Of a stretch of 34,744 nt of DNA, positions 1-34,744 are shown in pieces. Every line of letters begins with the position of its first letter. The stretch's first letter is position 1. Below the pieces are notes generated by a model. That model was given only the letters and a program-made list of their open reading frames with translations. It had not been told where the DNA came from and did no database searches. This DNA comes from Acidobacteriota bacterium (GTDB taxonomy: Bacteria; Acidobacteriota; Terriglobia; UBA7540): positions 1 to 34,744 of the forward strand of contig CADDZC010000041.1 in NCBI GenBank assembly GCA_902812365.1, given 5' to 3'. A program made the position numbers and the translations under genes.

Positions 1-717
1 CTGCTCGGCGGCGGTCACCGCAGCCTGGGCGGCGGCGGCGGCGGCGGCGGAGGTTTTGGCGGCGGCGACGGCTTGGTCATACTGCTGCTCGGAGATCTCC
101 TGCTTGCCGACGAGCTGCTGGTAGCGGCGGAGGTCCGCCTGAGCCTTCACGTTGTTGGCCTCCGCCTCCTGCAAACGGGCCTTCGCCGCCAGGACCTGCT
201 TCTCGGCGGCGGCGACGGCGGCCTCGGCGCTGTCCACATCCGCCTGGGCCGCGGACTCCTGGCTCGACGTCGTGATGGATGTGATCGGCACGCCGGCCCG
301 CGCCGCCTGCGCAGACGCTTCGGCGTCCGCGAGCTGGGCTTCGGCACGCTCGAGCGCCACCTGGTAGTCGGTTGGATCGAGCGCCACGAGCACGGTGCCC
401 TTTTCCACATATTGATTGTTTTCGACGTTGACGGCGATGATGTGCCCGGACACACGGGCGCTGATGGGGTAGATGTGCCCGTCAATCTCCGCGTCATCGG
501 TCGATTCCCATTGAGCGTAGTGGCGCCATAGCAGGATGGACCCGACGGCCAGAGCGCAGGCGAGGGCGACCCAGGCGACGCTCCGGCGCGGCTTGGCCGC
601 CGGCGCCCCCGCTCCGCTCGGGCTGCCTTCCGCGGCCCGCGACTCGTCTCCCACGCCCAGCCCCTCGAGTTCGCGGGCAGAAACCCGGTTCGGTTCCAGT
701 TCCGTCTTTGGAGCCAT
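1..717 (-). CDS. EmrA/HlyD-family membrane fusion protein, C-terminus beyond window
   Basis: This is the periplasmic adaptor of a tripartite efflux pump, linking an inner-membrane transporter to a TolC channel. The frame is open from an ATG at 717 to the window edge (239 codons), so the C-terminal part is missing. Residues 1-45 are a polar cytoplasmic tail and about 46-63 form one membrane anchor (WVALACALAVGSILLW). Next come the conserved adaptor start STDDAEIDGHIYPISARVSG, the first lipoyl half (NNQYVEKGTVLVALDPTDY) and a long Ala/Gln-rich coiled coil reaching the edge. A GGAGG ribosome site sits about 9 nt before the ATG, and only 2 nt separate it from the stop of the upstream tolC-like gene, so the two are co-transcribed. 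An EmrB-type MFS or other inner-membrane partner probably follows off the window; that is inferred. The run of GCG triplets at about 27-60 encodes alanines in the coiled coil. Confidence 0.9.
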   Translation of the reverse strand, partial: MAPKTELEPNRVSARELEGLGVGDESRAAEGSPSGAGAPAAKPRRSVAWVALACALAVGSILLWRHYAQWESTDDAEIDGHIYPISARVSGHIIAVNVENNQYVEKGTVLVALDPTDYQVALERAEAQLADAEASAQAARAGVPITSITTSSQESAAQADVDSAEAAVAAAEKQVLAAKARLQEAEANNVKAQADLRRYQQLVGKQEISEQQYDQAVAAAKTSAAAAAAAQAAVTAAEQ

Positions 718-719
718 GA

Positions 720-2183
720 CTATTTCCCTCCCAGATAAGCAGTGACGGCCTGTTCGGCCACGCCCACGGCGCGAGCCAGCAGAACTTTGGCGACATTATG
801 GGAATACAGGCTGGAGATGTAGGCTTCGTTGGCGCTGGCCACGGCGTCTTGAGCCTGCACCACCTCCAAGTTGTCCGCCACGCCGGCGGCGAAACGGTCT
901 TGGGCCTGAGCCAGGGTCTGTTGCGCCAGGTCGAGCTGGCTTTTGGCCACCTGCACCTGGTCGGCGGCGGCCTCGAGGTCGAGCCGCGCCGTGCGCACCT
1001 GCTGGTCGATCTTGGCCCGCAGGTCGTCCAGTTCCGACTGGCGCCGCTGAAGGGCGGCATCAGCCGCCAGAATGTCCGCCCGGATGCGGCCGCCTTCAAA
1101 GATTGGGATGCGGAGTGTCCCGGCGGCGGTAAACGTCCCATGGGAGCGGCCCGGGGCCAGCCCGATATCTCCGTAGTCGCCGCTGAACGCAATGGTCGGG
1201 TAGCGCTCCGCCCGGGCCGATTTCAGAGCCAGCTCCGCCGCCCGCTTCCTCGCCAGCGCGCTTTGATAGTCAGCCCGCAAGGTATAGGCCCGGCGCAGCT
1301 CGTCTTCGAGGCTGGGGGGCTGATAGGGCGCGTACGGGATGCGGGTGGCCAGATCAAACTCCTGGCCGGGCGGCAGTCCAATCGCGCGCGCCAGACTCAA
1401 TTTTTGCTTGGCCAGCTCGTTTCGAGCCACGATCAATTGTTGTTGGCGGGATTGCAGCTCCACGTGCGCCCGCATCTCATCAATGGCCGGAGTGAGGCCG
1501 GCCTTGAGCATGTCCCGCGCCTTTTCGTACAGCGCCTGAGCCGTCTTCGCCTCCGCTTCGGCGGCTTCCACCCGCGCCTGATCCGCTTCGGCCAGCAGAT
1601 AAGCGTTGCCCACCACCAGCACCACCAGCTCGCGCGCGTCCTGGTAAGTAAACCGCACGGCCTCCTGGCTGGCCGCTGCCGACTTGAACCCCTTATAAGC
1701 GCTCCAATCGAAAACGGACTGGGAGACGCTGCCTCGGGCGTCAAACACGCTAAACGGTCCGACAATGGTCGGAATCCCGGGAATACCGGGAAAGCCGAAC
1801 GCCTGCAGGTTGATCTGCTGCTCCGTCTCGGTCACGTGCGCCCCAGCATGAGGAAGGAGCCGGCTCAATGCGTTCCATCGCGCGGCCCGCGCGGAGCGCG
1901 AATCCTGCTCGCTCAGCAGCAGGCCCAGGTTGTACTGGAGGCCGCGCTCCAAGGCCTCTTTGACCGTCAGATGCAAAACCTCCGGCGTCCTCTGGCCGCT
2001 CGGGACGCTGCCGAGAAACGGGCTTTCCGGCTGGCCAAGCCCAGGCATCGAGACGGCGCTGGACGCCGCCACGGAGCCAGACGACGCGTCTCGAGGACTC
2101 TGCGCGCGCAGCCCGGCCGAGACGCCCGGCAGCAGCATGGCCGCCATCAGCAGCCTCCCAAGGCTATCCACAGTGCAGTTCAT
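720..2183 (-). CDS. TolC-family outer membrane efflux protein
   Basis: The 487-residue product is an outer-membrane channel of the TolC/OprM superfamily, of usual length. Residues 1-28 look like an export signal (hydrophobic LLMAAMLLPGVSAG, then LRAQ). Two homologous outer-membrane-efflux repeats follow. Each has long amphipathic helices rich in Ala, Gln and Glu, for example AEADQARVEAAEAEAKTAQA and AADQVQVAKSQLDLAQQT. Conserved family turns are visible: GLTPAIDEMRAHVELQSRQQ in the first repeat and GVADNLEVVQAQDAVASANE in the second. The phrase LRIPIFEGGRIRADI is the typical strand between them. The gene overlaps nothing and is followed after 2 nt by the EmrA-like adaptor, so the pair forms an export operon. 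The substrate cannot be read from the sequence. The start is supported by a weak AAAGG site upstream of the ATG. Confidence 0.93.
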   Translation of the reverse strand: MNCTVDSLGRLLMAAMLLPGVSAGLRAQSPRDASSGSVAASSAVSMPGLGQPESPFLGSVPSGQRTPEVLHLTVKEALERGLQYNLGLLLSEQDSRSARAARWNALSRLLPHAGAHVTETEQQINLQAFGFPGIPGIPTIVGPFSVFDARGSVSQSVFDWSAYKGFKSAAASQEAVRFTYQDARELVVLVVGNAYLLAEADQARVEAAEAEAKTAQALYEKARDMLKAGLTPAIDEMRAHVELQSRQQQLIVARNELAKQKLSLARAIGLPPGQEFDLATRIPYAPYQPPSLEDELRRAYTLRADYQSALARKRAAELALKSARAERYPTIAFSGDYGDIGLAPGRSHGTFTAAGTLRIPIFEGGRIRADILAADAALQRRQSELDDLRAKIDQQVRTARLDLEAAADQVQVAKSQLDLAQQTLAQAQDRFAAGVADNLEVVQAQDAVASANEAYISSLYSHNVAKVLLARAVGVAEQAVTAYLGGK

Positions 2184-2252
2184 GGGGTCAACCTTTCGCC
2201 GCTTCCTGGCGGCCGGTGAATCTGTCGCGCGCGGCTGGGGCGCCGAGGGAAA

Positions 2253-2573
2253 CTACCGCGCGTCCTTCGAGGCGCATCCCGCCTCATCCGGCAAACTGGC
2301 GCAGTCCTTCTGAATCTGCTCCACGATCCACCGCGTCATACAGCCGGAGGTGTGGAACCTGGCTCCCTGGCGGCAGATCCAGGCCATCAACTTCCGGCCC
2401 TCGGCATCGATAAAGGTGACATCGGAAAGGTCCAAGATGATCTCGGCAGCCGGCCTTCCCTCCGCCGCTGACCGCCAAGCCCGTTCCAGTTCGCCCACCC
2501 ACGGGCCCGCCAGCTTACCCTCCAGCTTGATCCGAGTCGCCTCCGGCTTCGCCTCGCTCGTAATCTTCAGCAC
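2253..2573 (-). CDS. STAS-domain protein lacking the phosphorylatable serine
   Basis: The 106-residue product is a single STAS domain, the fold of anti-anti-sigma factors such as SpoIIAA. The core reads IKLEGKLAGPWVGELERAW, then AEIILDLSDVTFIDAEGRKL. In classical members the last motif is D-S-x-G and the serine is phosphorylated by an anti-sigma kinase; here it is D56-A57-E58-G59, so that serine is absent. I chose the GTG at 2573 because GGAGG lies about 10 nt upstream and the residue after it begins the first STAS strand. The frame stays open to an ATG at 2750, but that would add a compositionally odd 59-residue extension encoded by palindromic DNA. No kinase or sigma factor lies nearby. It ends 69 nt before the tolC-like gene on the same strand and could share its transcript. 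The role is unknown; a protein-protein switch module is the inference. Confidence 0.8.
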   Translation of the reverse strand: MLKITSEAKPEATRIKLEGKLAGPWVGELERAWRSAAEGRPAAEIILDLSDVTFIDAEGRKLMAWICRQGARFHTSGCMTRWIVEQIQKDCASLPDEAGCASKDAR

Positions 2574-2869
2574 AGCCCCTTTTCCTCCGCACGCAGCTTG
2601 GCGCACGCGATCGGCCACACGGCTAAATTCTCTTATGTTCTTATAAATTATTGTTTCTAAACTCTTTATGTTCAGACGGAGAGTCACAGCGGCTTTTCCG
2701 AGCGGAGGATATGTGCCGAAATGTCGGCACGTGCCTATATTTCGGCACATGCCGGCCGCTGGACCGAGAGGTCATTTGGTGGCGCAAGCCAACGCGTAGG
2801 CCAAAAACGGTGCTAAGCGTGGCGCGGTCCTGAAGGGTGGTCCGCCTGGCCGCTGGGTCGGATGGGGGG
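2574..2869. other. Intergenic region with AT-rich stretch and tandem palindromes
   Basis: This 296-nt gap lies between the DegT aminotransferase and the STAS gene, both on the minus strand. It holds a conspicuously AT-rich segment at about 2630-2670, with minus-strand TATAAG and TAATTT words that could serve as a -10 box for the STAS gene, and two adjacent 18-bp palindromes at 2713-2748. No convincing -35 box or terminator was found. The aminotransferase stop codon lies inside a GGGGTTAACCCC palindrome at about 2865-2876. Confidence 0.55.
2713..2748. promoter_or_regulatory. Two head-to-tail 18-bp palindromes, probable operator
   Basis: Positions 2713-2730 read GTGCCGAAATGTCGGCAC, a perfect 7-bp inverted repeat (GTGCCGA/TCGGCAC) with a 4-nt spacer. 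Directly abutting it, 2731-2748 reads GTGCCTATATTTCGGCAC, the same pattern with one arm mismatch. Two equal sites with no gap suggest cooperative binding of two dimers of a transcription factor. They lie about 140 nt upstream of the preferred STAS start, next to an AT-rich stretch. The cognate regulator is unknown and not encoded nearby. Confidence 0.6.
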
Positions 2870-4204
2870 TTAACCCCTGTTAAGTCCAAGGGCGGAAAGG
2901 ACTTTTCGGAAGGCACGCACGATGTCGTCTTCGTCTTTTTCGGTGAGGCAGGACGGGATGGCCAGCAGGATACTTCGCTCGAAGAGGCTGTCGGCTGCGG
3001 GGCAGACTCCTTTGTGATAGTCGCGGACCAGGCGGGCGTTCTCGGCCAGCGTCCAGGGAAAACCGCGGCCGTCGCAGCCGGTTTTCTGCACCAAGCTGAC
3101 GATGTTGTAATAGATGTGCAGGCCCCACTCCGTCATCACAATGTTGGAAACCCCCTGGGGCGAGGTCACAATACCCTCCGCCCGCAGGGCCTGATTCACG
3201 CGCCGGGCGATCGCAGGGTTGGGGTAAGTGGTGATCAGGAAGCAGCCGGTGTCTCCTTGCGGATCAACGATCCGGCGCAGGCCCACCCCCGGAAATTCTT
3301 CCAGGGCCTGGCGGATGCGGTACTTACTGCGGCGCATCCGTGCGATCACCCCCGGAAGCTTCTTCAACTGAACGCGCAGGATGCTGGCGCGGAGCTCGTC
3401 CAGGCGATAACCCTTTCCCCACAGGCACAGTTCGGCGTCGCCGACCTGAAGGCGGCCCCGCTCATCGCGGGCGTATCCGAGGTCGTGGCAGGCAAAGGCC
3501 CGCTCGTAAAGGTGGGAGTTGTTGGTGACCACGCATCCGCCCTCTCCGCAGGTCATGTTTTTGTTCATCTGAAAGCTGAACGCGGCCATGTCGCCAAAGG
3601 TTCCCACCCGCTGACCGCCGACGCTGCCGCCGTTGCACTGGGCGCAATCCTCCAGCAAAAAGATCCCGCGGCGGCGGCAGATGCTTTGCAGAGCCCGAAT
3701 GTCGGCCGGAGCCCCGCTCATGTGCACCGCGATGACGCCGGCGGTCCTGGCCGTGATTTGGCGCTCCACTTCGACCGGATTCAGGCCAAAGGTGTCGTCG
3801 ATATCCGCCAGCACCGGAATGGCCCCTTGGTTGACCACCGCCGCCACCACCGACACCCACAGATAGGCCGGTACGATGACTTCTTGCCCCGGACCCACCC
3901 CCAGCGCCCCGAGCGCTGTCGACAGCGCCCCGGTCCCGCTGCTCACCGCCAGAGCCCGCGACGCGCCCAAAAATTGCGCAAATTCCGATTCGAACGCCTC
4001 GACCTCCTCCGGGGCGCGGACGCCGTAATACCGGAACAAGGAGCGGGATCGGAGCGGGCGCAGGGCGGCTTCGATCTCCTCGCCGTCCATGTGGTGGATG
4101 CCGGGGAACTCGAGGGGCAAAGGCTCGACTCGGACCGGCCGGCCGCCGTCAATCGCCAGGGCCTCGTGCCGGGCCTCGATCGTGCGCGTGGTCTGTTCGC
4201 TCAT
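2870..4204 (-). CDS. DegT/DnrJ/EryC1/StrS-family PLP-dependent aminotransferase
   Basis: The 444-residue product is a fold-type I PLP enzyme of the DegT/DnrJ/EryC1/StrS family, whose members transaminate keto-sugars or form AHBA-like compounds. The cofactor pocket is intact: SSGTGALSTAL (phosphate-binding loop), EDCAQCNGG (the Asp contacting the pyridine nitrogen) and FSFQMNKNMTCGEGG with the Schiff-base lysine at about K215. The N-terminal part LFRYYGVRAPEEVEAFESEF matches the usual family opening. I chose the ATG at 4204 because GGAAGGA precedes it; an in-frame ATG at 4243 would add 13 residues without a better site. It lies 86 nt downstream of the TonB receptor gene on the same strand, so it may be read from that promoter. 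No other nucleotide-sugar gene is present, so the substrate cannot be assigned. Confidence 0.9.
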   Translation of the reverse strand: MSEQTTRTIEARHEALAIDGGRPVRVEPLPLEFPGIHHMDGEEIEAALRPLRSRSLFRYYGVRAPEEVEAFESEFAQFLGASRALAVSSGTGALSTALGALGVGPGQEVIVPAYLWVSVVAAVVNQGAIPVLADIDDTFGLNPVEVERQITARTAGVIAVHMSGAPADIRALQSICRRRGIFLLEDCAQCNGGSVGGQRVGTFGDMAAFSFQMNKNMTCGEGGCVVTNNSHLYERAFACHDLGYARDERGRLQVGDAELCLWGKGYRLDELRASILRVQLKKLPGVIARMRRSKYRIRQALEEFPGVGLRRIVDPQGDTGCFLITTYPNPAIARRVNQALRAEGIVTSPQGVSNIVMTEWGLHIYYNIVSLVQKTGCDGRGFPWTLAENARLVRDYHKGVCPAADSLFERSILLAIPSCLTEKDEDDIVRAFRKVLSALGLNRG

Positions 4205-4290
4205 ATCGGATCCTTCCCGCGGCCGGCCGCCCGGGCCGTCCACCGCGCTCGCTGGGTGCCGGCGCCCGTCCGCTCATCGGGAGCATGGCT

Positions 4291-7200
4291 TCAGAACAAA
4301 AATTTGATCGCCACCTGCCCGATGCGTTCCCCGCCGGCGCCGGTCACGAATCCGAACGTCGAGTCGATGATGTTGCCGTCCGGGTTCGAAAATTGCGCGT
4401 GGTTGAAGGCACTGAAAAACTCGCCCCGGAACTCCAGCGATTTCGATTCGCTCAGCTTCAATTCCTTCAGAATGCCCACGTCCCAGTTGTTAATCCCCGG
4501 GCCGTGAAAGAAGCGCCGGTTGGAGTTCCCCAGTTGCCCGAACATCCGGTTGGGGCAGCCGGGTCCGCTCGAGCCGGTGGGGCCGGAGCCCGGCGGGCAG
4601 CCTTCCAGGTAGAACAACTGCGCGGCATTGCTCAGGTAAGGGGAGGGCGCGGACGAGGTCAAATTCTGCCGGCGGGGGTCGATCTTCTGGATGTGGCCTC
4701 CCATGAAGTTGGGCGTATCGACTCCGGAACCGGTCGGCCCCGTACTCCCCGTGCCGAGCAGCGAAGCGTCATCCTGCTCGGTGACAAACACCGGAAGCCC
4801 GGTGGCGAAGCGGGTAATGCCGGTGAGGATCCATCCGCGGGTGGCGCGATGGGCGGGCAGAAACTTGTCGAAGGGCAACTCGTAGGAGTAGCTGGCGACG
4901 AAGTTATGGGTCACGTCGAAGGCAGAGAGAGCTTTGCCCAGCTTTGGGTTGACGGGATTGATGATCTCCACGCCTCCGGAGCCCGAACCCGGCCCCCAGC
5001 TCGACGCATTATCCATCGCTTTCGAGTAGGTATAGCCGACCAAAAGCTGCAGCCGGCCGCTGGTGTGCCGTAGGCTAGCCTCGAGCGCGTTGTAGTTGGA
5101 GTTTGCCATCGTCGAAAACAACCCGTCGCTGCCGAAGGCCGGACCGAAGGGTCCCCGGGTGCTGTTGATGACGCCTCCCGTCACCGGGTAGTAGACCCCG
5201 TTCTCGCCAAACGGGCCGCACGTGGCGGTGCCCGGCATCACCTCGCTCGGCAGGCTAACGCTCGCGCACAGCGCCGGATTGCCAGGGTTGGCCTCCTGGT
5301 CAGCCAGCAGGTGGTGCCCCTGGGTCCCGACGTAGCTCAAGCTCAACAGCGTGTTGCCGCCGATCTGCCGTTCGAAAGAGACCGTGTAATGCTCGGCGCG
5401 AGGCACCACGTTGGTGTGATCAAATCCCGGCGAACTGGAGATGGGCTCAAACAGCCTCTTCCAGTCCGCTGCCGTCAGCGAGGTATCAGGATTGGAAGCG
5501 GAAACGTTCAGGGGTGGAATGGGCGAGGGGAAGCGCTGGCCGTTGTTGGTTCCGTCGGGGAGATTGATGAAGGGATTGGCGAACAATGTCTTCTCGGGAT
5601 TCACGTAGTAGTACCCAAAAGGCGCGTCGCCCACGGTGTTGAAACTGGTGGCATTCTCAAAAGCGGTGTAGAAAATCCCGTAGGCCGCCCGGATACTCGA
5701 CCTGCCCGGTCCGCCGAGAAGCCGCCGCGCTATCCCCCCTTCGGCGCTGGGCGACCAAGCGAGCCCGATTCTCGGACCGAAATTGTGGTAGCGCACCGGG
5801 GAGACCGTATGCGGCACCGTGGGGTCGGTGGGAACCAGCCAGCCTCGAGGCGCGCCCGGGAAAGCCACGGATTGAACGCCGTACACCAGCGTCTCGAGTT
5901 CATTATGGATCTCGGTCCAGGGCGTGCTCACCTCCCAGCGCAAGCCGTAATTGAGCGTCAGGTTCGGCTGGGCGCGCCAACTGTCCTGGGCATACAAGGC
6001 ATAGTAGTGAGTGCGCGTGTACTGCGGGAGCTGCTCGCCCTGGTTGTAGGTGGACACCGCGCCCAACAGGAAATCCGCGAAATCGGAACCCGTTTCCGCG
6101 CCACTAAACGACCAGGTGCCGTTCAGGGCGCCGAAGTCGAACAGGTTGATCTGCCCGGTGTGGAACTCACCGCCGAACCTGGCGGTGTGGGTGCCGAAGA
6201 CCTTCGACAAATTGTCCAGGATCTGGTACGTGTTGTTCACCTGCTTTTCGTAAAACGGCTCCACACCCAGGGAGAATTCATTCGTGGAAACGCTGGGAAC
6301 GCCTTCCGACTTGGGATTCCCTACGTAGACGCCGGTGATCCCAAATGAGCTGTAGCTGGGGCCGACGCCGCCGATGGGCTGCCCGTTCCAGAAAGTGTAA
6401 CGCGTGAAATTCAGCCGAAGTTCGTTGACCTTGTCCCCGCCGAATGACTTCGTATCGCCGAGGTTGAACTGTTGCGCCCGGCCCGGCGCCGCGCCGGAAA
6501 AGCCCGGCAGGTTGGTGGCGATGAAGGGATTCACGGTGCGGAAGTCGTCGAAGAAATAGTAGCCGGAAAGCATGCCCAGCCGGGTGTTGCCATCGATTCG
6601 AGCGCTCCACTTGTCGTCGCGCAGGCTCCCTTTGAAGGCCGAGGTGGCAAAGTACGCGCCGGCGTTCGGCAACGGAATATACCCTCCCTGCAGCAGCGCC
6701 TTCGCCGGGGCCGAGATCGCCGGCGGCGGGATGACGGCGTTCGGAAACACGCATTGGGAGGGGCTCGTGCAGCCGCTCGTGTAATAAGGCTCGCCGGAAG
6801 TGACCGGGTACCCGAGCTCACTCGAGAGCACGCTGGCCCAATAGGGACCGGAAACGCTCCCCGTCATCGCGCTGCTGAGGTCGGCGAGGTTGCCCGAGCG
6901 ATCCGCGGCCGACGGCACCAGCACGAGCTGCGGCTGCCCGCGCACCTCCCGCGTGGCCTGGTAGTCACCGAAGAAAAACATCCGGTCGCGGAGGATGGGG
7001 CCGCCGAAGGTTCCGCCAAACTGGTTGCGGTGAAGCTCGGCGCGCGCCGAACCCGGGATTTCCGCCCCTGTCACCGGGTTGGTTTGGTTGTAAGAATAGA
7101 AGTTGCGGGCGTCCATTTTGTTGTTGCGGAGGAACTCGAACAGATCGCCATGGAACTCGTTGGTACCCGATTTGGTGACCACATTCACCAGGCCCCCGCT

Positions 7201-7902
7201 GTAATTCCCGTAAGCGGCGTCGAAATTGGCGGTCTGAATCCGGAACTCGGCGATGGAATCGAGATTGGGAATCACGGCGGCGCCGTTGCTGCCTCCCTCC
7301 TCCACATTGCCGCCGTTCACCATGAAGCCGTTGGCCGACTCCCGCTGCCCGCTCACCGAGAGATTGCCTGGGTTCAATTCTCCCGAGGGGCTCTGCGTGT
7401 TGTACTCTCCGCTCGAAACCGGCGCCACACCGGGCTGCAGCGCCATTAGGTCCGTATAGCTTCGCCCGTTCAGCGGCATGGCGGTCATATGGGAGCCGGT
7501 GATGACTTCGCCCATCTCCGTGCGCTCCGTTTCGACGTGCACGGCGGCGCTCGAGACCGTGACTTCCTGCGTGACGTCTCCCACCTGCATGGTGACGTCG
7601 GCGCGCAACGCCGTGTTGACGTCAATCACCAGCCCGGTTTGGCGAAGGTCCTTAAACCCGGCGCGCCGGAACTCCAGCTCGTACGTTCCCACGGGCAGCG
7701 ACGGAAAGGCGTAAAAGCCCTGCGCGTCGGTCTTCGCCCGGTACCGTATACCGGTGGCGGTATTGACGGCCGTCACCGCCACGTCGGGAACCACGGCCCC
7801 GGTCGAATCCGTCACCGTACCCGAAATGCCGCCCGTCACACTCGCCCCAACCAGCGAGCCCGCCAGCGCGATCGCGCCCACGCCCAGAGCCAGTCGTTTC
7901 AT
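4291..7902 (-). CDS. Oar-like TonB-dependent receptor with carboxypeptidase-like regulatory domain
   Basis: This is a 1203-residue outer-membrane protein. The ATG at 7902 is preceded by AAGGAGA and opens a signal peptide (MKRLALGVGAIALAGSLVGA). A carboxypeptidase-regulatory-like Ig fold follows at about residues 24-110 (GGISGTVTDSTGAVVPDVAV, GFYAFPSLPVGTYELEFRRA). Then comes a TonB plug (MTAMPLNGRSYTDLMALQPG; VNVVTKSGTNEFHGDLFEFL) and a long beta-barrel ending in IGQVAIKFLF, with the terminal phenylalanine typical of outer-membrane proteins. Such Oar-like receptors are abundant in Acidobacteriota and are thought to import oligosaccharides or other large nutrients. The GH3 glycosidase just upstream on the same strand supports a carbohydrate role; that is inference. 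An in-frame ATG at 8076 lies upstream of the mapped promoter and is rejected as the start. Confidence 0.95.
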   Translation of the reverse strand: MKRLALGVGAIALAGSLVGASVTGGISGTVTDSTGAVVPDVAVTAVNTATGIRYRAKTDAQGFYAFPSLPVGTYELEFRRAGFKDLRQTGLVIDVNTALRADVTMQVGDVTQEVTVSSAAVHVETERTEMGEVITGSHMTAMPLNGRSYTDLMALQPGVAPVSSGEYNTQSPSGELNPGNLSVSGQRESANGFMVNGGNVEEGGSNGAAVIPNLDSIAEFRIQTANFDAAYGNYSGGLVNVVTKSGTNEFHGDLFEFLRNNKMDARNFYSYNQTNPVTGAEIPGSARAELHRNQFGGTFGGPILRDRMFFFGDYQATREVRGQPQLVLVPSAADRSGNLADLSSAMTGSVSGPYWASVLSSELGYPVTSGEPYYTSGCTSPSQCVFPNAVIPPPAISAPAKALLQGGYIPLPNAGAYFATSAFKGSLRDDKWSARIDGNTRLGMLSGYYFFDDFRTVNPFIATNLPGFSGAAPGRAQQFNLGDTKSFGGDKVNELRLNFTRYTFWNGQPIGGVGPSYSSFGITGVYVGNPKSEGVPSVSTNEFSLGVEPFYEKQVNNTYQILDNLSKVFGTHTARFGGEFHTGQINLFDFGALNGTWSFSGAETGSDFADFLLGAVSTYNQGEQLPQYTRTHYYALYAQDSWRAQPNLTLNYGLRWEVSTPWTEIHNELETLVYGVQSVAFPGAPRGWLVPTDPTVPHTVSPVRYHNFGPRIGLAWSPSAEGGIARRLLGGPGRSSIRAAYGIFYTAFENATSFNTVGDAPFGYYYVNPEKTLFANPFINLPDGTNNGQRFPSPIPPLNVSASNPDTSLTAADWKRLFEPISSSPGFDHTNVVPRAEHYTVSFERQIGGNTLLSLSYVGTQGHHLLADQEANPGNPALCASVSLPSEVMPGTATCGPFGENGVYYPVTGGVINSTRGPFGPAFGSDGLFSTMANSNYNALEASLRHTSGRLQLLVGYTYSKAMDNASSWGPGSGSGGVEIINPVNPKLGKALSAFDVTHNFVASYSYELPFDKFLPAHRATRGWILTGITRFATGLPVFVTEQDDASLLGTGSTGPTGSGVDTPNFMGGHIQKIDPRRQNLTSSAPSPYLSNAAQLFYLEGCPPGSGPTGSSGPGCPNRMFGQLGNSNRRFFHGPGINNWDVGILKELKLSESKSLEFRGEFFSAFNHAQFSNPDGNIIDSTFGFVTGAGGERIGQVAIKFLF

Positions 7903-8009
7903 GATTTTCTCCTTTACACGGCTTGTTCCTGCGCCCGACGCTGACCCAAGAGCGGCCGCGCAGGCCGTCTGGCGCGGCGCTCGCTCCCGCCGCGTCCGGA
8001 AGGCTGGCC

Positions 8010-8026
8010 CTCTTGGTGCCCAAGAG
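8010..8026. promoter_or_regulatory. 17-bp perfect inverted repeat at the transcription start
   Basis: CTCTTGG-TGC-CCAAGAG is a perfect 7-bp inverted repeat with a 3-nt centre. It covers about +1 to +15 relative to the predicted TonB receptor transcript start, where many repressors bind. It could also fold as a short hairpin at the 5' end of the mRNA. Confidence 0.55.
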
Positions 8027-8030
8027 GCGA

Positions 8031-8058
8031 ATGTTACTCGTGCGGCGGGGGGTGTCAA
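8031..8058 (-). promoter_or_regulatory. Sigma-70-type promoter of the TonB receptor
   Basis: On the minus strand TTGACA (8058-8053) is a perfect -35 box. After 16 nt comes TAACAT (8036-8031) as the -10 box. Transcription would start near 8024, about 120 nt upstream of the receptor ATG. Confidence 0.75.
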
Positions 8059-8177
8059 GACTTTTTTCATTTTCACAGGTTACTGCGGCTGTTTATCGGC
8101 TTTCGAACAAACCATTACTTCTATAAAAGAATTCATTGTCCGCGACCGGCCGCCCTACCCCGGTTCGCCCGCACGAC

Positions 8178-10520
8178 TTACTCCCCTACGGTTAGCGCGC
8201 CCCGAAGGGCGATGTCTGCCGATGAGCGGCCGATCATGATTTCAAACTCGCCGGGTTCGACCACCCAGCGCAGGTTCTGATCCAGCAATTGCAGATTTTC
8301 AGGAGCGAGCGTGAAACTGATGGTTTTCGTCTCGCCCGGCTGGAGCCGGACTCTATCAAAGCCCTGCAACTGGCGGACCGGAGTCGAAACGGAGGCAAAG
8401 CGTTCGTGCACGTAGAGCTCGACGGTCTCGACCCCGGCTCGCCGGCCGGTATTGGTGACGTCCACCTGCACGACGGCGCGGCCCCGGGTGTCAATATGGG
8501 GCGGATTGATCCGCAGATTGCGGAACTGGAACTGAGTGTAGCTGAGCCCGTAGCCGAAGGGATAGAGCGGAGTTCCCGGCATGTCCACGTACCCGCCGTT
8601 ATGGGACCAGCCTCGCTCGATCCAGTACGCCTTGGACGGCTTGTAGTTGTAATAGGCGGGCAGTTGTCCGACGCTGCGGGGAATGGTAATGGCTAGGCGC
8701 CCGCTCGGGTTGTAATCACCGAAGAGCACGTCGGCCACCGCCTCACCCCCGCGCTCGCCCGGTTCCCAAGCCTCCACGATGGCCGGGACATGCGCGGCCG
8801 CCCAGCGGACAGAAAGCGGCCTGCCGTTCATCAACACCACCACGGTCGGGGTTCCGGTCGCCACCACGGCCTTAACCAGGTCTTCCTGGACGCCGGTCAA
8901 ATCCAGAGTGGCGATATCCCGGCCCTCGCCGTCCGAACCGCCGTTGGACGCGTACCGCCCGTTCTCGCCGACCACAACCACGGCCACGTCCGCGCCGCGG
9001 GCGGCTCGGACGGCCTCCCCCAAGCCCCCCTTGTCCGTCCCGAACACGTCGCATCCTTTGGCATAGCGGACGCGCGCCCCGGGCGCAACCTTTGCCCGGA
9101 TGCCTTCGAGAATCGTCACGACGTGCTGCAGAATGACGGACGGCGTGTAATCACCCAGCTGATTCGTGACGTTGTCGGCGTCCGGGCCGATGACGGCAAT
9201 CGATCTGAGGTTCTTTCGCAGCGGCAAGAGGTGGCCATCGTTTTTGAGGAGGACGATGCCCTCGCGCGCCGCTTGTAAAGCCAGTTGCTGATGGGCGTTC
9301 GAGTGGACGACTTGCAGGGCATGGCGGAGGTCCGCGAAGCGGTGCTCAAACAAACCCAGGCGGAACTTCTGCTCGAGGACGCGGCGCACGGCCTGGTCAA
9401 CCAGACCGGCGGGAACGCGCCCTTCGTTGACATTTTCAAGCAGGGGCCCCATATACGCCGGTTCGTAGGTAATGTCGAGGTCGACGCCCGCCCGCAGCGC
9501 CAGTGCGCCGGCCTGCTTCTGGGTGGGAACGATGTCCTCATAGATCAGCGTTTCGAAGCCGCCCCCTTCGCTTTCGACAATGCCATGGAACCCCAGCTCC
9601 TGGCGGAGAATCTCGGTCAGCCACTTACGGGACGCATGGATCGGCACGTCTTCCACTTCAGGGTAGCCGGCCATGACGCCGAGAGCGCCCGCCTGGATGG
9701 CGGCCATCCATGGACGGAGGAAGTTTTCGCGCAGCGCTCGCTCGGATAACTCGATGGCGCCCCGCTCAAGGCCGCTGACCGGCTCGCTCTGGGTGGGGAA
9801 GTCCGTCATGACGGCAATGACCTTGTCCGCCGCGCTGATGTCGGAACCCTGCGCTCCCTGCACGATGCTTTCAGCGATCCGCGAGTCGAGATACGGGTCC
9901 TCGGTGTAGGCTTCCTCGTTGCGCCCCATCCGCGGGTCGCGGTCGAGCTCGAGCACCAGGGTGGAGAGCATGTGGATCCCCACGGCTCTGGCCTCCTCGG
10001 CGGCCGCCGCATAGATGGATTTCACCAGCTCGGTGTCAAACGTGCTTCCGATGGCGAGCCCTTCGGGAAATACGGTGGCGCCGGGAAACATGGCTCCGTG
10101 CGTGCCCTCCTCGTCTTCGAGCACCGGGATCTTCAGCCGCGTCTGGGTGAGGGCTATTCTTTGCAACTCGTTGAAGTACTCGACCTGCTGCCGGACGCCA
10201 CGGTGCAAGATTGTATCGGCCAGCGTGAAAAAGCCGCACCCGGGGCCGATTTGATCGGTGTAGGTGCCCGCGGCAAACTTCCGGCAAGCCGCCAGCTTTT
10301 CGTCGATCGTTCGGCCCAGTTGATCGACGTAGACGCAGGGCAGGTTCAGCTGGCCCACCTTCTCCTTCAACGTCATCCGGCTCATCAAGTCGTCCACGCG
10401 GCGCTCGATCGGCTGCCGGGGGTCCAGATAGATGGGCTGCTCGGCGGCCAGCGGCGCGAGCCAGGAGCTGGCGACGATCAAGGCCGTAGCGCGTGACAGC
10501 CACGCTCTGTTGAACCTCAT
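8178..10520 (-). CDS. Secreted glycoside hydrolase family 3 protein (beta-glucosidase/xylosidase-like)
   Basis: The 780-residue product hydrolyses terminal beta-linked sugars if active. The ATG at 10520 has an ideal AGGAGG site 7 nt upstream and opens a signal peptide (LSRATALIVASSWLAPLAAE), so the enzyme is exported. The GH3 N-terminal domain begins with RVDDLMSRMTLKEKVGQLNL. The (alpha/beta)6 C-terminal domain carries the acid/base region SDGEGRDIATLDLTGVQ and AWEPGERGGEAVADVLFGDY. A fibronectin-like domain closes the protein (HERFASVSTPVRQLQGFDRV). The nucleophile loop, usually V-S-D-W, reads VESEGGGFETL with Glu318 in place of Asp; a GH3 subgroup with this EGGG loop appears to exist, so this may be a lineage trait rather than damage. 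Upstream codons back to 10625 are rejected in favour of the strong ribosome site. The neighbouring TonB receptor suggests a shared role in saccharide use. Confidence 0.93.
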   Translation of the reverse strand: MRFNRAWLSRATALIVASSWLAPLAAEQPIYLDPRQPIERRVDDLMSRMTLKEKVGQLNLPCVYVDQLGRTIDEKLAACRKFAAGTYTDQIGPGCGFFTLADTILHRGVRQQVEYFNELQRIALTQTRLKIPVLEDEEGTHGAMFPGATVFPEGLAIGSTFDTELVKSIYAAAAEEARAVGIHMLSTLVLELDRDPRMGRNEEAYTEDPYLDSRIAESIVQGAQGSDISAADKVIAVMTDFPTQSEPVSGLERGAIELSERALRENFLRPWMAAIQAGALGVMAGYPEVEDVPIHASRKWLTEILRQELGFHGIVESEGGGFETLIYEDIVPTQKQAGALALRAGVDLDITYEPAYMGPLLENVNEGRVPAGLVDQAVRRVLEQKFRLGLFEHRFADLRHALQVVHSNAHQQLALQAAREGIVLLKNDGHLLPLRKNLRSIAVIGPDADNVTNQLGDYTPSVILQHVVTILEGIRAKVAPGARVRYAKGCDVFGTDKGGLGEAVRAARGADVAVVVVGENGRYASNGGSDGEGRDIATLDLTGVQEDLVKAVVATGTPTVVVLMNGRPLSVRWAAAHVPAIVEAWEPGERGGEAVADVLFGDYNPSGRLAITIPRSVGQLPAYYNYKPSKAYWIERGWSHNGGYVDMPGTPLYPFGYGLSYTQFQFRNLRINPPHIDTRGRAVVQVDVTNTGRRAGVETVELYVHERFASVSTPVRQLQGFDRVRLQPGETKTISFTLAPENLQLLDQNLRWVVEPGEFEIMIGRSSADIALRGALTVGE

Positions 10521-10706
10521 GTTTGACCTCCTGCGGAAGGCGGACGGGGACGGCCGAACATCGCGCTCGATCCCGAAGGCTCCTCCATTTCGATAAAAGA
10601 AGCAATCTATCACATCGGGGGCCATTCGGTTCCACTTCTATTGAAAAACGAATTAAGTCGGCCGGCCCGGCCGCCGAAGGAGGCTCTTTCCCCGTCCAGC
10701 CGCTGC

Positions 10707-11654
10707 TTAGCCGGCCTCCGCTGCTTCCAAACCAGCCAAAAACTCCACCAGTTCTGCCGGGAGGGGAGCTTCGAACCGCACCCGGTCGCCGCGGCGGGGG
10801 TGGCGAAACTCGATGGTGGCGGCATGCAGAAAGTTCCGCGGCAGCGTCCGGACTTCTCGGCCCTGGACATGGAGCCGGCTCGGCGCGCCGTAGAGGGTGT
10901 CACCCACAATCGGATGTCCGATGGAAGAAAAATGGACCCTGATCTGGTGGGTGCGTCCGGTCAAGGGCTCGGCCTCGAGCAGAGTAAAACGCGGCCAGCG
11001 CCGAATCACCCGATAGCGGGTCGCGGCCTCGCGGGCGCCGGCGCCGCCCGGCCTCATGCGAATCCGCCGGCGGGTGTCGCGGCCAACGGAGCGGGTGATT
11101 TCCCCGCTGTCGTTCTCCACCCGGCCGTGCACGAGGGCGATATAGGTCTTCCGAACCTGGCGTCCCTTGAATTGGCCGGCGAGATGGCGGTGGGCGGCGT
11201 CGTTCTTGGCGACCACGAGCACGCCCGAGGTCATGCGATCCAGCCGATGGACGATTCCGGGACGCAGCTCGCCGCCTACCCGCGAAAGCGTCCCGATATG
11301 GTAAAGGAGGGCGTTGACCAGTGTCCCCGATTTGACGCCGGCGCCGACGTGAACCACCATGCCCGCCGGCTTATTGACAACCAGCAGGTCGTCGTCTTCG
11401 TAAAGGAGGTCGAGAGGAAGCTGCTCCGGCTCGGCTCGCAGCTCGTGGCGGGCGGCGCGGATGGCGATTCGCTGGCCGCCGGCCACCGGCTCGCCGGCCT
11501 TGTAAACCGTTCGCGGGCCGACGGTGACCAGTCCCGAGCGGATGTGCCTCTGAATTTGGCTGCGGCTCCAATCCGGCATCTGCCGCGCCAGATAAACGTC
11601 CAGGCGCATCCCCGATTCATCGACAGAGACGGTGAATTCGCGAGTCTCGGCCAT
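10707..11654 (-). CDS. rluD: RluA/RluD-family 23S rRNA pseudouridine synthase
   Basis: The 315-residue product isomerises uridines to pseudouridine in structured RNA, most likely helix 69 of 23S rRNA if it is a true RluD. An S4 RNA-binding domain covers about residues 13-60 (MRLDVYLARQMPDWSRSQIQ). The catalytic domain has VVNKPAGMVVH, the signature HRLDRMTSGVLVVAK with catalytic Asp139, and GRTHQIRVHFSSIGHPIVGD near the C-terminus. Length and domain order match RluD. The gene lies 11 nt after the lspA stop, in the very common bacterial order lspA-rluD, so the two are co-transcribed. RluA, RluC and RluD cannot be separated with certainty from sequence alone; the S4 domain excludes RluA itself. 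Confidence 0.92.
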   Translation of the reverse strand: MAETREFTVSVDESGMRLDVYLARQMPDWSRSQIQRHIRSGLVTVGPRTVYKAGEPVAGGQRIAIRAARHELRAEPEQLPLDLLYEDDDLLVVNKPAGMVVHVGAGVKSGTLVNALLYHIGTLSRVGGELRPGIVHRLDRMTSGVLVVAKNDAAHRHLAGQFKGRQVRKTYIALVHGRVENDSGEITRSVGRDTRRRIRMRPGGAGAREAATRYRVIRRWPRFTLLEAEPLTGRTHQIRVHFSSIGHPIVGDTLYGAPSRLHVQGREVRTLPRNFLHAATIEFRHPRRGDRVRFEAPLPAELVEFLAGLEAAEAG

Positions 11655-11665
11655 CAGCTTCGGGT

Positions 11666-12133
11666 TTAGTCGGCGGCGATGGCCCGCAGCAGGAGCAAGC
11701 CGGCGCCCGCCACAATGGCGCTGTCGGCCAGATTAAACGTGAACCAATGGTAGCTCCGCCAGTAGAAGTCGAGGAAGTCCACGACCCGGCCGTGAGCCAG
11801 CCGATCGAACAGGTTGCTGAGAGCGCCACCGAGGATCAAAGACAGGCCGACGCCCGCTTTCGCGTCCAAGTGCCGGCTTCGCCCGACCGCGACGATCAGC
11901 ATGAGGATGAGGGCCGCCGAGATCACCGCCAGCAGCGTCGCCTTCCACGGGGAAGGGGAGTCGGAGAAGAGTCCAAACGCGGCGCCGGGATTGTGGGTAC
12001 GGGTTAGATTGAAGAAATGGGGAATGACGGGGATAACGGCGTAGGGTTGAAGGGAGCGTTCAACGATCGCCTTCGTCACCTGATCAGCCAGAATCACCGT
12101 GGCGGCTACGGCGACGCCAACAACTCGGCTCAT
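11666..12133 (-). CDS. lspA: Lipoprotein signal peptidase (signal peptidase II)
   Basis: This inner-membrane aspartyl protease cleaves signal peptides from diacylglyceryl-modified prolipoproteins. The 155-residue product has four hydrophobic segments, near residues 4-18, 65-83, 92-106 and 135-150. The conserved stretch TRTHNPGAAFGLF is intact. The catalytic pair is Asp110 in GGALSNLFDRL and Asp137 in FTFNLADSAI. The family usually has G-N in the first motif, while here it is S-N; the asparagine and aspartate are kept. An AAAGG site precedes the ATG. It sits 93 nt downstream of ileS and 11 nt upstream of rluD, a classic arrangement. Confidence 0.95.
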   Translation of the reverse strand: MSRVVGVAVAATVILADQVTKAIVERSLQPYAVIPVIPHFFNLTRTHNPGAAFGLFSDSPSPWKATLLAVISAALILMLIVAVGRSRHLDAKAGVGLSLILGGALSNLFDRLAHGRVVDFLDFYWRSYHWFTFNLADSAIVAGAGLLLLRAIAAD

Positions 12134-12226
12134 AGGTGCCTTTCAACAGCCTCGGCGGCTCCACGCGGGCCACGAGGCGGGTGCCCGAGGCCGCGGGCGT
12201 TGCGATCTGCGCCGCCCGGCGGGCGG

Positions 12227-15139
12227 CTAGGCGGCCTCGATCTCCTCGAGCGCCGCCGAGCAGCGCTCGCACACGTCCGGGTGGCGCGGGTCGCCGCCGA
12301 CTCTCTCCGAGTAGTTCCAGCAGCGAGCGCATTTACGGCCGCGCGCCCTCTCGACGCGCACGCGCAAGCCCAGTTCGGCGCTTTCGTGAATTGGACCGTT
12401 CGCCGCCGCGGCGGCTCCGCAAGCCCCGGCACTGACGCCGGGGGCGATCTCAACTTGCGAGATAATGAACAGGAACGGGAGGAAGCGCTCATAGGCTTCG
12501 AGCAGCGCCCGAAACCGCTCGAGCTCCGCCACGCGCTCGGATGAGACTGTGCTTTCGGCGTTATATACCTCGAGGGTCACCCGGGCTTCGAGGCCACTCC
12601 GAATGAACTTGGCCTGTCGGGCCCGTTCGAGGGCTTTCAACACTTCGTTCCGCACGGCGATCAGCCGGGGCCAGTTTGCCAGCCGATCCCGATATTTGTC
12701 GGCGATGGCTTCGCGGAGCTCCTCGGGCCGAAGAAACGTCGCCAGGTGGACGCTCGGTTCGCGCGGCGTGCTCGGCGGCGGGGGGGGCAGGTACGACCAT
12801 ACTTCCTCCGCCGTGAACGGCATGAGCGGCGCAGCCGCTCGCACCAGCGCATCAGCGATGCGATAGAGCACGAATTGGCCGGCGCGCCGCCGCGCGGAAC
12901 CCGCCGGGGCCGTGTACAGCCGATCCTTTAGAATGTCGAAATAAAACGCGCTCAGATCGACCGCCGCAAAATCATACAAGGCCCGGTAGACGCGGTGGAA
13001 CTCGAACTGCGCGTAAGCGGCCTCGACCTGCTCGAGCACTTCCGCCGCGCGGGCCAGTGCCCAGGCGTCGATTTCTTCCAGGCTCTCCCGGCCGACACAA
13101 TTGCGGGCGGGATCGAAATCATAAAGGTTAGCCAGGCAGTACCGGAAGGTGTTGCGCAGCTTCCGGTAGGCTTCCGAGAGCCGCTCGAGAATCTGCTCCG
13201 AGATCACTACGTCTTCCCTGAAATCGACCGAGGCGCACCACAGTCGCACAATCTCCGCCCCGTGGACGCGGATGACGTCGTTCGGGTCGATGCCGGTGCC
13301 GAGAGACTTGGACATGGCGCGCCCCTCGGCATCGAGCACCCAGCCCGCCGTCAGGGCCTGGCGGTAAGGGGCCGCCCCGCGGGTGACCAGGGCGATCAGC
13401 AGCGAGCTCTGGAACCAGCCGCGGTGTTGATCGCCGCCTTCCAGGTAGACGTCGGCCGGCCACGGAAGGTCGGGCCGGCGGCCCAGCACGACGTAATGGC
13501 TGCAGCCGGAGTCGAACCATACGTCGAGGGTGTCGGTCTCCTTGCGGAACTCCTGGCTGCCACACTCCGGACACCGGGTTCCCGGCTGAATCAAGTCTTC
13601 CAGCGGGTGCGCCCACCAGGCGTCCGCGCCCTCCCGGCGAAACAGCTCGAGGGCGGGCCGCGCCGCCGCCGCGTTCATCAGGGGGCGACCGCAGGCTTGG
13701 CAATGGAAAACGGTGATGGGCACGCCCCAGACGCGCTGGCGCGAGATGCACCAGTCGGGCCGGGTGGCCACCATATTGGCGATGCGATCTTCGCCCCAAG
13801 CGGGTGACCAGCGCACCTTCCGGATGGCTTCGAGGGCGCGGTGGCGCAGCCCGTTGTGATCAATGCTGATAAACCATTGGAAGCTGGCGCGAAAGATCAC
13901 CGGCTGGTGACAGCGCCAGCAGTGCGGATAGGAATGGTCGAGCCAGCGGGCGGGTCCGACCAGGGCCTGGCGGGACTTCAGCAACTCGATAATCGCGTCG
14001 TTGGCCTCGAAGACGGTCTTACCGCGATAGGCGTCGAGGCCTTCGGTGAATTCGCCCCGCTCCCCGACTGGGTTATAGGTCTCCAGGCCGTAACGGACAC
14101 CCGTTTCGAAGTCTTCCCGACCGTGACCGGGCGCGGTGTGGACGCATCCGGTGCCGTCTTCGGCCGTCACATAGGTGGCCAGCACGCCGGGCACCCGGCG
14201 GTCGAGGAAGGGATGCTGGAGCTCGGCGCCTTCGAGGCGGCGGCCCGGCAGGCGGGCCAAAATGTTCGAGGCGTTGAGGCCTGTCTCGGCGAGCGTCGGT
14301 GCCAGCCGCCGGCTTTCAACCAGGTAGGCCTCGTGGTCGTCCGCGGCGGCGGCGACATACTCAAAGTCGGGATGAAAGGCCACGGCCATGCTGGCGGGGA
14401 GCGTCCAGGGCGTGGTGGTCCAAATCATGATCCAAACGGAGCGTCCGGCCAAGGCGGGGTCGAGCGCCGCCGGGTCGCTGACCAGTCGGTACCGCACATA
14501 GATCGAAGGGCTGCGATGGTTCTCGTATTCGACTTCCGCTTCGGCGAGCGCGGTGCGGTCCCGAATACACCAATAGACCGGCTTGAGGCCGCGGTAAACG
14601 TATCCCTGGTCGAGGAACGTGAGGAACGCCTCGGCGGTCAGCGCTTCGTACTCCGGAGACATCGTGGAATACGGATCGTCCCATTCGCCGCCCACCCCCA
14701 GGCGGCGAAAATCCTGCCGCTGCAAGTTCAAGAACGTTTCCGCGTGGCGACGGCAGGCCTGGCGAACCTCGACGGTCGACATCTGCGCCTTGCGCGGCCC
14801 CAGTTCCTTGTCCACGTTGATCTCAATCGGCAGTCCGTGGCAATCCCAGCCCGGCCGATAGGGGGCGTTAAAGCCCGCCATGGTTTTGGATCGAACCACG
14901 AAGTCCTTCAGAATCTTGTTGAGGGCGGTGCCCAGATGGATGCGCCCGTTGGCGTACGGAGGCCCGTCGTGCAACGTGAAGATTGGCGCATTCTGCCTCG
15001 ATTTCCGCACTTGTCCGTAGAGGTCGTCTTGGGTCCATTTGGCGATCCAGCGCGGTTCGTTTTCGGGCAGATTCGCCTTCATGGGGAAGCGAGTTTGCGG
15101 CAGGTTGAGCGTGCTTTTCAGGTCCAGTGTCTTGGGCAT
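12227..15139 (-). CDS. ileS: Isoleucyl-tRNA synthetase
   Basis: The 970-residue product charges tRNA-Ile with isoleucine in the cytoplasm. The class I signatures are present: PPYANGRIHLGTALNK (HIGH-type motif, about residues 62-77) and RAMSKSLGTGIDPNDV (KMSKS-type, about 605-620). Between them lies the CP1 editing domain (WIMIWTTTPWTLPASMA; GTGCVHTAPGHGREDF). The C-terminus has the anticodon-binding domain and a final zinc finger, CARCWNYSERV then CERC. This matches the bacterial form of usual length. I chose the ATG at 15139 because GGAGGA precedes it and the protein then begins LDLKSTLNLPQTRFPMKANL, the standard opening; a frame extension to 15202 crosses the promoter. It heads the ileS-lspA-rluD operon. 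No T-box leader is visible because only about 20 nt separate the predicted start from the ATG. Confidence 0.97.
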   Translation of the reverse strand: MPKTLDLKSTLNLPQTRFPMKANLPENEPRWIAKWTQDDLYGQVRKSRQNAPIFTLHDGPPYANGRIHLGTALNKILKDFVVRSKTMAGFNAPYRPGWDCHGLPIEINVDKELGPRKAQMSTVEVRQACRRHAETFLNLQRQDFRRLGVGGEWDDPYSTMSPEYEALTAEAFLTFLDQGYVYRGLKPVYWCIRDRTALAEAEVEYENHRSPSIYVRYRLVSDPAALDPALAGRSVWIMIWTTTPWTLPASMAVAFHPDFEYVAAAADDHEAYLVESRRLAPTLAETGLNASNILARLPGRRLEGAELQHPFLDRRVPGVLATYVTAEDGTGCVHTAPGHGREDFETGVRYGLETYNPVGERGEFTEGLDAYRGKTVFEANDAIIELLKSRQALVGPARWLDHSYPHCWRCHQPVIFRASFQWFISIDHNGLRHRALEAIRKVRWSPAWGEDRIANMVATRPDWCISRQRVWGVPITVFHCQACGRPLMNAAAARPALELFRREGADAWWAHPLEDLIQPGTRCPECGSQEFRKETDTLDVWFDSGCSHYVVLGRRPDLPWPADVYLEGGDQHRGWFQSSLLIALVTRGAAPYRQALTAGWVLDAEGRAMSKSLGTGIDPNDVIRVHGAEIVRLWCASVDFREDVVISEQILERLSEAYRKLRNTFRYCLANLYDFDPARNCVGRESLEEIDAWALARAAEVLEQVEAAYAQFEFHRVYRALYDFAAVDLSAFYFDILKDRLYTAPAGSARRRAGQFVLYRIADALVRAAAPLMPFTAEEVWSYLPPPPPSTPREPSVHLATFLRPEELREAIADKYRDRLANWPRLIAVRNEVLKALERARQAKFIRSGLEARVTLEVYNAESTVSSERVAELERFRALLEAYERFLPFLFIISQVEIAPGVSAGACGAAAAANGPIHESAELGLRVRVERARGRKCARCWNYSERVGGDPRHPDVCERCSAALEEIEAA

Positions 15140-15517
15140 CCGTCCTCCGCCGAAGCGCAGGGAATTCATTATAGGGAAGCGTGTCCGTGGGTGTCCAGCC
15201 AAGGGATTTCGGCCGCCGGCGCCACGCGGAGCGCGACGGCAGCCCGCGGCCAGCGGGAACAGGCTCCCGCCCGCCGCATCGCCGCGCCCGGGGCGGGTAT
15301 TCTTTGCCAGCCGGGCTCAGCGAGGGGAGTGAGCATGAGTTTTGTTTCCGCCGGCGTTGCACTATGTTTATCAACTCAGCGTGTAACAGCGGAAATCGGC
15401 GGAGCCAGATGACCGTCCCCCCAGGACCGAATTTTGAGGTAAGATGCGTCGGCGGGGCGGAGTGAGGAAATGTCGGGAGCAGAGTGGTATCCTAACTTGT
15501 TGCGAGGAGGGTGACCA
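15140..15517. other. Divergent intergenic region between ileS and the HAMP gene
   Basis: This 378-nt gap separates divergent genes. The first 60 nt carry the ileS promoter. The remainder is GC-rich with several short self-complementary runs at about 15215-15300 but no recognisable RNA gene or terminator. For the plus-strand gene I see only a weak -10-like TATCCT at about 15488, with no convincing -35 box. Confidence 0.5.
15168..15197 (-). promoter_or_regulatory. Sigma-70-type promoter of the ileS operon
   Basis: On the minus strand a perfect TATAAT (15173-15168) is preceded at 18 nt by TGGACA (15197-15192), five of six matches to the -35 consensus. The start would fall near 15161, about 22 nt before the ileS ATG, leaving no room for a structured leader. 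Confidence 0.75.
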
Positions 15518-16504
15518 GTGAGGTTGCGTTTTCGGAAGCCTCTCAAGGTTTTCGCGCGCGGCTCATCCTTGCGCCGCCGGGTGGCTTACAGCCTGGCGAT
15601 CGTCCGCCTCATTCTGGTTCCGGTCATCGCTCTGGCGATTTATTATCTGTTCGCCATGAGCTGGATTGTGGATCGCATTGTCAGCGTGGACGCTCCGGCG
15701 GCGACGCTGGCCGAGCGGGCATCGATCGAAATGATGGACGCCCGCCGCGCCGAGCGAAACTACTTCCTGTTGCACGATCCGGAAGATTTGCAGGCTAACC
15801 GCCAGGCGGTCGCCCAGCTCAGAGACCTGGTGTCGAGCATCCGGGATCTTCAGCCGGAAGAGCAGGCCACGACGCAGAAGATTCTCAGTGACGCGGAGCT
15901 TTATGAGAACCAGATGGCCGTGGCCGTGGCCCGTTTGGGCGGGCCCGGCCAAACGCCCGTAGGAAGGCTGCAGGCGGTCATTGCCGCCTATGAGCACAAC
16001 CTCAATCAGATCTTGCGGCGAGCCAACCGCGAGGACCGCGGGCGCCTGATCGACGAACTGCGCACCCAGGTCGGTTCGTTCGACGCTCAGATTGCCGATA
16101 CGCTGGAGGCGCAGGACCCGGCGCTGCGCGAGACCGTCAACAGCCTGCGCACGACGAGCGATGAGATCCTCCAGCTCTCTTCCGATCTCGAACAGCGAAG
16201 CTGGAAGCGCGTTCAGCATGATCATCAAGAGGCCCGGGCGCTGCGCCGCCGGGCCGAATGGGTCATCTCGATTGTCTCCATCCTGGTGTTCCTGCTGAGC
16301 GTGTGGGTCAGCTTCGTGCTTCCCCGCGAGGTTGTCCGGCCGATGATGGAGCTGAAGGCGGCCGTGGATCACGCGGCGGCCGGTAACTACGAAATTGAGT
16401 TCGATGTCCAGGGCGAAGGCGAGGTCGTGCAGCTCGCCAACAGCGTCCGCGAGCTCATTGACCACGTCCGCGAAAAGACCATGCACCCGGTCGGGAAGAC
16501 TTAA
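15518..16504 (+). CDS. Orphan HAMP-domain membrane protein with periplasmic helical domain
   Basis: The 328-residue product has the front half of a transmembrane receptor and no output domain. TM1 spans about residues 24-46 (SLAIVRLILVPVIALAIYYL). A mainly helical periplasmic domain follows, with AERNYFLLHDPEDLQANRQA resembling CHASE3/4-helix-bundle sensors. TM2 lies at about 249-268 (ISIVSILVFLLSVWVSFVL), then a HAMP linker (LPREVVRPMMELKAAVDHAA... VVQLANSVRELIDHVREKT). The protein ends 6 residues later, without a kinase, methyl-accepting or cyclase domain. The GTG start at 15518 is supported by GGAGG 7 nt upstream. A small class of HAMP-only proteins exists; they may pair with a separate output protein or hetero-dimerise with a full receptor. 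The stop at 16504 is not followed by an obvious broken remainder. Its function is unknown. Confidence 0.85.
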   Translation: MRLRFRKPLKVFARGSSLRRRVAYSLAIVRLILVPVIALAIYYLFAMSWIVDRIVSVDAPAATLAERASIEMMDARRAERNYFLLHDPEDLQANRQAVAQLRDLVSSIRDLQPEEQATTQKILSDAELYENQMAVAVARLGGPGQTPVGRLQAVIAAYEHNLNQILRRANREDRGRLIDELRTQVGSFDAQIADTLEAQDPALRETVNSLRTTSDEILQLSSDLEQRSWKRVQHDHQEARALRRRAEWVISIVSILVFLLSVWVSFVLPREVVRPMMELKAAVDHAAAGNYEIEFDVQGEGEVVQLANSVRELIDHVREKTMHPVGKT

Positions 16505-16577
16505 GCCATCGGCCGAGCGCCACGTTCGGCTTTCCGCCCGGCCCGACCTCCCGCGCCCAACTGGCCGGCCCGGACAT

Positions 16578-16607
16578 TTGACAGATTTGCCGCCCGGCCC
16601 CTACACT
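16578..16607 (+). promoter_or_regulatory. Sigma-70-type promoter of the aminotransferase-serA operon
   Basis: A perfect TTGACA (16578-16583) is followed after 18 nt by TACACT (16602-16607). The transcript would begin near 16614, about 120 nt before the aminotransferase ATG at 16737. I do not recognise a riboswitch in that leader. Confidence 0.7.
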
Positions 16608-16736
16608 GAATAGTGATCTAAAGCCCTGTTGGAACTGGGACCGTCGGTCTGGCAGCCACCGCGGCGACCCCGATAGCGAGCGCCTCCACTCGGCCGCGGC
16701 CGGTGCTTCCCGAATCCACGAAAAAGGACGGTATGC

Positions 16737-17894
16737 ATGCCAGGAATCGTTAAGGAAAGACTTTTCACCCCCGGGCCCACCCCGCTGCTGATGGAAGCGC
16801 AGCTTCGGGCCTTGTCGGCGACGCTGCATCACCGCACGGAGGCTTTCCGCCGGTTGATGAAAGAGACCGTCGCCTACCTCCGGTATTTCTACCACACCCA
16901 GAACGACGTGCTGATCTTCGCCAGCTCCGGCACCGGCGCGATGGAAGGCGCGGTGTCGAATCTGCTTTCGCCCGGCGAGCGGGCGCTGATCGGCACCGCC
17001 GGCAAGTTCGGGGAGCGGTGGGTGGGGCTGGCGCAAGCTTACGGGATCGAAGCCGCGGTGGTCAGCGCTCCGTACGGCCAGTGCGTGCCGGTGGAGGAGA
17101 TGAAGCGCCAGCTGGCTTCGGCGGGGCCCTTCCGCGCCGTGTTCGTCCAGGCGACGGAGAGTTCAACGGGCGTCAGTCACGACGTGAAGGCCCTGGCGGA
17201 GGCGGTGCGCGCGTTGCCCGAGACCTGTCTGGTGGTCGATGCCATCACCGGCCTGGGCACCACGGATCTGCGGCCCGACGAGTGGGGGCTGGACGTCGTG
17301 ATTGGCGGATCGCAGAAAGCGACCATGATCCCGCCCGGCCTGGCCTTTGCCAGTGTCAGCGAGAAGGCCTGGAAGTTCATCGCCCAATCGAAACTGCCGC
17401 GCTACTACTTCGACTACGCCAAAGAGCGAAAAAACCTGGCCAACGGCGAATCCAGTTACACGCCGGCCACCACGCTGGTGGTGGCCTTGCACGCGGCGCT
17501 GAGCTACATCAAGGAGATCGGCCGGGAGAACCTCATCGCCAACGCCGCCCTGCACGCCGAAGCGTCGCGGGAAGCGGCCCGGGCTCTGGGCCTGACGCTG
17601 TTCGCGGCCGGCTCGCCCGCGAACGCGGTGACGGCCATCAACGCGCCGGCGGGCATCGATTCCGGGGTGATTGTGAAGGAGATGCGCAACCGCTTCGGGG
17701 CCATTATTTCGAACGGCCAGGGCACGATGAAGGGTAAAATCTTTCGCCTCGCGCACCTCGGATACTACGACGCGCTGGATCTATTTGCGGTGATCGCGGG
17801 GCTGGAGATTGCCTTGCTCAAGGCCGGCCATCGAGTCCAACTCGGCGCGGGGGTGCGCGCGGCCCAGGAAGTCTACTTGCGGCGCCAGGGGTAG
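16737..17894 (+). CDS. Class V aminotransferase (alanine-glyoxylate/serine-pyruvate type)
   Basis: The 385-residue product is a PLP-dependent class V aminotransferase. It opens with LFTPGPTPLLMEAQ, the hallmark of the alanine-glyoxylate/serine-pyruvate group. It has the pocket motif FASSGTGAMEGAVSNLL, the cofactor aspartate in CLVVDAITGLGTT and the Schiff-base lysine in GGSQKATMIPPGLAF, about K194. The ATG at 16737 follows AAAGGACGG; another ATG 4 nt earlier is in a different frame. serA begins 33 nt after its stop, so the two form an operon behind one promoter. In several bacteria and archaea lacking a canonical SerC, a class V enzyme of this type next to serA supplies phosphoserine transamination. 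By analogy it may make phosphoserine from 3-phosphohydroxypyruvate; glyoxylate or pyruvate transamination is the alternative. Confidence 0.9.
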   Translation: MPGIVKERLFTPGPTPLLMEAQLRALSATLHHRTEAFRRLMKETVAYLRYFYHTQNDVLIFASSGTGAMEGAVSNLLSPGERALIGTAGKFGERWVGLAQAYGIEAAVVSAPYGQCVPVEEMKRQLASAGPFRAVFVQATESSTGVSHDVKALAEAVRALPETCLVVDAITGLGTTDLRPDEWGLDVVIGGSQKATMIPPGLAFASVSEKAWKFIAQSKLPRYYFDYAKERKNLANGESSYTPATTLVVALHAALSYIKEIGRENLIANAALHAEASREAARALGLTLFAAGSPANAVTAINAPAGIDSGVIVKEMRNRFGAIISNGQGTMKGKIFRLAHLGYYDALDLFAVIAGLEIALLKAGHRVQLGAGVRAAQEVYLRRQG

Positions 17895-17927
17895 GCCGGC
17901 GCCGGATCCTTGCGGATAGGAATAGCT

Positions 17928-19505
17928 ATGAAAATCGTTGTGGCTGACCACATCGCTCAGAGTGCCGTTGACGTCCTCGCCGCCGAGAAATCCTGGCAGG
18001 TGATCGATCTGGGGAAGAGCCGGACTTCGCTCCAGAGCGAAATCACCGATGCCGACGCGCTGCTGGTGCGCAGCGCCACCAAGGTGAACGGCGAGCTGCT
18101 CCAGCGCGCCCCGCGGCTTCGCGTCGTCGGGCGGGCCGGCGTCGGAGTGGATAACGTCGACCTGGACGCGGCAACGAAGAAGGGCGTCGTGGTGATGAAT
18201 ACCCCGGGCGGCAACGCCGTGAGCGTGGCCGAGCAGACCCTGGCGCTACTGGTCTCGATGGCGCGCCGAATTCCGCAGGCGGACGCCTCGATGAAGCAAG
18301 GCAAGTGGGAGAAGAAGAAGTTCACGGGTATCGAGTTGCGCGGCAAAACGCTGGGCCTGATCGGGCTGGGCAAGATCGGCAACGAAGTGGCCCGCCTGGC
18401 CCAGGCCTACCAGATGACCGTGGTGGCCTATGATCCTTACGTGTCGCCGGCCGTCGCCAGCCAGCAAAACATCCGCTTGCTGTTGCTCGAAGATGTGCTC
18501 AAGGTCAGCGATTTCATCAGCCTGCACTGCTCGCTGACGGCGGAAACCCATCACTTGCTGAACCGGGAGCGCCTGGCGCTGGCCAAGCCGGGCGTCCGCA
18601 TCGCCAACTGCGCGCGCGGCGAGCTGATTGACGAAGACGCCCTGCTCGCCGCCCTGGAGTCCGGTCACGTGGCCGGGGCGGGCCTGGACGTCTTTGAAAC
18701 CGAACCACCGACCAACCAGCGCCTGGTGAGCCATCCGAACGTCATTGCCACCCCTCACATCGCCGGTTCCACCGAGGAAGCGCAGGAGCTGGTGGGTATC
18801 CGCATCGCCGAGCAAGTGCGCGATTATCTGCTGACCGGCGTGGCTCGCCATGCCGTCAACCTGCCGGCCCTCTCGCCGGAAGAGTACAAGAAGCTGGCCC
18901 CCTACCTCGAGCTCGGCGAGAAGCTGGGCGTTTTCCTGGCCCAGATCGCCGGTCGGCCCTTCGAGGAAGTGCGCATCAGTTATGACGGCGGTCTGGCGGA
19001 GCTGAACACGCACCTGGTGAGGAACGCCGTGCTGAAGGGTTTGCTCAGCCAGTTGCTCGACGAAGAGGCCAACCTGGTCAACGCGGGCACGCTGGCCAAG
19101 GAGTGCGGCATCGAAGTCTTCGAGGTGCGCAGCGCCCGCCGCGCCGCCTTCTCGCATTCGCTGGGCATCGCCGTCAACACGCCGAGCGGCTCGGCCTCGG
19201 TGCTCGGCATGGTGGGGGTGCGGAACGCGCTCCGCATCCTGGGGATCAATGACATCGACATCGACGCGCCCCTGCGCGGCATCAGCCTGTTTATCCGCAA
19301 CCAGGACGTGCCGGGGGTAATCGGCCGCATCGGCACCATTCTCGGCAACCGCAACATCAACATTGCCAGCTTCGCCCACGGGCGCTCGTTTGAATCCAAG
19401 GAAGCCCTGGGCATGATCAACCTCGACCAGAGGGTCCCGGATGACGCCCTCGCGGAGATCCGCTCGATCCCGGCCGTCCACACCGCCCAGGTCGTGGAGA
19501 TTTGA
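17928..19505 (+). CDS. serA: D-3-phosphoglycerate dehydrogenase
   Basis: This NAD-dependent enzyme oxidises 3-phosphoglycerate to 3-phosphohydroxypyruvate, the first step of serine synthesis. At 525 residues it is the long form, with catalytic, NAD-binding, ASB and ACT domains. The Rossmann motif GLIGLGKIG sits at about residues 143-151. The catalytic triad is visible as Arg230 (NCARGELIDEDAL), Glu259 (DVFETEP) and His277 (TPHIAGST). The intervening ASB domain runs from about 315 to 450, and the C-terminal ACT domain begins LFIRNQDVPGVIGRIGTILG, suggesting serine feedback control. I chose the ATG at 17928 because the frame upstream to a TTG at 17910 overlaps its AGGA ribosome site. It is the second gene of the operon headed by the class V aminotransferase. 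Confidence 0.97.
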   Translation: MKIVVADHIAQSAVDVLAAEKSWQVIDLGKSRTSLQSEITDADALLVRSATKVNGELLQRAPRLRVVGRAGVGVDNVDLDAATKKGVVVMNTPGGNAVSVAEQTLALLVSMARRIPQADASMKQGKWEKKKFTGIELRGKTLGLIGLGKIGNEVARLAQAYQMTVVAYDPYVSPAVASQQNIRLLLLEDVLKVSDFISLHCSLTAETHHLLNRERLALAKPGVRIANCARGELIDEDALLAALESGHVAGAGLDVFETEPPTNQRLVSHPNVIATPHIAGSTEEAQELVGIRIAEQVRDYLLTGVARHAVNLPALSPEEYKKLAPYLELGEKLGVFLAQIAGRPFEEVRISYDGGLAELNTHLVRNAVLKGLLSQLLDEEANLVNAGTLAKECGIEVFEVRSARRAAFSHSLGIAVNTPSGSASVLGMVGVRNALRILGINDIDIDAPLRGISLFIRNQDVPGVIGRIGTILGNRNINIASFAHGRSFESKEALGMINLDQRVPDDALAEIRSIPAVHTAQVVEI

Positions 19506-19508
19506 TCT

Positions 19509-19561
19509 GGCGGCGGTGCCCGGCGCGGACGTCGAAGAAGCGCGCCGGGCCCCCAGCCGCC
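19509..19561 (+). terminator. Strong stem-loop downstream of serA
   Basis: Four nucleotides past the serA stop, GCCCGGCGCG (19518-19527) pairs perfectly with CGCGCCGGGC (19541-19550) around a 13-nt loop, and outer GGCGGC/GCCGCC arms extend it. There is no T-run directly after the stem, only TTTTGAC some 15 nt on, so it could be a terminator or an mRNA 3'-end stabiliser. Confidence 0.55.
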
Positions 19562-19626
19562 CGCCTTACTCGTTTTGACTATTGGCTTCGCGCCGTTTCG
19601 GATTGGCCGGGTTGTGGCCCGCCGGC

Positions 19627-19932
19627 CTAGTCGAGGTCGATTTCCCGCTGAGGCCGGGTCACCGGTTCGGCGGCGGTTTTCTTCAGCGCTTCGCGGAACT
19701 TGCGCTCGAGCACTTGAGAGCGGATTTTGATGTCCTCGGCGCTGGCCCGGAAATGGGCTTCGCGGCGGGAGGCTTCGCGTTCCAGCCATTCGCTCGCCTG
19801 GCCGAGCTCGGGAACCTTGGCCGGAGCGCCGGCCGGCTCATGATCGATGACCCGGCGCAGGGCCGGGTCGACCTTGAGACGGGCGCCGCAGCCGGGGCAG
19901 AGCAGTTCGATGGGGGTCTCTTGGCGCGGCAT
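19627..19932 (-). CDS. Small zinc-ribbon-like hypothetical protein
   Basis: The 101-residue product begins MPRQETPIELLCPGCGARLK, a single CxxC knuckle with neighbours typical of zinc ribbons, followed by VDPALRRVIDHE. The second half is charged and helical (WLEREASRREAHFRASAEDI), likely coiled coil. Only one Cys pair is visible, so a complete metal site would need dimerisation or other ligands. It stands alone on the minus strand between serA and the cold-shock gene, convergent with serA. Its function is unknown. Codon use resembles its neighbours, which supports a real gene. Confidence 0.7.
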   Translation of the reverse strand: MPRQETPIELLCPGCGARLKVDPALRRVIDHEPAGAPAKVPELGQASEWLEREASRREAHFRASAEDIKIRSQVLERKFREALKKTAAEPVTRPQREIDLD

Positions 19933-20013
19933 CAGCGTTCCAGCCTTTCCACGGCCATCACTCCTCGGTTCATCCTAGGGGGGATGGAGCTGAATGTCAA
20001 ATCTTCAAAAAAG

Positions 20014-20046
20014 TGCTTGGCAAGCCTCGCGTTCTGTGCTAGCCTA
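20014..20046 (+). promoter_or_regulatory. Probable promoter of the csp leader
   Basis: TTGGCA, at about 20014-20023, is followed after 17 nt by TAGCCT, which is preceded by TGC as an extended -10 element; the -10 ends at about 20045. Transcription would start near 20052, some 40 nt before the hairpin at 20094 and about 125 nt before the csp start. The -10 match is weak, three of six, so the extended element carries the call. Confidence 0.45.
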
Positions 20047-20093
20047 AAAGTGCGTTTGTCGCTCTTGTAATGACTTCTGGGCTGTGCACCGAC

Positions 20094-20130
20094 GGCTGCG
20101 AGAGTAAACTTTCGCAGCCTTTTTGTTTTC
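20094..20130 (+). terminator. Intrinsic-terminator-like hairpin inside the csp leader
   Basis: GGCTGCGAGAG (20094-20104) pairs with CTTTCGCAGCC (20109-20119), 11 bp including one G-U, closed by a TAAA tetraloop. The run TTTTTGTTTT follows at once. This is a textbook Rho-independent terminator read in the plus direction, yet it lies about 50 nt upstream of the cold-shock coding start rather than after a gene. It may act as an attenuator of csp or end a short RNA. Confidence 0.8.
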
Positions 20131-20178
20131 AGCCGGAGGGCAACAGGGAACAGACAGCATCACATTGAAGGAGTAGAA

Positions 20179-20397
20179 GTGAACGTGAGTAACAATCGAG
20201 AGCAAGGCACCGTGAAGTGGTTTAACAGCGCCAAGGGCTACGGATTCATCCAGCGAGGCGCGGGTGAAGACGTTTTTGTGCATTATTCGGCCATCCAGGG
20301 AGACGGCTATCGCAATCTCCAGGAAGGCGCGACGGTGGAATTCGAAGTGGTCAAGGGCCCGAAGGGGCTCCAGGCCGCGAACGTGGTTCAGCTTTAG
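20179..20397 (+). CDS. Cold-shock domain protein
   Basis: The 72-residue product is a single cold-shock domain of CspA size, a single-stranded nucleic-acid binder that acts as an RNA chaperone. The RNA-binding motifs are intact: [13 protein letters not shown] (RNP1) and DVFVHYSAI (RNP2). The GTG at 20179 follows AAGGAG at 5 nt spacing; a second in-frame GTG at 20185 would remove two residues. The leader holds a terminator-like hairpin, so expression may be set by read-through. A stable stem directly after the stop ends the unit. Whether it is induced by cold or constitutive cannot be told from the sequence. Confidence 0.95.
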
Positions 20398-20404
20398 CCC
20401 GACT

Positions 20405-20438
20405 GGAGCCGGGCCCTCCAGCCCGGCTCCACCGTTCT
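20405..20438 (+). terminator. Stem-loop terminator after csp
   Basis: GGAGCCGGGC (20405-20414) pairs perfectly with GCCCGGCTCC (20421-20430) around a 6-nt loop, 7 nt past the csp stop. The following tract ACCGTTCTT is only moderately T-rich, so termination may be partial. Confidence 0.65.
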
Positions 20439-20524
20439 TCCCGCCTTGGATTCTGATCTTGACCCGCTTCTGAAATAGCGGCGCGGGCGGCCTTCCTTCC
20501 GGCCTGCATCCCTGCGCCCGGAGA

Positions 20525-20533
20525 TGCTAGAAT
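20525..20533 (+). promoter_or_regulatory. Extended -10 element before the SIS-domain gene
   Basis: TGCTAGAAT gives an extended -10 (TG-N-TAGAAT) with no good -35 box. Transcription would start near 20541, which argues against the ATG at 20524 being the start of the following gene and favours the GTG at 20590. Confidence 0.45.
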
Positions 20534-20589
20534 GCTGGAGGAGCGACCCAAACGAGCGAGGGTACGGGCTCGAAGGTCGGAGAGGGGCC

Positions 20590-21732
20590 GTGAGCGGGGG
20601 CGCCCGTCTGCAATCTCCGGCCGCCGTTGTCGATCGTCACCCCGACGTGAGTTTTCTCATGACCATGCTGATGGAAGAGATTGTGCAGCAGCCGGCGGCT
20701 CTGGCGGCACTGCGCAAATACTACGAAAGCCCCGGGGCCATTTCGGTGAAAGCGCTCAAAAAGCTGGTGACGAAGTGGCCGCCGATCGTGGTCTTTACGG
20801 GGATGGGCTCCTCGCTCAACGCGGCCTATCCGGCCCAGGCGTATCTGACGTCGCGGGGGATCCGGGCCATCGTTTGGGAGACGGCGGAACTGCTCCACCA
20901 TCACCTCTCGTTTCTCGGGCCGGACACGCTGCTGGTGGCCGTGTCGCAATCCGGCGAGACGGTGGAGATCACGCGCCTGCTCAACCACATGCCGGAGAAG
21001 GTCGGGCTGGCGGCGGTGGTCAACGTGGAAGGGAGCACGCTCGCGCGCCGCGGACACATCCTGCTGCCGATGATGGCCGGAGAGCAGAGGTCGGTCAGCA
21101 CCAAGACCTACATGTGCAGCGTCGCGGTGCTGATGTACCTGGCCTTCGCCCTCACCGGCGAGCCGCACCGGCGTCTGACTCAGATTCTGATGCAGGCCAT
21201 CGAGGCGCAGGAGCGGGTCCTTGACCAGCACGACGTCGTCACCCCGCCCACCGTCGAATTTTTCAACCATCCTACGTATGTGGCGTTGATGTCGCGCGGA
21301 GCCGATATGGCTTCCGTGTGCGAGGGCGCCTTGCTGCTCAAAGAAGTGGCGCGAGTGGGGGCCGAGCCGATCAGCGCGGCACAATTCCGTCACGGGCCGA
21401 TCGAGATTATCAATCCGGCCCACCGCTACATTATCTTCGCGCGCCAATGGCTGGGCAACGGACACGACGGCAGAAGGTCCGGCGCGGCGAAGCTCCTGCT
21501 TAAGCTCACCAAAGACGTCCAAAGTCACGGCGGCCGCGTCCTGCTGTTAACCGACCTGCCGTTTGAGAATCTCACCAACCTGCGGCTGCTCCGCGTCGAC
21601 CCCATCAAGCTCGGCCTGGGTACCTTGGTCGACATGGTGCACATTCAGTTGCTGGCTCACGACCTTGCCGTCGGGGCCGGGCGCGATCCGGGCAAGTTTT
21701 GGATTGCCGAAGGCGTGACCAAAGCGGAATAG
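20590..21732 (+). CDS. Two-SIS-domain sugar-phosphate isomerase/deaminase-like protein (GlmS C-terminal type)
   Basis: The product has two tandem SIS domains, like the isomerase half of GlmS and like AgaS/FrlB-type deaminases, without the GlmS glutaminase domain. The opening TMLMEEIVQQPAALAALRKY is the family start. Sugar-phosphate loops are visible: FTGMGSSLNAAYPAQ, AVSQSGETVEITR and STKTYMCSVAVL. The second domain has SRGADMASVCEGALLLKEVA and AAQFRHGPIEIINPAH. It therefore probably handles an amino-sugar phosphate or glycated amine; free ammonia or amine release is inferred. The start is uncertain. The GTG at 20590 follows GGAGAGGGG and gives 380 residues. The ATG at 20524 overlaps a likely -10 box, and the ATG at 20659 lacks a ribosome site but begins right at the domain. 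Confidence 0.85.
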   Translation: MSGGARLQSPAAVVDRHPDVSFLMTMLMEEIVQQPAALAALRKYYESPGAISVKALKKLVTKWPPIVVFTGMGSSLNAAYPAQAYLTSRGIRAIVWETAELLHHHLSFLGPDTLLVAVSQSGETVEITRLLNHMPEKVGLAAVVNVEGSTLARRGHILLPMMAGEQRSVSTKTYMCSVAVLMYLAFALTGEPHRRLTQILMQAIEAQERVLDQHDVVTPPTVEFFNHPTYVALMSRGADMASVCEGALLLKEVARVGAEPISAAQFRHGPIEIINPAHRYIIFARQWLGNGHDGRRSGAAKLLLKLTKDVQSHGGRVLLLTDLPFENLTNLRLLRVDPIKLGLGTLVDMVHIQLLAHDLAVGAGRDPGKFWIAEGVTKAE

Positions 21733-21868
21733 CGCGGCCAGAGAAGGCCGCGCCCGTCTTGGCCAGCCGGGTGCCGTTTCCCCGGCTCTGCCGCGAGCGT
21801 CCTTTTCCGGTTCGCGCGGCGCGCCAAATCTGTTACCCTTCTCTCCAGCTGAGGATGGAGCGTCCGCG

Positions 21869-24103
21869 GTGGGAGCTGCCCCCAGTATCGGAAAGAGTCG
21901 CCGCCACTGGGTGAGCCTCGTCCCTTACGGGCTGAACCAGCAGCATCCCAACAACTACCGAGACATCCTCAGCGCGCTCTGGGAAAACCGCGACAACCTC
22001 GGGTACGCGTGGCGAATCCTCAAAGACGGCTGTTGTGATGGCTGCGCGCTCGGCACCTCGGGCATGCGCGACTGGACGATGAAAGGCATCCATTTGTGCG
22101 CGGTGCGGCTGCAATTGTTGCGGTTGAACACTATGCCGGCCATGGACTGGCGCCGGCTTGAGGACGTCGAGCGCCTGCGCGGCGTGAACGAACGGGGTCT
22201 CAGGCGGCTGGGGCGGCTGGCCGTGCCGATGATCCGCCGGCGGGGCGAGCGAGGCTTCCGGCGCGTCGGATGGAATGAGGCAATCGGCTTGGTTGCGGAG
22301 CGGCTGCGGGCGACGGATCCGCGGCGCCTGGCCTGGTATCTTACCTCGCGGGGCCTGACCAATGAAGACTATTACGCTCATCAAAAGGTCGCGCGCTTTA
22401 TTGGCACCAATCACGTCGATACCAGCGCCCGCCTCTGCCATGCGCCCTCGACGTCAGCCTTGAACGCCGCGGTGGGCTGCGCCGCCGCGACGTGCTCTTA
22501 TTCGGACTGGATCGGCACCGATCTGCTGGTCTTTGTGGGCTCGAACGTTGCCAACAACCAACCCGTGGCCACTAAGTATCTCTATTACGCCAAGAAGGCG
22601 GGCACCCGGGTTGTTGTGGTGAACCCCTACATCGAACCCGGCATGGAGCGTTACTGGATTCCGTCCGTGGCGGAAAGCGCGCTGTTCGGTACCCGCATCG
22701 CCGACGATTTCTTTCAAATCAACGTGGGCGGCGACATCCCGTTCTTTTATGGAGTTCTGAAGCATCTGATCGAAAACCATTGGGTTGACAAGGACTTTAT
22801 CGCGCGCCGGACCTCCGGCTGGGAGGCCGTCGAAGCGCGGGCGCGCAGCCTGCCTTGGGAGTCTCTGGAGCGGGGATCCGGGCTTCGGCGGGCCGAGATG
22901 TTCCGCTTTGCGGAGCGGTTTGGCCAGGCGCGGACGGCGATCCTGGTGTGGAGCATGGGCGTTACCCACCATCGGTTCGGGAGCGATAACGTCCGCGCTA
23001 TCATTAACTTACAACTTGCGCGAGGAAACGTCGGACGCCCGCACACGGGGCTGATGCCGATCCGTGGCCACAGTGGCGTTCAGGGCGGAGCGGAAATGGG
23101 AGCCACTCCGGGCGCTTATCTGATGGGATTTCCCGTCGATCCTGAGCATGCCCGCTTGTTCTCGACGCCTGAATATTGGGGATTTGCGCCGCCAGCCTGG
23201 AAAGGGATGGGGGCGGCGGAGATGGTTCTGGCGATTGAAAGGGGTGAGATCGAGGCGTTGTGGCAAAGTGGGGGTAACTTGATGGACACCTTGCCGGAGC
23301 CCGAGCGCGTTCGTAACGCTTTGATTCAGCTTAAGTTACGTGTTCATCAGGATATCGTGGTCAGTCCCGCCATGCTGGTCGACCCCGGGGACACCGCGGT
23401 CATTCTGCCGTCGCGGACTCGCTACGAAGAGCGCGGAGGATTCACGGAGACGAGTACGGAACGCCGCGTCATCTACAGCCCCGAGATACCCGGCCCGCGA
23501 GTGGGCGAAGCTCGCGATGAATGGGAGATTCCGGTGCTCGTGGCCCGGCGACTTGGGGGCGAGCGCGCGGCGCGTATCTTCCCCTGGCGGGACACTCGCG
23601 ACATCCGCCAGGAAATCGACCGTATCTGCCCTGTGTACAAAGGGATAGCGTCATTGGCCCGCAAGGGACACAACTTCCAATATGGGGGTCCGCGCTTGCT
23701 GGCCGACCGTTTCCTGACTCCCGACGGCAAGGGCCGCTTTACGGCGATTGAACTGCCGGAGGCCCAGATTCCGCCGGATCGCTTCCTGCTTTCCACTCGC
23801 CGCGGCAAGCAGTTTAATAGCCTGATCCACGCGGACGCAGACCCCCTGACCGGGGCGGGGCGGCGGGACGTTCTAATGGCGAGTGAAGACGCAGCGCGCC
23901 TGGGGTTGAAAACCGGTGATCCCGTTCTGCTGCGGAATGACTATGGAGAGTTCCGAGGCACGGTCAGAATCGACCGCATGAAGCCAGGCTTTGTTCAAGG
24001 ACATTGGCCGGAGGTCAACGGTCTGATCCCTTCAGGCCGCCTTGATTCGAGCGGGGTTCCGGACTATAACGCGGTGGTCGAAATTCTGCCTGGCGGTAAC
24101 TAA
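21869..24103 (+). CDS. Molybdopterin oxidoreductase, FdhF/YdeP-like alpha subunit
   Basis: The 744-residue product belongs to the Mo/W-bisPGD oxidoreductases, closest in layout to the YdeP/formate-dehydrogenase-alpha-like group. Near the N-terminus the Fe-S cysteines are C56-x2-C59-x17-C77 (DGCCDGCALG... HLC). The three-cysteine spacing recalls YdeP more than FdhF. The likely metal ligand is Cys190 in ARLCHAPSTSALNAAVG. Further cofactor stretches are VFVGSNVANNQPVATKYLYY, MPIRGHSGVQGGAEMG and the C-terminal dinucleotide-binding domain from about 640 (RRGKQFNSLIHADADPLTG). There is no Tat signal, so it is probably cytoplasmic. No beta or gamma subunit and no maturation gene lies beside it, so the electron partner is unknown. 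The GTG start at 21869 has GGAG about 8 nt upstream. The name formate dehydrogenase should be held loosely; YdeP-like proteins have poorly known substrates. Confidence 0.88.
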   Translation: MGAAPSIGKSRRHWVSLVPYGLNQQHPNNYRDILSALWENRDNLGYAWRILKDGCCDGCALGTSGMRDWTMKGIHLCAVRLQLLRLNTMPAMDWRRLEDVERLRGVNERGLRRLGRLAVPMIRRRGERGFRRVGWNEAIGLVAERLRATDPRRLAWYLTSRGLTNEDYYAHQKVARFIGTNHVDTSARLCHAPSTSALNAAVGCAAATCSYSDWIGTDLLVFVGSNVANNQPVATKYLYYAKKAGTRVVVVNPYIEPGMERYWIPSVAESALFGTRIADDFFQINVGGDIPFFYGVLKHLIENHWVDKDFIARRTSGWEAVEARARSLPWESLERGSGLRRAEMFRFAERFGQARTAILVWSMGVTHHRFGSDNVRAIINLQLARGNVGRPHTGLMPIRGHSGVQGGAEMGATPGAYLMGFPVDPEHARLFSTPEYWGFAPPAWKGMGAAEMVLAIERGEIEALWQSGGNLMDTLPEPERVRNALIQLKLRVHQDIVVSPAMLVDPGDTAVILPSRTRYEERGGFTETSTERRVIYSPEIPGPRVGEARDEWEIPVLVARRLGGERAARIFPWRDTRDIRQEIDRICPVYKGIASLARKGHNFQYGGPRLLADRFLTPDGKGRFTAIELPEAQIPPDRFLLSTRRGKQFNSLIHADADPLTGAGRRDVLMASEDAARLGLKTGDPVLLRNDYGEFRGTVRIDRMKPGFVQGHWPEVNGLIPSGRLDSSGVPDYNAVVEILPGGN

Positions 24104-24156
24104 TCCTAGGTAGATCATAGAATTACCGGCGAAATTCAGGGGCTGGGAAAAAATTT

Positions 24157-24186
24157 CTTGACATAGACATACTCAAACTTTATTAT
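24157..24186 (+). promoter_or_regulatory. dnaK promoter with overlapping HAIR-like HspR operator
   Basis: A perfect TTGACA (24158-24163) is followed after 17 nt by TATTAT (24181-24186), a strong housekeeping promoter. Overlapping it, 24157-24177 reads CTTGACA-N7-ACTCAAA. This aligns with the HAIR consensus CTTGAGT-N7-ACTCAAG at 11 of 14 arm positions with exact spacing. HspR binding here would cover the -35 box and most of the spacer and block transcription. The regulator gene is the last gene of this locus. Confidence 0.75.
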
Positions 24187-24267
24187 ATGTAACGACTCAG
24201 ATGATTCAGGCATCTAAGTTTTACGAGCATGGTGTGGCAACATCCATAAGTAAAGGAGAAGCCAGCG

Positions 24268-26199
24268 ATGGGCAAGATTATCGGGATTGACCTGGGCACG
24301 ACCAATTCCGTCGTGGCGGTGATGGAAGGTGGAGAACCCACTGTAATCCCCAATCCGGAAGGGTCGCGAACAACGCCGTCGGTGGTGGCGTTCACGAAGT
24401 CCGGGGAGCGTTTAGTGGGCCAAGCGGCGAAGCGGCAGGCGATTACTAACCCTGAGAATACGATTTACTCGATCAAGCGCTTTATGGGGCGCCGTTTCAG
24501 CGAGGTCCAAAACGAGATCAAGGCGGTGCCGTACAAGGTGGTAGCAGCTCCCAACGGCGACTGCCGGATTGTGGCCCAAGGCAAAGAGTATTCCCCGCAG
24601 GAGATCTCCGCCATGATCCTGCAGAAGATGAAGGACGCGGCGGAGCAATATTTGGGGGAGAAGGTGACGCAGGCCGTTATTACCGTACCGGCGTACTTCA
24701 ATGACGCTCAGCGCCAAGCGACCAAGGACGCGGGCAAGATCGCGGGGCTCGAGGTGCTGCGCATTGTCAACGAGCCGACGGCGGCGGCGCTGGCGTACGG
24801 GTTGGACAAGAAAAAGGATGAAACCATCGCCGTTTACGACTTCGGAGGAGGCACGTTTGACATCTCCATCCTGGAAGTGGGCGAGGGCGTGGTGGAAGTC
24901 AAATCCACCAACGGCGACACCCATCTGGGGGGCGACGACATCGACAAGCGCATCATGGACTGGATTGTGGAAGAGTTCCGCAAGGACCAGGGTATCGATC
25001 TTTCCAAAGACCGCATGGCCCTGCAGCGCCTCAAAGAAGCGGCGGAAAAGGCCAAGATGGAGCTCTCCACGGTGCTGGAGACTGAAATCAACTTGCCCTT
25101 CATCACGGCCGATGCTTCCGGCCCCAAGCACCTGGCCATGAAGCTGACCCGGGCCCGCTTCGAGCAGATGTGCGAAGACATCTTCCAGCGCTCGGTCGGT
25201 CCGGTCAAGCAGGCGCTTCAGGATGCGGGGCTGGGACCGGAAAAGATCGATGAGGTGGTGCTGGTCGGTGGATCGACGCGAATTCCCCGCATTCAGCAGA
25301 TTGTAAAGGACTTGTTCCATGGGAAGGAGCCTCATAAGGGAGTGAATCCGGATGAGGTGGTCGCCGTCGGAGCCGCCGTGCAAGCGGGGGTGCTGGGCGG
25401 AGAAGTGAAGGACTTGCTGCTGCTCGACGTGACCCCGCTGACGCTCGGCGTTGAAACGCTCGGCGGAGTGATGACGACGCTGATTCCGCGCAACACCACC
25501 ATCCCGACGCGCAAGAGCGAGATCTTCTCGACCGCGGCCGATAACCAAACCTCGGTCGAGATTCACGTCCTGCAAGGCGAGCGGCCTCTGGCCAAGGACA
25601 ACCGGACGCTCGGGAAATTCCACTTGGTTGGAATCCCGATGGCGCCGCGAGGCGTGCCCCAGATCGAGGTAACGTTCGACATCGACGCCAACGGCATCTT
25701 GAATGTTTCGGCCAAAGACCTGGGTACCGGGAAGGAGCAAAAGATCACCATCACCGCGTCGAGCGGCCTGACCAAGGAAGAGATCGAGCGCATGACGAGG
25801 GAAAGCGAGCTCCACGCGGAAGAGGATCGACGGCTGAAGGAGGAGATCGAGCTCAAGAACCGCGCCGACGCGATGGTGTATTCCACCGAGAAGATGCTGA
25901 AGGAGAACCGCGAGAAAATCTCCGACAGCGACGCCAAGAACATCGAAGCGGCCATTGAAGAGGCCAAGAAGGCCATTCAAGCGAGCGACAGTTCCAAGAT
26001 TACGGCGGCGGTGGAACGTCTGACACAAGCCTCGCACAAGCTGGCGGAGGCCATGTATAAGCATGCCGCGCCGAGCGGGGGCGGGGCGGCGGCAGGCGGG
26101 GCCGGAGCCGGAGCCAGCGCGCCCTCGGGCGGGGCGGCGAAGGCGGAGGGCGAAGTGATTGACGCCGAAGTCGTCGAGGATGAAAAGAAAAAGAGTTGA
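24268..26199 (+). CDS. dnaK: Hsp70 chaperone DnaK
   Basis: The 643-residue product is the ATP-driven chaperone that binds exposed hydrophobic segments of unfolded proteins with DnaJ and GrpE. The actin-like ATPase opens [20 protein letters not shown], and the second phosphate loop is [17 protein letters not shown]. The phrase [19 protein letters not shown] completes the nucleotide site. The interdomain linker is [20 protein letters not shown]. The C-terminal lid ends in a Gly/Ala-rich tail and [16 protein letters not shown], close to the EEV-type end. The ATG follows AAAGGAG. It heads the heat-shock locus, about 75 nt downstream of the predicted transcription start. No grpE lies in the window, so that partner must be encoded elsewhere. 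Confidence 0.98.
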
Positions 26200-26253
26200 T
26201 GGTGGGAGGGGCGGAGCGCGCCTCTCACCGGCGAAAAGTCGCAGGAGAAAGGC

Positions 26254-26481
26254 ATGGAACCCAACGCCCAATTCTCAGCCGAACAGATCAAACATCGGGC
26301 CCACGTAGGGGTGGAATGCCCGCAATGCCACTTCCGGCAGTTCATGGAAGTGGATTTCGAACGACCCGAAGAGCTGAAGAGCTCTCCCTTGGCGGCAGAG
26401 ATTCGGGCGCACCTGGAAGCGTGGATGGCATCGCGCTGCCCCGATCACCTGGGAATCATCTCGCAGTTGAGCAAGAATTAG
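26254..26481 (+). CDS. 75-residue Cys-containing protein between dnaK and dnaJ
   Basis: The product carries VGVECPQCHFRQFMEVDFER, a CxxC knuckle followed by a His, then a charged helical half with one further Cys (MASRCPDHLGIISQLSKN). A C-x2-C-xn-C/H zinc or redox site is possible but incomplete by standard patterns. GGAGAAAGG lies just upstream of the ATG, 54 nt after the dnaK stop, so it is read with dnaK. Its place is where grpE often sits, but it has no resemblance to GrpE, which is much larger and coiled coil. I do not recognise the family. Its position suggests a role tied to the chaperone system or to redox or zinc stress, by inference only. Confidence 0.75.
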   Translation: MEPNAQFSAEQIKHRAHVGVECPQCHFRQFMEVDFERPEELKSSPLAAEIRAHLEAWMASRCPDHLGIISQLSKN

Positions 26482-26775
26482 GCGTCAAAAAAAGAAACCA
26501 AGGGGCTGGAGGACGAAAGGCAAGCCGGGAGGAGAGCGAGGGCTCGGAGAAGGCGCGGATGAGACGCGCTTGCTGAAGGTCACCCCGGTTGCATCACGCC
26601 GGGGTGAGCGGCTGCTGAAAGGCCGGGCCTGAGGGGGCGACGCTGGATGGGTATGCGGTGAGCCGCGGCACCCTGGCCTTCCCGGTGGCGCGACTGTGAG
26701 AGGGGGCGGGTGAATCGCTCGGGGGCATCTGCTCGGCGCACTCAAGTCCCCGCTCACGATTGATCTCAGGAAATT
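26482..26775. other. Long spacer within the heat-shock locus
   Basis: This 294-nt gap before dnaJ has no credible coding frame. It contains a perfect 8-bp inverted repeat CACCCCGG/CCGGGGTG at 26581-26606 with a 10-nt loop and no T-run, and a lone HAIR half-site ACTCAAG at 26740-26746 whose partner arm is poor. I found no -35/-10 pair, so whether dnaJ has its own promoter is open. Confidence 0.5.
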
Positions 26776-27969
26776 ATGCCTGTCGGCACCCAAAAAGATT
26801 ATTACGCGATCCTCGGCGTGGACCGCAACGCCAAGCCGGAGGAGATCAAGAAGGCGTATAAGCACCTGGCCCGCAAATATCATCCCGACTTAAACCCGGG
26901 CAACAAAGCGGCTGAAGAACGGTTTAAAGAAATTTCGGAAGCCTACGACGTGCTCGGCGACGAGAAGAAGCGGCAGGTCTACGATCAGTACGGCTTTTAC
27001 TCGGACAATATCCCCCCGGGTGGCTACGGAGCGGGTGCGAGCGCCGCGGGCGCTACCGCTCCCGGTGGATTTGATTTCTCCGGCTTCGATTTTTCCGACT
27101 TCGGCTTTCCGGAAGGCGAGCAGCGGGCGGGCGGCTTCGGTTCTTCGTTCCGGGATCTGTTTTCCCACATCTTCTCGCGCGGCGGACACGACGAATCCCC
27201 GGAAGGGCCGGTGCGGGGAACGGATCTCGAACATCACATGCGCCTGAGTTTTTGGGATGCCATTCGAGGCACGCAAGTCCGGATCAGTGTGGCGCGGAAC
27301 GAGCCGTGCGGAACCTGCAAGGGAACCGGGGACGGAAAGGGTCCGGCGACGGTGTGCGCCACCTGCGGGGGCAGCGGCAAGGTGTCGCGACAGGTGGGCG
27401 TGATGCAGTTTTCGGGCCCCTGCGCGGATTGCCGGGGCACGGGGCGGCGGAAGTCTCGCTGCCCCACATGCAACGGCAGTGGGGTGGTGCGGCGGCCGGA
27501 GACGTTTGAGGTGCGGATTCCGGCGGGAGTGGACACCGGTTCGCGCGTGCGGGTGCCGGGCAAAGGCAATGCGGGCGTGAACGGCGGTCCGCGCGGCGAC
27601 CTCATCATCATCACCGAGGTTGAGCCGCATCCGGTGTTTGAGCGCAAGGGCGACAATATTTATGTCAAAGTGCCGGTGACGGTGAGCGAGGCGGCGCTGG
27701 GGGCGAAGGTGGAGGTTCCCACCATCGACGGGCCCAGCACGATCAAGATTCCTCCCGGAACGCAGAGCGGGCAGAAATTGCGGCTGCGCGGCAAGGGAGC
27801 GCCGTCGCTGCGCGGCGACGTGCGCGGCGACGAATTTGTTGAGGTTCAGGTTGTGGTTCCGGCGGCCCGCGATGAGCGGACGCGGGAACTTTTGCGCGAG
27901 CTGGCCAAGTTGAACGGCGAAAACCCGCGCGCCGAGTTGCTGCGGCAAGCGGCGGCGGTGAGGCGCTAG
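26776..27969 (+). CDS. dnaJ: Co-chaperone DnaJ (type I Hsp40)
   Basis: The 397-residue product stimulates DnaK ATPase activity and delivers substrates. The J-domain has [20 protein letters not shown] and the invariant HPD at residues 36-38. A Gly/Phe-rich linker covers about 75-135 ([19 protein letters not shown]). The zinc-binding region has four CxxCxGxG repeats: [24 protein letters not shown] and CPTCNGSG, about residues 178-240. The two C-terminal peptide-binding domains follow ([20 protein letters not shown]). This is a complete type I protein, a little longer than usual because of the linker. AGGA precedes the ATG. It is separated from the 75-residue gene by a long spacer and followed by hspR. 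Confidence 0.96.
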
Positions 27970-28135
27970 CAAAGGCCAGGGGAAAGCCGCCGGTCGGGCG
28001 GGGCCGGTAAGGTACCCGGCGCGCCCGAAAGGGCGTGGCAGCTCGATCGCCACCAACGAAACTCGCCCAGGTTGACGAAAACCGGCGGGTCAGAGGTGGG
28101 GAGAACGTATCGCCTCCCACTGAACCGTGAAAATT

Positions 28136-28546
28136 ATGCCACGGAAACGTGCCAAATCGGGCGGGAAGGCCGGCTACATGATTAGCGCGGTGGCCGAGAT
28201 GTATAACCTCCACCCGCAGACGCTGCGCCTCTACGAGCGCGAAGGCCTGCTGATTCCTTCCCGCAGCCAGGGTAACACCCGCCTTTATACCCAAGAAGAC
28301 CTCCGGCGGCTCGAAATCATTCTGAAGTTGACGCGCGAGTTGGGCGTCAATCTGGCGGGAACCGAGATCATCCTCAACATGCGCGATCGCATGGAAGAGA
28401 TGCAGAAAGAGATGAGAGCGTTTATCGAGTACGTGCGCCAGCGGCTCGAGATGGCCCCTCCGAGCGAGTCCGACGAGACGGCCGAGAACGCCCTGGTTCA
28501 CGTGCCGCCGCGATTTCTGACCCGGCCGCGCGCGCGCCAGGGCTAA
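28136..28546 (+). CDS. hspR: MerR-family heat-shock repressor HspR
   Basis: The 136-residue product is a MerR-type helix-turn-helix repressor of the HspR group, known in Streptomyces, Mycobacterium and Helicobacter to repress dnaK operons through HAIR sites, often with DnaK as co-repressor. The signature opening YMISAVAEMYNLHPQTLRLY is followed by EREGLLIPSRSQGNTRLYTQ and EDLRRLEIILKLTRELGVNL. A helical dimerisation arm (NMRDRMEEMQKEMRAFIEYV) and a polar tail complete it. It is the last gene of the dnaK locus, and the dnaK promoter carries a HAIR-like site, so autoregulation is likely. The start is uncertain: neither the GTG at 28127 nor the ATG at 28136 has a good ribosome site. A GTGGGG/TCCCAC stem at 28096-28120 lies just upstream. 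Confidence 0.92.
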   Translation: MPRKRAKSGGKAGYMISAVAEMYNLHPQTLRLYEREGLLIPSRSQGNTRLYTQEDLRRLEIILKLTRELGVNLAGTEIILNMRDRMEEMQKEMRAFIEYVRQRLEMAPPSESDETAENALVHVPPRFLTRPRARQG

Positions 28547-29086
28547 GACGCCGGCGAGAAGTTTCAGGCCGCGTTTCCCTGGCCCCTGCTGAGCCGCACA
28601 TCGTTTCCGTCAATTTCCCTCGGCACTCCCAGCCGTCCACCCCGCCGCTCGCTGACGCCGCCGGACGAAAACAGGTCCCGTTTTTCCAAGCCCCAACCGT
28701 GCGGATGGATTAGAATAGGCGGCAGCGTTGTTTCCGGGACGCCCACAGGCTGGCCGCTGGCGTGCCGGATGGCCGGAGGCTGAGAAGAGAGGTGCGCATG
28801 CGGGCGCCGTCAGGGGGTGCTTGCCGAGGGGGCGTGTGGCCGACGCCGCCCAGCGGCGAAACTTCGCGAATCTTCGTTGCTAAAGAAACTTTTTGCTGAA
28901 ACTTTTGCGAATCGTGCGCCGTATTATAGGATAAGTGGTGGCTGACACCGGCCTGGATCACCCGGGCAGGGGCCGCTGGCCAGGATGGCGGTGAGAACAG
29001 CCGGAATCCGAGACCGGACTCGAAACGGATGGGCTGAGCTTACGTCTTACGGATGGAGTGCCTGAGCTTCGGAGGAGTGGACAATC
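28547..29086. other. Intergenic region upstream of the macAB-like operon
   Basis: This 540-nt gap follows hspR. No coding frame or RNA gene is recognisable in the first 300 nt. The second half has an AT-richer stretch at 28855-28935 with repeated GAAACTT motifs and a TATTAT box, described separately, which is the likely control region of the exporter operon. The remaining about 150 nt to the macA-like ATG would be an untranslated leader without a clear structure. Confidence 0.5.
28858..28927 (+). promoter_or_regulatory. Repeated GAAACTT boxes and -10 element before the exporter operon
   Basis: GAAACTT occurs at 28858-28864, 28885-28891 and 28898-28904. The first and third copies continue as GAAACTT-C-GCGAATC and GAAACTT-TT-GCGAATC, so the longer unit repeats 40-41 nt apart. 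TATTAT at 28922-28927 is a good -10 box, but the hexamer 17 nt upstream (AAACTT) is a poor -35 and is itself part of the third repeat. This layout suits an activator-dependent promoter. Confidence 0.5.
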
Positions 29087-30649
29087 ATGGCTCTCAGCAC
29101 CAAGACTTTGCTAGAGGACACGCCCACGCACGCCGTGGCGGAAGAATCCACGCGCCGCGAGGTAGCGCTTCCGCCCCGGCGGGCGAAGGGGAAGTCGAAG
29201 ACAAAGGCGATCTCGATCGTGGCGGGGGCGGTGGCGCTCGCCATTCTGGTGGTCGTTGGAATCGAGTGGAGCAAGCGGGGGCAGGTGACGGTGCAGACCG
29301 GCCAGGTGGCAAGGCAGGATTTAGCCGCCATCGTCACGGCTTCCGGGCAGATCGAGCCGCCGCCCGAGAAGCTGGCCAACGTCAACGCCAACTCCTTCGG
29401 CAAGATCACCGGGCTTTACGTCAAAGAAGGTGACACGGTGAAGAAAGGGCAGCTTCTGCTGCGGACGGAAGACGTGCAGCAGTCGGCCAGCGTGGAGGCC
29501 CAGCAGGCGGCCATTCGGACCGCCCAGGCGGACGTTGAGGCCCAGAACGCCAATGTGGAGTCGGCCGCCGCCAATCTGAAGACGGCGGAGGCCAACTTGG
29601 CGCAGGCGCAGGCGAAACTCAAGGACGCCAGCGACCAGTTTCAGCGCGATCAGCTAGGCCTGAAAGAGCAGATTATTTCGCAGCAGCAATTCGATACGAG
29701 CTTGAGCAATTATGAAGTGGCCAAGGCCGCCATGCAGTCGGCCGAAGCGCAGCTCGCGCAGAGCAAGGCGCAGTATCAGCAGGCGATTTACAACCGCGAC
29801 ATGTCGCGGGCCCGGCTGAGGCAGGCGCAGGCGCAATTGCTGGGCTTGCAGAACCAGTTGCAGCAGACGATCTACACCTCGCCGATCAACGGAATCATCA
29901 CCTCCCTGCCCGTGCATCTGGGTGAAAACGTTGTGCCCGGCATCCAAAACCAGGTGGGCAGCGTCCTCTTCCAGGTCTCCGACCTGTCGACGATCACGGC
30001 CGAGGTGATGGTTGACGAAACGGACATCGTCAACATCCGGCTGGGGCAGCCGGCGGAAGTGCAGATTGATGCCATTCCCAATAAGAGTTTTAGCGGCAAG
30101 GTGACGGAAATCGGGCAGAGCGCCGTCAGCAGCACCACCGGGCAGACGACGACTGCGTCCACGGCCAGCAGCGCCACGGCCAATCAGGAGGCGAAGGAAT
30201 TCAAGGTGGTGGTGACGCTGGACAGTCCGCCGCCGGGCCTGCGGCCGGGCCTTTCGGCGACGGCGAGGGTCACGACGGCGACCCGCAAGGATGCGGTGAC
30301 GGTGCCCATTCAAGCGTTGACCATCCGCACGCGCGGGGAGCTCGAATCGAACCCGGCGAAGCGGCCGCCGGGCCGGGCGGTGGCCGCCGCTCCCATCACC
30401 GAAAAAGAGAAGGAGCGGTTGAAGGAAGAGTTGCAGGGCGTGTTCGTGGTGCGGAACCAGCGGGCCGTGTTCGTGCCCGTCAAAACCGGCATTATGGGCG
30501 AGACCAACGTCGAGATTTTGGATGGCGTGAAGCCCGGGGATACAATCGTCACCGGCCCCTTCCAGGTGCTTCGCACCTTAAAGAACAACTCGAAGGTGAA
30601 GGTGGATAACAGCGGCGGCGGTCAGCCGAAGCCGGCATCATCTTCGTAG
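29087..30649 (+). CDS. MacA-like periplasmic adaptor (HlyD/RND membrane fusion family)
   Basis: The 520-residue product is the adaptor of a MacAB-type exporter. After a 41-residue cytoplasmic stretch comes one membrane anchor at about 42-60 (AISIVAGAVALAILVVVGI). The two lipoyl halves are ANVNANSFGKITGLYVKEGD (about 97-116) and YTSPINGIITSLPVHLGENV (about 263-282). A long coiled coil separates them (about 130-260, AANLKTAEANLAQAQAKLKD), suited to meeting a TolC channel. Beta-barrel and membrane-proximal domains follow (LVLTLDSPPPGLRPGLSATA-like region, then VFVPVKTGIMGETNVEILDG). A 35-residue Ser/Thr/Ala-rich insertion lies in the beta-barrel (SSTTGQTTTASTASSATANQ). GGAGGAG precedes the ATG. 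It is the first gene of a four-gene operon. No tolC is included; one lies far to the left at 720-2183. Confidence 0.92.
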   Translation: MALSTKTLLEDTPTHAVAEESTRREVALPPRRAKGKSKTKAISIVAGAVALAILVVVGIEWSKRGQVTVQTGQVARQDLAAIVTASGQIEPPPEKLANVNANSFGKITGLYVKEGDTVKKGQLLLRTEDVQQSASVEAQQAAIRTAQADVEAQNANVESAAANLKTAEANLAQAQAKLKDASDQFQRDQLGLKEQIISQQQFDTSLSNYEVAKAAMQSAEAQLAQSKAQYQQAIYNRDMSRARLRQAQAQLLGLQNQLQQTIYTSPINGIITSLPVHLGENVVPGIQNQVGSVLFQVSDLSTITAEVMVDETDIVNIRLGQPAEVQIDAIPNKSFSGKVTEIGQSAVSSTTGQTTTASTASSATANQEAKEFKVVVTLDSPPPGLRPGLSATARVTTATRKDAVTVPIQALTIRTRGELESNPAKRPPGRAVAAAPITEKEKERLKEELQGVFVVRNQRAVFVPVKTGIMGETNVEILDGVKPGDTIVTGPFQVLRTLKNNSKVKVDNSGGGQPKPASSS

Positions 30650-30697
30650 CGCCAACGGAGGCCGGGTCGGCGGCTTTCAGGGAATGAAGGATCAAAC

Positions 30698-31438
30698 ATG
30701 GGATCACAAGTGGCTCCAGCTCTCGGCCGCGACGTTGAAGGCGCGGCCCCGAGTGTGATCATCAAAACCGAGGATTTGTGGAAGACCTATGACATGGGGG
30801 CGATTCAGGTCAATGCTCTTTGCGGGGTCTCTTTTCAGATTGAGCGGGGCGAGTATGTGGCCATCATGGGCCCGTCGGGGTCGGGGAAATCCACGCTGAT
30901 GAATCTGATCGGCTGCCTGGACACCCCGACGCGGGGAGAGTATTGGCTGAACGGCCGGCGGGTGAGCGAGCTGACGGACGACGAGCTGGCCTATATCCGC
31001 AACAAGGAAATCGGCTTCGTTTTCCAAACCTTTAACCTGCTGTCCCGGGCTACGGCTCTCCACAACGTCGAGCTGCCGCTGATCTACAACGGTACCCCGG
31101 CCGCCGAGCGGCGGGCGCGGGCCGAGGAGGCGTTGCGCACGGTGGAGCTGGGCGACCGGATGGAGCATAAGCCCAATGAGTTGTCGGGCGGCCAGCGCCA
31201 ACGGGTCGCCATTGCTCGCGCTCTGGTCAACCGGCCGTCGATTATTCTCGCCGACGAGCCCACCGGCAACCTGGACACGGCGACCGGGGATGAAATCATG
31301 GCGCTGTTTGACCGCTTGAACGCTTCCGGCAACACCATCGTCCTCGTCACCCACGAACACGATATCGCCGCCCGCGCCCGGCGCATCATTCACATTCGGG
31401 ATGGCAAGGTGGCCCGCGACGAGAAAACCGGGCGTTAA
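30698..31438 (+). CDS. MacB/LolD-type ABC transporter ATP-binding protein
   Basis: The 246-residue product powers the exporter from the cytoplasmic face. It has Walker [10 protein letters not shown] (about residues 58-66), the Q-loop [20 protein letters not shown], the signature [15 protein letters not shown] (about 162), Walker [21 protein letters not shown] and the switch His in VTHEHD. The phrase [13 protein letters not shown]-like and EPTGNLD are typical of the MacB/LolD/FtsE type VII group. A 20-residue polar N-terminal extension precedes the fold. It starts 48 nt after the adaptor gene. In E. coli MacB this domain is fused to its permease, while here it is separate and followed by two permease genes. 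Confidence 0.95.
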
Positions 31439-31505
31439 CGATTGCGCCCGGAGACTCAAGCCGGGCCATCGCGCCCCACGTCAGGGCTCCGAGACGGGGG
31501 ATTCG

Positions 31506-32798
31506 GTGGCTGTTTTCAGCCCAGCTCAGATTTTGGCTCGGCGTGGCCGGCGCCGGGCGGCAACGAGCGTTTGGGTGACCGCCCGCGAGGCGTTCTGGAT
31601 TGCCATCGAGGCACTCCGGGCCCACAAGCTGCGATCTTTCCTCACCTTGCTGGGGGTTGTCATCGCGACGACCACGCTGATCGTGGTGATGTCGGTCATC
31701 AACGGCATGAACCTGTACATTGCCACCCACATCGCCAATCTGGGCGCCAATGTCTTCATCCTCGATCAATTCAACTGGGCAACCAGTGACGAGGAATGGC
31801 TGAAGGAGCGGCGGCGCAACAAGCCGATCAAGCTGGAGGATTATTCTTTTCTGAAAGAAAACCTGCGCGGCTATAAAAACATCGGCGCGACGGCGTGGTT
31901 CCGGAACTCATTCGCGGTCCGATACGAGGGGCGCGCCATGTACGACGTTCAGATTCGCGGCGAAACACCCAGCATGATTGATATGGAACAGGAGCAGGTG
32001 GGGACGGGGCGATACTTTTCTCAGGCCGAGTACGAGCACAGTGCGCCCGTCTGCTTCATCGGTCGCGACCTCGTGGACGAGTTTTTCCCGAATGTGGACC
32101 CGCTCGGCAAGGTGATCGAAGTCGACGGACTACCGTTTCGAATCGTGGGGGTGGCGCAAAAGATCGGGAAGACTCTGGGTCAGAGTCAGGACGATTTTGC
32201 CCAGATACCGCTCACGACGCTGCAGAAGTTTTATAGCGCCCGCCCGCGGCTCCAGGTGCACGTGCAAGCCGGGAATGCCGGCCAGATGTTGGAGCTCGAG
32301 GACCAGGTTCGGGCTCTGATGCGGGCCCGCCATCATATTTCTTACCAGCAAACGGACGACTTTGGCATCAACGCTTCGCAGACGATCATGGGTTTATGGG
32401 AGCGGCTGACGGGCTCGCTCTTCGCCATTACGATCGGCATTCTGGCGGTGTTCATGGTTGTGGGAGGCATCGTCATTATGAACATCATGTTGGCCAGCGT
32501 CACCGAACGCACGCATGAGATTGGCATTCGCAAGTCGCTCGGGGCCCGCCGTCGAGATATCCTGATGCAATTTGTCATCGAATCTGGGGTGATGGCGGGT
32601 GCGGGGGGAGTGATCGGCGTGGCGCTTGCGCTCATCATCGCCAAGCTGGTGGACATGGTCTTTACCGCCTCGGTGCCGCTGAACGCCGTGCTGGCGGGGC
32701 TGATGTTGTCGACGGGGGTCGGCTTGTTCTTTGGGATTTATCCGGCTAACCGGGCGTCGAAGCTGGATCCAATTGAGGCCCTGCGAACCGAAGCTTAG
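31506..32798 (+). CDS. FtsX/MacB-family ABC permease, first of two
   Basis: The 430-residue product is a type VII ABC permease with four membrane helices: one near the N-terminus (RSFLTLLGVVIATTTLIVVM) and three at the C-terminus (SLFAITIGILAVFMVVGGIV; VMAGAGGVIGVALALIIAKL; AVLAGLMLSTGVGLFFGIYP). Between them lies a large periplasmic MacB-PCD-type domain. The coupling region TERTHEIGIRKSLGARRRDI and the closing PANRASKLDPIEALRTEA are family signatures. I chose the GTG at 31506 because GGGGGA lies just upstream; the frame stays open to 31401 inside the ATPase gene, which would add 35 residues that look like out-of-frame translation. A further GTG at 31572 is possible. It probably pairs with the next gene product. 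Confidence 0.9.
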   Translation: MAVFSPAQILARRGRRRAATSVWVTAREAFWIAIEALRAHKLRSFLTLLGVVIATTTLIVVMSVINGMNLYIATHIANLGANVFILDQFNWATSDEEWLKERRRNKPIKLEDYSFLKENLRGYKNIGATAWFRNSFAVRYEGRAMYDVQIRGETPSMIDMEQEQVGTGRYFSQAEYEHSAPVCFIGRDLVDEFFPNVDPLGKVIEVDGLPFRIVGVAQKIGKTLGQSQDDFAQIPLTTLQKFYSARPRLQVHVQAGNAGQMLELEDQVRALMRARHHISYQQTDDFGINASQTIMGLWERLTGSLFAITIGILAVFMVVGGIVIMNIMLASVTERTHEIGIRKSLGARRRDILMQFVIESGVMAGAGGVIGVALALIIAKLVDMVFTASVPLNAVLAGLMLSTGVGLFFGIYPANRASKLDPIEALRTEA

Positions 32799-32848
32799 CC
32801 GTTCGGGACCGCGGTGTTGCCGCGGTCCGGCGTCGCCTGATACTTCCG

Positions 32849-34099
32849 ATGATGAATGCTTTTCGCCGTCATATCCGAGAGAATCTGTGGCTGGCGCTCG
32901 ACACGCTGCGGACGCATAAGTTCCGATCATTTCTCACCATTCTGGGTGTGCTCATCGGCACGACGACGGTCATCGCCGTGGCCTCGATCTTCGCGGGACT
33001 CGACCAGGAAGTGGCTGACGCGGCGCGCGACTTCGGCACCCGGACACTGTTCATTTTCAAATGGGATCCGGGCATCCACGTGGGGCGGTTGACGCGAGAG
33101 GAACGATTGCGGACGCCGCTTACCTACGAAGATGGGATGGGGCTCAAAGAGGACTGTCCGGACGTCGAAGATGTGGCCGTCGAGACGTTCATTTGGTGGG
33201 GGTCGCCTCCGGTGCTGAAGTATCGGGGCTCGCAGGTTCTTCATTACAACTTCGTTGGCGCTACGCCGAGCGATTTTCGCGTGGTCAACGACAGCCTGTC
33301 GGACGGGCGCCTGTTCACGGACGTGGACGACATTCACAAGCGCGATGTGGCCGTCATCGGAGCCGACATCGTCAGCCGCCTCTTCCCGAACGAAGATCCT
33401 ATCGGCAAACAGATCACGGTCGGCAGCAACACGTTTAAAGTGGTCGGCACGCTGGGCAAGCGGAAGGCATTTCCCGGCGATAGCGGAACGGATCGCGTGG
33501 TGAAAATCCCTTACCACACCTTCAAGAAATTCTATCCGAACGAGAAAGAAAACTTCATTGTGGCAATGGCCTTTGAAGGCAGGCTTGATGAGGCCCGGGA
33601 CGAGGTGGAGAGCGTTCTGCGCCGTCGCCGCCACGATAAGCCCAATGCATCCGATAGCTTCGGGATTTCCTCGGCGGAGGCGCTCATCCATCAATTTGAG
33701 CAGTTGATCGGCACCGTGGTGCTGGTAACGCTGGTCATTTCGTCGATCGGATTGCTGGTCGGCGGCATCGGCGTCATGAACATCATGCTCGTCTCAATCA
33801 CGGAACGCACGCGCGAGATCGGCGTGCGCAAAGCCATTGGCGCGCACCGCAGTGATATTACGTGGCAGTTCTTGTTGGAGGCGATGACCCTCACGGGCGC
33901 CGGCGGAATCTTGGGTATTCTCGTCGGTTTCGGAGCGAGCTTCCTGATCCGGGCGCTCGACGTTCTGCCGTCCGCCGTTCCTCTCTGGTCGGTCTTCGTC
34001 GGGTTCGCCGTAGCGGTCGGCATCGGCCTGTTTTTCGGTCTCTGGCCCGCCATTAAAGCTTCCCGCCTCGATCCGATCGTCGCTCTCCGCTACGAATAA
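32849..34099 (+). CDS. FtsX/MacB-family ABC permease, second of two
   Basis: The 416-residue product has the same plan as its upstream neighbour but clearly different sequence. The N-terminal helix is RSFLTILGVLIGTTTVIAVA and the C-terminal helices are VVLVTLVISSIGLLVGGIGV, GAGGILGILVGFGASFLIRA and VFVGFAVAVGIGLFFGLWPA. The periplasmic domain lies between (for example DVAVIGADIVSRLFPNEDPI). The signature TERTREIGVRKAIGAHRSDI and the end IKASRLDPIVALRYE are intact. The start is one of two adjacent ATG codons (32849, 32852), neither with a strong ribosome site, 50 nt after the first permease. The two likely form a heterodimer around a dimer of the ATPase. It ends the operon. Confidence 0.92.
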   Translation: MMNAFRRHIRENLWLALDTLRTHKFRSFLTILGVLIGTTTVIAVASIFAGLDQEVADAARDFGTRTLFIFKWDPGIHVGRLTREERLRTPLTYEDGMGLKEDCPDVEDVAVETFIWWGSPPVLKYRGSQVLHYNFVGATPSDFRVVNDSLSDGRLFTDVDDIHKRDVAVIGADIVSRLFPNEDPIGKQITVGSNTFKVVGTLGKRKAFPGDSGTDRVVKIPYHTFKKFYPNEKENFIVAMAFEGRLDEARDEVESVLRRRRHDKPNASDSFGISSAEALIHQFEQLIGTVVLVTLVISSIGLLVGGIGVMNIMLVSITERTREIGVRKAIGAHRSDITWQFLLEAMTLTGAGGILGILVGFGASFLIRALDVLPSAVPLWSVFVGFAVAVGIGLFFGLWPAIKASRLDPIVALRYE

Positions 34100-34493
34100 G
34101 ACCGATGGGGGTGTCAACCATGGGTGCGGTTGCGCCCGACCCTCATACCTGGCCACGTCGAGGCGAGGGTAATTCGGGCCATGAACATGTTCCTGAGATG
34201 GTCGGCCGGGTCAGGAAGATCGGAAAGTAAGGGATCGTGTGGCGATGGCGATATAGTGGCATCGCCTTACTTAGTGTTTTGTGAGGATGGCCCGATCTTG
34301 GAAGTTCGCCTATGACGCCGAGTTCTCATCCTTCCCCTCTATCTCGATTGCTCAGCCTCGCGGTCGTGTCGGCTTCACCTCGACGGTTGATCTTCATCAC
34401 CCGTGGTGCCTGCAATCTGCCCGCGGAACAACGCTGGCCACCCTAACATCGAGAGGGTAACTGTTCGGCCCGGCTTTATATTGTGGCAGGGGC
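34100..34493. other. Non-coding region after the exporter operon
   Basis: No credible gene is visible in these 394 nt. A 7-bp inverted repeat GGCGATG/CATCGCC at 34241-34266 is followed by a loose T-rich tract (TTACTTAGTGTTTTG) and might terminate the operon, though it is 140 nt past the last stop. The rest shows no long frame with coding character. Confidence 0.45.
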
Positions 34494-34630
34494 CTAAGGG
34501 CCACGGGTCCCGCTCAGAACCCCCGGAATCCATCGCACGGCGTTATCATGGTAGAGCTTTCGCAGCACCCCGCGTGGCAAATCGAGGCCTTCTACTCTAT
34601 GTCCTTCATATTCAATCGGAATTTCCCAGC
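34494..34630 (-). pseudogene. C-terminal remnant of an amidohydrolase-family gene
   Basis: Read on the minus strand, the frame ending at the TAG at 34496-34494 gives WEIPIEYEGHRVEGLDLP, then RGVLRKLYHDNAVRWIPGVL and a short tail. The LRK-x-YHDNAxRW-xPG ending is typical of TIM-barrel metal-dependent hydrolases of the amidohydrolase 2 type. Only about 45 residues are present, because at about 34620-34640 the sequence changes to a transposase reading the other way. No metal-binding motif survives. Family identity is by recognition of the C-terminal helix only. Confidence 0.55.
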
Positions 34631-34744
34631 TACGGCTGGCCGCGGATGACGATCGAGCTCCAGCGGCGCGGCGGGGCGGTGAATCACAAGCGCGTCTACC
34701 GGCTAATGCGCCTGGACAATCTGCTGTGCCTGCGGAAGCGGAAG
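34619..34744 (+). mobile_element. Internal fragment of an IS3-family transposase (OrfB), runs off window
   Basis: The frame from 34619 reads EFPSYGWPRMTIELQRRG, then GAVNHKRVYRLMRLDNLLCL and RKRK to the edge. This is the HTH_21 segment that precedes the DDE integrase core in IS3/IS2-type OrfB proteins. The usual upstream part of OrfB, OrfA and the left terminal inverted repeat are absent: the flanking DNA encodes an amidohydrolase tail on the opposite strand. The element is therefore truncated at its 5' side. The rest of OrfB, including the catalytic Asp and Glu residues, would lie beyond 34744. Confidence 0.85.

Follow-up and report, generated by a model that had tools for sequence, protein, structure and literature searches.

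The bacterial Hsp70 system is usually given as DnaK, DnaJ and GrpE. In actinobacteria the genes form an operon of the order dnaK-grpE-dnaJ-hspR, and DnaK serves there as co-repressor of HspR. The operator bound by this repressor, the HspR box (HAIR), has the consensus CTTGAGT-N7-ACTCAAG. Small zinc proteins are also known as partners of Hsp70. Hep1, with the four-cysteine spacing CxxC-x21-CxxC of the zf-DNL proteins, is described as an escort in mitochondria and plastids, and R106 and H107 of Tim15 are reported to be critical for the contact with mtHsp70 (PMC4890766). Ruc (Rv0991c) of M. tuberculosis, also a small zinc protein and with a gene linked to those of chaperones, aids DnaK after oxidation. 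It consists of CxxC-N17-CxxC and a hydrophilic disordered tail, on which the M. tuberculosis protein depends; tails of homologues can be as short as about 7 residues, and the gene is often found near those of DnaK and DnaJ (PMC7448276).

Gene order of the dnaK cluster and the place of grpE

In the window, i.e. the whole stretch of 34,744 nucleotides that was analysed, four genes follow one another on the forward strand: dnaK (24268..26199, 643 aa), a small gene for a 75-residue protein with the motifs C-P-x-C and C-P-x-H (26254..26481), dnaJ (26776..27969, 397 aa) and a gene for an HspR-like MerR-type repressor (about 28139..28546, with the start codon at 28127 or 28139). This order, given in the first-pass annotation, was confirmed by the open reading frame calls and by NCBIfam matches (NF001413 and TIGR02350 for dnaK, TIGR02349 for dnaJ). 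The repressor reached 101 bits with the HspR model NF047375, slightly below the cut-off of 105. The small gene is separated from dnaK by 54 nt and from dnaJ by 294 nt. It consists of 75 codons starting with ATG, directly preceded by AGGAGAA, in agreement with the good ribosome site described before. An Rfam scan of positions 23500-29100 (E 0.1) gave no match.

The absence of grpE from the dnaK cluster, likewise part of the initial description, was verified by review of the reading frames and by tblastn with the GrpE of the same genome. To place the small gene in the grpE position is misleading, because contig C44 of this genome carries an intact grpE as part of an hrcA-grpE-dnaJ operon. This grpE was the only match of the GrpE search, and a further dnaJ copy is present there. 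With the same query grpE was detected in none of the 28 loci of the family described below and in none of 21 further dnaK loci; all ten grpE loci used as control were recovered. In the 16 dnaK loci of other families grpE was not found, and a Pfam scan of the 75-residue protein up to E 10 did not return GrpE (PF01025). Since grpE is intact elsewhere in the genome, a replacement of GrpE by the small protein was ruled out. Apart from this, in genome G044, which belongs to another family, a second DnaK-like gene adjoins grpE (contig C1, 60957-63287, partly contained in L090); its product is 55% identical to the DnaK of the window.

Homologues, selection and position of the small gene

Homologues were sought at E 0.1 by a protein search of 61 genomes, the own genome and 60 relatives. 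Matches were obtained for 31 genomes; 28 were strong and belonged without exception to the same acidobacterial family, and the weak ones came from G035 (same family), G041 and G049. L005 and L006 duplicate the loci L003 and L004; after their removal 28 homologues were aligned. They share 34-63% identity and their loci span 17 genera. Non-ATG starts were written as M in the alignment, and the row of L008 carries a false first residue (M for R) ahead of its GTG start; positions 14-75 are unaffected by both. Two copies found later are kept outside the 28: that of L063 (G184) is located between dnaK and dnaJ, that of L067 (G027) is truncated by the contig end.

A profile of the 28 rows matched 30 of the 39 same-family genomes in a sample of 399 genomes of the class, with two weak matches in other families (G143 and G150). 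Among 396 genomes of the phylum, 11 gave weak matches at E 0.01, a count that contains the own genome; no further convincing homologue was found in this sample with the limited number of candidates scored per genome, a search that remote relatives could escape. Of possible viral relatives, 37 stretches fitted a pattern and none was confirmed. Among the papers listed in searches of an open PMC library, no description of the gene was found.

For 14 within-genus pairs, which have members in common and hence are not independent, pN ranged from 0.09 to 0.21 and pS from 0.53 to 0.91, with pN below pS in every pair. Thus, the gene is under purifying selection and its protein sequence is kept. With 28 homologues in one family, all following dnaK, and pN well below pS in 14 of 14 pairs, the small reading frame is a real gene and not a product of chance. 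Due to the selection on the protein sequence, an absence of translation appears unlikely.

The first-pass annotation had proposed to look for homologues beside dnaK in relatives. In all 28 family loci dnaK directly precedes the small gene, so that the refuting outcome, no such homologue, is excluded. Downstream, dnaJ was seen in 26 loci in the first search and in 27 after re-inspection, with just 21 residues visible at the contig end in L028. The contig of L026 ends 918 nt past the small gene with no dnaJ in it; gaps elsewhere reach 1120 nt. With the starts as chosen, 9-282 nt separate dnaK from the small gene, and the distance from there to dnaJ extends from an overlap to the 1120 nt mentioned. 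Some loci have operon-like spacing, such as L027 with the small gene 9 nt past dnaK and overlapping dnaJ. In L024 a dnaJ start follows the small gene twice, at 1834-1917 (28 residues) and in a longer form at 2636-3187, as if part-duplicated or mis-assembled.

Ten same-family genomes in which the gene was absent or partial were examined for the dnaK flank. Six had no dnaK match at E 1e-100, a threshold which short dnaK fragments could escape. In G027 the small gene is the truncated copy already mentioned, and in G032 and G036 dnaK itself is truncated at the contig end. G188 contains one truncated dnaK (93% identical) and a second dnaK (73% identical) followed by dnaJ, with the small gene missing; the contig of the latter is probably foreign. 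Except for this contig, a dnaK 3' flank lacking the small gene was never seen in the genomes of the family that were examined. No sure loss was thus observed within the family, with G188 as the one ambiguous case.

For comparison, 16 dnaK loci from other families of the same class (L073-L088) were inspected, the sister family included, and the small gene was absent from all of them. Here, dnaJ starts at most 165 nt past the dnaK stop in ten loci, follows intervening genes in four and was unseen within 1.5 kb in two; hspR was seen after dnaJ in nine. In the single sister-family genome (G037) the distance between the dnaK stop and dnaJ is 58 nt. Most simply, an ancestor of this single family would have gained the gene within its dnaK-dnaJ-hspR cluster, with no displacement of grpE. 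As it is confined to this family, DnaK in general does not need the protein.

The intervening genes of the other families are of different kinds. L074 (about 3459-3755, reverse strand, counted from the start of the locus) and L084 (3515-3892) encode an unrelated small protein (RxVGPPQAVQKLRE[DN]FYLVQV..., 126 aa in L084, 64% identity across 99 residues) for which no Pfam model scored over the cut-off. Both genomes belong to one other family, a third genome of which (L079) is without it; the protein apparently is a second lineage-specific insertion between dnaK and dnaJ. By the look of the translations, L075 carries an Hsp20-like gene at this site (3542-3994, one genome) and L083 a toxin-antitoxin-like pair, antitoxin-like and PIN-like (about 3580-4330, reverse strand, likewise counted from the locus start, one genome). 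DnaK itself has four positions diagnostic of the family. C302 is found in 28 of 29 family members and also in the sister family, which is without the small gene; hence it does not mark the arrival of the gene. C313 never occurs in the family and is carried by 14 of 17 other DnaKs.

Protein signature and control of the operon

Seven positions are invariant in the 28 sequences: C22, P23, C25, W57, P63, H65 and the C-terminal N75. The N-terminus is variable. In the alignment the first putative ligand pair is C22-P-Q-C25 (codons 22-25, 26317..26328, forward strand) and the second C62-P-D-H65 (codons 62-65, 26437..26448, forward strand), resulting in the spacing C-x2-C-x36-C-x2-H in the window protein. 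C62 is cysteine in 27 members; the phenylalanine in L026 (G017) may be genuine or stem from an erroneous base. The CPQCH knuckle noted initially stands only as far as CPxC, present in 28 of 28, since H26 is histidine in just 21; the kept unit comprises C22-P-x-C25 and C62-P-x-H65. This pattern suggests a Cys3His zinc site. From the earlier proposal of a zinc or redox sensor, zinc binding would fit the C2CH ligand set and nothing points to sensing. The redox part is weakened by the second pair, which is Cys/His rather than Cys/Cys.

The protein was called unrecognised before, and no Pfam or NCBIfam model named the gene in the scans run. The best values for the 28 members were E 0.007 (Pfam) and E 0.005 (NCBIfam), to dissimilar families. 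An AlphaFold model from three sequences (pLDDT 68.7 overall, moderate confidence in the core) predicts two strands, one short helix and one long helix that ends right ahead of C62, followed at the C-terminus by another short helix. Fold searches with this weak model matched no solved fold convincingly; zf-DNL was not among the fold matches listed, which has no bearing on a zf-DNL fold.

Weak matches were inspected in 13 loci (1.9-3.3 kb each). No dnaK, dnaJ or hspR was found in them, and those whose frame was read retain at most half of the signature; L111 and L114 showed no matching frame. Nearest is the match of G150, with CPAC, 34 residues and then CTFH, the Trp and the second Pro being missing. 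That of G041 (L104) is without any C-x2-C. In G567 (L109) the stretch WIASHYPEHL is similar to the C-terminal half, and the Cys of that half is missing.

Ahead of dnaK (24157..24186, forward strand), a sigma-70-like promoter with the sequence TTGACA-17-TATTAT overlaps the HspR-box-like (HAIR-like) element CTTGACA-N7-ACTCAAA. This promoter was the sole one of its type found in positions 24000-28800, and its -35 region overlaps the near-match to the HspR box consensus. Of 21 regions of the class, 18 have TTGACA-N7-ACTCA with at least 10 of 11 matches not more than 250 nt ahead of dnaK, a count that is partly circular, as the pattern was derived from the same regions, and whose shuffle control preserves single-base composition only. 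Excluded from the 21 were L071, a probable foreign contig, and L087 and L088, which have no upstream DNA. Genome-wide, 110 matches to the box pattern compared with 83 for the reversed control are uninformative. The conservation of the element before dnaK suggests control of the operon by HspR. Between dnaK and the small gene the best box match is 6 of 14; with the lone promoter and the box-like element before dnaK, co-expression of the small gene with dnaK is likely. The gap before dnaJ contains a weaker HspR-box-like stretch (raw score 10 of 14), and dnaJ may possibly be under separate control of its own.

Possible functions and comparison with known systems

The protein encoded in the dnaK operon is real, unnamed and family-specific. 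Our best inference is that it is an accessory of the chaperone system, as proposed in the first-pass annotation. The strict linkage to dnaK and dnaJ, the selection, the probably shared promoter and control, and the invariant W57 and N75 beyond the putative ligands all suggest that it is a partner protein of Hsp70. In particular, we tentatively favour a heat-induced, zinc-stabilised and presumably cytosolic DnaK/DnaJ accessory acting in the manner of a Hep1-like escort and not as GrpE replacement, an account that is plausible and still short of probable. C22, C25, C62 and H65 would bind one structural zinc, which in the weak model would join a beta-hairpin with the C-P-x-C knuckle to the later helix. 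DnaK, DnaJ and this protein would be produced from one operon, which HspR, judging by the promoter element, probably represses. Most likely the small protein would dock on the DnaK/DnaJ machine and support it, e.g. by maintaining DnaK in solution or adjusting how clients are handled, much like the mitochondrial Hsp70 escort Hep1/Zim17/Tim15.

Other functions were considered. A holdase activated by oxidation or zinc release, like Ruc or Hsp33, would have its cysteines oxidised under stress, lose its zinc and hold unfolded clients for DnaK. We regard this as unlikely, even though the protein is of a small zinc type and encoded in a chaperone operon, as is often true of Ruc (PMC7448276), and the Hsp33 profile (PF01430) matched none of the 61 genomes, with 8 of 14 control genomes matched. 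Hsp33 is also missing in families without the small gene. The Cys/His second pair does not permit two disulfides as in Cys4 switches, which makes a Ruc-type switch less likely here, and C62 is replaced in one member. The segment past the putative zinc site is short compared with the tail-dependent Ruc of M. tuberculosis, a weak point in view of the tails of about 7 residues reported for Ruc homologues (PMC7448276). Proteins of the Zn_ribbon_8 type are, moreover, already present in 60 of the 61 genomes. We take Ruc to be equivalent to this Pfam family (Zn_ribbon_8/FmdB, PF09723). The own genome has three matches to it, those listed including contigs C42 and C24; the window protein gave none at E 10, and for the 28 members the family was not among the best 25 of 27 families listed.

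A passenger, i.e. a zinc protein of unrelated function that came under heat control when its gene was inserted behind dnaK in the family ancestor, is in our view rather improbable. The gene occurs in one family only, and the site accepts insertions, as is evident from the four of 16 other-family loci with intervening genes (the unrelated small protein in two, the Hsp20-like gene and the toxin-antitoxin-like pair in one each). Against this, the linkage is kept across 17 genera, and genome searches with a limited number of candidates scored per genome revealed no convincing further copy outside the dnaK locus. It is doubtful as well that the protein alters DnaK as HspR co-repressor and thereby lets the operon sense zinc or stress. 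Its gene is located between dnaK and the hspR-like gene under a probable HspR box, but the cluster of other families does without it, including the nine of 16 loci with hspR after dnaJ. Finally, a c-type haem protein was suggested by the CPQCH motif and by a weak Cytochrom_CIII match in Pfam (E 0.041, under the cut-off). The conserved CxxCH is not given, with R, Q, S or N in place of H26 in seven of 28 members, and a signal peptide was not apparent by eye; due to the variable H26 this candidate was ruled out, and its probability is close to nil.

As in the actinobacterial operon, the locus ends with a gene for an HspR-type repressor, and dnaK is preceded by an HspR-box-like element. In contrast, none of the sampled dnaK loci contains grpE, and one family has the 75-residue protein. 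A family-specific extra protein whose gene keeps its place between dnaK and dnaJ would demonstrate that Hsp70 can acquire dedicated partners in individual lineages, and its clear signature is available to annotators.

With Hep1/Zim17/Tim15 the protein has in common the small size, the zinc-type character, the tie to Hsp70 and one knuckle that is similarly flanked. In the PDB, the family profile matched Tim15 (2e2z) best at E 0.25, a chance-level value for a single knuckle, and RNF25 scored nearly the same. We record it because R28, present in 22 of 28 members, and residue 29, Q or H in 27 of them, align with R106 and H107 in the numbering of PMC4890766, in an alignment of only E 0.25; gapless extension places V33 opposite D111, a further Tim15 residue for the contact with Hsp70. 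The similar knuckle is, however, the first here and the second in Tim15, and C-x2-C-x36-C-x2-H differs from the CxxC-x21-CxxC given for Hep1 (PMC4890766). The zf-DNL model (PF05180) yielded no match over the cut-off in 61 genomes and nine weaker places, none of them the small gene; in the scans of the 28 members it matched one (E 0.21). As the ligand order differs and the model failed to detect it, the protein is not filed with Hep1/zf-DNL on present sequence grounds. A true bacterial counterpart of Hep1/Zim17, convergent or a knuckle-swapped relative, that docks on DnaK by means of the R-[QH] pair behind the knuckle, is improbable to us. If the protein nevertheless acts like Hep1, it would offer a bacterial model for the escort function described for mitochondria and plastids (PMC4890766). 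With Ruc, which is often encoded near the DnaK and DnaJ genes and cooperates with DnaK (PMC7448276), it would share the nature of a small zinc protein, and differs from its CxxC-N17-CxxC by the Cys/His second pair and the 36-residue spacer. The best reading seems to be a protein that may work like Hep1/Zim17 or Ruc and is a member of neither family.
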